Positions 1 to 46,442 of a stretch of DNA of 46,442 bases are shown piece after piece (the first letter of the stretch is position 1; each line of letters begins with the position of its first letter). The stretch comes from Clostridia bacterium (GTDB lineage Bacteria > Bacillota > Clostridia > Oscillospirales > Acutalibacteraceae): contig JAFYUI010000003.1 in NCBI GenBank assembly GCA_017549565.1, forward strand, positions 1 through 46,442, read 5' to 3'. The translations under genes were made by a program, and so were the position numbers. The notes below the pieces were generated by a model. That model searched no databases. It had not been told where the DNA came from and saw only the letters and a list, made by a program, of their open reading frames with translations.

Positions 1-694
1 AAGCAATACATCACTGTTTACAACAACGATGCAGGCAAGCTTTCTGTTAAGTATGATGCAGCAGGCACTTCAGTTTACACCTATGTTGCTGAAACTAACT
101 GCTGGAAGACCACTATGGACGGTGCTGACTATTACCTCGGTACATACAGCAGCTTCGAAACCATGAGCGCTTCTAAGATTTCTTACATCACTGCAGAAAA
201 CACAGGCGTTTCTCAATTCCCTGCAAACATCGTTGCTGTTGCTTTGAAGCCCATCGTTCCTGTTGCTAAAACCGAACTTGCTGCTAACACAGCATATAAG
301 TTTAGCTTTGTTCAAGGCAACCTTGGCAAAACCCTTTATGTTGACGGCGGTGTAGATGGCAGATATCTCACCACAACCGCAACCCTTTCAAAAGCTGCTG
401 ATGTTTATGCTGAAGCTGTAACAGGCGGCTACAAGTTCTACATCTTAGTAGACGATGCAAAGCAATACATCACTGTTTACAACAACGATGCAGGCAAGCT
501 TTCTGTTAAGTATGATGCAGCAGGCACTTCAGTTTACACCTATGTTGCTGAAACTAACTGCTGGAAGACCACTATGGACGGCGCTGACTATTACCTCGGT
601 ACATACAACAGCTTCGAAACCATGAGCGCTTCTAAGACATCTTACATCACTGCAGAAAACACAGGCGTTTCTCAATTCCCTGCAAACATCGTTG
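1..694 (+). repeat. 459-bp direct repeat inside the surface protein gene
   Basis: Nt 1-235 and 460-694 are nearly identical at the DNA level, including silent positions; only scattered changes are visible, for example at 582, 607 and 635. The period is 459 bp. The first copy is cut by the window edge. This is a recent in-frame duplication, a likely site of copy-number change by recombination. Confidence 0.9.
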
Positions 695-1926
695 CAATGG
701 AATTCTACACACCTGCTACCGATGATAACGAAGGCGAAACCGGTGGTGAAACCGGTGGTGAAACTGGTGGCGAAACCGGTGGCGAAACTGGTGGCGAAAC
801 CGGTGGCGAAACTGGTGGCGAAACCGGTGGCGAAACTGGTGGCGAAACTGGTGGCGAAACCGGTGGTGAAACCGGTGGTGAAACTGGTGGCGAAACCGGT
901 GGCGAAACAGTTACTATTCCTTACACCGTTGGTAAAGAATACTTTATGTCATTAAACCAAGAAAATCTTGGTAAGACTCTTTACCTCAATGGTCAAATGA
1001 GCAGCTATTATTTCGCAACAACCGAAAAGACCTCTGAAGCAGTTAAAACTGTTATCGAGGCAGATGGTTCAGGTTATCAAATCTACTTTATGGATGGTAC
1101 CACTAAAACCTACCTTACTGTAATTTCAAGCGTTAACGGAACCAAAACATATTACAACACTAAATTTGTTACAGAAAAGCCCTCAACCGCTTGGGTATGG
1201 GATGCTACTCTCGGAACCTTTACAATTGCAGTTGACGGTAACTCTTACTTCTTAGGTACTTATGATACACACAGCACCTTTAGTGCTTGCAAGTCAACCT
1301 ATACCACCAACTTCAAGGTTGTTTTTGTTGAACCTATCGTTGATGAAACCGAAGGCGGTGAAACCGGCGGTGAAACTGGTGGTGAAACCGGTGGCGAAAC
1401 CGGCGGCGAAACCGGCGGCGAAACCGGCGGCGAAACCGGCGGCGAAACTGGTGGCGAAACTGGTGGCGAAACTGTTGCTGACCCTGTAGTATTCGAATTT
1501 GGCGCAAACAAATCCACTACCACACATGCAGATGGTAACGATATCGGATCTTCTAAGAAATATACTTCCGGTTCATACGAATTGAATTTAACCTCTGCAA
1601 GCAAAGTTTTCGATGGTGCTAACGATGCAACTGGTAAGAGCTGTCTTAAACTCGGCACAAGTAAATCTGGTGGAGCCGGTCAATTCACATTTACTGTACC
1701 TGCTGATGTTACCAAGGTTGTGATTAAAGTGGCTGGTTATAAGGACAAGACAAGTAAATTGGCCGTAAATGGCACTTCCTACACCACCACTACTAAATCA
1801 AATGATGGTCAGTATACCGATATCGTAATCGATACAACAACTACTAAAACTATCGTTGTTGATACCACCAGTTCTACAACTTATCAGCGTCTTATGATAA
1901 ACTCTATCACCTATTATTTCAACTAA
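1..1926 (+). CDS. Surface repeat protein with GETG linkers, 3' part (5' end outside window)
   Basis: The reading frame is open from base 1, so the true start lies upstream and the ATG at 115 is internal. The visible 641 residues hold three copies of an aromatic-rich unit (marker sequence YYLGTY or YFLGTY near its end), two acidic GETG tandem linkers (nt 733-909 with 15 GET, nt 1357-1473 with 10 GET), and a C-terminal beta-rich region of about 150 residues rich in Thr, Ser and Lys. Nt 1-235 recur almost unchanged at 460-694, a 459-bp (153-codon) direct repeat. There is no sortase motif, membrane helix or SLH-like motif at the C-terminus. The composition suggests a secreted or surface modular protein whose units bind something outside the cell; this is inference. 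I do not recognise the domains by name. A strong terminator follows 42 bp after the stop. Confidence 0.8.
   Translation, partial: KQYITVYNNDAGKLSVKYDAAGTSVYTYVAETNCWKTTMDGADYYLGTYSSFETMSASKISYITAENTGVSQFPANIVAVALKPIVPVAKTELAANTAYKFSFVQGNLGKTLYVDGGVDGRYLTTTATLSKAADVYAEAVTGGYKFYILVDDAKQYITVYNNDAGKLSVKYDAAGTSVYTYVAETNCWKTTMDGADYYLGTYNSFETMSASKTSYITAENTGVSQFPANIVAMEFYTPATDDNEGETGGETGGETGGETGGETGGETGGETGGETGGETGGETGGETGGETGGETGGETGGETVTIPYTVGKEYFMSLNQENLGKTLYLNGQMSSYYFATTEKTSEAVKTVIEADGSGYQIYFMDGTTKTYLTVISSVNGTKTYYNTKFVTEKPSTAWVWDATLGTFTIAVDGNSYFLGTYDTHSTFSACKSTYTTNFKVVFVEPIVDETEGGETGGETGGETGGETGGETGGETGGETGGETGGETGGETVADPVVFEFGANKSTTTHADGNDIGSSKKYTSGSYELNLTSASKVFDGANDATGKSCLKLGTSKSGGAGQFTFTVPADVTKVVIKVAGYKDKTSKLAVNGTSYTTTTKSNDGQYTDIVIDTTTTKTIVVDTTSSTTYQRLMINSITYYFN
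733..909 (+). repeat. 12-bp tandem repeat coding GETG linker 1
   Basis: Fourteen full 12-bp units plus one GET. Codon choice alternates (ACC/ACT, GGT/GGC) in a patterned way that suggests higher-order duplication of unit pairs. It encodes a flexible acidic linker. Confidence 0.9.
1357..1473 (+). repeat. 12-bp tandem repeat coding GETG linker 2
   Basis: Nine full 12-bp units plus one GET, with the same peptide as linker 1 but more GGC codons. It separates the last YFLGTY unit from the C-terminal domain. Confidence 0.9.
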
Positions 1927-1967
1927 ATAATCAATTAGGTTTCTGTTTTAATTGATTTATAAAAAGG

Positions 1968-1999
1968 CAACCTCACCCTAAAAGGTGAGGTTGTTTTTT
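1968..1999 (+). terminator. Intrinsic terminator of the surface protein gene
   Basis: Perfect 10-bp stem, 1968-1977 with 1984-1993, six-base loop, followed by a run of six T. Confidence 0.9.
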
Positions 2000-2001
2000 G
2001 T

Positions 2002-2030
2002 TTGACAATAATGAATTATTGGTTTATACT
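2002..2030 (+). promoter_or_regulatory. Sigma-A promoter of the Nudix gene
   Basis: TTGACA at 2002-2007, 17-bp spacer, TATACT at 2025-2030. It lies immediately after the preceding terminator and upstream of the ATG at 2064, so a longer reading frame starting near 1998 cannot be the translated form. Confidence 0.85.
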
Positions 2031-2063
2031 TTAAACAAAGAAACAAAAAGTGTGGGAACTAAA

Positions 2064-2615
2064 ATGGAACTTAATGAAAAAACGCTAAATAAAAACACAA
2101 TATTTAAAGGCAAAATTTTAAATTTAAGAAGTGACACTGCCCTGCTGCCAAACGGCACCACCGCTGTGCGTGAGGTTATTGAGCATTCGGGTGGTGTTTG
2201 CGTTGCCGCCATTGATGAAAACGATAATGTTTTAATGGTTAAGCAGTTTCGTTACCCCTATGGCAAGGTGCTGTTAGAAATCCCCGCAGGCAAGCGCGAT
2301 AAAGAGGGCGACCACGACCCCCTATCTTGCGGAAAACGCGAACTGAAGGAAGAAACAGGCGCTGTAGCGGGTGAATATATTTCACTTGGTCAGCTTTACC
2401 CCACCCCCGCTTATTGCGATGAAATAATTTATATGTATGCCGCAAAAAATTTAAGTATGGGTGACAAATCACTTGACGATGATGAATTTTTAGATGTTGT
2501 GAAAATGCCTTTAAAAAAAGCGGTCGAAATGGTGCTTTCAAACGAAATTAAGGATGCCAAAACCCAAACCGCCATATTAAAGCTTTATTATTTAAGGCAA
2601 AAAGGTTTGTTTTAA
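2064..2615 (+). CDS. nudF: ADP-ribose pyrophosphatase (Nudix hydrolase)
   Basis: A 183-residue Nudix hydrolase that should split ADP-ribose to AMP and ribose 5-phosphate, removing a reactive by-product of NAD turnover in the cytoplasm. The Nudix box is visible as PAGKRDKEG followed by KRELKEETGA, with the metal-binding REL-EE core intact. The downstream LGQLYPTPAYCDE segment, with a Pro about 16 residues after the box, is the pattern typical of the ADP-ribose group rather than MutT. Start chosen at ATG 2064 because a consensus promoter occupies 2002-2030. The Shine-Dalgarno is weak (GGGAAC). Single-gene transcript; ends before a fold-back repeat and a shared bidirectional terminator. Confidence 0.85.
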   Translation: MELNEKTLNKNTIFKGKILNLRSDTALLPNGTTAVREVIEHSGGVCVAAIDENDNVLMVKQFRYPYGKVLLEIPAGKRDKEGDHDPLSCGKRELKEETGAVAGEYISLGQLYPTPAYCDEIIYMYAAKNLSMGDKSLDDDEFLDVVKMPLKKAVEMVLSNEIKDAKTQTAILKLYYLRQKGLF

Positions 2616-2651
2616 ACAAGCACTATCTATAAATTCTACCGCACGGCGGTC

Positions 2652-2770
2652 GGCTCCACTTGTCAGGGGAGCTGTCAAAACTTAAAGTTTTGACTGAGGG
2701 GTAGTCAGGTGTTAATTATTCTCTCCCTCAGTTTCGCTAACGCTCAACAGCTCCCTCATCAGAGGGAGCC
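2652..2770. repeat. Fold-back (MITE-like) intergenic repeat
   Basis: The element begins GGCTCC (2652-2657) and ends GGGAGCC (2764-2770), so its ends are inverted. Inner pieces also pair: GGGGAGCTGT near 2667-2676 with ACAGCTCCCT near 2747-2756, TGACTGAGGG with CTCCCTCAG, and a small internal hairpin of GTCAAAACTT with AAGTTTTGAC (2674-2693). It has no coding capacity. This resembles the short non-autonomous repeats common between genes in gut Clostridia; only one copy is in this window. Confidence 0.7.
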
Positions 2771-2809
2771 AAGATTTTTTCAACAATTTAGGTTTAGTTA
2801 TAAAAAAAA

Positions 2810-2833
2810 TCCCGAAAGTTTTCACTTTCGGGA
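2810..2833. terminator. Bidirectional terminator between nudF and rpoC
   Basis: Nine-bp stem TCCCGAAAG / CTTTCGGGA with a six-base loop. It is preceded by a run of A, which becomes the T tail for rpoC on the minus strand, and followed by TTTT on the plus side. Confidence 0.85.
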
Positions 2834-2854
2834 GTTTTAATTTTAAGAAACAAA

Positions 2855-5800
2855 TTATTCTTCAACTTCGGCAGAAACTGCAACTAAATCAGCCATTACT
2901 TCATCAGCAGAATCAGAAATTTCTTCTTCTCTTACAGGGTTGATTTCTTCGCATTTCATACCTGTACCTGCGGGCACAAGCTTACCGATAATAACATTTT
3001 CTTTAAGACCAAAGAGCGGGTCAACCTTGCCCTTAATTGCAGCTTCGGTAAGAACACGGGTGGTTTCTTGGAAGGAAGCAGCTGAAAGGAAGGATTCGGT
3101 TGCCAAGGATGCTTTGGTGATACCCAAAAGGGTTGCGTTGTAGGTTGCTTTCTCAAGACCTTCTTCACCTGCATCGATACGCGCTTGGATAGCGTCGTTT
3201 GCGTCTTTGATTTCTTTATATTCATAGGTCGCATTTTGAATAAGTTCGGTCGAGCCGGGCTCAACAATGCGAAGCTTCTTCATCATTTGACGGATGATAA
3301 CCTCAATGTGCTTATCGTTAATGTCAACACCTTGTGTGCGGTAAGCATTTTGAATTTCAGCAATGATATATTCTTGAACAGCTTGTGGACCTTGTGCTTC
3401 CAAAATATCTTGTGGATATTTAGCACCGGGAATCAAAAGGTCGCCTGCCTTAACATAATCGCCGTCAGCAACAAGTGGGCGAACACCATAAGGAATTGTA
3501 ACCTTTTCTTCGGTTTTAAGGTCATCATTTGTAATGATAATAACATTGCTGCGCTTTTCTTCAGCGATGCGAACTTGACCGTCAATTTTAGCGATTAAGC
3601 CGCATGCCTTAGGTCTGCGTGCTTCGAAAAGCTCTTCAACACGGGGAAGACCCTGTGTAACGTCGGCAACGCCTGCAACACCACCGGTGTGGAAGGTACG
3701 CATGGTAAGCTGTGTACCGGGTTCACCGATAGACTGAGCGGCAACAATACCAACTGCTTCGCCTGTGGTAACCTCTTTAGCGGTTGCAAGGTTTCTACCA
3801 TAGCACTTCTTACATACGCCGTGGTGGCTGTGACAAGTAAGAACTGAACGGATTTTAGCCGAGGTGATGCCTGCATCAACAATGGCTTTTGCACCGTCAG
3901 CAGTAACAATTTCATCAGTGCCCCAAATAACTTCGCCTGTTTCGGGGTGAACTGCAGGTTCCATAAGGTAACGGCCTTCAAGACGCTCTTGCAATTTTTC
4001 AAGAACATTGTTGCCGTCCTTAATGTCTTCAATTACAAGACCTTCATCGGTGCCGCAGTCATCCTCGCGAACGATAACATCTTGTGCAACGTCAACAAGA
4101 CGACGGGTAAGATAACCCGAGTCAGCGGTACGAAGCGCAGTATCGGCAAGACCCTTACGAGCACCACGGGAAGAAATGAAGTATTCAAGTACATTAAGAC
4201 CTTCACGGTAGTTAGCACGAATTGGAACTTCAATAACCTTACCTGCGGTATTTGCGATAAGACCACGCATACCAGCAAGCTGACGAATCTGGCTCATAGA
4301 ACCACGGGCGCCTGAGTCAGCCATCATAAAGATGGGGTTGAACTCATCAAGGTTGCCCTTAAGAGCGTCAGCAACATCATCGGTTGCCTTGTTCCAAATT
4401 TCAATTACGTGGCGGCTGCGTTCATCTTCGTTGATAAGACCGCGACGATAGTTTTTGGTAACCTTGTCAATTTGTTCTTCAGCGGCGGCAAGAATTTCTT
4501 TCTTTGCGGGCGGAATTACGGCATCACAAACCGCAACGGTAACAGCACCCTTTGTAGAATATTTAAAGCCGGTTGCCTTAATGTTATCAAGAACAATTGC
4601 AGATTCACTTGTACCATGAATTTCAATGCACTTGTCAATAATTTTGCCAAGCTGCTTTTTACCAACCTTGTTTTGAATAATGTCGTCATTGCTTTCAACA
4701 AAATTCTTGCTTTCGTCCTTTAATTTAAAGGACCATTCAAGGTTAAATGCAGTTGCGGGGTTTGTTCTGTCAACAAAGCCCAAATCTTGTGGGATTGACT
4801 GGTTAAAGATAATGAAACCAACAGTTGTCCAAATAAGCTTTTGTTCGCCATTTGCATTGCTTACACGAACACGGATAGGAGCGTGAATACCCACAATACC
4901 GTCATTATAAGCCATAATTGCTTCATCTTTATCTCTGAATACCTTGTTAGCACCCTTTTCGTCGGTCTTAACAAGAGTTAAATAGTAAGAACCAAGCACC
5001 ATATCCTGTGTAGGAACAGCAACGGGCTTACCGTCAGATGGCTTTAAGAGGTTGTTTGCAGCAAGCATCAGAAAGCGTGCTTCTGCCTGTGCCTCTGCTG
5101 AAAGGGGCACGTGTACAGCCATTTGGTCGCCGTCGAAGTCGGCGTTATAAGCAGTACATACAAGTGGGTGAAGCTTTAACGCTTTACCTTCAACCAAAAC
5201 GGGCTCGAACGCTTGAATACCAAGGCGGTGAAGTGTAGGAGCACGGTTTAAAAGAACGGGGTGTTCTTTAATTACAAGCTCTAATGCATCCCATACCTCA
5301 GCTGAAGCACGGTCAACCATCTTTCTTGCGGTTTTAATGCTTGTAACTGCCTTAATTTCAACAAGGCGCTTCATAACGAAGGGCTTAAATAATTCAAGCG
5401 CCATTTCCTTAGGAAGACCGCATTGATACATTTTAAGCTCAGGTCCAACAACGATAACCGAACGACCTGAATAGTCAACACGCTTACCGAGAAGGTTTTG
5501 ACGGAAACGACCCTGCTTACCCTTAAGCATATCGGAAAGAGATTTAAGCGCGCGGTTGTTAGGACCTGTAACAGGTTTGCCGCGGCGACCGTTGTCGATA
5601 AGTGCGTCAACAGCTTCTTGAAGCATTCTCTTTTCGTTACGAACAATAATGTCAGGAGCGTGTAATTCCAAAAGTCTCTTAAGGCGGTTATTACGGTTAA
5701 TAACGCGTCTGTAAAGGTCATTAAGGTCACTTGTGGCGAAACGACCGCCATCAAGCTGTACCATTGGGCGCAAATCGGGCGGAATTACGGGAATAACATC

Positions 5801-6481
5801 CATAATCATCCATTCAGGACGGTTGCCCGACTGCTTAAATGCCTCTAAAACCTCTAAACGCTTTAAGATGCGGATGCGTTTTTGACCTGTGGTATCTTCA
5901 AGCTCTTCACGAAGCTCAAGACAGGTTTTTTCAAGGTCGATTTCACAAAGAAGCTCTTTAATTGCCTCCGCACCCATACCTGCGCGGAAGTCATCTTCAT
6001 ACTTTTCGCGCATATCCTGGTATTGCTTTTCATTTAAAAGCTGTTTCTTTTCAAGTGGAGTTGAACCGGGGTCGATAACAATGTACTTCGAGAAGTAAAG
6101 TACCTGTTCCAAATCCTTTTGGCCAATTTCCAAAACAGCACCCATACGGGAAGGAATAGTTTTAAAGTACCAAATGTGTGAAACAGGGGCAGCAAGCTCG
6201 ATAGAGCCCATACGCTCACGACGAACTTTTGCCTTGGTTACTTCAACGCCGCAGCGTTCGCAAACCTTGCCCTTGTAACGAATACGCTTGTACTTACCGC
6301 AATGACATTCCCAGTCCTTTTGTGGTCCAAAAATTCTTTCACAGAAAAGACCGCCCTGTTCGGGCTTTAATGTGCGGTAGTTAATGGTCTCGGGCTTGGT
6401 AACCTCGCCATAAGACCAGCTTCTGATTTGTTCGGGGGAAGCAAGACCTATTTTTATGGATTCAAATTCAATATTTGCCAT
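2855..6481 (-). CDS. rpoC: DNA-directed RNA polymerase subunit beta'
   Basis: Full-length beta' subunit (1208 residues), the catalytic clamp subunit of RNA polymerase. The N-terminal zinc site is visible as CHCGK and CERCG. The absolutely conserved [12 protein letters not shown] carries the three Asp residues that hold the catalytic magnesium. The second zinc site is intact (CGTDEG, then [11 protein letters not shown]), as is the trigger-loop/bridge region with [16 protein letters not shown]. Size fits the Clostridia form without the large insertions of Proteobacteria. The C-terminus is acidic. The start has a strong AAGGAGGGG site and lies 14 bp after the rpoB stop, so the two are co-transcribed. 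No frameshift or missing motif was seen. Confidence 0.98.
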
Positions 6482-6495
6482 TATTTTGCCCCTCC

Positions 6496-9400
6496 TTAAA
6501 TTTCGTCAGATTCATTGGAATCTGCAATAGCTTCGCCGTTTTCATCCTCAAGACCAAAACCTGCGTCGCCTAAACCTTCAGCAACATACTGTTCTTCATA
6601 TTCGAAGTTTTCAGGAATTGCCGGTGTGCCGAGACCGATATCGTCATCCTCTTCAAAGGTTTGCTTCATATCGATTTCTTCATTATCTTTATCAAGAACC
6701 TTAATATCCAAGCCAAGTGACTGTAATTCCTTAATTAAAACGCGGAATGATTCAGGAACGCCGGCTTTTGGAATATTTTGACCCTTAACGATTGATTCAT
6801 AGGTCTTAACACGGCCAACAACATCGTCAGACTTAACGGTTAAGATTTCCTGCAAGGTGTAAGCTGCACCATAAGCTTCAAGTGCCCAAACTTCCATTTC
6901 ACCGAAACGCTGACCACCGAACTGTGCCTTACCACCGAGCGGTTGCTGTGTAACGAGTGAGTATGGACCTGTTGAACGAGCGTGAATCTTATCATCAACA
7001 AGGTGATGGAGCTTGAGATAATACATATAACCAACGGTTACAGGGTTGTCAAACGGCTCACCTGTACGACCGTCGAATAATTGAGTTTTAGCATCCTGTG
7101 TTAAAGGTATGCGTGAGAAGTCAAGAGCAGCGGTGTCTTTATACTGATAATCGCCGTTCTTGGTTGCATCCTCTGCAAGTGCGAAGCAGTTACGAATGTC
7201 TTCTTCGTGTGCGCCGTCAAATACAGGGGTGCAAATGTGCCAGCCAAGTGCCTTAGCAGCATAGCCAAGGTGAACTTCAAGCACCTGACCGATGTTCATA
7301 CGAGAAGGTACGCCCAACGGGTTTAAAACGATATCAAGCGGTGTACCGTCTGGTAAGAAAGGCATATCCTCGCTTGGTAAAATGCGTGAAACAACACCCT
7401 TATTACCATGACGACCTGCCATCTTATCGCCGACAGAAATCTTGCGCTTTTGAGCAATATAGCAACGGATTACTTGGTTAACACCGGGGCTAAGCTCAGA
7501 TGAATTGCTGCGGTCAAACACCTTAACATCAACGATTGTGCCGTATTCACCGTGTGGAACACGCAAAGAGGTATCACGAACCTCGCGTGCCTTTTCACCG
7601 AAGATTGCACGCAAAAGGCGTTCTTCAGCGGTAAGCTCGGTTTCGCCCTTAGGTGTAACCTTACCAACAAGGATATCGCCTGAGGTAACCTCAGCACCGA
7701 TGCGGATAATACCGCGTTCATCAAGGTCTTTAAGAGCATCTTCACCAACGTTTGGAATATCGCGGGTGATTTCTTCAGGTCCGAGCTTGGTATCACGACA
7801 CTCAATTTCATATTCTTCAATATGAATTGAGGTGTAGATATCATCACGAACCAAACGCTCGTTAATTAAAACAGCGTCTTCATAGTTATAACCTTCCCAA
7901 GTCATAAAGCCGATAAGGGCATTGCGACCGAGAGAGATTTCACCGTTAGAGGTTGCGGGACCGTCAGCAATAACCTGCTTTTCGGTAATTTCTTCGCCAA
8001 CCTTTACAACGGGCTTTTGGTTAATACAGGTGCCGTGGTTTGAACGCAAGAACTTAATGAGATTATATTCATCAATTTCGCCGTTCTTTGCACGAACCTT
8101 AATTGTGTCAGCATCAACGAAAGTAACAACACCATCGCGTTTAGCCAAAACAACAACGCCCGAGTCAACAGCGGCTTTATATTCCATACCTGTTGCAACA
8201 AAGGGGTTTTCGGGCTTTAAGAGCGGAACTGCCTGCTTCTGCATGTTCGAGCCCATGAGCGCACGGTTGGTATCGTCGTTTTCAAGGAAAGGAATCATAG
8301 CGGTTGCAACAGAAACAACCATCTTAGGTGAAACGTCCATATAGTCGGCCTTAGAAGCTTCAACTTCTTGGAAGCTGTCGTGATAACGGGCCTTAACCTT
8401 TTTGTTTACAAACTGACCGTTTTCATCCAAGGGTTCGTTTGCCTGTGCTACAACATATTCGTCCTCTTCATCAGCGGTCATATAACGAACTTCATCCAAA
8501 ACCTTGCCGTTTTCTACCTTGCGGAAAGGAGTTTCAATAAAGCCGTATTTATTTATCTTTGCAAAGGTTGCAAGATAAGAGATAAGACCAATGTTAGGAC
8601 CTTCAGGAGTTTCAATCGGGCACATACGGCCGTAGTGTGTATAGTGTACGTCACGCACTTCGAAGGATGCACGGTCACGAGAAAGACCGCCAGGACCAAG
8701 AGCTGACAAACGGCGTTTGTGAGTGAGCTCAGAAAGCGGGTTTGTTTGGTCCATAAACTGTGAAAGAGGTGACGAGCCAAAGAATTCCTTAATAGCCGCA
8801 ACAACAGGGCGGATATTGATTAAGGACTGTGGTGTAACAGCATCTGGCTCGCTTGACTGCATTGTCATCTTGTCACGAACAACGCGTTCCATACGGGAAA
8901 TACCGATACGGAATTGGTTTTGCAACAATTCACCAACCGAACGGATACGGCGGTTGCCAAGGTGGTCGATATCATCAACATTACCCACATTGTGAGGAAG
9001 ACCGAGGAAATAGCTTACTGATGCAAAAATATCATCAAGACAGATTGACTTTGGAATAAGGTCATCCGCATTGTCAATAATTGCTTGCTTTAAGGCATCC
9101 TTGTCCGCATTATCTTCAATAAGTTTTTTAAGAACTTCAAATGAAACCTGTTCATTAATACCAAGGTCATCAAGCTCTAAAAGCTCTTCAGCGGTAAAGT
9201 CAGTAAAGTCAGCAAGGTTTACCATGCCGTTAGAAAGCACCTTAACCACGCTCTTGTTGCCTTCACTGTCAATTACATGGATGTAAGCAGTGTTAACACC
9301 CTTTCTTTCAATAAGCTCAGCAAGCTCTCTCGAAACGGTTGTGTCGGCATCTGCCAAAATTTCACCTGTTAAGGGGTCAACAACAGGACTTGCCAATACC

Positions 9401-10278
9401 GCACCCTTAATACGAGCGCCAATTGCAAGCTTTTTGTTATACTTATAACGACCAACGCGAGAAATGTCATAACGGTGTGGGTCAAAGAACAATTGGTTGA
9501 TATAGTTCTGTGCACCTTCAATTGTTACGGGCTCGCTTGGGCGAAGCTTTTTATAAACCTCTACCAATGCTTCATCAACATTTTTGGTGTCGTCATTAGC
9601 CAAGGTTGCTTCTAAACGGGCATCGTCACCGAAAAGCTCACGAATTTGTTCGTTGGTGCCAACACCTAACGAACGAATAAAGGTAGTAATCGGAAGCTTG
9701 CGGTTTTTATCAATACGAACATATAAAACATCGTTAATAGCAGTTTCATATTCAAGCCATGCACCACGGTTTGGAATAATGGTGGAGGAATAAAGTCTCT
9801 TACCGGTTTTTTCTTCGATTTTCTCGGCATAATATGCGCCGGGAGAACGAACAAGCTGTGAAACAATAGCGCGTTCAGCACCGTTGATAACGAATGTGCC
9901 CGATTCGGTCATAATCGGGAAATCGCCCATTGAAACTTCGCTTTCTTTAATTTCGCCGGTTTCCTTATTTGTAAGACGTGCAGTTACGCGCAAAGGTGCT
10001 GCGTATGTTGCATCCCTCACCTTACATTCGGTTACATCATACTTTGGTTTTTCGTCAAGGCGATAGTCAACAAAGGTAAGCTCTAAATTGCCGGCATAGT
10101 CTGTAATAGCAGACATATCGCGGAAAACTTCCTTTAAGCCCTCTTCAACAAACCACTTGTATGAATCCTTTTGGATTTCAATAAGATTAGGCATATCAAT
10201 GACTTCATTTATTTTCGAAAAAGTCATTCTTTCATTTTTGCCCAACTTGGTGGGTTTAACCATTGAAGTTGAATTCAT
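6496..10278 (-). CDS. rpoB: DNA-directed RNA polymerase subunit beta
   Basis: Full-length beta subunit (1260 residues). The rifampicin-binding region reads [20 protein letters not shown] then [11 protein letters not shown], with the usual Asp, His, Arg and Ser positions unchanged, so the sequence predicts a rifampicin-sensitive enzyme. [17 protein letters not shown] and the [13 protein letters not shown] active-site region are present. The acidic C-terminal tail (about 60 residues) follows the conserved [11 protein letters not shown] segment. The start ATG at 10278 has a GGAGGAG site 13 bases upstream, which is rather far; no better in-frame start exists. It is transcribed with rpoC from its own promoter at 10441-10469. 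Unlike the common Firmicute order, rplJ and rplL are not upstream; proS is. Confidence 0.98.
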
Positions 10279-10308
10279 AGGTTTACAATCACTCCTCCAT
10301 TTATTTTA

Positions 10309-10410
10309 CGGCATATTTAGTGCCGCAAAGGCCTTTAAAATAGCAAATGTGGTGGAAAAAATATAAAGCACCAATTACCTAAAAATTTTACAATTTTTAT
10401 AAATCGGTGC
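10309..10410 (-). promoter_or_regulatory. Structured leader RNA of rpoBC
   Basis: The 5' untranslated region of rpoB is about 155 nt long and contains nested inverted repeats. A 9-bp stem GCACCAATT (10368-10376) pairs with AATCGGTGC (10402-10410, one G-U) and encloses a second 8-bp stem TAAAAATT / AATTTTTA (10380-10387 with 10392-10399). Nearer the gene, CGGCA (10309-10313) pairs with TGCCG (10321-10325). No Rho-independent terminator is evident in the leader. A control role is possible but not shown. Confidence 0.5.
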
Positions 10411-10440
10411 ACACTCCCCCATCATCATTAGTAATGACTA

Positions 10441-10469
10441 ATTATAATACAAATTTTCCCATAAGTCAA
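10441..10469 (-). promoter_or_regulatory. Sigma-A promoter of rpoBC
   Basis: Read on the minus strand: TTGACT (10469-10464), 17-bp spacer, TATAAT (10446-10441). The predicted transcript starts near 10434. Confidence 0.85.
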
Positions 10470-10496
10470 GCCCTATTTTAAAAAAATAATTAATAA

Positions 10497-10556
10497 TTGT
10501 CGCAAAGCGACACCTCACCTCTTCACTCTTCACTATTACTTCTTACCTAAAAACAA
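10497..10556. repeat. Intergenic repeat of the CTTCACT/ATTACTTCTT family, copy 1 (diverged)
   Basis: Begins with a small hairpin GTCGC-AAA-GCGAC (10499-10511), then a CTCTTCACT/ATTACTTCTTAC segment shared with copies at 45005 and 46140. As in the other copies, it sits between a promoter and an intrinsic terminator whose arms start AAAAATCC. It is not coding. Confidence 0.65.
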
Positions 10557-10580
10557 AAATCCACCCGTTTGGGTGGATTT
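10557..10580 (-). terminator. Intrinsic terminator of proS
   Basis: Ten-bp stem AAATCCACCC (10557-10566) with GGGTGGATTT (10571-10580), loop of four, T-rich tail on the minus strand. It separates proS from rpoBC. Confidence 0.9.
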
Positions 10581-10587
10581 ATTGTTT

Positions 10588-12042
10588 TTAGTACGCTTTG
10601 CCCCAATAGAGCATATGCTTTGCGGGTTTTCCGCAGCAAACACACTTGTCGCTTAAATTTTCTTCATCAAAAGGAATACAGCGTGAGGTGACACCTGTCA
10701 TCTCCTTAAGCTTGTCTTCACATTCCCTGTCACCGCACCACATTGCACGAATGAAGCCCGCCTTGTTGTTGGCAATGTCAATCATTTCATCCATATCGTG
10801 TGCATCATAGGTCATTTCTGCCCTGCGTTCAAGTGCTTTATTATAAAGACCATCTTGAACCGCCTTTAAAAGCTCGGGCACTTTAATTTCTAACTCATCA
10901 AGTGAAACTGTAACCTTTTCACCATTGTCACGGCGAACAAGAACACAGCAGTTATTTTCAATATCACGAGGGCCAAGTTCTAAACGAAGAGGCACGCCCT
11001 TCATTTCATATTCGGCAAACTTCCAACCTGGTGACTGCTCACTATCATCAAGTTTAACACGGCAAACCGATTTAAGTTTTGTGTAAACTTCGTTAGCTTT
11101 TTCAAGCACACCCTCTTTATGAGAAGCGATAGGCACAATAACTGTTTGAATTGGCGCAATAGCAGGTGGTAAAACAAGACCGCTGTCGTCACCGTGGGTC
11201 ATAATAACCGCACCGATTAAACGGGTGGTTGTACCCCAAGAGGTTTGGAACGGATGAACAAGCTTATTTTCCTTGTCCATAAAGGTAACATCAAACGCTT
11301 TTGAGAAACCGTCGCCAAAATAGTGTGAGGTGCCGCTTTGTAATGCCTTACCGTCATGCATCAATGCTTCAATAGTGTAGGTTGCTTCAGCACCTGCAAA
11401 ACGTTCTTTATCGGTCTTTTTACCCATTACAACCGGCATTGCCAAAACATTTTCAGCAAAGTCGGCATAAATTTTGTGCATTCTTTCGGTTTCAAGCCTT
11501 GCTTCCTCGGCGGTGGAGTGCAGGGTGTGACCCTCCTGCCACAAGAATTCGCGTGAGCGAAGGAACGGGCGTGTGGTTTTTTCCCATCTTACAACACTGC
11601 ACCATTGGTTATAAAGCTTTGGCAAATCACGATAGGAGTGAACAATATTTTTAAAATGGTCACAGAAAAGGGTTTCAGAGGTAGGGCGAACGCAAAGGCG
11701 TTCTTCAAGCTCCTCACTGCCGCCGTGGGTAACCCAAGCAACCTCGGGTGCAAAGCCCTCAACATGGTCCTTTTCCTTTTGTAAAAGACTTTCAGGTATG
11801 AAAAGTGGCATATACACATTTTCGTGACCTGTGTCTTTAAACATTTTATCCATTTGGCTTTGAATAAGCTCCCAAATTGCATAACCGTAGGGGCGGATAA
11901 TCATACAACCCTTTACCGATGCATAATCAATAAGTTCGGCTTTGATGCAAACATCGGTATACCATTTTGCAAAATCCTCATCCATTGAGGTAATTGCCTT
12001 TACTAATTTTTCCTTTGCCATAAAACAGATGCCAAAAAGCAC
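10588..12042 (-). CDS. proS: Prolyl-tRNA synthetase, short (ProS type 3) form
   Basis: Charges tRNA-Pro with proline. At 484 residues and without an editing insertion between motifs 2 and 3, it is the archaeal/eukaryotic-like short form also found in many Clostridia. Class II motifs are visible: motif 1 region with [12 protein letters not shown], motif 2 with [22 protein letters not shown], and the VRPTSE loop. The C-terminal zinc-type region contains CEDK and CVCCGK. The GTG at 12042 is preferred because an AAAGGTGG site lies six bases upstream; the next start, ATG at 12021, has no site, though MAKEKLVK resembles usual N-termini. Own promoter at 12096-12124, own terminator. No T-box fits in the 50-nt leader. 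Confidence 0.95.
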
Positions 12043-12095
12043 CTATCCCCACCTTTCGTATGTAATTACATAGTATTTTCATCATAACATAGACT

Positions 12096-12124
12096 ATTAT
12101 AAAATAAAACACATATTTTTGCAA
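12096..12124 (-). promoter_or_regulatory. Sigma-A promoter of proS
   Basis: Minus strand: TTGCAA (12124-12119), 17-bp spacer, TATAAT (12101-12096). It is divergent from the acpP promoter. Confidence 0.75.
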
Positions 12125-12158
12125 CTATTTTTATACATATAAATAAAAGAAAAAACTA

Positions 12159-12187
12159 TTGACAAATTGCCATTTAGGAAATATATT
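12159..12187 (+). promoter_or_regulatory. Sigma-A promoter of acpP
   Basis: TTGACA at 12159-12164, 17-bp spacer, TATATT at 12182-12187. An AGGAGG ribosome binding site follows just before the ATG at 12235. Confidence 0.85.
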
Positions 12188-12234
12188 TGTAATAGTACCT
12201 GTCGTTTTACGACAAAATTTTCAGGAGGTTACTT

Positions 12235-12462
12235 ATGACTATTGATAAGATTAAGAAAATTTTAGCAGATACTCTCGATGTGAGCGAAGACGAAATTTCG
12301 GCTGACACCAACATTGCCACCGACTTAGGTGCTGACAGTTTGGATGTTGTTGAAATTTTAATGTCTATTGAAGATGAATTTGAAATTGAAATTCCCGACA
12401 ATGAAATTGAAAACATCCGCACAGTTGGCGAATTGGTTGAATACATCGAAACAAATATGTAA
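12235..12462 (+). CDS. acpP: Acyl carrier protein
   Basis: A 75-residue, highly acidic protein that carries growing acyl chains in fatty-acid synthesis on a phosphopantetheine arm. The attachment site is Ser35 in GADSLD, inside the conserved DLGADSLDVVE helix-II segment. The IEDEFEIEIPD recognition region is intact. It is transcribed alone from its own strong promoter and terminated at once; no other fab gene is in the window, so the fatty-acid cluster must lie elsewhere or is dispersed. A secondary role with another acyl or peptide pathway cannot be excluded. Confidence 0.95.
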   Translation: MTIDKIKKILADTLDVSEDEISADTNIATDLGADSLDVVEILMSIEDEFEIEIPDNEIENIRTVGELVEYIETNM

Positions 12463-12473
12463 ACAAAAATTTT

Positions 12474-12505
12474 AATGCCCGAACTTTTAGTTCGGGCATT
12501 TTTTT
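12474..12505. terminator. Bidirectional terminator between acpP and surE
   Basis: Twelve-bp perfect stem 12474-12485 with 12489-12500, three-base loop, followed by TTTTT on the plus strand. The minus-strand side also has a T-rich tail. Confidence 0.9.
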
Positions 12506-13223
12506 ATTTTCTTTTAAATTTTTCAAACACCTGCATATCAGTGCGGGTGGCGATAAGTGGTGTTACTGAAATGGTTTTATTTAAAATTGCAACAGTATCA
12601 CGGTTTAAATCATCGGGGCAAACGTCAGGAACGGGTTCACCCTCTTGGTGATACATATCACCGCCGTCGTGCACAAAGCCATCTGAAAAATAGTGCGAGC
12701 CCTGGCGGGTTATTCTAATATCCTCTACCTCATCGGGAATGTTTACATTGTAAATTAAGGTTTCATCAAAAAGGTTTTGGCTTACAATATAATCATACGC
12801 CATATCAAAATATTCGGCAGATTCCTTTTGGCTGTGGGGAAAGGTTGAAAAAGCAATACCCTTTATCCCCATTCTTGCCGCTTCAAAAACGGCGGCAACT
12901 GTGCCCGAATATACAATATCCTGCCCAACATTTACACCATAATTTATGCCCGAAAGCACAAGGTCGAATTTATCTTCAAGTGCCAAGGTGCCAAAACGCA
13001 CACAGTCAGCAGGGGTTGAAGACATTGAATACGCTGTAACACCATCTAAAAAGTCAACCCTTTTAATTTCTTGCTGGTGCATAAAATCAATGGCGTGGCT
13101 CATAGCGCTTTGCTCGACCTTAGGGGCAACAACTGTAACCTCACCAAGCTTTTTTGCCCAATTTGCCAAAAGCTTAATTCCGGGTGCGTTTATACCGTCG
13201 TCATTGGTTATTAAAATTTTCAT
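12504..13223 (-). CDS. surE: 5'/3'-nucleotidase SurE
   Basis: A 239-residue metal-dependent phosphatase that removes phosphate from nucleoside monophosphates. The diagnostic N-terminus MKILITNDDGINAPGI supplies the Asp-Asp metal ligands; SGINYGVNVGQDIVYSGTVAAA-like residues (SGINYG, YSGTVAA) complete the site. Start chosen at 13223 because AAAGGATGG lies just upstream and the ATG shares one base with the TAA of the preceding gene (TAATG), a sign of translational coupling. It is the last gene of a four-gene operon of nucleotide hydrolases and ends at a shared terminator. Confidence 0.95.
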   Translation of the reverse strand: MKILITNDDGINAPGIKLLANWAKKLGEVTVVAPKVEQSAMSHAIDFMHQQEIKRVDFLDGVTAYSMSSTPADCVRFGTLALEDKFDLVLSGINYGVNVGQDIVYSGTVAAVFEAARMGIKGIAFSTFPHSQKESAEYFDMAYDYIVSQNLFDETLIYNVNIPDEVEDIRITRQGSHYFSDGFVHDGGDMYHQEGEPVPDVCPDDLNRDTVAILNKTISVTPLIATRTDMQVFEKFKRK

Positions 13224-14197
13224 TAAAGCCATCCTTTATTATTTTCTTTATAATTCTTTAAAAGCTCATCCGCTTCGGCTATTGCTTTTTTCATTTCGCG
13301 TTTGGAATAAACAGTACCGCCCGCCGCACAAGCGTGACCGCCACCGCGGTATTTTTCAGCAAGCTCACTAACAGTTACAAAACGGGAACGGAAACGAACC
13401 CTTATAGCATCATCATTTTCAATAAATGCAATCCAAATAAGCGAGCCACGGATGGCATCCAAATAGCTAACCGCCGCCGAAGCATCCTCGTTTGAGAGGT
13501 TGAATTTTTTCTTCATTGCCTTTGAAACAAAGATATATGCAACGCCGTTTTTGGTAACCTTTATTTTATTTTGAACATACGCCTCAAATTTTAAAAGTGA
13601 AAAGTCTTTTAAATAAAGATTGGCGTAAAGCACATCGGTATCAACACCTTGGTCAAGCATTAAGCCCGCCAAACGCATTGTTTCACCGTCAACCTCACGA
13701 TAACGAAAACGGCCTGAATCGGTCACCATACCTGCATAAATACAGGTGGCGGCTGTTTTATTTATTTTAAGCTCGTCCTTAAAGGTGTCGTAAAAATCAG
13801 CTATCATCTCACAGGCGGAGGAACGGTTTTCCTCAACCCATTCCAAATCGCCGTAAGAATCGGTTGGGATATGATGGTCGATTTTAATAATTTCTTTGCA
13901 AAGGGTGAACTTTTGGTTTGAAACACGCTTTGCAGTACCTGTATCAATTACAATAGCCAAGGCTTCGCTATATTCCTCATCAGGTAAAAGGGCATCCTCT
14001 TCCCCTAAAAAAGCAACATAATCAGAAAAGTCGGCGTTTTGCAAATAAACCTTTTTTTCAGGAAAATTTATTTTTATAATTTCAGCCATACCCTTTGTTG
14101 AACCAACGGCATCACCGTCGGGACGGAAATGGCGAAACAAAAAGATTTTATCATAATCTTTAATTTTTTGTAAAATTGCCTTTTTTTGAGCTAGCAT
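13223..14197 (-). CDS. DHH-family phosphoesterase, NrnA-like (second copy)
   Basis: A 324-residue DHH/DHHA1 phosphoesterase of the type that degrades short oligoribonucleotides and/or 3'-phosphoadenosine 5'-phosphate. Visible motifs are RHFRPDGDAVGS (motif I), IDTGTA (motif II), IDHH (motif III), GMVTDSGRFRY, and the C-terminal GGGHACAAGG of DHHA1. All key Asp/His residues are present. It begins at an ATG overlapping the stop of its paralogue upstream (TAATG) with a GGGAGA site. The two tandem genes share the domain plan but differ widely in sequence, so the duplication is old. Which copy is the true NrnA cannot be told by eye. Confidence 0.9.
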   Translation of the reverse strand: MLAQKKAILQKIKDYDKIFLFRHFRPDGDAVGSTKGMAEIIKINFPEKKVYLQNADFSDYVAFLGEEDALLPDEEYSEALAIVIDTGTAKRVSNQKFTLCKEIIKIDHHIPTDSYGDLEWVEENRSSACEMIADFYDTFKDELKINKTAATCIYAGMVTDSGRFRYREVDGETMRLAGLMLDQGVDTDVLYANLYLKDFSLLKFEAYVQNKIKVTKNGVAYIFVSKAMKKKFNLSNEDASAAVSYLDAIRGSLIWIAFIENDDAIRVRFRSRFVTVSELAEKYRGGGHACAAGGTVYSKREMKKAIAEADELLKNYKENNKGWL

Positions 14198-15132
14198 TAG
14201 TTTTCTCCCAATTTATTTAAATCTTCAAGCATTTGCATTGCTTCCTCGCGGTTTTTAAGTGTGGCACCGCTTGCCTTTAAGTGACCGCCACCACCGTATT
14301 TAACGGCAATAGTGTTTATATTATATTTATTCGAGCGAAGCTCGGCCAAAACGCCGTTTTCGGTTTCGGTAAAGTTTACCCAAACATTCACACCCTTAAT
14401 ATCCCCCATTGTGCCAACCATAGCGCGTGAAATGGTAAAGGTGTCGGCATCGTATTGGTCAAGCTCATCCCTTGTGGTGTAAATATACGCAACATTATTT
14501 TCGGTAAATTTAATTTTAAGCACAAACTGTGCACGAAGTCGAATAAACGAAAAATCATCGGCATAAAGCTGGGCATAAATTTCGTTAGTATCAAATTCAG
14601 TTTCCATAAGGTGTGATGCCAAACGGAAGGTGTTGGCGTTTGTGCAGTCATAACGGAAACGGCCTGAGTCGGTCACCATACCGGTATAAAGTGACTTTGC
14701 AGCAAGGGGCGAAAGCTTTAAACCGCTTTCAATGGCAAATTCGGTAATAAGACCGCAGCAGCTTTCGTAAGAGGTATCGGTCACCTCAACATCGCAAATT
14801 TCTTCACAAAAGATGTGGTGGTCGATTCTTGCGGTTCTTTTGGCGGTTTTATAACGGTCATCACTTATAAGCGCCGCTGCCGAAGTATCAAGCACAATAG
14901 CCAAAGCATTTTCATAAACGCTGTCGGCAATTTCATCCATATCGCTTTGCTCCATAAAGCCGTACCGCTTGGAGCTATCCCCCACAACATAAACCGTTTT
15001 TTCGGGAAAGTTTTCGGTAATGATGTTTTTAAGACCAATTTGACTTCCCAAAGCATCGCCGTCGGGGTTATTGTGGCGGTGAATTATTATCGTGTCAAAG
15101 CTTTTAATTTCATTTAATATTTTTTCAAACAT
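14197..15132 (-). CDS. DHH-family phosphoesterase, NrnA-like (first copy)
   Basis: A 311-residue paralogue of the next gene with the same motifs: HRHNNPDGDALGS, LDTSAAA, IDHHIFCEE, GMVTDSGRFRY and GGGHLKASGAT. Predicted role is 5'-to-3' removal of nucleotides from two- to five-base RNA fragments and/or hydrolysis of pAp in the cytoplasm. It lies 12 bp after the dgt-like gene and overlaps the next gene by one base. No altered catalytic residue is seen, so both copies are probably active and may differ in substrate. Confidence 0.9.
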   Translation of the reverse strand: MFEKILNEIKSFDTIIIHRHNNPDGDALGSQIGLKNIITENFPEKTVYVVGDSSKRYGFMEQSDMDEIADSVYENALAIVLDTSAAALISDDRYKTAKRTARIDHHIFCEEICDVEVTDTSYESCCGLITEFAIESGLKLSPLAAKSLYTGMVTDSGRFRYDCTNANTFRLASHLMETEFDTNEIYAQLYADDFSFIRLRAQFVLKIKFTENNVAYIYTTRDELDQYDADTFTISRAMVGTMGDIKGVNVWVNFTETENGVLAELRSNKYNINTIAVKYGGGGHLKASGATLKNREEAMQMLEDLNKLGEN

Positions 15133-15144
15133 ATTTTAAAATTC

Positions 15145-16341
15145 CTAATCATCAAAATATCCTCTGTAAACCACAGGGTAGTCAGCATTGGGGAACATAT
15201 ATTTATGAAGTTCGATAAAATAATCGTCGGTCATACTTGCAATAAAGTCAACGATAATTTGGTTTGGCTCGGTCTTTTCGTAAGGGGTTTTGGGGCTGTT
15301 GCGCAAATTTTTAACATAATTTATATGCTTTGTGTAAATTGGCGAATTTGTCTTTCCAAGCCTTAAATCTTCTAAAAGTTGACCGTAAATGTCCGCCATC
15401 ATCGGCTTTACTGTAATATCAAGTCGGGCATCCGCCGCGGCGTGATTGTAAATTTTAATATAATTATCTTTTTTCGACTGCCTTAACGCTTCAAAATGCT
15501 TTTCATCCATTTTTATATATGGCTTGCCGTAGCTGTTTTCAATTATATTAACCATTAAATTGTTTATGATTTCAGCATTGATAGAGCCAATATCCTCGTT
15601 ATAAAAATCGTTTTCGGTGGCGGTTTTTGACATTATTGCATCCTGTCGGTCTTTGCCGAGATATGCAATTATATCAGAAATTTTAACCACTGCACCCTCT
15701 AATGTAGATGGGGCAATTTTATTTGCAAATGCCTTGTCTTCACAGCATTTTTCCATTATTTTATCAAACTCTTCAAAGCCCGACAACTTTGCAGGGTAAT
15801 ATTCGCAAAGCTCGATTTCGCCGTTGTGGGCGGCAATGCCGTCAAGGGTTTGCAGCGTTAAATTACAGGGATAAATTTTATCAAGCACTCTGACAGAATG
15901 GATATTGTGCAAAAAATGTCTGCCTGTGTGTTTTCTATATAATTCATCAAGATATTTTTCGCCCGAATGTGCAAATGCAGGGTGACCGATATCGTGACCC
16001 AAAGCGATAGATTCAATAAGTTCTTGATTTAAATGCAAAGCGCCGCCAATGGTACGCGCAATGCGTGAAACCAACTGCACATGTAAAAAGCGGCGGGTAA
16101 TATCATCATTTTTCCAAAGCGAATAAACCTGTGTTTTGTCTGCATAACGGCTGTAAAACGGGCAATGCAAGATTTTATCACTATCACGCACAAACGGTGT
16201 GCGCCATATATTAGACTTGTCTACTGTTGTATCACGGCGATATGCCGCGCTATCCTCAAAACCAAATTTTTCAAAGCTTGAATTTTGGTTTTCAAGTTCC
16301 ATTCTTTTAACTAATTCATTTGAAAGCTCATGCTTCGGCAT
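15145..16341 (-). CDS. dGTPase-like HD-domain triphosphohydrolase
   Basis: A 398-residue HD-superfamily protein of the dNTP triphosphohydrolase type, which splits dNTPs to nucleoside and triphosphate. The N-terminal part has the RRDTTVDKSNIWRTPFVRD-like opening and RRFLHVQLVSRIARTIG (first His). The HD pair is ALGHDIGHPAFAHSGE. Further metal or phosphate residues lie in NIHSVRVLD and KISDIIAYLGKDRQDA. Start supported by AAAGGTGGG seven bases upstream. It is the first gene of an operon with two NrnA-like enzymes and SurE, with its own promoter. The exact dNTP preference is unknown. Confidence 0.85.
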   Translation of the reverse strand: MPKHELSNELVKRMELENQNSSFEKFGFEDSAAYRRDTTVDKSNIWRTPFVRDSDKILHCPFYSRYADKTQVYSLWKNDDITRRFLHVQLVSRIARTIGGALHLNQELIESIALGHDIGHPAFAHSGEKYLDELYRKHTGRHFLHNIHSVRVLDKIYPCNLTLQTLDGIAAHNGEIELCEYYPAKLSGFEEFDKIMEKCCEDKAFANKIAPSTLEGAVVKISDIIAYLGKDRQDAIMSKTATENDFYNEDIGSINAEIINNLMVNIIENSYGKPYIKMDEKHFEALRQSKKDNYIKIYNHAAADARLDITVKPMMADIYGQLLEDLRLGKTNSPIYTKHINYVKNLRNSPKTPYEKTEPNQIIVDFIASMTDDYFIELHKYMFPNADYPVVYRGYFDD

Positions 16342-16382
16342 CCGTAACCCACCTTTTATTTAATATAAAGTCATACCTTAAT

Positions 16383-16411
16383 ATTATAACATAATTTTTT
16401 CAATTTGTGAA
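16383..16411 (-). promoter_or_regulatory. Promoter of the dgt-nrnA-nrnA-surE operon
   Basis: Minus strand: TTCACA (16411-16406), 17-bp spacer, TATAAT (16388-16383). Confidence 0.7.
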
Positions 16412-16422
16412 TATCAAAAATA

Positions 16423-16450
16423 AAAAACCTGCAATTATTTGCAGGTTTTT
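16423..16450. terminator. Terminator overlapping the 3' end of the PHP gene
   Basis: Twelve-bp stem AAAAACCTGCAA (16423-16434) with TTGCAGGTTTTT (16439-16450), four-base loop. The last codons and stop of the PHP gene lie in the stem. Confidence 0.85.
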
Positions 16451-17286
16451 GAATGTTTTTTCAATTTTTCAAAAAATTCGTACGGAACAGAAAGACTTCC
16501 CTTTCCCTTGCCAATTGCAATATGCGGTTTATTTGCGCCATGAAAATCACTGCCTCCGCTTTGCAAAAAGCCGTATTTTTCGGCAGTTTCTATTGCGGTT
16601 TTTGTGGTGCTTTCATCATACATAGGGTATAAAGCTTCCATACCAACAAGCCCTGCCGCCTTGGCTTTTTGCCAAAAACTTTCCAAACTTTCGGGCTGTG
16701 CGCTGTAAAACGGGTGTGCAATTACCGGCACCGCCCCAATTTGTTTTAAAAAAGAAATAGTTTTAAGGGCATCTAACCGTTTGGGTGATTTATAAAATTT
16801 TCCGCCGTCTTCTAAAAATGTTTTAAACGCATCCGAAACCGTTTCGGCATATCCGTTTTTTACAAGCTCACTTGCAACATGTGCGCGGTTTATTTGACCC
16901 CTTGCAGTTTGTGAAAGCATTCTTTCATAATCAATTTTATATCCTGCGTTTATTAAATTATCCACCATTTCTTTGTTAGCAATGCGCTTAAGATGGTTTA
17001 ATTCTTCACAATATTTTGAAACATCTAAAAAATGCTCTTCAGGTATAAAAAGCCCCAAAATATGAAGCTCTATCCCCTCATATTCGGTGGTGATTTCAGC
17101 ACCCAAAACGGCATCAATGGGTTTATCCTTTGCCGCATTTTTAAACTCAATTAGTCCATCTATTGTGTTGTGGTCGCAAAGGGCGATGGCTGAAATGCCT
17201 TCGCTAACCGCTAAATTTAAAAGCTCGGTTGGGGTAAGCGTTCCGTCAGAATGGTTTGAATGTGTATGTAAGTCACAAATCTTCAA
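16435..17286 (-). CDS. PHP-domain phosphoesterase (TrpH/YciV, RNase AM-like)
   Basis: A 283-residue metal-dependent phosphoesterase of the PHP family. Motifs: DLHTHSNHSDG at the N-terminus (His7, His9, Asp14), ALCDHNTIDG, GAEITTEYEG, the insert with RAHVASELV, PVIAHPF, and the C-terminal SGGSDFHG. This set matches proteins that act as 3',5'-nucleoside bisphosphate phosphatase and 5'-to-3' trimming exoribonuclease, so it may share substrates with the NrnA-like enzymes next door. A TTG start at 17286 is preferred because AAAGGGGG lies six to seven bases upstream, while the ATG at 17313 has no site and sits against the -10 box. Confidence 0.85.
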   Translation of the reverse strand: MKICDLHTHSNHSDGTLTPTELLNLAVSEGISAIALCDHNTIDGLIEFKNAAKDKPIDAVLGAEITTEYEGIELHILGLFIPEEHFLDVSKYCEELNHLKRIANKEMVDNLINAGYKIDYERMLSQTARGQINRAHVASELVKNGYAETVSDAFKTFLEDGGKFYKSPKRLDALKTISFLKQIGAVPVIAHPFYSAQPESLESFWQKAKAAGLVGMEALYPMYDESTTKTAIETAEKYGFLQSGGSDFHGANKPHIAIGKGKGSLSVPYEFFEKLKKHSKTCK

Positions 17287-17315
17287 AAAACTTCCCCCTT
17301 TAAAATAATACATTT

Positions 17316-17343
17316 ATTATATCACTTTTATAAAATTTTGCAA
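17316..17343 (-). promoter_or_regulatory. Promoter of the PHP gene
   Basis: Minus strand: TTGCAA (17343-17338), 16-bp spacer, TATAAT (17321-17316). It is divergent from the radical SAM promoter. Confidence 0.65.
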
Positions 17344-17352
17344 AGTTTTTAT

Positions 17353-17381
17353 TTGGAAAATGTGTAATTATATGTTAAAAT
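17353..17381 (+). promoter_or_regulatory. Promoter of the radical SAM gene
   Basis: TTGGAA at 17353-17358, 17-bp spacer, TAAAAT at 17376-17381. The predicted leader is only about 15 nt and contains the GAGGTG ribosome binding site. Confidence 0.55.
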
Positions 17382-17400
17382 AAAACCGAGGTGAAAAAAG

Positions 17401-18231
17401 GTGAAGCGTTTTAAAAAGGTTTATATTGAAATTTCAAATGTTTGTAATCTTTCCTGCTCGTTTTGTCCCAAAACAAGCAGAAGCCCAAAGCAAATGACTT
17501 TGGATAAATTTAAAACCGTTGTTAAAAAGGTTTTGCCCTTTACCGATTATGTTTATTTTCACCTTTTGGGCGAGCCGCTTTTGCACCCCAACCTTTCCGA
17601 TTTCCTAAAAATTTGCGAAGATGAAAATTTAAAGGTTATAATCACCACCAACGGCACACTTTTAAAACAGCAAAAGGATGTTTTAATAAATTCTAAAAGC
17701 CATTATAAAACGGTGATTTCGCTCCATTCGTTTGAAGCAAACGAGGGTATTGATTTTGATAAATATATTAATGACTGCCTTGATTATGTAAAGGAAGCCA
17801 AAAACAGCAAAACCGTTGTTTTACGGCTTTGGAACAACGGTGGTAAAGATTTATTAAACCAAAACATTTTTGAAAAAATTGCAAAAATTTACCCAAAACC
17901 TTGGGCTGACACCCGCGGTGGCAAAAAAATTACAGAAAACCTTTATTTACAGTTTGGCGATAAATTCGACTGGCCCGATTTAAACGCCGAAACCGAAAAT
18001 GACACCGCCTTTTGTTACGGGCTTCGTGACCAAATCGGCATTTTGGCCGACGGCACGGTTGTACCCTGTTGTTTAGACAATAACGGCAGCATAAACCTTG
18101 GTAACATTTTTGAAAATGATTTAGAGAATATTATAAATTCAAAAAAAGCCACCGATATTTATAACGGTTTTTCAAGTCGAAAAGCCACTCAGGAGCTTTG
18201 CAAAAAATGTAGCTTTGCAAGAAAATTTTAA
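17401..18231 (+). CDS. Radical SAM protein with SPASM-like C-terminus
   Basis: A 276-residue radical SAM enzyme. The CNLSCSFC motif near residue 15 (Cys-X3-Cys-X2-Cys) binds the [4Fe-4S] cluster that cleaves S-adenosylmethionine; HLLGEPLLHP and IITTNGTLL follow in the usual places. The C-terminal third has further Cys residues (TAFCYG, VVPCC, ELCKKCSF) in a SPASM/twitch-like arrangement, which binds extra iron-sulfur clusters. Such proteins often modify peptides or mature other enzymes, but no precursor peptide gene is seen beside it. Starts with GTG after GAGGTG, is transcribed alone and ends at a strong terminator. Substrate unknown. Confidence 0.85.
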   Translation: MKRFKKVYIEISNVCNLSCSFCPKTSRSPKQMTLDKFKTVVKKVLPFTDYVYFHLLGEPLLHPNLSDFLKICEDENLKVIITTNGTLLKQQKDVLINSKSHYKTVISLHSFEANEGIDFDKYINDCLDYVKEAKNSKTVVLRLWNNGGKDLLNQNIFEKIAKIYPKPWADTRGGKKITENLYLQFGDKFDWPDLNAETENDTAFCYGLRDQIGILADGTVVPCCLDNNGSINLGNIFENDLENIINSKKATDIYNGFSSRKATQELCKKCSFARKF

Positions 18232-18261
18232 AACCCGTTTATCACTTAGATAAACGGGTTT
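18231..18261. terminator. Bidirectional terminator after the radical SAM gene
   Basis: Thirteen-bp stem 18231-18243 with 18249-18261, five-base loop, T-rich tails on both sides. It serves the convergent CNNM gene too. Confidence 0.9.
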
Positions 18262-18265
18262 TATT

Positions 18266-19558
18266 TTATTCATCGTCTTCTTCGTCCTCGTCATCGGTCG
18301 GAATAACCTCAACACCGATGCGTTCAATTCTGAAGCCGTCAGCCGACAGCACCTTAATTATAAGGTTGTCAAAGGTAAACTGACTACCCTCTTCACACAC
18401 GCCGTCAAGCATAGTGAGTGTCCAACCGCCAACGGTTGCGCTGTCATTTTCAAAGCTTTCTTCTTCCTCGATATCAATATCAAACTCATCAAAAAAGTCA
18501 TAAACACGCATATCGCCATCAGCTTCGTAAAGGTTTTCGCCTACTTCAACAAATTCGCGTTCAATTTCGTCGCCCTCGTCCCAAATTTCGCCAACAAGCT
18601 GTTCCATAACATCTTCAAGCGTTACGATACCCATTGTGCCGCCGTATTCGTCCAAAACAACTACCATATGGCATTTGTTTTCACGCATTTTGTCAAGCAC
18701 ATCGGGAAGCGGCATTGTTTTGTGAACATAAGTCACAGGCAACAAAAGTTCACGAATGCTAACCTTTTTATTTTCAACATAGGCCTTATAAAAATGGTTT
18801 AAGTGAAGCACACCAATTATATTATCGGCATTATCCTCAAACACAGGAAGTCGTGAAAATGTTGTTTCCAAGCATTTTTTAACATTAACTTCATAAGGGT
18901 CGCGGATATCAAGCGCTTCTAAATCAACACGGTGGGTTATGATTTCATAAGCCAAAACCTCGTCAAAATCAAGCGCATTTTGTAAAAGGTCGCATTGTTC
19001 CTCATCCAAAACGCCTTCATCCTCGACAATGTCAATAATGTTTTCAAAGTCGTCTTCTGACACGGCATCAGCATCGCTGACATTTGACTGCCAAAGCTTT
19101 GAAACCAGGTTTACAAATGCCACAATAAAGATGTTAAGTGGCTTTAATACAAACGATAAAACATAAATTGGCACAGCGGCAATTATGCAATAACCCTCGG
19201 GCAGTTGCTTTGCCAAAACCTTTGGTATAACCTCGCCAAAAGTAAGCACCAAAAGAGTGGTTGCAAGGGTTGAAACCCAAGCATAATCATCACTTTTAAA
19301 AATATCCACAACAATTATGGTTGCAAGGGCGGAAATTGCCATATTGGCAATGTTATTGCCGATTAAAACTGTGCTTAAATAATCGTCATAATTATCTAAA
19401 ATTTTAACCGCAGTAAAGTGCGCCAAGGAACCGTTTTGCTTTTGGCGGTTTTTAAGGCGAATTGTATTTGCCGAAGAAAAAGCAGTTTCGGCAGCAGAGA
19501 AAAACGCACCGACAACCAAAAGCACAAAAATTGGAATAAGTAAATATAAATTATTCAT
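18266..19558 (-). CDS. CNNM/DUF21-CBS-CorC_HlyC membrane protein
   Basis: A 430-residue inner-membrane protein. The first ~170 residues carry an N-terminal segment of three to four hydrophobic helices with the CNNM hallmark (AAETAFSSANTIRLKNR, LIGNNIANMAISALAT, TLTFGEVIPK-like). A CBS pair follows (for example RLPVFEDNADNIIGVLH, MVVVLDEYGGTMGIVTLEDVMEQLVGEI), then a CorC_HlyC domain ending at VEVIPTDDE. Family members such as MpfA are linked to magnesium export. Start set at ATG 19558, six bases after AGGGGGTG; it overlaps the upstream paralogue by eight bases. The annotation 'hemolysin' used for this family is historical. Confidence 0.88.
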   Translation of the reverse strand: MNNLYLLIPIFVLLVVGAFFSAAETAFSSANTIRLKNRQKQNGSLAHFTAVKILDNYDDYLSTVLIGNNIANMAISALATIIVVDIFKSDDYAWVSTLATTLLVLTFGEVIPKVLAKQLPEGYCIIAAVPIYVLSFVLKPLNIFIVAFVNLVSKLWQSNVSDADAVSEDDFENIIDIVEDEGVLDEEQCDLLQNALDFDEVLAYEIITHRVDLEALDIRDPYEVNVKKCLETTFSRLPVFEDNADNIIGVLHLNHFYKAYVENKKVSIRELLLPVTYVHKTMPLPDVLDKMRENKCHMVVVLDEYGGTMGIVTLEDVMEQLVGEIWDEGDEIEREFVEVGENLYEADGDMRVYDFFDEFDIDIEEEESFENDSATVGGWTLTMLDGVCEEGSQFTFDNLIIKVLSADGFRIERIGVEVIPTDDEDEEDDE

Positions 19559-20561
19559 TGTCGGCACCCCCTATGTCATCCTCGTCATAGATTTCGCCAA
19601 CAAGCTCTTCCAAAATATCTTCAACCGAAATTATACCTATAACCTGACCATCTTCACCACGAACAAAGCTTAAATTACGGCGGTGCTCGCTCATTTCACG
19701 CAAAACATCATCAATAGCTTCGTTATAATCGACATAGAAAGGATAGTCTATAATGCTTGCAAGAATAACATTCTTTTTGCGTTGCATATAGGTTTTTAAA
19801 AAACGGCGTATTTGCAAAACGCCCTTTACCTTGCCTGCGCGGTCAATTACAGGAATTCGTGAATGCTTAGAGCTTTTAACTATTTTTAAAATTTCATTGG
19901 TTTTAAGTGAAGTAGAAATTTTAAGCACATCATCCCAACAAACCATAACTTCTTCGGCAGTTTTATTTGCAAAATGAAGTGCCGATTTTACAAGCTCGCC
20001 CTTATCTTCGTCAAAGCCATCCTCAACCGAAATGTTTTCAACAATGTCGTTAAGCTCTTCTTCGGTAAAGGTTTCAAGTGCTTCGGTATGCTTTTTAAAC
20101 GGAAGTGAAACAAGTGCAGTAAGCCCCGTAAACGCCAATGAAATTGGCTTTAAAATTGTCATTAAGGCAATTAAGGGTGCACTTGCAATTTCGGCAAATT
20201 TTTCGTTGCAGGAAAGCGCAAAGCTTTTTGGAATCATTTCACCCAAAATGAAAATTACCACCGTTGTAACCGCAGTTGCAACAGTAACCCACCCCGCACC
20301 AAACTGCAAGGTAATTGCAGCAGCAAGTGTACCGCTGGCGATATTAACAATATTATTGCCGATAAGTAAAACCGAAAGCGCCTCGTCAAAGTTGTCTAAA
20401 ATTTTAAGCACTCGCTTTGCCGAGCGCTGACCCTTTGACGCCTTGCTTATCATATGGATTTTATTAACTGATGATAATGCCATTTCAGTGCCCGAAAAAT
20501 AGGCACTTAAAAAAATTAAAATTGCGAAAAGAATAATATTCCCCGCCGGACTGTCGTCCAC
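19551..20561 (-). CDS. CNNM/DUF21-CBS membrane protein, short form
   Basis: A 336-residue paralogue of the next gene. The DUF21 part has SGTEMALSSVNKIHMISK, LLIGNNIVNIASGTLAAA and ILGEMIPKSFAL; the CBS pair includes RIPVIDRAGKVKGVLQ and RNLSFVRGEDGQVIGIISVEDI then LEELVGEIYDE. It stops right after the CBS pair and so lacks the CorC_HlyC domain of its partner. GTG at 20561 is preferred because AGGAG lies nine bases upstream, whereas the TTG at 20570 touches it. The two are translated from one transcript starting at a perfect consensus promoter and may form a heteromer; that is inference. Confidence 0.87.
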   Translation of the reverse strand: MDDSPAGNIILFAILIFLSAYFSGTEMALSSVNKIHMISKASKGQRSAKRVLKILDNFDEALSVLLIGNNIVNIASGTLAAAITLQFGAGWVTVATAVTTVVIFILGEMIPKSFALSCNEKFAEIASAPLIALMTILKPISLAFTGLTALVSLPFKKHTEALETFTEEELNDIVENISVEDGFDEDKGELVKSALHFANKTAEEVMVCWDDVLKISTSLKTNEILKIVKSSKHSRIPVIDRAGKVKGVLQIRRFLKTYMQRKKNVILASIIDYPFYVDYNEAIDDVLREMSEHRRNLSFVRGEDGQVIGIISVEDILEELVGEIYDEDDIGGADNE

Positions 20562-20602
20562 AAAAACCAACTCCTATTTTTTATAAAATTTTGGTGGCAT
20601 AT

Positions 20603-20631
20603 ATTATACTATATATAACATAAATTGTCAA
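20603..20631 (-). promoter_or_regulatory. Consensus promoter of the CNNM pair
   Basis: Minus strand: TTGACA (20631-20626), 17-bp spacer, TATAAT (20608-20603), a perfect match. Its -35 lies five bases from the -35 of a second, divergent promoter. Confidence 0.9.
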
Positions 20632-20636
20632 ATTTG

Positions 20637-20665
20637 TTGACACTTAAATGCTATATTGATATAAT
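20637..20665 (+). promoter_or_regulatory. Perfect consensus promoter reading antisense into radC
   Basis: TTGACA at 20637-20642, 17-bp spacer, TATAAT at 20660-20665. The predicted start near 20672 lies inside the 3' end of radC, on the opposite strand. The next plus-strand gene is the RluA-family gene at 21433, which lacks an obvious closer promoter. This could make an antisense RNA, a long leader, or both. Confidence 0.6.
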
Positions 20666-21367
20666 TTATTTAAAAATTACTCTGTATTTCCCGCTTTGGC
20701 GCATTGATACATAATCATCCCCACTAATCACTATGTGGTCAAGCAGGGTTGTACCAAGCGTTTCAATAGTTTCTTTTAGTTTTATTGTCATTTCAATATC
20801 GCGGTCGCTTGGCACAGCACTTGTGGCAACATGGTTGTGTGAAACAATAGCAACCGATGCGTTGCGTTTAATAACAACCGCCGCAACATCTCTTAAGCTA
20901 ACTTCAACAGTGTCGGGTGTACCTTCAGCCAAAATGTCAAAGCCCAACAGCTTACCCTTGGTATCAAGGCAGGTTATTGCAAAGGCCTCATTTTTGCGGC
21001 CTATATATTTTCTCATTAAAAAACTGCCAAGCTCATCAATATTTTCAAAAACACTGCCCGCTTTAAATTTATCATCTTGATAACGCCTTGCAAGCGGCAT
21101 TATTGTTTTTATAAGGGTTGCGGCATTTTCGGTCATACCCTTTACACTTTTCAGTTCTTCAATTTCGGCTTCAAATACCGCTGTAAGCGTGCCGAATTTT
21201 TTCAATAGCTCGTGCGCTATTGGATTTGTATCTCGCCTTGGGATGCCGTAAAAAAGCAAAACTTCCAATAATCTGTGTTCGCTCATTTGGTCAAGACTGT
21301 CCTGCTCTATCATTTCGCGGCGCATTCTTTGGCGATGACCTTTATGTATATTGTCATTGTTTTGCAT
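20666..21367 (-). CDS. radC: RadC family protein (JAB/MPN domain)
   Basis: A 233-residue protein with an N-terminal helix-hairpin-helix-like region (LLEVLLFYGIPRRDTNPIAHELLKKFG, SVKGMTENAATLIK) and a C-terminal JAB metalloprotease-like domain. The metal motif reads SHNHVATSAVPSDRD: both His and the final Asp of the H-x-H...S-x-x-D pattern are kept, but the usual PSG after the second His is replaced by VAT. The old link to DNA repair is not well supported; biochemical role uncertain. ATG at 21367 follows AAAGGGGTG; a TTG at 21388 precedes the site and is rejected. Own promoter at 21395-21423. No terminator is seen at its end. Confidence 0.88.
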   Translation of the reverse strand: MQNNDNIHKGHRQRMRREMIEQDSLDQMSEHRLLEVLLFYGIPRRDTNPIAHELLKKFGTLTAVFEAEIEELKSVKGMTENAATLIKTIMPLARRYQDDKFKAGSVFENIDELGSFLMRKYIGRKNEAFAITCLDTKGKLLGFDILAEGTPDTVEVSLRDVAAVVIKRNASVAIVSHNHVATSAVPSDRDIEMTIKLKETIETLGTTLLDHIVISGDDYVSMRQSGKYRVIFK

Positions 21368-21394
21368 TTTTTCACACCCCTTTCCCAAAATTTA

Positions 21395-21423
21395 ATTATA
21401 TATTATATTCAAGATTATTTCAA
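21395..21423 (-). promoter_or_regulatory. Promoter of radC
   Basis: Minus strand: TTGAAA (21423-21418), 17-bp spacer, TATAAT (21400-21395). Confidence 0.75.
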
Positions 21424-21432
21424 GGAGTTATA

Positions 21433-22398
21433 ATGAAAGAATTTATAATCACTAAAAATGATGCTAACCAGAGGCTTGATAAATTCATTACAAAAGCGTG
21501 CCCCACTTTACCGACCGCCCTTATGTTTAAATACATACGCACAAAACGGATTAAAGTAAACGGCAAGCGTGGTGAAATTAGCACACGGCTAAATGTTGGT
21601 GACTGTGTTTCGGCTTATATTAACGATGAATTTTTCACCCCCGCCCAACCAAAATATGACTTTTTATCTGCCCCTGTAAAATTGGATATTGTTTATGAAG
21701 ATGAAAACATTATTTTAGTGAATAAAAAACAGGGCTTGCTTGTTCACCCCGATAAAAACGAATATGGCGACACACTTATTGCCCGTATTCAGCACTATTT
21801 ATACGATAAGGGCGAATATAACCCCGATGATGAGCTTTCCTTCCGCCCTGCCCTTGCCAACCGTATTGACCGCAACACCGCAGGTATTGTTATTGCTGCC
21901 AAAAACGCCGAAGCACTTCGCATTTTGTGTGACAAAATTAAATATCGTGAAATTAGTAAGCAATATTTAACGGTGGTACACGGCACACCGAAGGAAAAAA
22001 CCGCAACATTAACGGGTTATCTTGAAAAAAACGAGGACAAAAACAAGGTTTATCTTTCTCGCCGTAAAACCGATAATAATCTGACTATTGTCACAAAATA
22101 CACCCTTTTGGCAACAAAAAATAACCTTTCACTTTTAGAGGTTGATTTGTTAACAGGCCGCACCCACCAAATACGCGCACACATGGCATCTATCGGTCAC
22201 GCAATTTTGGGCGATGGCAAGTACGGAAAACTGAAAGAGGACAAAAAGCTTGGCTTTAACAAGCAAGCACTTTGCTCGTACAAATTGACCTTTGATTTTA
22301 AAACCGATGCGGGCGCACTTGAATATTTAAAAGGCAAAACCTTTAAACTGAATAACGTTTGGTTTGTTGATGAACTTTTTCCAAGCACAAAATATTAA
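21433..22398 (+). CDS. RluA-family RNA pseudouridine synthase
   Basis: A 321-residue enzyme that converts uridines in RNA, usually 23S rRNA, to pseudouridine. An N-terminal S4 RNA-binding domain (about residues 12-60) is followed by the catalytic domain. The motif usually read as HRLDxxTSG is here NRIDRNTAG with catalytic Asp146. LLTGRTHQIRAHMASIGHAILGDGKYG is the conserved C-terminal motif. The His-to-Asn change and IDRNTAG form match the RluC/RluD-like side family common in Firmicutes. ATG 21433 has AAGGAG seven bases upstream, so the longer frame opening at 21220 is rejected. Target uridine unknown. Confidence 0.88.
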   Translation: MKEFIITKNDANQRLDKFITKACPTLPTALMFKYIRTKRIKVNGKRGEISTRLNVGDCVSAYINDEFFTPAQPKYDFLSAPVKLDIVYEDENIILVNKKQGLLVHPDKNEYGDTLIARIQHYLYDKGEYNPDDELSFRPALANRIDRNTAGIVIAAKNAEALRILCDKIKYREISKQYLTVVHGTPKEKTATLTGYLEKNEDKNKVYLSRRKTDNNLTIVTKYTLLATKNNLSLLEVDLLTGRTHQIRAHMASIGHAILGDGKYGKLKEDKKLGFNKQALCSYKLTFDFKTDAGALEYLKGKTFKLNNVWFVDELFPSTKY

Positions 22399-22428
22399 AA
22401 AGGACACGGTTTTCACACCGTGTCCTTT
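22399..22428. terminator. Bidirectional terminator between the RluA-like gene and putP
   Basis: Twelve-bp stem 22399-22410 with 22417-22428, six-base loop, and T-rich flanks on both strands. Confidence 0.9.
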
Positions 22429-22433
22429 AAATT

Positions 22434-23972
22434 TTACATTGCTTTTACTTCATCATAAATATCAGTAATTTCTTTTTCGGGGGCTTTTGTCAAAAGACTT
22501 ACAACTACAATCGCAATGCAGGCAACAATAAATGCGGGTAATAATTCATAGAAGTCAAGCACAGTGCCCTTGAAGTTTGCACGAATTACAAACTTCCAGA
22601 AGAATACCATCGCGCCGCCCGAAAGCATACCTGCAAATGCGCCCCATTTTGTTGTGCGCTTCCAGAAAAGTGCGAACAACACAACAGGACCAAATGCGGC
22701 ACCAAAGCCAGCCCAAGCAAATGAAACAATTTGGAAAACCGAGCTTTTGGGGTCAAGCGCTAAGAAAATAGCAATAATTGAAATAATTATAACTGAAATT
22801 CTTGCAAGCCAAACTGACTTCTTTTCAGAAAGCTTAACACCAAAGGTTTCTTGTACAAGATTTTGTGAAATACTTGAAGCCGCAGCCAAAAGCTGTGAAT
22901 CGGCAGTGGACATAGTGGAAGCCAAAATACCGGCAAGGATTATACCTGCAGTAAATGCAGGAATAACACCAAATTTACTTAAGAATTTCGAAATATCAAC
23001 AATTATGGTTTCTGCAGCAGATGCGCTTTCGTAGGTAGGAACAATGCCCTCTTTCATAAGACCGTAACCAACCACACCAATTAAAACGGCAACTGCCATT
23101 GAAATTACAACCCAAATGCTTGCAACACGTCTTGAAGTTTTAAGCTTGTTTTCATCTTCAATTGCCATAAAGCGAAGCAAAATATGAGGCATACCGAAAT
23201 AACCAAGTCCCCACGCCAAAGTCGAAGCAACGGGAAGCGCACCGTAAGACATTGTAGTGCCCGAAGCAACATCAAAGCCCTTAAACACATCAAGATAACC
23301 ATTAAGAGATGATACATTAGCAAATACATTGCCGAAACCGTGAAGCACACCCTCACCAAGACCAACAACGATAAACAAAGCAATTGTCATAACAATACTT
23401 TGAATAAAGTCGGTAGTGGAAGCAGCCAAAAAGCCACCCAATGTGCAATAAACCATAATAACGATTGCTGATAAAATCATTGCAGTAACATAATCCATAC
23501 CAAAAAGCGAAGCAAAAAGCTTGCCGCAGGCCGCAAAGCCAGAAGCAGTATAAGGAATAAAGAAAACAACAATAATAACCGCTGCAATGGTGGAGATTAT
23601 ATGCTTTTTATCGCCAAAACGCTTACTAAAAAAGTCAGGAAGTGTAAAGGCATCAACACGCTGAGTGTAAACCCTTAAACGCTTTGCAACGATAAGCCAG
23701 TTAATATATGTACCGATAGCAAGACCGACAGCCGTCCAAGTTGCTTCGGGCAAACCGCACATTAAAGCAACCGCGGGAAGACCCATTAAAAGCCAACCCG
23801 ACATATCCGATGCTTCGGCGCTCATAGCAGTAACAAAGGGGCCTAACTTTCTGCCGCCTAAATAAAAATCATCCGAGCTTTTGTTTTTCTTTGTAAAGAG
23901 GGCGCCTATAACAACCATACCAACAAGGTAAATGACAATGGCAACCAAAATTACGATTTGTGAAGTGGTCAT
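22434..23972 (-). CDS. putP: Sodium/proline symporter, SSS family
   Basis: A 512-residue integral membrane protein with about 13 hydrophobic helices. It should take up proline together with sodium. Family marks include DDFYLGGRKLGPFVTAMSAEASDMSGWLLMGLP (the second-helix region with the sodium-binding Ala and Ser residues), RLRVYTQRVDAFTLPDFFSKRFGD, and GILASTMSTADSQLLAAASS, whose Ser-Thr residues form the sodium site. GTG/ATG choice: ATG at 23972 lies six bases after AAAGGTG and is preferred over the GTG nine bases earlier. Transcribed alone from its own promoter. Proline as substrate is inferred from overall likeness to PutP, since related symporters move other solutes. Confidence 0.88.
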   Translation of the reverse strand: MTTSQIVILVAIVIYLVGMVVIGALFTKKNKSSDDFYLGGRKLGPFVTAMSAEASDMSGWLLMGLPAVALMCGLPEATWTAVGLAIGTYINWLIVAKRLRVYTQRVDAFTLPDFFSKRFGDKKHIISTIAAVIIVVFFIPYTASGFAACGKLFASLFGMDYVTAMILSAIVIMVYCTLGGFLAASTTDFIQSIVMTIALFIVVGLGEGVLHGFGNVFANVSSLNGYLDVFKGFDVASGTTMSYGALPVASTLAWGLGYFGMPHILLRFMAIEDENKLKTSRRVASIWVVISMAVAVLIGVVGYGLMKEGIVPTYESASAAETIIVDISKFLSKFGVIPAFTAGIILAGILASTMSTADSQLLAAASSISQNLVQETFGVKLSEKKSVWLARISVIIISIIAIFLALDPKSSVFQIVSFAWAGFGAAFGPVVLFALFWKRTTKWGAFAGMLSGGAMVFFWKFVIRANFKGTVLDFYELLPAFIVACIAIVVVSLLTKAPEKEITDIYDEVKAM

Positions 23973-24005
23973 TTTTTTCACCTTTATTTTAAAAATATTT
24001 ATAAT

Positions 24006-24034
24006 AGTATATCATATAGTTTTTTAAAAATCAA
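24006..24034 (-). promoter_or_regulatory. Promoter of putP
   Basis: Minus strand: TTGATT (24034-24029), 17-bp spacer, TATACT (24011-24006). Confidence 0.7.
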
Positions 24035-24063
24035 CAACTATTCGCTTTTTCGCGTTAAATTGC

Positions 24064-24093
24064 AAAAGCGAACGGAATTTTCCGTTCGCTTTT
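24064..24093. terminator. Terminator after the alpha/beta hydrolase gene
   Basis: Thirteen-bp stem AAAAGCGAACGGA (24064-24076) with TCCGTTCGCTTTT (24081-24093). The T run is stronger on the plus strand, weaker but present on the minus strand, where the gene lies. Confidence 0.8.
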
Positions 24094-24099
24094 GTTTTT

Positions 24100-24936
24100 T
24101 TATAATAAATTCATAAGCTTTAGCCATTTGCCTGCTTCATCCACCCAACGACTATTATATTCTGTCATAGCTGTTGGTTGATTCAAAGCTTGTCGGTTAA
24201 ATGTTGAACCGCCGTGCCAACCGAGTGGATAAATATGAAGTTCAAATGGACGTTTATATTTAGACATTGCCGCAGCATAACGTAAAGCGTTTTCAACCGG
24301 AACACAATTGTCCTCAGCAGTATGCCAAATAAATGCAGGTGGTGTATTTTCGCTTACTCTCCTATCAAGTGAAAAACGGTTAAAATCATCTTCATTTAAG
24401 TTATATTTACCTGTTACATTATTAAATGAACCCACATGCGAAATACCTTTATCGGCCACTATTACAGGGTATGATAAAATTGAACCGTTAACCGCCTTTG
24501 ATTGTGGGAAAACCTCACGCACTTCGGGGATGTCGTAACTTGTTGAATAATGTGCCGCCAAATGACCCCCTGCCGAAAAACCGATTATCGTGATTTTTTC
24601 GGTATCAATGTGCCATTCATCCTGCTTTTCATACAAAAGCTCCATAGCGGCGGCAACCTCTCTAATTTGTGTGGGGAATTTATTAGGTGCAACCGAATAA
24701 TCAAGAACAAAAACATTCATGCCAAGGGGCATAAATGCAATGGCAATTGGCTCGGCTTCTCTTTGTGAGCACATACTATATCCACCGCCGGGACACACTA
24801 ATAATGTTGGGCGTTTTCTGTCTTCCCACTTCATTTCAGACATATTATATTGAATATATGCCGTAAGTGTTGGATTACAACCATTTTCACCCAAAAAAGA
24901 ATAATAATCTTTTAAATAAATTTTTTTAACTTCCAC
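24100..24936 (-). CDS. Alpha/beta hydrolase, acetyl-esterase-like
   Basis: A 278-residue cytoplasmic esterase. The oxyanion-hole loop is LLVCPGGGYSMC, the nucleophile elbow GFSAGGHLAAH, the acid AEDNCVPVENA, and the catalytic His PLGWHGG. This matches the family of acetyl/xylan esterases found with carbohydrate genes in gut bacteria; the substrate is not determined. There is no signal peptide. GTG at 24936, six bases after AAGGTG, is preferred; the longer TTG form would start inside uppP. It lies five bases after the uppP stop, so the two are likely co-transcribed, although they have no clear functional link. Confidence 0.82.
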   Translation of the reverse strand: MEVKKIYLKDYYSFLGENGCNPTLTAYIQYNMSEMKWEDRKRPTLLVCPGGGYSMCSQREAEPIAIAFMPLGMNVFVLDYSVAPNKFPTQIREVAAAMELLYEKQDEWHIDTEKITIIGFSAGGHLAAHYSTSYDIPEVREVFPQSKAVNGSILSYPVIVADKGISHVGSFNNVTGKYNLNEDDFNRFSLDRRVSENTPPAFIWHTAEDNCVPVENALRYAAAMSKYKRPFELHIYPLGWHGGSTFNRQALNQPTAMTEYNSRWVDEAGKWLKLMNLL

Positions 24937-24941
24937 TTTTA

Positions 24942-25769
24942 TCACCTTACACAAAAAACTATTATACCTAACATTATACGATAAAAGCCAAAGGTTGTAA
25001 AGTCCCGCTTTTTAATATAATTCATAAGAAATTTTATTACCGCTATCGAAACCACAAAGGCAACCGCAACACCAATAACCAAAACCGCAATTTCTTTATT
25101 GTTTATTATAATACCACTCTCTAAAAAATCTTTAAATTCAAAAAGACTGGCACCCAGCATTGCGGGAATTGCCAACACAAAGGTAAATTCTGATGCGGCA
25201 ACACGGGAAGCGCCCAAAATTAACCCGCCGATTATTGTTGCACCCGAACGGCTTGTGCCGGGGAAAGCCGCCGCAAGTAATTGAAACAGCCCAATATATG
25301 CCGCAAGTTCAAAAGTAATATCACTTAAATTATTATATTTTGGTGTGCGGCTTTTATTAAAGCGTTCAATTATAATAAAAACCACACCAAAAGTAATAAG
25401 TGCAACCGCCACACCAATGCTGTTGTAAAAATATTTATCACAAATTTCATCAAGGTGTAAAAGCTTGAAAATTACCCCCGGTATCGATGCTACCGCCACC
25501 TTTAACCAAAGCGTTATACTGTCTTTTTTAAAAGCTCCAACCCGATTTATCGGTTTTCTAAACGGCCAAATTTTTTGCCAAAATAAAATTACGGTTGCCA
25601 TAATTGCGCCAAGCTGAATTATAACTAAAAATAAACTCCACACCTGTGGTCTAATTTGCATTGGCAAAAGCGTTTCTAAAATTATAAGATGTCCTGTACT
25701 GCTTATGGGAAGCCATTCGGTTATGCCCTCTACCACGCCGTAAAGTATTGCTAACAAATAATCTAACAT
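24942..25769 (-). CDS. uppP: Undecaprenyl-diphosphatase
   Basis: A 275-residue membrane enzyme (BacA type) that recycles the lipid carrier of cell-wall synthesis by removing one phosphate from undecaprenyl diphosphate; such proteins also give low-level bacitracin tolerance. Motifs: LYGVVEGITEWLPISSTGHL near the N-terminus and AAFPGTSRSGATIIGGLILG in the middle, both catalytic. About eight hydrophobic helices. Start at ATG 25769 (MLDYLLAILYG) fits the family; the ATG 12 bases earlier has no ribosome binding site. Only about 22 bases lie between the upstream glgA terminator and the start, so expression may depend on read-through. Confidence 0.93.
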   Translation of the reverse strand: MLDYLLAILYGVVEGITEWLPISSTGHLIILETLLPMQIRPQVWSLFLVIIQLGAIMATVILFWQKIWPFRKPINRVGAFKKDSITLWLKVAVASIPGVIFKLLHLDEICDKYFYNSIGVAVALITFGVVFIIIERFNKSRTPKYNNLSDITFELAAYIGLFQLLAAAFPGTSRSGATIIGGLILGASRVAASEFTFVLAIPAMLGASLFEFKDFLESGIIINNKEIAVLVIGVAVAFVVSIAVIKFLMNYIKKRDFTTFGFYRIMLGIIVFCVR

Positions 25770-25791
25770 AATATCACCCATAAAAAATATA

Positions 25792-25822
25792 TTAAGGGCT
25801 GTAACAAAGTTACAACCCTTAA
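25792..25822 (-). terminator. Terminator after glgA
   Basis: TTAAGGG-C-TGTAAC (25792-25805) pairs with GTTACA-A-CCCTTAA (25809-25822), one internal mismatch, three-base loop, and TATATTTTTT tail on the minus strand. Confidence 0.8.
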
Positions 25823-25838
25823 AGCTTAAAATATTAAA

Positions 25839-27260
25839 TTATTTAACACAAATTTCTTTATAAAGACCAATATATGCATTTGCTGATGTCTTCCAGCTAT
25901 TATCACAAAGCATTGCGCGTTTTCTAAGAATTTGCCAACCCTCGCGGTTTTTGAAGCCGTCAATAGCACGCCAAATCGTGTTTTGCATATCGTGGGCGTT
26001 ATAATTTGCAAAAGTAAAGCCGTTACCCTTGCCGTCGTCGCTATCCTTAATGGTGTCATTAAGACCGCCCGTTTCACGCACAATTGGAATTGTGCCATAA
26101 CGAAGCGCCACCATTTGTGCCAAACCGCAGGGCTCACTTTGGCTGGGCATTAAGAAAATGTCAGCCCCTGCATAAATGCGGTGTGCAAGCTGGGGTTTAA
26201 AGCCAAGCTTTAAGCCAACCTTTTCGGGATATTTTTGAGCCATTTCATAAAAGAAGGTTTCAAATTCCCATTCGCCCGAGCCAAGAATTGCAAACTGCAA
26301 ATCGGCCTGTAAAAGCTCTTCAAACACACGCTTTACAAGGTCAAGACCCTTATGCTTTACAAGTCGGGTTACAATGCCTATAACGGGTACATCATCCCTT
26401 ACAGGAAGACCTAATTCTTTTTGAAGCTCGGCTTTGTTTACTGCTTTTGCCGACATATCATCTGCCGAAAAGTTTTTGTAAATAAGCGGGTCAGTTTCGG
26501 GGTTATAAACATCAACATCTATGCCGTTTACAATACCGCAAAGCTTATATGTAAATTCCTTTAAAATACCATCAAGCCCGTGGGAATAGTACGGGTCTAA
26601 AATTTCGCGGGCATAGGTTGGTGAAACGGTTGTAATCTTGTCGGCACATTGAATTGCGCCCTTCATAAGATTTATACAGTCACCATACTGCAAAATACCA
26701 AAGCGTTCAACCGGTAAACCAATAACATCGTTATAAAGGTCATAACCATACTTGCCTTGATACTGAATATTATGAATGGTAAATACCGTTTTCATTTTTT
26801 GATAAAATTCGTTTTGCTTATAAAACGCGTCCATATAAACGGGGATTAAAGCAGTCTGCCAGTCGTTGCAGTGAATAATATCGGGTTGAAAATCAATTAG
26901 TGGCAAAACCTCAAGCACAGCGCGAGAGAAAAACGCAAAGCGTTCAGCATCATCATAAAAGCCATAAAGGTTGTCACGCTTGAAATAATATTGGTTGTCA
27001 ATAAAATAATAAATTACACCGTCAAGGTGTGCTTCAAACACACCGCAATATTGTCTTCTCCACGCAACAGGTACGGTAATATTACAAACAAAGGTCATTT
27101 TTTGGCGCATTTCTTCACTTATTGTGCCATATAAAGGCAAAATGATGCGGCAGCCAACAAACCTTTTGCGAAGTGCCTTTGGAAGTGCGCCCGCAACATC
27201 GGCAAGACCGCCTGACATTGCAAAGGGATATGCTTCACTTGTGGCAAATAAAACTTTCAT
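25839..27260 (-). CDS. glgA: Glycogen synthase
   Basis: A 473-residue GT5 glycosyltransferase that lengthens alpha-1,4-glucan chains from ADP-glucose. The ADP-glucose-binding K-x-G-G-L motif is here MSGGLADVAGALPKAL. HCNDWQTALIP, TIHNIQYQGKY, GIVNGIDVDVYNPETD and the C-terminal PSQSEPCGLAQMVALRYG with the catalytic Glu are all present. Note Met-Ser in place of the usual Lys-x at the start of the KXGG motif (FAMSGGL instead of FAKTGGL). Start at ATG 27260 has AAAGGA upstream; the TTG at 27278 overlaps that site. Third gene of glgC-glgD-glgA, 33 bp after glgD. Confidence 0.94.
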   Translation of the reverse strand: MKVLFATSEAYPFAMSGGLADVAGALPKALRKRFVGCRIILPLYGTISEEMRQKMTFVCNITVPVAWRRQYCGVFEAHLDGVIYYFIDNQYYFKRDNLYGFYDDAERFAFFSRAVLEVLPLIDFQPDIIHCNDWQTALIPVYMDAFYKQNEFYQKMKTVFTIHNIQYQGKYGYDLYNDVIGLPVERFGILQYGDCINLMKGAIQCADKITTVSPTYAREILDPYYSHGLDGILKEFTYKLCGIVNGIDVDVYNPETDPLIYKNFSADDMSAKAVNKAELQKELGLPVRDDVPVIGIVTRLVKHKGLDLVKRVFEELLQADLQFAILGSGEWEFETFFYEMAQKYPEKVGLKLGFKPQLAHRIYAGADIFLMPSQSEPCGLAQMVALRYGTIPIVRETGGLNDTIKDSDDGKGNGFTFANYNAHDMQNTIWRAIDGFKNREGWQILRKRAMLCDNSWKTSANAYIGLYKEICVK

Positions 27261-27293
27261 AAATCTTTTTCCTTTCAATATGGACCATTGGCC

Positions 27294-28409
27294 TTAAACA
27301 ACCTGTGATTTTGTTACAAAGCAGTGATGCTCGGGTGTGCCCTTAAGCACAACATCTTCGCTTATAACTGCCTCTTTATCGGCAACAACATTATTTAAAA
27401 CAGCACCGTTTGAAACCACGGTATCCTGCATTAAGATACAGTTTTCAACCACTGCACCCTTTTGCACCTTTACACCACGGGATATAATACTGTTTTTAAC
27501 AACACCCTCAATAATACAGCCGTCAGCAATTAAGGAATTCTTTACTTCAGAATTGATGCCGTATTTTGTAGGCATATCATCACGAGTTTTGGTTAAAATC
27601 GGGCGTTCTTTATTAAATAAATCCTGTCTTACCTCGCGGTTTAAAAGTGCCATGCTTGCTTGGTAATATGTGTGTGTATTATCCAAAATTGCAACATAGC
27701 CCTTATGCTCAAAGCCGTAAACCTTTAAGGATGAAAGTGACTTTGGAATAACATCCTTTTCAAAGTTTTTAACCTCTGCATCATAAGCATCCTTTATAAT
27801 TCTAATTAAAAGCTCACGCCCGATAATGCTTACACCAATACTATATGCCGCACCATCAAAAGCATCGGTTTGGGTTGTTTTTTTAATGCGGGCATCTTCA
27901 TCCATTGTTAAAACAAGCTTTTTAGCCGATGCTTCGGGAAGCATTGCCTTGCTGTAAAGAACGGTTATGTCTGCCTGTTTTTCAATATGACTTTTAACCG
28001 CTGCTGAAATATCAATATTTGCAAGTGTATAAGAATCGCACAAAGCGATGTATTCACTGCTGCAACGGTTTAAATAATCCATAGCACCATAGAGCGCATC
28101 AACCGTATCGGTATATTTTTTAATATTTCTTGTAATATATGGTGGCAAAAGATATAAACCACCGTTTTTACGGTCCAAATCCCAAGCGATACCATTACCC
28201 ACATGGTCCATTAAAGAACGATAATTTTCCTTTGTGATGATACCAACCGAGGTAACACCTGCATTAACAAGATTTGAAAGTGCAAAGTCAATTACGCGGT
28301 ATCTTGCGCCAAATGGAACCGATGCCATTGAACGATTTAGAGTTAATTTTTTGAGCATACTATCCCTTGCGTTAGCAAAGATTAAGCCCGCAACTAAAGA
28401 AGTTCTCAT
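27294..28409 (-). CDS. glgD: Glucose-1-phosphate adenylyltransferase subunit GlgD
   Basis: A 371-residue nucleotidyltransferase-like protein, the regulatory partner of GlgC found in Firmicutes. It keeps the fold ([45 protein letters not shown]) and a C-terminal left-handed beta-helix with hexapeptide-like repeats, but lacks the GGxGxRL nucleotide loop: its N-terminus reads [17 protein letters not shown]. This loss fits a non-catalytic subunit. Its ATG overlaps the glgC stop (ATGA) with GGAGGGTG upstream, ensuring equal output of the two subunits. Confidence 0.93.
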
Positions 28410-29620
28410 ATTTTTTCACCCTCCGCCACATTTTCGGTTATCATTTTGCCCGCTGATACAACAGCGTTTTTACCAACAGTTAAATTATCGCCTATAACAG
28501 CAATGCCCCAGTTTTCACTGCCAACAACCTGTGGGTCACCGCCAACAACTGCATTTTCTTCAACAACTGCATTTTCGGCAATTATTGCATACTGCACCTT
28601 TGCGCCCTTTTTGATTACAGCACCAGGCATAACAAGTGAATAATCAACCGTTGCACCCTCTTCTACCGTAACATCTTTAAATAGCACAGAATAATCCACA
28701 TTGCCGTAAATTTCACAACCGTCGGTTATAAGGGAATTTTCAACCTTTGCGGTGTCAGAAATATACTGCGGCGATGTGCCTGTTGATTTTGAATAAATCT
28801 TCCAATTTTTATCAGACAAATCAAGATTTAACTTAGGATTTAACAAATCAAGATTTGCATCCCATAACGATTCAACCGTTCCAACATCTTTCCAATAATC
28901 GTTAAAGCGGTAAACCATTAGCTTTTCGCCTGCATTAAGCATTGCAGGGATAATATTTTTACCAAAGTCGTTTGAAGAATTTTCATCCTTTTCATCTTCG
29001 GTTAAATAATAGCGTAGTGCCGACCAATTAAATATGTAAATACCCATTGATGCCAATGTGCTCTTTGGCTGTTTTGGTTTTTCCTCAAATTCATAAATTG
29101 TGCCGTCTTCGTTGGTATTCATTATACCGAAGCGCGATGCCTCCTCCAAAGAAACATCCAAAACGGCGATTGTGCAGGTTGAATTTGTTTTGACATGTTG
29201 GTCAAGCATATCAGAATAGTCCATTTTATAAATATGGTCACCCGATAAAATAAGCACATATTCAGGGTTATAGCGTTCAATAAACTCTAAATTTTGATAA
29301 ATGGCATTGGCTGTGCCCTTATACCAGTTACCACCCTGCTGGCCTTGATATGGGGGCAAAATATGTACACCACCGTCAGAGCAGCCCAAGTCCCACGCCT
29401 TGCCCGAGCCAACATAATCATTAAGCTCAAGCGGTTTATACTGTGTTAAAATACCAACCGTGTCAATGCCCGAATTGGTACAGTTAGAAAGCGGGAAGTC
29501 AATAATCCTATACTTTCCGCCATAGGGTACTGCGGGCTTGGCAATTTTACCTGTAAGCACACCTAAACGGCTTCCCTGACCACCTGCTAAAAGCATAGCC
29601 ACACATTTTTTGCTTTTCAA
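28406..29620 (-). CDS. glgC: Glucose-1-phosphate adenylyltransferase (ADP-glucose pyrophosphorylase)
   Basis: A 404-residue enzyme that makes ADP-glucose from ATP and glucose 1-phosphate, the committed step of glycogen synthesis. [38 protein letters not shown] holds the nucleotide loop and catalytic Arg/Lys; [13 protein letters not shown] has the metal-binding Asp; EFEEKPKQP is the glucose-1-phosphate site. A beta-helix forms the C-terminus. It starts with TTG, preceded by GGAAGTG. First gene of the glgC-glgD-glgA operon under a clear promoter; no branching enzyme or phosphorylase is in the window. Confidence 0.95.
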
Positions 29621-29692
29621 TTAAAACACTTCCATTCAAAAGTATATTTTCAAAAAACCAATTCAATAACGAATATAGTCTATACCATCTTC

Positions 29693-29721
29693 ATTATATC
29701 AGTAAATTTTGGCATTTTCAA
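29693..29721 (-). promoter_or_regulatory. Promoter of glgCDA
   Basis: Minus strand: TTGAAA (29721-29716), 17-bp spacer, TATAAT (29698-29693). It gives a leader of about 65 nt with no obvious riboswitch. Confidence 0.8.
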
Positions 29722-29811
29722 GCGATTTTTGTTCATTTTCCGAAAGTGTTATAAAATCTTTTCGTTAGTTTTTGTGTATATTATACAAAAATCGACTGTT
29801 TTTTACACATA

Positions 29812-29844
29812 ATAAAAGCCCTTGGCTAAAACAAGGGCTTTTAT
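29812..29844. terminator. Terminator after the DUF1846 gene
   Basis: Thirteen-bp stem 29812-29824 with 29832-29844, seven-base loop, T-rich on the plus side and moderately so on the minus side. Confidence 0.85.
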
Positions 29845-29849
29845 ATTTT

Positions 29850-31334
29850 TTAATTGTGATAAAGCTTTTTGGTTTGATATTTTGGCTCGAAGGTGATATT
29901 GATACCAAGCTTTCTGAAAACCTCTTCATCAACGCGGGACAAAATAACCGAAGAGTGTGCCTCGCAGCCCTTTAGACGACTTGCCTGACTTAATGCAATT
30001 TTTGCCACATCGCTTGTTACTGCACAAATTGAAAGTGCTTCAAGCACCTCATCGGTGTGAAGGCGTGGGTTGTGGTTGCCCATAACCTCGGTTTTAAGCC
30101 ATTGCACCGGCTCAATAATTGTTGAAGAAATTAAGTCTATACTATCGGGGATTTTGCCAAGCTCTTTAAGTGCATTGAGCAAAAGCGCCGAGGATGCACC
30201 CAAAAGACTTGAGGTTTTACCCGTTACAACCTTACCGTTTGGAAGCTCTAACGCAACTGCCGGAGCATTTGTTTCCTCCGCCTTTTTAAGTGCAGCCGCA
30301 ACCACCTTACGGTCGTTTACGCTAACCCCAACCTGCTGCATTAAAAATTCAATTTTAGTAACAGTTGAAGCGTCGCCCATACCCTGCCTTGTTGCAACAA
30401 GTGCGCTGTAATAACGGCGGATAATTTCCTGCTTTGCGGCGTTTGACACAACCTCGTCATCATATATAGCAAAGCCCGCCATATTAACACCCATATCGGT
30501 TGGGCTGTTATAGGGTGACTGCCCCATAATAGATTTAAGAATTGAATTTAAAACAGGGAAAATTTCAATATCACGGTTATAGTTAACCGCCTTTTCGTTA
30601 TATGCCTCCAAATGCAAGGGGTCAATCATATTAACATCATTAAGGTCGGCAGTTGCCGCTTCATAAGCAACATTAACAGGATGCTTTAAGGGCAAATTCC
30701 AAACCGGGAAGGTTTCAAACTTTGCATAGCCCGCCTTTATGCCACGCTTATTTTCATGATAAAGCTGTGACAGACAGGTCGCCATTTTACCGCTACCGGG
30801 GCCGGGGGCAGTAACCACAACAAGACGGCGAGTAGTCTCAATATAATCATTTTTACCAAAGCCGTTTTCGCTAACAATAAAGGGGATATTTGAAGGATAG
30901 TCTGGGATAGAATAATGCCTGTAAACCTTTATACCTAATGCTTCAAGACGCTTTTGAAATGCTTCTGCCGAATGCTGACCCGCATAACAGGTAATAACAA
31001 CACTGCCGACAAAAAGACCAATTTGCCTAAACGCATCGATAAGACGCAGGGTTTCCAAATCATAGGTGATGCCAAGGTCACCGCGGCGCTTGTTCTTTTC
31101 AATGGCATCGGCATTGATAACAATAACAATTTCGGCATCATCTTTAAGTTCCAAAAGCATTTTAACCTTTGCGTCGGGTTGAAAACCGGGCAAAACACGT
31201 GCGGCGTGAAAATCGTCAAAAAGCTTACCGCCAAATTCAAGGTATAATTTATCACCAAAGCGGTCAATTCTATCACGAATTTTTTGTGACTGAAGCTTTA
31301 TATATTCAGCATTGTCAAAACCATTTTTTTGCAA
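29850..31334 (-). CDS. DUF1846 (UPF0371) family protein
   Basis: A 494-residue cytoplasmic protein of a family conserved in Firmicutes and Bifidobacteria. Recognised from the overall sequence: GFDNAEYIKLQSQKIRDRI opening, FGGKLFDDFHAARVLPGF, TAPGPGSGKMATCLSQLYHE (a P-loop-like GPGSGK segment), and HPVNVAYEAATADLNDVNMIDP. The family has solved structures but, as far as I know, no settled function; the GSGK loop suggests nucleotide or phosphate binding. TTG start at 31334 lies six bases after GGGGGGAT. Single-gene transcript with its own promoter, not clearly linked in function to its neighbours. Confidence 0.88.
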   Translation of the reverse strand: MQKNGFDNAEYIKLQSQKIRDRIDRFGDKLYLEFGGKLFDDFHAARVLPGFQPDAKVKMLLELKDDAEIVIVINADAIEKNKRRGDLGITYDLETLRLIDAFRQIGLFVGSVVITCYAGQHSAEAFQKRLEALGIKVYRHYSIPDYPSNIPFIVSENGFGKNDYIETTRRLVVVTAPGPGSGKMATCLSQLYHENKRGIKAGYAKFETFPVWNLPLKHPVNVAYEAATADLNDVNMIDPLHLEAYNEKAVNYNRDIEIFPVLNSILKSIMGQSPYNSPTDMGVNMAGFAIYDDEVVSNAAKQEIIRRYYSALVATRQGMGDASTVTKIEFLMQQVGVSVNDRKVVAAALKKAEETNAPAVALELPNGKVVTGKTSSLLGASSALLLNALKELGKIPDSIDLISSTIIEPVQWLKTEVMGNHNPRLHTDEVLEALSICAVTSDVAKIALSQASRLKGCEAHSSVILSRVDEEVFRKLGINITFEPKYQTKKLYHN

Positions 31335-31363
31335 TTTTATCCCCCCAATAAAAACATATTAGC

Positions 31364-31369
31364 ATTGTA
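31364..31369 (-). promoter_or_regulatory. Extended -10 promoter of the DUF1846 gene
   Basis: Minus strand TGG-TACAAT (extended -10) with only a poor -35 (TTTGTT, 17 bases upstream). Confidence 0.5.
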
Positions 31370-31399
31370 CCACAGTTTCACCTGAAAACAAAGCACAAT

Positions 31400-31990
31400 T
31401 TAAAATATTTCCTCTTTTTCTACAAATGTCATAAACTCCTCACGGCTAAACAGTACATTAAGTACATCTAAAAGCGCTTTACAGCTTAAATTTTTCGGTA
31501 AATTTAAAAAATTAAGCAATTCAGCGCGATTTGACGAACTGTTTTCGCACCCCGAAAGACCGAGAGCAAACAAATCGGTTTTAGTGATTTTTTTATCGTT
31601 TTCCAAAACTTCACAGCCGGTTATGCCATATTTCAAAAAAGTTTGCTGTAAAATTTCTTTCGAAATACCCTCAACACCTAAAAACCCCTCTTTCGATGGG
31701 GATGCTTTACGTTTTTCCTTACCTTTAAGCTGCGGCACGTAAACGTTTATTATTTTACCGTCAGATGCAATATTTTTTATGTGATTTCTAATAACATTAC
31801 CTGCCGAATCACTGTCAGTCATAACAATAACACCGTCACGACACGCCAACAAACGAATTAAATCACACATTTCTTTATTTTTAAAAATTCGAAACCCATC
31901 GGTCGAAATAATTAGCGTATCCACCACATTTGAAAGTGTGATTTTATCATATTTGCCCTCAACTATGATAGGCATTTTAATCTTAATCAA
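31400..31990 (-). CDS. TOPRIM protein, ribonuclease M5-like (DUF4093 type)
   Basis: A 196-residue protein with an N-terminal TOPRIM domain. The catalytic Glu is in PIIVEGKYDK, the DxD pair in VMTDSDSAGNVIRNHIK, and SPSKEGFLGVEG matches the SKEGKIGVE motif of RNase M5, the enzyme that matures 5S rRNA. The C-terminal third fits the DUF4093 region found after this domain in Clostridia. TTG at 31990 is chosen: it gives the typical M-I-K-I-K opening and lies nine bases after AAAGG. It overlaps the holA stop by eight bases. Whether it truly matures 5S rRNA is not provable here. Confidence 0.75.
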   Translation of the reverse strand: MIKIKMPIIVEGKYDKITLSNVVDTLIISTDGFRIFKNKEMCDLIRLLACRDGVIVMTDSDSAGNVIRNHIKNIASDGKIINVYVPQLKGKEKRKASPSKEGFLGVEGISKEILQQTFLKYGITGCEVLENDKKITKTDLFALGLSGCENSSSNRAELLNFLNLPKNLSCKALLDVLNVLFSREEFMTFVEKEEIF

Positions 31991-33029
31991 CGCCTTCACC
32001 CTTTACCGCAATGTACGAAAGCTTAACAATCAGCTCTTCTAAAATAACTCGGTCATTACCTGAAAAGGATTTTAACTGATTGTCAGCACCGGCAAGTGCC
32101 TTAAAGCTGAAATTTAGCTTATTAAAATCAAAATTTTTAAGGTTTCTTGTTGCATCCTTTAAAGTAAATGCGCGGTTGCCGTAACCAAAATCGCTTGCAA
32201 TTTTGTCGTTTTGATATGCGTGACCTTTACCCGAAAGAACACGGTGCATATCAACATAAACTGCTGTTATTGTAGATAAAATTATAATCGGTTCAACACG
32301 CATAAAGAAAAGGTCATCAAGTATAGCATAAGCCGATGATAAATCACAATTTAAAATTTTATCGGCAAGGCGGTAAATGTCGGCCTCCACCGTTTTGACC
32401 GACACGCTTTCAACCGTTTCTTTTGTAATCACTCCGCCCTCTACAAATGTGCAAAGCTTTTTAAGCTCGTTACTTAATGTGTCAATATCATCCCCTGCGG
32501 TTTCGATTAAATATCTTGCCGCAGTAATCTCCATTTTACAGCCACGCTTTACAGCCCCGTTTAAAAGCATTTTTTCAAGCTCGGCAGTTCGGCGGTGCTC
32601 TAAATTAACAACACAGGCGTTAACCTCGTCACACGCCTTTAAAATATTTTTAAATCTTCCCTTTTTATAATCAAAGGAAAAAGCGTCAAACCACAAAATA
32701 AACACTGTGGTATCAGGTGTTTCGCAAATTAAGGTTAAAAGCTTGTCAAAGTCAGCGCTTGTTGCCGAAACAAAGTCAAAATCCCTTAAAATTACACACT
32801 TTTTATCGTTTAAAACGGGGAACTGTAAAATAGCGTCATAAACCTCTTGAAGTTCTACCCCGTTTTCAAACCTTTGATAATTAAAAATATCGTCGGGGTC
32901 GGCAACGGGCTTTGTGATTTTTTCAACATAAAGCTTTTTTAAATAACCATCTTCACCGAAAAGCACAAAAACATTGCTTTTATCGGTTTTAATCACATTT
33001 TTAAGCGCTTCTTCATTAACGATTGCCAT
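31983..33029 (-). CDS. holA: DNA polymerase III subunit delta
   Basis: A 348-residue clamp-loader subunit that opens the sliding clamp during replication. It has the delta N-terminal fold signs: FVLFGEDGYLKKLYVEKI at the start, DDIFNYQRFENG, LQEVYDAILQFPVLNDKKCVILRDFDF, and the helical C-terminal collar domain (SAYAILDDLFFMRVEPIIILSTITAVYVDMHRVLS). As expected for delta there is no working ATP site. Its first 37 bases overlap the end of comEC. The comEC-holA order is widespread in bacteria, which supports the call. Confidence 0.92.
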   Translation of the reverse strand: MAIVNEEALKNVIKTDKSNVFVLFGEDGYLKKLYVEKITKPVADPDDIFNYQRFENGVELQEVYDAILQFPVLNDKKCVILRDFDFVSATSADFDKLLTLICETPDTTVFILWFDAFSFDYKKGRFKNILKACDEVNACVVNLEHRRTAELEKMLLNGAVKRGCKMEITAARYLIETAGDDIDTLSNELKKLCTFVEGGVITKETVESVSVKTVEADIYRLADKILNCDLSSAYAILDDLFFMRVEPIIILSTITAVYVDMHRVLSGKGHAYQNDKIASDFGYGNRAFTLKDATRNLKNFDFNKLNFSFKALAGADNQLKSFSGNDRVILEELIVKLSYIAVKGEGVD

Positions 33030-34486
33030 TTGCGTTTTCCCCCGCCTTCCTTAATTTTTTTATTTAATATACCCTTTAATTTTAACATATTATTTTGATT
33101 TGCACAAGCAAGCAAACCAAATAAAATTAAAAATATTGCAATTATCGACAAAATCAAAGCCCATTTCGGCAAATGAGAGGTTGCAAAGCTTACCTCGCCA
33201 AAAGAATTTATAACAAAATTCACATACCTAATAATAAGGTTTGCCATATAAAATACAATCGGTCTTAACGGCGGTATAATCAGTCCCACAATGCAAAGAC
33301 AAATTGCTACCGTTGTGGGCAGCGAAATTAAAAGATTTGTAATCACCGCCATATTTGAAACATAGCCAAAAACCAGTATAGTTACAGGTAATGTAAAAAG
33401 CAAAGCCGAAACACTTATAATAGCACTTGATGTTAATGCCGACAAAGGCCTTAATTTTATAATTTTATTTTGTGTTATAAATTCAATAATTGGGATAGCC
33501 ACCACCAAAATTCCAAAGGTGGACAGTACCGACAGCTGAAACGCTATATTAAAAATTATGAGCGGGTTAAAAAGCAAAATAACACTAACCGCCGTGCCCA
33601 AATTATTTTCGCTTTTACTTTGACGGTTTAAAAGCAAGGCAAGGGCAATTAGAATATATGTTATACCCGCCCTTAGCATTGACATTGTAAACCCGCAAAC
33701 TGCAAAAATAGCAATAACCGTTATAAAAATTATAAACGCTTTTAAATAGCGGTTGTAAAATAACTTGTTTAAAAAGTATGTTAAAAAGGACACAATAACG
33801 GCAAGGTGCATTCCCGATACAACCATTACATGCGCCACACCCGCTGCCTTTACATTGTTATAAAAGGTATCACTAAAATAACTTCTGTCCCCTGTTAAAA
33901 GTGCCAGCATTGTGGATGCCTCTTCACGACCAAAGCCGTCAAAAATTGCGGTTTTGATATATGCTTTCACCCTTGAAATACCACTTAATATAAAATCATT
34001 ATCAGAGGTTAAAACAATTTTATTTAAATCGCCCTTAAGAAATACACCCTCGGAGTAATAATTCAGTTGTATTTTTTCACTGAATTTTCCAAACTCTACC
34101 ACACCCTTAAAGGACTGTCCCTCCAAAATTTCAGGGCCTTTATAATAAAGCAAAACCCTGTCGTTGGCTTTCAGATACTCGCACTTTTTAACCTCGGCTG
34201 TAATGGCCATACCATCACCAATTGATAACTCTTCAACACATACAAATTCACCGCTTGCGGTCACGCCGTCCAGCTTTTCAAAACGGTCAATTTCGCTCAT
34301 CTTAAAGGAGGCCGACAAAACGGTCAAAAGCAATAAAACGCCACAAAAAATAAAAACTCCGCTTTGTTTTTTGTAAATCAAAATAAACATTAAAATTATA
34401 CACAAAGCAGAAAATATTATTGCTGTAAAAAACGAAAAATACACAAGTAAAACAGCTGTCGTTGACATTATCGCCAAAAGCAGCAT
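32993..34486 (-). CDS. comEC: ComEC/Rec2-type channel protein lacking the metallo-beta-lactamase domain
   Basis: A 497-residue membrane protein with an N-terminal OB-like region (about residues 60-160) and the competence domain of about nine helices. The GVAHVMVVSGMHLAVIVSFLTYFLNK motif and GFTMSMLRAGITYILIALALL are diagnostic. ComEC forms the channel for single-stranded DNA uptake. Many full ComEC proteins add a C-terminal metallo-beta-lactamase domain of about 250 residues; here the protein stops after the last helix with a basic tail. ATG 34486 is the only standard start, but the codons before it read K-R-P, the usual start of the family, so translation may begin upstream at a non-standard codon. 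No good ribosome binding site is seen. Confidence 0.85.
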   Translation of the reverse strand: MLLLAIMSTTAVLLVYFSFFTAIIFSALCIILMFILIYKKQSGVFIFCGVLLLLTVLSASFKMSEIDRFEKLDGVTASGEFVCVEELSIGDGMAITAEVKKCEYLKANDRVLLYYKGPEILEGQSFKGVVEFGKFSEKIQLNYYSEGVFLKGDLNKIVLTSDNDFILSGISRVKAYIKTAIFDGFGREEASTMLALLTGDRSYFSDTFYNNVKAAGVAHVMVVSGMHLAVIVSFLTYFLNKLFYNRYLKAFIIFITVIAIFAVCGFTMSMLRAGITYILIALALLLNRQSKSENNLGTAVSVILLFNPLIIFNIAFQLSVLSTFGILVVAIPIIEFITQNKIIKLRPLSALTSSAIISVSALLFTLPVTILVFGYVSNMAVITNLLISLPTTVAICLCIVGLIIPPLRPIVFYMANLIIRYVNFVINSFGEVSFATSHLPKWALILSIIAIFLILFGLLACANQNNMLKLKGILNKKIKEGGGKRKWQSLMKKRLKM

Positions 34487-34532
34487 TGGGCGTTTTAATA
34501 AATAATTTATGGCACATTCACCTCGATACCCG

Positions 34533-34561
34533 TTTACAAAACGAAAATTTTATTGTATAAT
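34533..34561 (+). promoter_or_regulatory. Promoter of the DUF2975-like gene
   Basis: TTTACA at 34533-34538, 17-bp spacer, TATAAT at 34556-34561. Confidence 0.75.
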
Positions 34562-34585
34562 AATTTCGCAAGGAGGATTTTTCCT

Positions 34586-35008
34586 ATGAACAAGCTTAAT
34601 TCTATTAAAATTTCAATTATACTTACAACCATAGCATTAATAGTGCTTATCGGCTTTGCGATAATGCTTCCTTGGCTGGTGACTTGGTATGTGCAATTAT
34701 CGGGCCGAAATGAAACACTTGCCACAACCATAATGGCAACCTGTTACCCCTGCGCACCGTTTACTGCGGTTATTCTGCTTTCACTTCGCAAAATTCTTAA
34801 AAATATCCGCGACAATAGCTTTAACAAAGAAAAAGACACAAAGCTTTTAAAATACATGTCAATTTGCTGCCTTATAATTTCAGTAATAACCTTAATTTCA
34901 GGCAAGCATTACCTGCCGTTTTTTATTGTTGCAGCAACATTTTTGTTTTTGGCTATTATAATTTTCGCCTTTAAAAGCATTACGGATGAGCTTTTTGCCG
35001 ACAAATAA
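34586..35008 (+). CDS. Four-helix membrane protein, DUF2975-like
   Basis: A 140-residue protein with four hydrophobic helices (about residues 8-32, 47-65, 87-105, 110-130). The spacing and the short charged loop after helix 2 (LRKILKNIRDNSFNKEKDTKLLKYM) look like the DUF2975 family, whose members often sit beside small Cro-like regulators; none is present here. ATG 34586 has AAGGAGG upstream, so the longer frame from 34553 is rejected. It is transcribed alone and followed by an imperfect terminator. Function unknown. Confidence 0.7.
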   Translation: MNKLNSIKISIILTTIALIVLIGFAIMLPWLVTWYVQLSGRNETLATTIMATCYPCAPFTAVILLSLRKILKNIRDNSFNKEKDTKLLKYMSICCLIISVITLISGKHYLPFFIVAATFLFLAIIIFAFKSITDELFADK

Positions 35009-35041
35009 CGACATAATTCGACAATGTTAGATTTAATTATA

Positions 35042-35073
35042 AAATAGGCCCTGCAATTATGCAAGGTCTATTT
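35042..35073 (+). terminator. Terminator after the DUF2975-like gene
   Basis: AAATAGGCC-c-TGCA (35042-35055) pairs with TGCA-a-GGTCTATTT (35060-35073), with one G-U pair and one mismatch; weak T-rich tail. Confidence 0.6.
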
Positions 35074-35093
35074 TAAATTTTGGTTTATTTTTA

Positions 35094-35122
35094 TTGACAA
35101 TAAAAAGTAATTGTGGTATGAT
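35094..35122 (+). promoter_or_regulatory. Promoter of the sortase operon
   Basis: TTGACA at 35094-35099, 17-bp spacer, TATGAT at 35117-35122. The leader ends in a TGGAGGT ribosome binding site. Confidence 0.8.
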
Positions 35123-35164
35123 TTATTTTAAGATATAATATTTAATACTTGGAGGTATTTTAAT

Positions 35165-35761
35165 ATGAAAAAAATTCTTTGCTTAGTTATGGCTTTGGCC
35201 TTAACATTTTCTTTATGCTTAACCGTTAATGCTGCAACCGGCATAAACGCAAATGAAAAGGCAGTTCTTGACGAACTTAAATCCAAAGAAGCTCTTGGTA
35301 AAAACGGTTGGTCATTCTTTATTCCTACAGAATATGTAACCGCTGCTGAAAATTATTTTAACACAATTGATATGACCGATGCTCAAAAAGACACTATATT
35401 AGGTCTTATCGCAGAAGGTAAAAAGATTGTAAAAGAGCAAGGCGACAAAGCCAATTTCACAGGTAAGGTTTACAACTTGAAAACTATGGAAATTCCAGCC
35501 AAGGAAAAGGTTCTTGAACTTGGTCAAAAAGCTTGTAAAGAGGTTGGCCTCACCTTAACCTACTCTTCAAAAGATAACAAAGTAATCATTAAAGACGCAA
35601 AAGGCGTAGTTGCTTTCGAAAACACACCTATCGTTAAAACCACAGGCGAAAGCTTCAATGTGACAAGCGCTGTTGTAATTACCGCAATTTCAGTTGTAAT
35701 TCTTGCAGGTGTTGCTTATTTAGTAATTGTTGCAAAGAAAAAGGCACTTTTCGTTAAATAA
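35165..35761 (+). CDS. Secreted protein with atypical C-terminal sorting signal (putative sortase substrate)
   Basis: A 198-residue protein. Residues 1-23 form a clear signal peptide cut after VNA. The mature part (24-155) is Lys-rich with a mix of helices and strands (for example FFIPTEYVTAAENYFNTIDMTDAQK). Residues 157-161 read VKTTG followed by Glu, then a hydrophobic segment (about 167-190) and a KKK tail. That layout matches a cell-wall sorting signal, but the motif is not LPXTG. The next gene, overlapping by one base, is a sortase, so this is its most likely substrate. If the motif is not cut, it is simply a membrane-anchored protein. I do not recognise the mature domain. Confidence 0.8.
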   Translation: MKKILCLVMALALTFSLCLTVNAATGINANEKAVLDELKSKEALGKNGWSFFIPTEYVTAAENYFNTIDMTDAQKDTILGLIAEGKKIVKEQGDKANFTGKVYNLKTMEIPAKEKVLELGQKACKEVGLTLTYSSKDNKVIIKDAKGVVAFENTPIVKTTGESFNVTSAVVITAISVVILAGVAYLVIVAKKKALFVK

Positions 35762-36453
35762 TGAAATTTAGGGAAAATATTACCCGCATCATGAAAAACT
35801 TTAAAAAGCCGATGAGGTTAATCATAACCCCATTGGCTTTTGCTTTTATATTAGCGTTGGCTGTTTTGCTCGTTTTAAATTTTGCAGTCGGCGATATAAT
35901 CGGTTATGGCAGCATTTTATTTATGCGCACCGAAGATTATGGTCAATATGATGCAGACAATATGTTTGAGCCGTCCTCGAAGGAATCAGGCACGGTTAAT
36001 ATTAAAGACATTAAATTTCCAAGCTATGAGCGAGTTTATGGTGAAATTGAAATTCATTCAGCCAATATACACTGTCCGCTAATTTACGGCGACAGTACCC
36101 GTGCGCTTTGGCGTGGTGCCTGTCAGTATATTGGCAGCACCATAATCGGCTATGGCGGTACAACAATGGTTGCCGCCCATGTAAACCGCCATTTTAAAAA
36201 TTTAAATCAGGTTGAAGTTGGCGATTTTATAAAGGTGACCACCACCTATGGCGTTTATTTATATAAGGTAAGCTATACCGGTGTACACTTCGCTTATGAT
36301 AACAGTGTTTATGATATGAACCGAAAAGATGAAAACCTTGTACTTTACACCTGTTATTATGAGCAAACCGCCCTTGGCAATGTTAAAAAACGCTTCTTTG
36401 TTTGTGCCGATTATTTTTCGGGCCCACTTATTGATAAAGGGGTGACAGGATAA
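35761..36453 (+). CDS. Sortase-family transpeptidase
   Basis: A 230-residue membrane-anchored enzyme. A single N-terminal helix (about 20-45) follows a basic segment. The catalytic triad is visible: His140 in MVAAHVN, Cys198 in LVLYTCYY, Arg211 in KKRFFVCADYF. The sequence AHVNRHFKNLNQVEVGDFI and VLYTCYY fit the sortase barrel. The class cannot be fixed by eye; the small size and the YTC form recall class B or D types. Its ATG overlaps the stop of the secreted protein gene (TAATG), and its own stop overlaps the next ATG the same way, so the three proteins are made together. Confidence 0.85.
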   Translation: MKFRENITRIMKNFKKPMRLIITPLAFAFILALAVLLVLNFAVGDIIGYGSILFMRTEDYGQYDADNMFEPSSKESGTVNIKDIKFPSYERVYGEIEIHSANIHCPLIYGDSTRALWRGACQYIGSTIIGYGGTTMVAAHVNRHFKNLNQVEVGDFIKVTTTYGVYLYKVSYTGVHFAYDNSVYDMNRKDENLVLYTCYYEQTALGNVKKRFFVCADYFSGPLIDKGVTG

Positions 36454-37292
36454 TGACAAAAGAAAAGCTTTCATCACTTATTTCTCATATTTTGGCCCTG
36501 TTTTTAACCTTTACGCTTTTCGGTGTTACAGTTTGTGCGCTTATCCTTTGCACCGTTGCCAATCCCAAAATGCTTGATGATGCGATTTTAAACAGCAACT
36601 ATGTAAAACCCTTAAAGCAGGAAATAGCAGATAAATGGGATAACCTTGCGGCAATTTGCGGTATGGAGGAGCGAGATGAACTTTTGGCTCTCCTGACCGA
36701 GGAAAGAATAGAAAATGACAGCCGTGAATATTTTAAAAAGGCATATAGTGGCGAAACGATTGATACCGCCGCTTTAAAAGAAAAGGTACATAAGGTGGTC
36801 AGTGATTATGCCTATAAAAACGACTGGGGACTTATTCCAAAAGCTGAATTAGAGCAAAATATAAACGACCTTGTAAACAGCTGTATGGATGAATATGATT
36901 TATCTGTTAAAGTTCGGCTTATTCCAAAGCTTTTGGGCACAGTCACTAAATTCAAAAAAATTGCGGCAATCGGTTTTGTGGGCTCGGCAATATTATCTAT
37001 TGGTATTATGGTTTTCATTTTCTTTTTGCAACACAAACGCCTAAAAACCGCGTTTTATACTTTTACAGCTTTTGGCGGCAATTCAGCGCTTTACTTATTT
37101 ATGGTTTTGTTTGTTTTATTGGGCGACCTTATAAACCGCATACCTATTGAAGAATCGGCCCTTTATAACCTTGCAAGCGGTTATTTGCAAAGCATATTTA
37201 CTTTGGTTATAATAATTACCGTTTTGCTTTTAATTTTATCGCTATTATCTTTAATTTTATATTTAAAACCGCAAAAAAATAAGAACACCTAA
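36453..37292 (+). CDS. Four-helix membrane protein linked to the sortase
   Basis: A 279-residue protein with one N-terminal hydrophobic helix (about 10-32), an extracytoplasmic helical, charged domain of about 130 residues, and three C-terminal helices (about 170-190, 205-225, 242-270). The outside domain (NYVKPLKQEIADKWDNLAAICGMEERDELLALLTEERIEND) has no motif I know. It is the third member of a fully coupled operon with the sortase and its likely substrate, so a role in presenting or anchoring the substrate is a reasonable guess. The stop lies within the terminator stem. Confidence 0.75.
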   Translation: MTKEKLSSLISHILALFLTFTLFGVTVCALILCTVANPKMLDDAILNSNYVKPLKQEIADKWDNLAAICGMEERDELLALLTEERIENDSREYFKKAYSGETIDTAALKEKVHKVVSDYAYKNDWGLIPKAELEQNINDLVNSCMDEYDLSVKVRLIPKLLGTVTKFKKIAAIGFVGSAILSIGIMVFIFFLQHKRLKTAFYTFTAFGGNSALYLFMVLFVLLGDLINRIPIEESALYNLASGYLQSIFTLVIIITVLLLILSLLSLILYLKPQKNKNT

Positions 37293-37310
37293 ACGGTGTT
37301 CTTATTTTTT
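37275..37310. terminator. Bidirectional terminator after the sortase operon
   Basis: Fifteen-bp stem 37275-37289 with 37295-37309, five-base loop. It also serves the convergent lipoprotein gene. Confidence 0.9.
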
Positions 37311-37314
37311 GTTT

Positions 37315-39411
37315 TTATTTTGTAAACTCACTGATGCAGTCATTATATGCTTTTAATGCCTGTGCTTCGTTAAATGCAGTTTTATAAAGCTTTGCACCCA
37401 GCACTGTAAACGAACCTGTCTTGCCAAACGATTCAGCGTTATTTGATGGATTAATACCTATACCCAAAGCATTAAAGCCTGCGTTTCCAAGGTTGAATTC
37501 ACCTTTACCAAATGCGCCGCTGGAAGCGTGCTTTCCATCGTAATAAATGCTTAACTTATTGGCCTTTTTGTCGTATGTAGCAACAAGGTGAACAAGTTGT
37601 TTTTCTGAAAGGTAAGCGGGGCCTTCATTTGGCCATTTGCGTGCCGCCAGTGCAAAAGAATCTAATTTATTAAGCGCACTATTAGCATCCGTACTACCCA
37701 AAGCAAATTGCACTTGGCCTGTGCCTTCTTGATTACGACTTAAAATTCCAACACCGCCCACATTTGTGTTAGCAAACAATGGGGCGTCTTCACTTGCTTG
37801 TTTATTAATTTGAACTAACAATTCAAATGTGGCGCCATCCATCAACCACTTTGAATAATCATTTGCGTTTTTAAACGGCAAGTTAACAAGCAAACCTTCT
37901 TTTGCACTATCGCCGGTAAAAGCAGTAACATCATATTTATTCCCGTTATAATTAACTGTCGTTTTACCAATTGTGCCCTTCGTCATCGTAACAGTAAGGT
38001 TACTTGTTTTATCATATGGTTTGCCGTCCTTAAAGCCCAAATCAAACCATGCTTCAGGTAACTTATCGGCGGATTTTACTGCTTCAACCTTTAACGAAGG
38101 ATAGGTTGGATAGGTTGTGCTCCAATCGGGAATTCTTTGAATTTCACTATCAGACGGATTATAAGGAAGCGCAAAGGTTACATTATGCTTACTAAATTCA
38201 ATGAACTGGCGCACATTATCGCTGTTTACTAACCACTTATTAGCATCGTTTGCCTCTAAACGCGAAATTTCAAAATGAGACATTGGCAAAAGCGCATAGG
38301 TTGGGTCAACTTTAGTATAGAAATCTACTGTGCCGTTTTGTCCGTGGTGCGACATTTGGAGAATATCGCTCTTTAAATAATCGCCAAAACATTGTACCAC
38401 TTGATTCATTCCGCGTGTATCAGCGTCACCTGTTATCATTATTCGTTGACCGGCAACATCAATTGTAAATACAAGCGATGAATCATTAAGTTCGCTTAAA
38501 GTGCCAGTGTTAAAACTTAACGGATAAAGGTCTTCATAAGAAAACAACATTTCAACAACAGCATTGCGGATATAATATTTATCACCTGTGTGTGGTTTAA
38601 TTACCGGAACATTTGCATAATATTCTGACAAACATTCTCTAAACCGAGCAAAACCATAAAGCGATTCACTTGGTTTGTAATATTGTTCTTCATCTTTTGG
38701 GAAATTATAATAAATTTTTTCAATTTCAACTTGGTCATGAAAATCTGTTGCAAATGTATTAAACACACCTGTGTGATCGCTGTGGTTATGGGTAATTATC
38801 CACGCTGCAATAACAGGTTTTTTTGTACCTTCGGGTGACTGTTCGCGAAGTATATTCATAAGATTGTTAGAATCAACAGAATATGGGTCGCCTTGACCGC
38901 CGTCAATAATAATAAAGCTGCCATCATCAAGACGAATTATAAACCCAAGACCCGAATACCCCGACATATTGTCGCATTGCATACCTGTAAATAAGGTTTG
39001 GATATTCTTGCTTTTATATTTATTATCTTGTTCGCGTGTGAAAAGTTCGCCCCTGGGTTCGGCAACAATTCTAACTGAAGCATTTCCAGGCATATATGAA
39101 AGTGAAATTGTTGTAACCTTGTTGTAAAGAGTTGCAAAAAGGTTGTCACCTATTTGATTTTCGGTGTGCTTTTTAAATCCGGCATCCGACAATATAGAAA
39201 GGCAATTTTCATAATCCTGTTTTTCGGCATAAAGTAACCTTTGTACATACTTATGGCCTTCTTCAAATTCCAACGAATAGTCATTCTGCAGACCGGAATT
39301 TTTAATTTCTGTGAATACCGTGGTAGAAAGATTGGCTTCGCTGTTTTTGCAAGCGGTAAAAAACCCCGCAATTAAAACAAGCACAAGAAAAAGCGATAAA
39401 AGTTTTTTCAT
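37315..39411 (-). CDS. Metallo-beta-lactamase/LamG lipoprotein (paralogue 1)
   Basis: A 698-residue surface lipoprotein. Signal peptide with lipobox FFTAC, lipid on Cys21. Residues 40-120 form a conserved region seen in all three paralogues (KQDYENCLSILSDAGF, NQIGDNLFATL). The metallo-beta-lactamase domain (about 150-390) has FIIIDGG, ITHNHSDHTG with H208, H210, D212, H213, MITGDAD with D329, and LQMSHHGQNGT with H355/H356. That last motif is typical of ComEC-type domains. The C-terminal 240 residues are LamG-like (FELLVQI, LVATYDKKANKLSIYYDG, LYKTAFNEAQALKAYND), a sugar- or protein-binding jelly roll. Start at 39411, nine bases after AAAGGA. Transcribed after paralogue 2 across a 32-bp gap. 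Substrate unknown. Confidence 0.85.
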   Translation of the reverse strand: MKKLLSLFLVLVLIAGFFTACKNSEANLSTTVFTEIKNSGLQNDYSLEFEEGHKYVQRLLYAEKQDYENCLSILSDAGFKKHTENQIGDNLFATLYNKVTTISLSYMPGNASVRIVAEPRGELFTREQDNKYKSKNIQTLFTGMQCDNMSGYSGLGFIIRLDDGSFIIIDGGQGDPYSVDSNNLMNILREQSPEGTKKPVIAAWIITHNHSDHTGVFNTFATDFHDQVEIEKIYYNFPKDEEQYYKPSESLYGFARFRECLSEYYANVPVIKPHTGDKYYIRNAVVEMLFSYEDLYPLSFNTGTLSELNDSSLVFTIDVAGQRIMITGDADTRGMNQVVQCFGDYLKSDILQMSHHGQNGTVDFYTKVDPTYALLPMSHFEISRLEANDANKWLVNSDNVRQFIEFSKHNVTFALPYNPSDSEIQRIPDWSTTYPTYPSLKVEAVKSADKLPEAWFDLGFKDGKPYDKTSNLTVTMTKGTIGKTTVNYNGNKYDVTAFTGDSAKEGLLVNLPFKNANDYSKWLMDGATFELLVQINKQASEDAPLFANTNVGGVGILSRNQEGTGQVQFALGSTDANSALNKLDSFALAARKWPNEGPAYLSEKQLVHLVATYDKKANKLSIYYDGKHASSGAFGKGEFNLGNAGFNALGIGINPSNNAESFGKTGSFTVLGAKLYKTAFNEAQALKAYNDCISEFTK

Positions 39412-39443
39412 TTTGAAAATTCCTTTCATTATATAATAAAAAA

Positions 39444-40925
39444 TTAATGCAATGGATATATTTTATAAATGGTATTTTGGGTTGGAACTCGGTCATAAAT
39501 ATCCGCATCGGACGGGTTATAAGGAAGCGGGAATGTGACATTAGACCTGCCAAATTCAATAAATTGACGAACATTTTTACTGTTTACAAGCCACCTGTTT
39601 GCATCGTTATAGGTGAAACGACTTGGGATTGTATATGAAACAGGCAAAATAGCGTAAGTAGGATTAACTAAGGAATAAAATTCAACTGTTCCGTTTTGAC
39701 CATGGTGTGACATTTGAAGAATATCACACTTTAAATAATTACCGTAATTTCTTGTTGCAAAATTCATTCCCTTTGCATCTACGTCGCCTGTTATCATCAT
39801 TTTTTGCCCACCAATTTCAACGGTGAATATAAGTGATGATTCGTTAAGGTCTTTGGCGCCCCCGTTTTCAATACTGTCAGGGAAAAGGTCTTCATAAGAA
39901 AACAATACTTCAATAACGGCATTGCGGATATAATATCTTTCACCAGCATGTGGTCTTATTGTTGTGGCTTGTTGGTAATAATTCATACAATCTTTAAATT
40001 GATTATATCCGTAATATTTATCGGTAAACATAAACTTTGCTGCTATTTGCAATGCTTCTTCGGTTGGGAAATTATAATAAAAGCTTTCTATTATAACTTC
40101 TTTATGAAAATCCTTAGAAAAGGCATTAAATACACCAATATGGTCATCGTGACAGTGGGTGAAAATCCACGCTGCAATAACAGGTTTTTCTGTGCCTGCG
40201 GGTGACTGGTCACGAAGTATTTTCATAAGCTTATTCGAATCAACCGAATTATAATCGCCGCCACCGCCATCAATAATAATAAAGCTACCATCATCAAGAC
40301 GAATTATAAACCCAAGCCCTGAAGAAGCGGTCGAATTTTCACCTTTCATACCTGTAAACAAGCTTTGAATGTTTTGACTTTTATATTTATTTTCACTTTT
40401 GCGGGGATATAAGTCACCAAGCGGTTCCGAAATGATTTTTAATGCCTTATTGCCGGGGGTATATGAAATAGAAACAAAAGTGGTTTTCTTAATTAATGTA
40501 GTAAATAAATTATCCCCTATTTTATTTTCATCATATTTAGTAAAACCATCTTTAATTAAACTGCTAAGATATCCGTCATAATCTTGCTTTGTTGCAAACG
40601 ACATTTTCTTAACAAAGCGATGTTCTTGTTTTTGGTCCCTTACATAATCGGTATTGAGATTATAATTTGGTAACTCGTGCGGTTGAAGTTTTATTTGGGA
40701 AGATGTTTCAGAAGAGGTTTGTGAACTGTTGGTGTTTGGAATGGGAGCAACAGTGGAACTATTGTTAGAAATTGTCGTATCGGTGCTTGTCGAATTAGAA
40801 CTTTCGGTGTTTGATATATAATTATTATAATCGTCTTCAAAATATTGTTTTGAATTATCTTTACAAGCCGAAAGCAAATTTACCACCAAAACAAGCATAA
40901 TAACTGTAACGAAAATTTTCTTCAA
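39444..40925 (-). CDS. Metallo-beta-lactamase lipoprotein without LamG domain (paralogue 2)
   Basis: A 493-residue lipoprotein (lipobox LLSAC) with a Ser/Thr/Asn-rich linker (about 30-80), the conserved N-terminal region (YDGYLSSLIKDGFTKYDENKIGDNLFTTL) and a complete metallo-beta-lactamase domain: FIIIDGGGGD, FTHCHDDHIG, MITGDVD, LQMSHHGQNGT. It ends at YKIYPLH, exactly where its paralogues pass into the LamG-like part (YPTYPSLKVE). So the binding domain is absent while the enzyme is whole. A TTG start at 40925 is favoured by GAGGAT upstream and gives a clean signal peptide; earlier starts would add a hydrophilic extension that would spoil it. Own perfect promoter. Confidence 0.83.
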   Translation of the reverse strand: MKKIFVTVIMLVLVVNLLSACKDNSKQYFEDDYNNYISNTESSNSTSTDTTISNNSSTVAPIPNTNSSQTSSETSSQIKLQPHELPNYNLNTDYVRDQKQEHRFVKKMSFATKQDYDGYLSSLIKDGFTKYDENKIGDNLFTTLIKKTTFVSISYTPGNKALKIISEPLGDLYPRKSENKYKSQNIQSLFTGMKGENSTASSGLGFIIRLDDGSFIIIDGGGGDYNSVDSNKLMKILRDQSPAGTEKPVIAAWIFTHCHDDHIGVFNAFSKDFHKEVIIESFYYNFPTEEALQIAAKFMFTDKYYGYNQFKDCMNYYQQATTIRPHAGERYYIRNAVIEVLFSYEDLFPDSIENGGAKDLNESSLIFTVEIGGQKMMITGDVDAKGMNFATRNYGNYLKCDILQMSHHGQNGTVEFYSLVNPTYAILPVSYTIPSRFTYNDANRWLVNSKNVRQFIEFGRSNVTFPLPYNPSDADIYDRVPTQNTIYKIYPLH

Positions 40926-40968
40926 TTTAGCATCCTCTTCATTTCTTTTAAACAAATTTAACATTAAT

Positions 40969-40997
40969 ATTATAACTTTTTTACGATTTATTGTCAA
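40969..40997 (-). promoter_or_regulatory. Perfect consensus promoter of paralogues 2 and 1
   Basis: Minus strand: TTGACA (40997-40992), 17-bp spacer, TATAAT (40974-40969). It lies right after the terminator of paralogue 3. Confidence 0.88.
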
Positions 40998-41002
40998 TAA
41001 AA

Positions 41003-41034
41003 AAACACCCAACTTCCACACTTGAAAGTTGGGC
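41003..41034 (-). terminator. Terminator after paralogue 3
   Basis: Stem CCCAACTT (41008-41015) with AAGTTGGG (41026-41033) and a GTTTTTTTATT tail on the minus strand. Confidence 0.85.
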
Positions 41035-41047
41035 ATAATTATGTTTT

Positions 41048-43435
41048 TTACTTTATAATAGAGGCAATTAAGTCGGTATATTCTTTTAAAACTTGGGCTT
41101 CAGTAAGGGCTGTTTTATAAAGTTTTGCGCCAATAACTGTTAAAGAACCCGTCTTACCAAACGATTCGGATGGGTAAGGTGGATTAAGACCTATCCCCAA
41201 AACATCGTAGCTTGCATTGCCAAGTTTGAATTCGCCGTTGCCATACGAACCAACCGAAACATGCTTGCCATTATAATATAAATTAAGTGTATTGCTTGCT
41301 TTATCATAAGTACCAACACAATGAACAAGTTGCTTTTCGGGAATTGCTACAGGTCCCACCGCAACATTGGTAGTAGCGGCGCTGGCATAATTATTAGAAG
41401 AATTTGTCACACCGCTTGAACTTGTTGTGCCTAATTGGAACTGAAGTTGGTTTTTGCCGTTTGCAACACGGTAATAAAGCGATGCGCCACCGGCATAAAC
41501 ATTTGTGAAAAATCCCGATGTTCCGGTTGGAGATTTATTAACTTGAACCAACAATTCAAATGTGCAACCGTTCATTAACCAATTTTTGTATTGAGTTTGG
41601 TTTGTGAAAGGCAATTTTACAAGCAACCCTTCGCCATTGCTATCGGCCGTAAGTGCTGTAACATTATATGACTTGCTATTATAATTTACAGTTGTTGTAC
41701 CAATTGTGCCACCCGGTTTTGTAACGGTTAAATTACCCATCTTATCATAAGCTTGTCCGTTTTTAAACCCTAAATCAAACCATGCAGTCGGAACGCTGGA
41801 TGCAGGTTTTACAGGTTCAACCTTTAAAGTCGGATATACAGGGTATTTGGTAGCTGTATTTGGAATTTTTTGTATTACATCGTCAGATGGATTATACGGC
41901 AGAGGTATGCTTACCGTATATTTACTAAATTCAATAACTTGGCGAAGATTTGGACTATTAACAAGCCATTGATTACCCGGATATCCGGTGTTTGTAAAAA
42001 GATACTCAAAGCTTTTAAAATTAACGGGCAACAGTGCATAAGTTGGGTCAACAGCTGAATAAAAACTAACTTCACTGTTCCAACCATGGTGTGACATTTG
42101 AAGAATATCGCTCTTTAAATAACTGCCATAATTTCTTGCGGCAAATTTCATTCCGGAATTTTCAACATCACCGGTAACCATGATACTTTGGCCGCCGACA
42201 TCTACAGTGAAAATAAGAGATGCGGCATTCAAATCTTCAAAATCGCCGTTATCAAAATTACTTGGGAAAAGGTTTTCATAAGAAAACAAAATTTCAATCA
42301 CAGCATTTCGTATGTAATATTTATCCCCTGTATAAGTCCTAATTTTAGGAACATTGGGATAATACTGTGTCATTGCTTTTTTGAATTGATTATATCGATA
42401 AATTGTATCATCAAACATATAGTCATCGGTCTTTTTAATACCTGTTTCAGTTGGGAAATTGCAATAAAAACTTTCAATAACAACTTTATCACGATAATCA
42501 ATTGAAAAAGTGTTAAAAAGGCCCATATGGTCACCATGGCAATGTGTGAATATCCACGCTGCAATAACCGGCTTTTTAGTGCCCGAAGGGGACTGTTCTT
42601 TCAAAATATTCAAAAGCTTTGTAGAATCTACATGATTTGGATCACTCAAGCCACCATCAATTATAATAAAACTTCCGTCATCCAAACGGATAACCAAGCC
42701 CAACCCATAATCAACAACGGTTGTAACACCATTTATGCCTGTTAATACCGGTTGTATCTCCTTGCTTTGATACTTGTTATCTTGTTTGCGGGGGTATAAA
42801 TAAGTTTTTGGCTCAGCTATAACTGTTGTTACAGCATCTTTTTGCATAAAACTTATTGTTACTATTGTAACTTGGTTTACAAGAGTGGTAAACAGATTAC
42901 TTCCTATTTTATTGTCAGAATATTTAGTGAAGCCCTTTTTAATCAAGTCATTAAGATATTTATTATAATCATCAGCCGTTGTATTTGTTGCCCTTGATAT
43001 GTATCTATCGTCCTGCTTAAAGGTTTGTGTTGTACCTTTTCCGTATTCGAATTTAGGAAGGTCTTTTGCCTTAAGAGAACCCAGTTCCTCATAATCTATC
43101 GGTGGCACAGTCGGCGGAGTATATGATGAGTTGTTTGATGAATTATTAGAATTTGCCGAACTGTTAGAGTTAACTGAATTGTTTGAATTAACAAAGCTGT
43201 TAGAGTTAACTGAGTTATTTGAATTTGTCAAACCACCGGAATTTGTATCAGTAGGAATATTAATGTGTTCATCATTAGATGTAGTGCTGTCAGTACTTGA
43301 ATTGTTTGAATTTTGCTGTTGTGCATAAAAATCGTCGTAATTGTCGACCAAATATTGATTATTGCCACTTTTACAAGCGGAAAAAGCACAAACCATTAAA
43401 ACCGCAACCAAATAAAACGATAATATTTTCTTCAT
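41048..43435 (-). CDS. Metallo-beta-lactamase/LamG lipoprotein (paralogue 3)
   Basis: A 795-residue lipoprotein (lipobox CAFSAC). A long Asn/Ser linker (about 38-110, repeats of NSNNS) sets the catalytic part away from the membrane. Then come the conserved N-terminal region (DYNKYLNDLIKKGFTKYSDNKIGSNLFTTL), the metallo-beta-lactamase domain (FIIIDGG, FTHCHGDHMG, MVTGDVE, LQMSHHGWNSE) and the LamG-like C-terminus (FELLVQVNKS, LVHCVGTYDKASNTLNLYYNG). Note MVTGDVE where the others have GDAD/GDVD: the Asp ligand is kept, the next acidic residue differs. Start with AAAGGGGAT upstream. Transcribed alone and terminated before paralogue 2. Confidence 0.85.
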   Translation of the reverse strand: MKKILSFYLVAVLMVCAFSACKSGNNQYLVDNYDDFYAQQQNSNNSSTDSTTSNDEHINIPTDTNSGGLTNSNNSVNSNSFVNSNNSVNSNSSANSNNSSNNSSYTPPTVPPIDYEELGSLKAKDLPKFEYGKGTTQTFKQDDRYISRATNTTADDYNKYLNDLIKKGFTKYSDNKIGSNLFTTLVNQVTIVTISFMQKDAVTTVIAEPKTYLYPRKQDNKYQSKEIQPVLTGINGVTTVVDYGLGLVIRLDDGSFIIIDGGLSDPNHVDSTKLLNILKEQSPSGTKKPVIAAWIFTHCHGDHMGLFNTFSIDYRDKVVIESFYCNFPTETGIKKTDDYMFDDTIYRYNQFKKAMTQYYPNVPKIRTYTGDKYYIRNAVIEILFSYENLFPSNFDNGDFEDLNAASLIFTVDVGGQSIMVTGDVENSGMKFAARNYGSYLKSDILQMSHHGWNSEVSFYSAVDPTYALLPVNFKSFEYLFTNTGYPGNQWLVNSPNLRQVIEFSKYTVSIPLPYNPSDDVIQKIPNTATKYPVYPTLKVEPVKPASSVPTAWFDLGFKNGQAYDKMGNLTVTKPGGTIGTTTVNYNSKSYNVTALTADSNGEGLLVKLPFTNQTQYKNWLMNGCTFELLVQVNKSPTGTSGFFTNVYAGGASLYYRVANGKNQLQFQLGTTSSSGVTNSSNNYASAATTNVAVGPVAIPEKQLVHCVGTYDKASNTLNLYYNGKHVSVGSYGNGEFKLGNASYDVLGIGLNPPYPSESFGKTGSLTVIGAKLYKTALTEAQVLKEYTDLIASIIK
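43131..43328. repeat. Asn/Ser-rich low-complexity linker coding tract
   Basis: Imperfect repeats of AATTC/GTTAGA-type units (minus strand coding N-S-N-N-S), with visible 18- to 36-base duplications. Likely variable in length between strains. Confidence 0.7.
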
Positions 43436-43495
43436 TTTATATCCCCTTTAATATTGCCAAAAATTTCCTATTTGATATTTATCGAATTCATTGTA

Positions 43496-43501
43496 ATTAT
43501 A
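43496..43501 (-). promoter_or_regulatory. -10 box of the paralogue 3 promoter
   Basis: Minus-strand TATAAT with a possible TTGTTT 18 bases upstream. It lies about 60 bases before the start codon. Confidence 0.55.
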
Positions 43502-43534
43502 TCACATAAAAAATCCTAAAAACAAGCAAAAACA

Positions 43535-44068
43535 TCATTTTAGTTCAAACATTTTCTTACTATATGCTAAAAGGTTTTTGTTTCCAACCCTTATAACATA
43601 AAAATCATCATCCAAATCAGACATGCGATAAACCGCATCTTCATACATATTATATAAATTTGACCATTTGTAATTTAGAGTATCGGGAATACCATACTTC
43701 CCACTTCTTGCAAACACCAAGGTGTATGGTCTATAACGGCGACGAGTGCGAATTTGCGGCAATTTGTCAACAACCCAATCATTTGTTACCTGAAAATTGC
43801 CTTTTCTAATTCTTATTGCGTCTTTAACGGCATTACAAAACTCATATAAATAAAGAAGCCCCAATATAGTACACATTACAATACCTATAATTTTTAAAGC
43901 TTCTTTGTTAGGAAGTATTACATTTATAAAAAGAATTGTGAAAAAGGCAAGACACACCACCATAAATGCATAAAATGGCAACGCCACTAAAAACATCCAT
44001 AAATTTTTAGCATAGTACTTTTGCAACTCTTTTTGAATTATTTCGGTTGTTAGAATTTCTTTTTCCAT
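43535..44068 (-). CDS. Two-helix membrane protein (paralogue A)
   Basis: A 177-residue protein. After a charged N-terminal segment (MEKEILTTEIIQKELQKYYAKN) come two hydrophobic helices (about 24-50 and 60-82) and a C-terminal domain with YTLVFARSGKYGIPDTLNYKWSNLYNMYEDAVYRMSDLDDDFYVI. It is clearly paralogous to the gene at 44427: same length, same MEKE opening, same PDT-Y-WS and DxFY-V motifs. Start at 44068 (GGTGGG upstream) because the promoter -10 box at 44091-44096 excludes the longer frame. No family recognised. Confidence 0.75.
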   Translation of the reverse strand: MEKEILTTEIIQKELQKYYAKNLWMFLVALPFYAFMVVCLAFFTILFINVILPNKEALKIIGIVMCTILGLLYLYEFCNAVKDAIRIRKGNFQVTNDWVVDKLPQIRTRRRYRPYTLVFARSGKYGIPDTLNYKWSNLYNMYEDAVYRMSDLDDDFYVIRVGNKNLLAYSKKMFELK

Positions 44069-44090
44069 TTGCCCACCGACCTTTAAATGT

Positions 44091-44119
44091 ATTATAGCAT
44101 AAAAGCGGAGGAGACGCAA
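44091..44119 (-). promoter_or_regulatory. Repeat-borne promoter module, copy 1
   Basis: Minus strand: TTGCGT (44119-44114), 17-bp spacer, extended -10 TGC-TATAAT (44096-44091). The same module occurs at 44998-45026 and 46126-46154. Confidence 0.8.
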
Positions 44120-44120
44120 G

Positions 44121-44320
44121 TATGTTTGCACGGAGTGCAACATCGTTGGGCGTTAGCCCACATCGTTTGTGCGAAGCTGGGCACTGTTTGCCGAAGACAA
44201 CATCGTTTACACCAAAAGGTGCAACCTCGTTTTGTGTCCGCCAAGGCGGAATGATGTTTTTGCTTCGCAAAAAATGATGTTGACCTATCGGTCAAACGAA
44301 GTTGTGTCCTGCGGACACAA
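44121..44320. repeat. Array of small perfect hairpins with a repeated spacer
   Basis: At least six clear stem-loops in 200 bases: TTGCAC/GTGCAA (44126-44140), TGGGC/GCCCA (44147-44160), TCCGCC/GGCGGA (44237-44250), TTTTTGC/GCAAAAA (44257-44273), TTGACC/GGTCAA (44280-44295), TTGTGTCC/GGACACAA (44302-44320). Between 44161 and 44225 lie more, partly decayed ones (for example CACC-aaaa-GGTG). The gaps carry variants of AACATCGTT or AATGATGTT. Loops are three or four bases. It is not coding and not a CRISPR array. Confidence 0.75.
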
Positions 44321-44325
44321 ACACA

Positions 44326-44363
44326 AAAAGAAAAAGCAAGTCAAATGACTTGCTTTTCTTTTT
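44326..44363 (-). terminator. Terminator after paralogue B
   Basis: AAGCAAGTCA (44334-44343) with TGACTTGCTT (44346-44355), extended by A-rich and T-rich flanks on both sides. Confidence 0.85.
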
Positions 44364-44426
44364 GGGAGTTTTGAACTTAATTACACGAATGAAATGTGCC
44401 TGAAAACCGTTAATTTTCCTTATTTG

Positions 44427-44978
44427 TTAGTTGCCGCCGCTATCCAATTCTTCAAATTCAAAAAAATCCAGACAATAAGCATAGAGAATTTTACCATTAT
44501 TCTTATTTGACACTGCAAGATAAAACTTATCTCCACATTTTGAACGCTCATAAACTTGTTTGCCTTCCATTGAAAACATATCGCTCCATACATAATTGGT
44601 ATCTGGCAATTTATATTCCCCATAACCCGAAAAATACAGATTGTATGTTTGATAGCTGTTGACTCTCTCCTTTATTTTTTCTATTCTTATATCCATACCC
44701 ACTAGCTTATCTTCCACTATACAAAAACTGCTGAACCACATCAATAATTGGGCGATTTCTATTCCTTTTTTAAGCGAAATAATAAACATTACAAACACGC
44801 AAAAATACATACCCAACTTATAAAACAAAGCAATATCATCTCTGCCGAAAATGAATATAGAAAAGGCAAAAAACACTAAAAAAGGCAAAAAAATACCAAA
44901 AAAATACATAACTTTCTTCATTACTTCATTCTGCAAATCTTTTTTAATTATATTCCTCGTAAGTTTTTCTTTTTCCAT
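44427..44978 (-). CDS. Two-helix membrane protein (paralogue B)
   Basis: A 183-residue protein with the same plan as paralogue A: MEKEKLTRNIIKKDLQNE, two hydrophobic helices (about 23-45 and 53-75), then a C-terminal domain with YNLYFSGYGEYKLPDTNYVWSDMFSMEGKQVYERSKCGDKFYLAV. Divergence is high outside the motifs, so the duplication is not recent although the promoter modules are nearly identical. Start at 44978 because the -10 box lies at 44998-45003, leaving a leader of only about 13 nt. Function unknown; a membrane sensor-like or stress role is only a guess. Confidence 0.75.
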   Translation of the reverse strand: MEKEKLTRNIIKKDLQNEVMKKVMYFFGIFLPFLVFFAFSIFIFGRDDIALFYKLGMYFCVFVMFIISLKKGIEIAQLLMWFSSFCIVEDKLVGMDIRIEKIKERVNSYQTYNLYFSGYGEYKLPDTNYVWSDMFSMEGKQVYERSKCGDKFYLAVSNKNNGKILYAYCLDFFEFEELDSGGN

Positions 44979-44997
44979 TTGCTCACCGCCTATGCGT

Positions 44998-45026
44998 ATT
45001 ATAGCATAAAAGCGGTGGAGCCGCAA
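44998..45026 (-). promoter_or_regulatory. Repeat-borne promoter module, copy 2
   Basis: Minus strand: TTGCGG (45026-45021), 17-bp spacer, extended -10 TGC-TATAAT (45003-44998). Confidence 0.8.
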
Positions 45027-45149
45027 TACCTCTTCACTATTCACTATTACTTCTTACTTTCCAAAAATCCCGTTCACGTTTTAGTGAAAAGTGAAGAGTG
45101 AAGAAGTAATAAGTAAAAATCCCGCCCACTTACGTGAACGGGATTTTTG
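45005..45149. repeat. Intergenic repeat of the CTTCACT/ATTACTTCTT family, copy 2
   Basis: About 145 bases, alike to copy 3 at 46133-46273 over most of its length. Parts: the promoter module spacer and -35, a CTTCACTATTCACTATTACT arm, then CAAAAATCCCGTTCACGT (45062-45079), a GTGAAAAGTGAAGAGTGAAG segment that mirrors the first arm, and ACGTGAACGGGATTTTTG (45132-45149) pairing with the previous 18 bases. A second CCCG-containing arm at 45116-45125 can also pair with the end, forming a terminator-like hairpin. Confidence 0.75.
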
Positions 45150-45411
45150 TCTCTCTTCTAAGAAAAAGAACTGGATGAAAACCGAGGATTATTTTCTCTT
45201 TTTATATTTTTTTATTAAATATATAATACACCAAACAAAGGAAAAAGGTAATTATAAATTGTCCCGTAATACCTGTGCCATCACGCAACCATTCGGGATA
45301 AAGGACTGTGCGAATTGCAAATAATAAATTATTATAGTTTAAAGAAGTTTCGTTTTAGTTTTTGCTAAAATTATCACTCACCGTAAGTATCATAAAGTGT
45401 TTGATTATTGT
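45150..45411. other. Intergenic region, mostly featureless
   Basis: AT-rich. It holds a possible -10 box (TATAAT, 45222-45227) and one short candidate reading frame (45259-45324). No RNA gene or repeat was recognised. Confidence 0.5.
45259..45324 (+). CDS. Possible 21-residue Cys-containing peptide
   Basis: A TTG-started frame with Cys6, Cys17 and Cys20 (ending CANCK) behind AAAGGAAAAAGG, ten bases upstream, and a -10-like TATAAT at 45222-45227 without a good -35. It could be a small peptide gene, a remnant of a larger gene, or chance. The frame stays open upstream to 45091 but runs through a repeat there. Confidence 0.2.
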   Translation: MSRNTCAITQPFGIKDCANCK

Positions 45412-46035
45412 TTATACTGGAAGTCCTAAAGATTTATTATCTGATTTGTAATCGGTATTTTTATTTTCAGAAACAAATGGTAAAGTGTTTGCGGTATTTT
45501 TGATTATCATTGCCACTTGCTCAGCGCATAGTTTAATGCCCTCTTCGGTGAGATGAATGGTGTCCTGCGAAATATAACGGTAAACGTCGGTCGAAACCAA
45601 GCTGTGCAAATCATTTATAATAACACCCTTTTCACGAAGTTTGGGAACAATTATTTGGTTATAGCGTTCAATTAGCTTATTGCTATCATACTGATTTTCA
45701 GGTCTCACAGGAGTTGTGGTTGCAAAAATAACCTTATCGTATTTATTTAATAATATATCAGCTATTCTTAATATATTACTAATATATTCTTCCTCGCTAG
45801 AAAAAGCGCCATCGCCGAAAAGATTGCAAATATCCCAAAGCCCATTGTTCCAATGAACGATATTTGTGCCTTCCATTTGTTCTTTCCAATCAAATATTCC
45901 GCGAAGGGTATATTTTGCAAAACGACAATTTTCTTCCGGCTGAAAAACCTCAAAATCACTGCCAAGAAGCTCAGGTACCATCTTGCCGTATCCTATCGCG
46001 CGAATAGAATCCCCAAGCAATGTAACTTTAATCAT
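45412..46035 (-). CDS. SGNH/GDSL-family hydrolase
   Basis: A 207-residue cytoplasmic esterase-like protein. Block I is TLLGDSIRAIGYG with the nucleophile Ser10; block III is HWNNGLWD (Asn63 or Asn64); block V is DTIHLTEEG with Asp158 and His161. Block II Gly is in the LRGIFDW region. No signal peptide. Members remove acyl groups from sugars, lipids or small molecules; no substrate can be read from the context. ATG with AAGGAGTG upstream. Transcribed from the third copy of the shared promoter module, with a leader of about 84 nt. Confidence 0.82.
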   Translation of the reverse strand: MIKVTLLGDSIRAIGYGKMVPELLGSDFEVFQPEENCRFAKYTLRGIFDWKEQMEGTNIVHWNNGLWDICNLFGDGAFSSEEEYISNILRIADILLNKYDKVIFATTTPVRPENQYDSNKLIERYNQIIVPKLREKGVIINDLHSLVSTDVYRYISQDTIHLTEEGIKLCAEQVAMIIKNTANTLPFVSENKNTDYKSDNKSLGLPV

Positions 46036-46125
46036 AAGTTATCACTCCTTAAATATGGGTTTTGTGTTGATATAATTATATAGATAATTGATGTGAACTT
46101 CTTTTTTTGTTCGTCTTATAGGTGT

Positions 46126-46154
46126 ATTATAGCATAAAAGCAGTGAAGTCGCAA
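46126..46154 (-). promoter_or_regulatory. Repeat-borne promoter module, copy 3
   Basis: Minus strand: TTGCGA (46154-46149), 17-bp spacer, extended -10 TGC-TATAAT (46131-46126). Confidence 0.8.
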
Positions 46155-46270
46155 TACCTCTTCACTATTCACTATTACTTCTTACCTTCCAAAAATCCCG
46201 TTCTTAAAGTTTTAGTGAAAAGTGAAGAGTGAAAAAGTAAAATCCCGAACGCTTTCGCATTCGGGATTTT

Positions 46271-46273
<3 letters not shown>
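46133..46273. repeat. Intergenic repeat of the CTTCACT/ATTACTTCTT family, copy 3
   Basis: Nearly the same as copy 2 in its first 60 bases and in the GTGAAAAGTGAAGAGTGAA segment. It ends in the tRNA-Cys terminator. The AAAAATCCCG arm (46192-46201) can pair with CGGGATTTTT at the end, as in copy 2. Confidence 0.75.
46239..46270 (-). terminator. Terminator after tRNA-Cys
   Basis: Eleven-bp stem AAAATCCCGAA (46239-46249) with TTCGGGATTTT (46260-46270). It starts directly after the tRNA 3' CCA; T-rich tail on the minus strand. Confidence 0.85.
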
Positions 46274-46345
<72 letters not shown>

Positions 46346-46355
46346 TTATTTAGTT

Positions 46356-46384
46356 AAAAAAAGGGTGCTTATTTTAAGCACCCT
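46356..46384 (-). terminator. Terminator-like hairpin between tRNA-Gly and tRNA-Cys
   Basis: AGGGTGCTT (46362-46370) pairs with AAGCACCCT (46376-46384), five-base loop, followed on the minus strand by seven T. It lies two bases after the tRNA-Gly CCA and ten bases before tRNA-Cys. Confidence 0.8.
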
Positions 46385-46385
46385 G

Positions 46386-46442
46386 TGGAGCGGATTACGA
46401 GGCTCGAACTCGCTACCTCCACCTTGGCAAGGTGGCGCTCTA
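46386..46442 (-). tRNA. tRNA-Gly (GCC), 5' end outside the window
   Basis: The visible 3' part has the anticodon stem CCACC/GGTGG with anticodon GCC (46426-46428), T-arm with GTTCGAGCC, acceptor strand AATCCGC, discriminator T and an encoded CCA. The 5' acceptor and most of the D-arm lie beyond base 46442. Confidence 0.9.

Follow-up and report, generated by a model that had tools for sequence, protein, structure and literature searches.

Three paralogous genes of a Clostridia bacterium (contig JAFYUI010000003.1) are predicted to encode lipoproteins, P1, P2, and P3, which may be surface two-metal hydrolases that take a substituent, perhaps a phosphodiester, off a glycan, a reading to which we assign a probability of about 0.4. 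They lie in a stretch of 46,442 nucleotides, the whole of which is called the window here. What this reading takes from sequence is the anchor, the domains, the metal site, the type of motif II, the spread of the family, and the neighbors of its genes (12/27 loci). We infer the substrate class from those neighbors, and the phosphodiester as the cleaved bond by analogy, because the nearest solved enzyme is Pce (CbpE), the pneumococcal esterase that acts on the phosphorylcholine of teichoic acid.

A lipid anchor, together with an Asn/Ser stalk in P2 and P3, would keep the enzyme outside the membrane, while a LamG-like domain, where present, would probably bind polymer, as a dockerin or CBM would in relatives, and an N-terminal module could perhaps position the substrate. 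A metal-bound hydroxide would then hydrolyze the glycan substituent, most likely a phosphodiester, as Pce removes phosphorylcholine, and removal of the substituent would let glycoside hydrolases proceed. Of wider reach, and on balance rather unlikely, is the proposal of a new carbohydrate-active class in which metallo-beta-lactamase (MBL) fold hydrolases with a DUF6591-like module remove phosphodiester-linked (or sulfate, or ester) glycan substituents, its forms being lipoproteins with stalks, dockerin and CBM proteins, and signal-less forms in Clostridia sugar operons. To our knowledge, there is no established carbohydrate-active family with an MBL fold and a substituent-removing role. If the proposal is true, an overlooked metal hydrolase family serves glycan breakdown in some Clostridia, and genes labeled "MBL fold" or "ComEC family" gain a testable role.

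Gene Organization and Surface Anchoring

The longest ORFs, all on the minus strand, extend over 37315-39429 for P1 (704 aa), 39444-41036 for P2 (530 aa), and 41048-43435 for P3 (795 aa), with P2 and P3 being 56 and 52% identical to P1, respectively. Two of the starts probably lie further downstream: P1 is likely to begin at ATG 39411, which is preceded by AAAGGA (gene 37315..39411), and P2 at TTG 40925 (493 aa; gene 39444..40925), behind a terminator-like hairpin and a promoter. Once these revised starts are used, P1, P2, and P3 alike have the lipobox Cys at position 21, and the lipoboxes (FTAC, LSAC, and FSAC in P1 to P3), read from sequence, are those of bacterial lipoproteins. The ORFs and lipoboxes therefore agree with the first-pass annotation of this DNA, which described three paralogous surface lipoproteins. 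It also gave them a long Asn/Ser stalk, which is found in P2 and P3 but not in P1. P2 and P3 begin with a leader with a lipobox, a QYFEDDYNNY-like stretch, and an Asn/Ser stalk that recur in other lipoproteins encoded by the same genome, at L154:5535-7070 (minus strand) and L152:4328-5446 (plus strand), and an own-genome lipoprotein with a P2-like leader matches AXE1 in part (41.7 bits over 56 residues).

Between P3 and P2 stands a terminator-like hairpin of 14 pairs with a T tail (41005..41036, minus strand), followed by a sigma-70 type promoter for P2-P1, TTGACA-17-TATAAT (40969..40997, minus strand; 12/12), both by consensus match. Since the perfect promoter (40997-40969) comes after the hairpin (41036-41005), P3 may be transcribed separately from P2-P1; in number, such sites show no excess in the region, with five terminator-like sites compared to 5.1 in shuffles and 26 sigma-70 type sites of all qualities compared to 26.2. 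Another terminator-like hairpin, of 16 pairs (37274..37310), lies between P1 and the convergent gene at 36453-37292. Elsewhere in the window, two small proteins (43535-44143 and 44427-45044, minus strand) start alike and have no Pfam match over cut-off, and an interspersed repeat of ~100 bases occurs at 44978-45075 and 46106-46203 (88% alike), and 43 bases of it recur at 44077-44119. Parts of this repeat match several places in related genomes.

Domain Architecture

The MBL domain spans 38122..39033 in P1, 39477..40400 in P2, and 41855..42787 in P3 (all minus strand), with motif II reading HNHSDH (38773-38790), HCHDDH (40140-40157), and HCHGDH (42527-42544), respectively. Each protein contains FIIIDGG, HxHxDH, GD, and SHHG motifs, and the full H-x-H-x-D-H metal site first reported for all three is thus present in each. 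Pfam Lactamase_B is matched over cut-off by P1 (30.7 bits) and P2 (33.7 bits) and under it by P3 (15.4 bits, cut-off 22.7). Across 19 aligned rows representing 17 distinct sequences, no variation is seen (19/19) at D176, H214, H216, D218, H219, N315, D335, H361, and H362 in P1 numbering, and the marks of the MBL superfamily (motif I Asp, HxHxDH, motif IV Asp, and motif V His) are found in P1-P3 and in every row. As these rows were pre-picked from ORFs already holding SHHG or HxHxDH, the less biased figure is that for 42 distinct members picked by profile alone from the family loci analyzed, in which motif II is HxHxDH in 38/42, HxDxDH in 3/42, and lost in 1/42. SHHG, although present in P1-P3 as originally noted, is not a family constant, with AHHG, PHHG, THHG, or IHHG taking its place in other members. 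Tandem MBL copies, within one protein or in adjoining genes, were observed at L014, L040, L127, and L057, one copy being without motif II and HHG. Identity as a class B beta-lactamase was considered and rejected, the NCBIfam domain matches being weak only, and the matches to the anti-phage MBL models Avs1a and 6A-MBL are far under their cut-offs. In the accessible parts of two papers, an MBL-fold D-Ala-D-Ala carboxypeptidase is named (PMC12419801) and a secreted "Metallo-beta-lactamase superfamily" protein is included in a Teredinibacter secretome table (PMC12055684).

The N-terminal module of ~77 residues (39034..39264 in P1, 40401..40631 in P2, and 42788..43018 in P3, minus strand) carries GF.K, IG.NLF.TL, and EP in all three proteins, in line with the conserved region initially described. 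Judged by profile, it is a putative distant relative of DUF6591 (PF20234), which is matched weakly by 6/17 isolated modules (best E 0.0012) and by the P3 module at E 0.00081 (19.7 bits, cut-off 27.1), with no family module passing the curated cut-off in the bit-scored matches. The module's model also finds MBL-less proteins, namely L098, a true DUF6591 protein (339.9 bits), and L091, which has zinc ribbons. A profile comparison of the module with the ends of MBL-less proteins gave a probability of 96.2 (E 2.7e-9), these ends having been found with the same model and so not being independent. The weak DUF6591 matches and the finding of L098 lead us to call it a DUF6591-like module. P1's own module has no Pfam match, but the earlier view that this region was undescribed is weakened by the matches of other modules and of L098.

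The C-terminal 250 residues of P1 (37315..38064) and P3 (41048..41797), both on the minus strand, are LamG-like by profile. Laminin_G_3 (PF13385) matches 4/4 isolated C-terminal domains (P1, P3, L006, and L007; best E 8.1e-9), with the isolated P1 domain at 26.9 bits, just under the curated cut-off of 27.6. LamG was not matched when full-length P1 and P3 were scanned with Pfam, and a PDB search with a profile of the domain was likewise empty at E 1. The isolated matches nonetheless support the initial assignment of a LamG-like domain to two of the proteins. P2 had been said to stop exactly at the domain border, and indeed does so; as L004, L027, L028, L008, and L037 all end there too, this is a normal form with no truncation. 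Other relatives have other partners, such as dockerin I in L009 (= L110; 28.0 bits, cut-off 22.9) and CBM_4_9 in L029 (34.8 bits, cut-off 25.9), while dockerin, the mark of a cellulosome component, is absent from P1-P3 in the Pfam scan. Dockerin matches number two in the genome of P1-P3 and 26 in G024, the home of L009. These 26 dockerin I matches fall in a genome of ~1.9 Mb.

Family Distribution and History

No Pfam or NCBIfam model spans the whole architecture in the proteins scanned, which fits its earlier description as unnamed, and database and literature searches did not place it in a known family with a known substrate. Within the available portions of the literature consulted, mostly non-subscription papers, no such family appears (PMC8579336, PMC4929436, PMC2914790, PMC2930009, PMC5066984, PMC6299819, PMC12455585, PMC12419801, PMC12055684). 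At E below 1e-10, P3 has a relative in 8/37 genomes of the genus, its own included, with the match in G025 beginning behind the N-terminal module. Across the class, the module's model has matches in 47/391 genomes at E 0.01 or better, and module and MBL core occur together in at least 19/391 by our own count among the matches listed; the figure of 367/391 in the class tally is, in our reading, mostly MBL-only background. Six family loci are from MAGs of Clostridia, Clostridiales, or Oscillospiraceae, and three of these MAGs come from the gut of water buffalo, water deer, and sheep. Relatives occur as lipoproteins, signal-less forms, dockerin fusions, or CBM fusions, and many of them are without a lipobox, have the module at their very start, and seem cytosolic (by a simple pattern, among 42 members).

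In a tree of 42 rows, P1, P2, and P3 each belong to a separate supported group that also contains members of other species: P1 with L006 and L007 (with LamG), P2 with L027, L028, and L004, the last being the fourth copy of the same genome (no LamG), and P3 with L008 and L037 (no LamG). The cluster is therefore not a recent triplication but a set of old lineages, and on this tree the LamG-like domain would have changed at least two times. In the closest relative, G016, the DNA is 86-94% identical to the window up to 37292, where the match ends inside the terminator-like hairpin at 37274..37310. Just past this point, G016 has an open frame of 79 aa, with other genes after it, in which a short lipobox leader and the stretch behind it share 51% identity with residues 1-49 of P3 (site at C45 end/C29 start, L151 ~2405-2551), and the MBL parts are missing at this matching place. 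The leader may be a remnant of a P1-P3-like lipoprotein, or part of another one. The P1-P3 trait is accessory.

Genomic Neighborhood of the Family

By our own reading, a sugar-related gene lies within four genes of the family gene at 12/27 loci. The order at L040 is a permease-like gene (20.5 bits, under the cut-off of 26.4), GH16, GH3, the MBL gene, GH2, and AXE1, and the permeases at L114 resemble those of L040. GH94 adjoins L116, which also has GH2 and GH3 by homology, and GH3 by homology adjoins the dockerin-bearing L110. Melibiase, Raffinose_syn, and trehalase are near L118, GH116 near L112, GH127 near L124, and an MGH1-like gene near L115, while L128 has a pectate-lyase-like neighbor assigned from the Pfam tally. 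ThuA adjoins L126, which also has Gfo/Idh by homology, and Gfo/Idh lies beside L117. Gfo/Idh/MocA oxidoreductases, which can make lactones, are found near L115, L117, and L126. The fourth paralog of the genome (L153) has nagA as the third gene away (TIGR00221, 360.5 bits, cut-off 225.65), accompanied, in between or farther out, by an APH-type kinase and a ROK match under threshold. The remaining 15/27 loci, again by our own reading and with several on short contigs, are without a sugar gene within four genes (the window, L035, L036, L037, L038, L039, L111, L119, L120, L121, L122, L123, L125, L127, and L129), with GH43 being the fifth gene away at L039. In the window itself, no sugar-related match over cut-off was found among the scanned genes from 32993 to 46035; a weak GDSL match occupies 45412-46035 on this contig, whose last base is 46442.

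A leave-one-locus-out homology count, with queries chosen from the family loci after inspection and only between-locus matches counted, gave 10/83 neighbor ORFs and 3/117 control ORFs (Fisher p 0.009). With same-clade support (L040, L114, L115, L116) barred, the figures are 7/83 and 3/117 (p 0.096), and by locus they are 6/19 and 3/20 (p 0.27). The neighbor set comprised 83 ORFs of at least 130 aa lying no more than three genes away, drawn from 19 of 20 stretches, L113 being left out as it has no module gene. Control ORFs came from 20 contig-start stretches of the same 17 genomes, some of them short; 117 of 145 were used and 28 were left out by hand, mostly short ones with two long or at an edge, and no query matches any of those left out. 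Pfam tallies of neighbors and controls showed no clean enrichment among the families listed (25 of 115 and 25 of 155). Overall, the neighbor excess is weak, and the link between the family and sugar genes is no more than suggestive.

Likely Substrates and Alternative Explanations

An external polymer (DNA, polysaccharide, or phospho-polymer) was the substrate first envisaged and is the natural reading for P1-P3, but DNA seems a poorer candidate than a glycan substituent, chiefly on the weak evidence of the genes beside relatives. Many relatives are without a lipobox and seemingly cytosolic, so that not every member can act on a bulky external polymer. The presence of signal-less forms in sugar operons suggests oligosaccharides, once taken up by the cell, as a further substrate of the family.

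The best PDB match of P1, P2, and P3 taken separately is Pce/CbpE, ahead of ComEC, whereas the profile of the family places two ComEC chains first (9vc6 at 44.0 bits and 9ic4 at 42.4) and CbpE third (12qj, 41.6). The best NCBIfam matches are also ComEC models, all under cut-off: ComEC_Rec2 for P2 (40.8 bits) and P3 (36.0 bits; cut-off 190) and another ComEC model for P1 (35.5 bits). Both the NCBIfam matches and the order in the family profile point to a branch common to Pce and ComEC. The label "ComEC-type" given to the domain at first therefore survives as regards this branch but not as regards motif II, which is HxHxDH, nor the top PDB match; the MBL domain is somewhat more like Pce, which takes phosphate groups off cell-wall sugars, than like the DNA-cutting part of ComEC. 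The dockerin-bearing relative and a cytosolic relative each have no MBL match in the PDB at E 0.1.

With Pce/CbpE as the nearest solved enzyme, P1-P3 could instead remodel the envelope, trimming phosphodiester decorations from teichoic acid or a surface glycan, whether of the cell itself or of a neighbor. We regard this as unlikely, although Pce/CbpE is itself described as an extracellular enzyme that carries a binding module (PMC4929436), the lipid anchor would hold the enzyme at the cell, and the window cluster is free of sugar-use genes over cut-off. Some relatives, however, adjoin catabolic sugar genes and one has a dockerin, the absence of the MBL parts at the matching place of G016 fits an accessory trait, and Pfam scans of P1-P3 and relatives found no choline-binding repeats.

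Slightly less probable is that P1-P3 are surface nucleases, ComEC-like MBL lipoproteins that break down extracellular DNA as a nutrient or partner the cell's own MBL-less ComEC. P1 is 2.8 kb from comEC, and the ComEC of the window (32993-34486, minus strand, 497 aa) is over cut-off for the Competence domain only; together with the ComEC models and chains named above, this speaks for a nuclease. On the other hand, motif II is HxHxDH and not HxDxDH, the Pfam scans show no DNA-binding domain, the partners being LamG, CBM, and dockerin, and a ComEC match is present in 33/37 genomes of the genus compared to a P3 relative in 8/37, so ComEC persists without the P1-P3 family. The ComEC frames of the genus, at 212-585 aa, leave no room for an MBL domain in addition, although some of them may be cut by a contig end. 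The related idea of a split ComEC, with lipoproteins replacing its missing MBL part, was lowered because the short ComEC is found in 33/37 genomes and the family is strong in only 8/37.

Another MBL activity on sugar compounds, that of a sulfatase, lactonase, or carboxylic esterase, is likewise unlikely, since despite HxHxDH in the MBLs of sulfatase families S3 and S4, as stated in the accessible part of PMC5066984, an arylsulfatase chain among the family-profile matches (8gyg, 24.6 bits, 8.4e-5), and the Gfo/Idh/MocA oxidoreductases near three relatives, the 8gyg match is far weaker than that of Pce or ComEC and S4 AtsA groups near ribonuclease Z (PMC5066984).

Comparison with Known Systems

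The C-terminal MBL domain of ComEC/Rec2 (9vc6, 9ic4) resembles P1-P3 in the stretch with N, GD, and HHG. The nuclease domains of ComEC have HxDxDH as motif II, according to the available sections of PMC8579336 and PMC12455585, whereas P1-P3 have HxHxDH in its place, with HxDxDH found in 3/42 other members. P1-P3 also have an anchor of their own and lack the fusion to a Competence channel or OB fold, the Pfam scan showing no Competence domain and the scores for the ComEC models of NCBIfam being far under cut-off. Annotating secreted MBL proteins as ComEC-like can be misleading, a single residue of motif II setting most of them apart. The motif III ligand is given as His in Pce and Asn in ComEC in the portion of PMC8579336 seen, yet N315 of P1 pairs with an Asn of CbpE in our alignment, which may therefore be off at this point.

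DUF6591 (PF20234) differs in that its relative here is joined to an MBL domain. The dockerin-bearing carbohydrate enzymes of Clostridia are similar to the relative L009 (L110) and not to P1-P3. Pce/CbpE (PDB 1wra, 2bib, 12qj) shares with P1-P3 the HxHxDH motif II, an extracellular location, and a modular build with a binding domain, though the match is weak at 28.7-32.9 bits. Unlike Pce/CbpE, P1-P3 have a lipid anchor and an extra N-terminal module, and the partners within their family are LamG, dockerin, or CBM.
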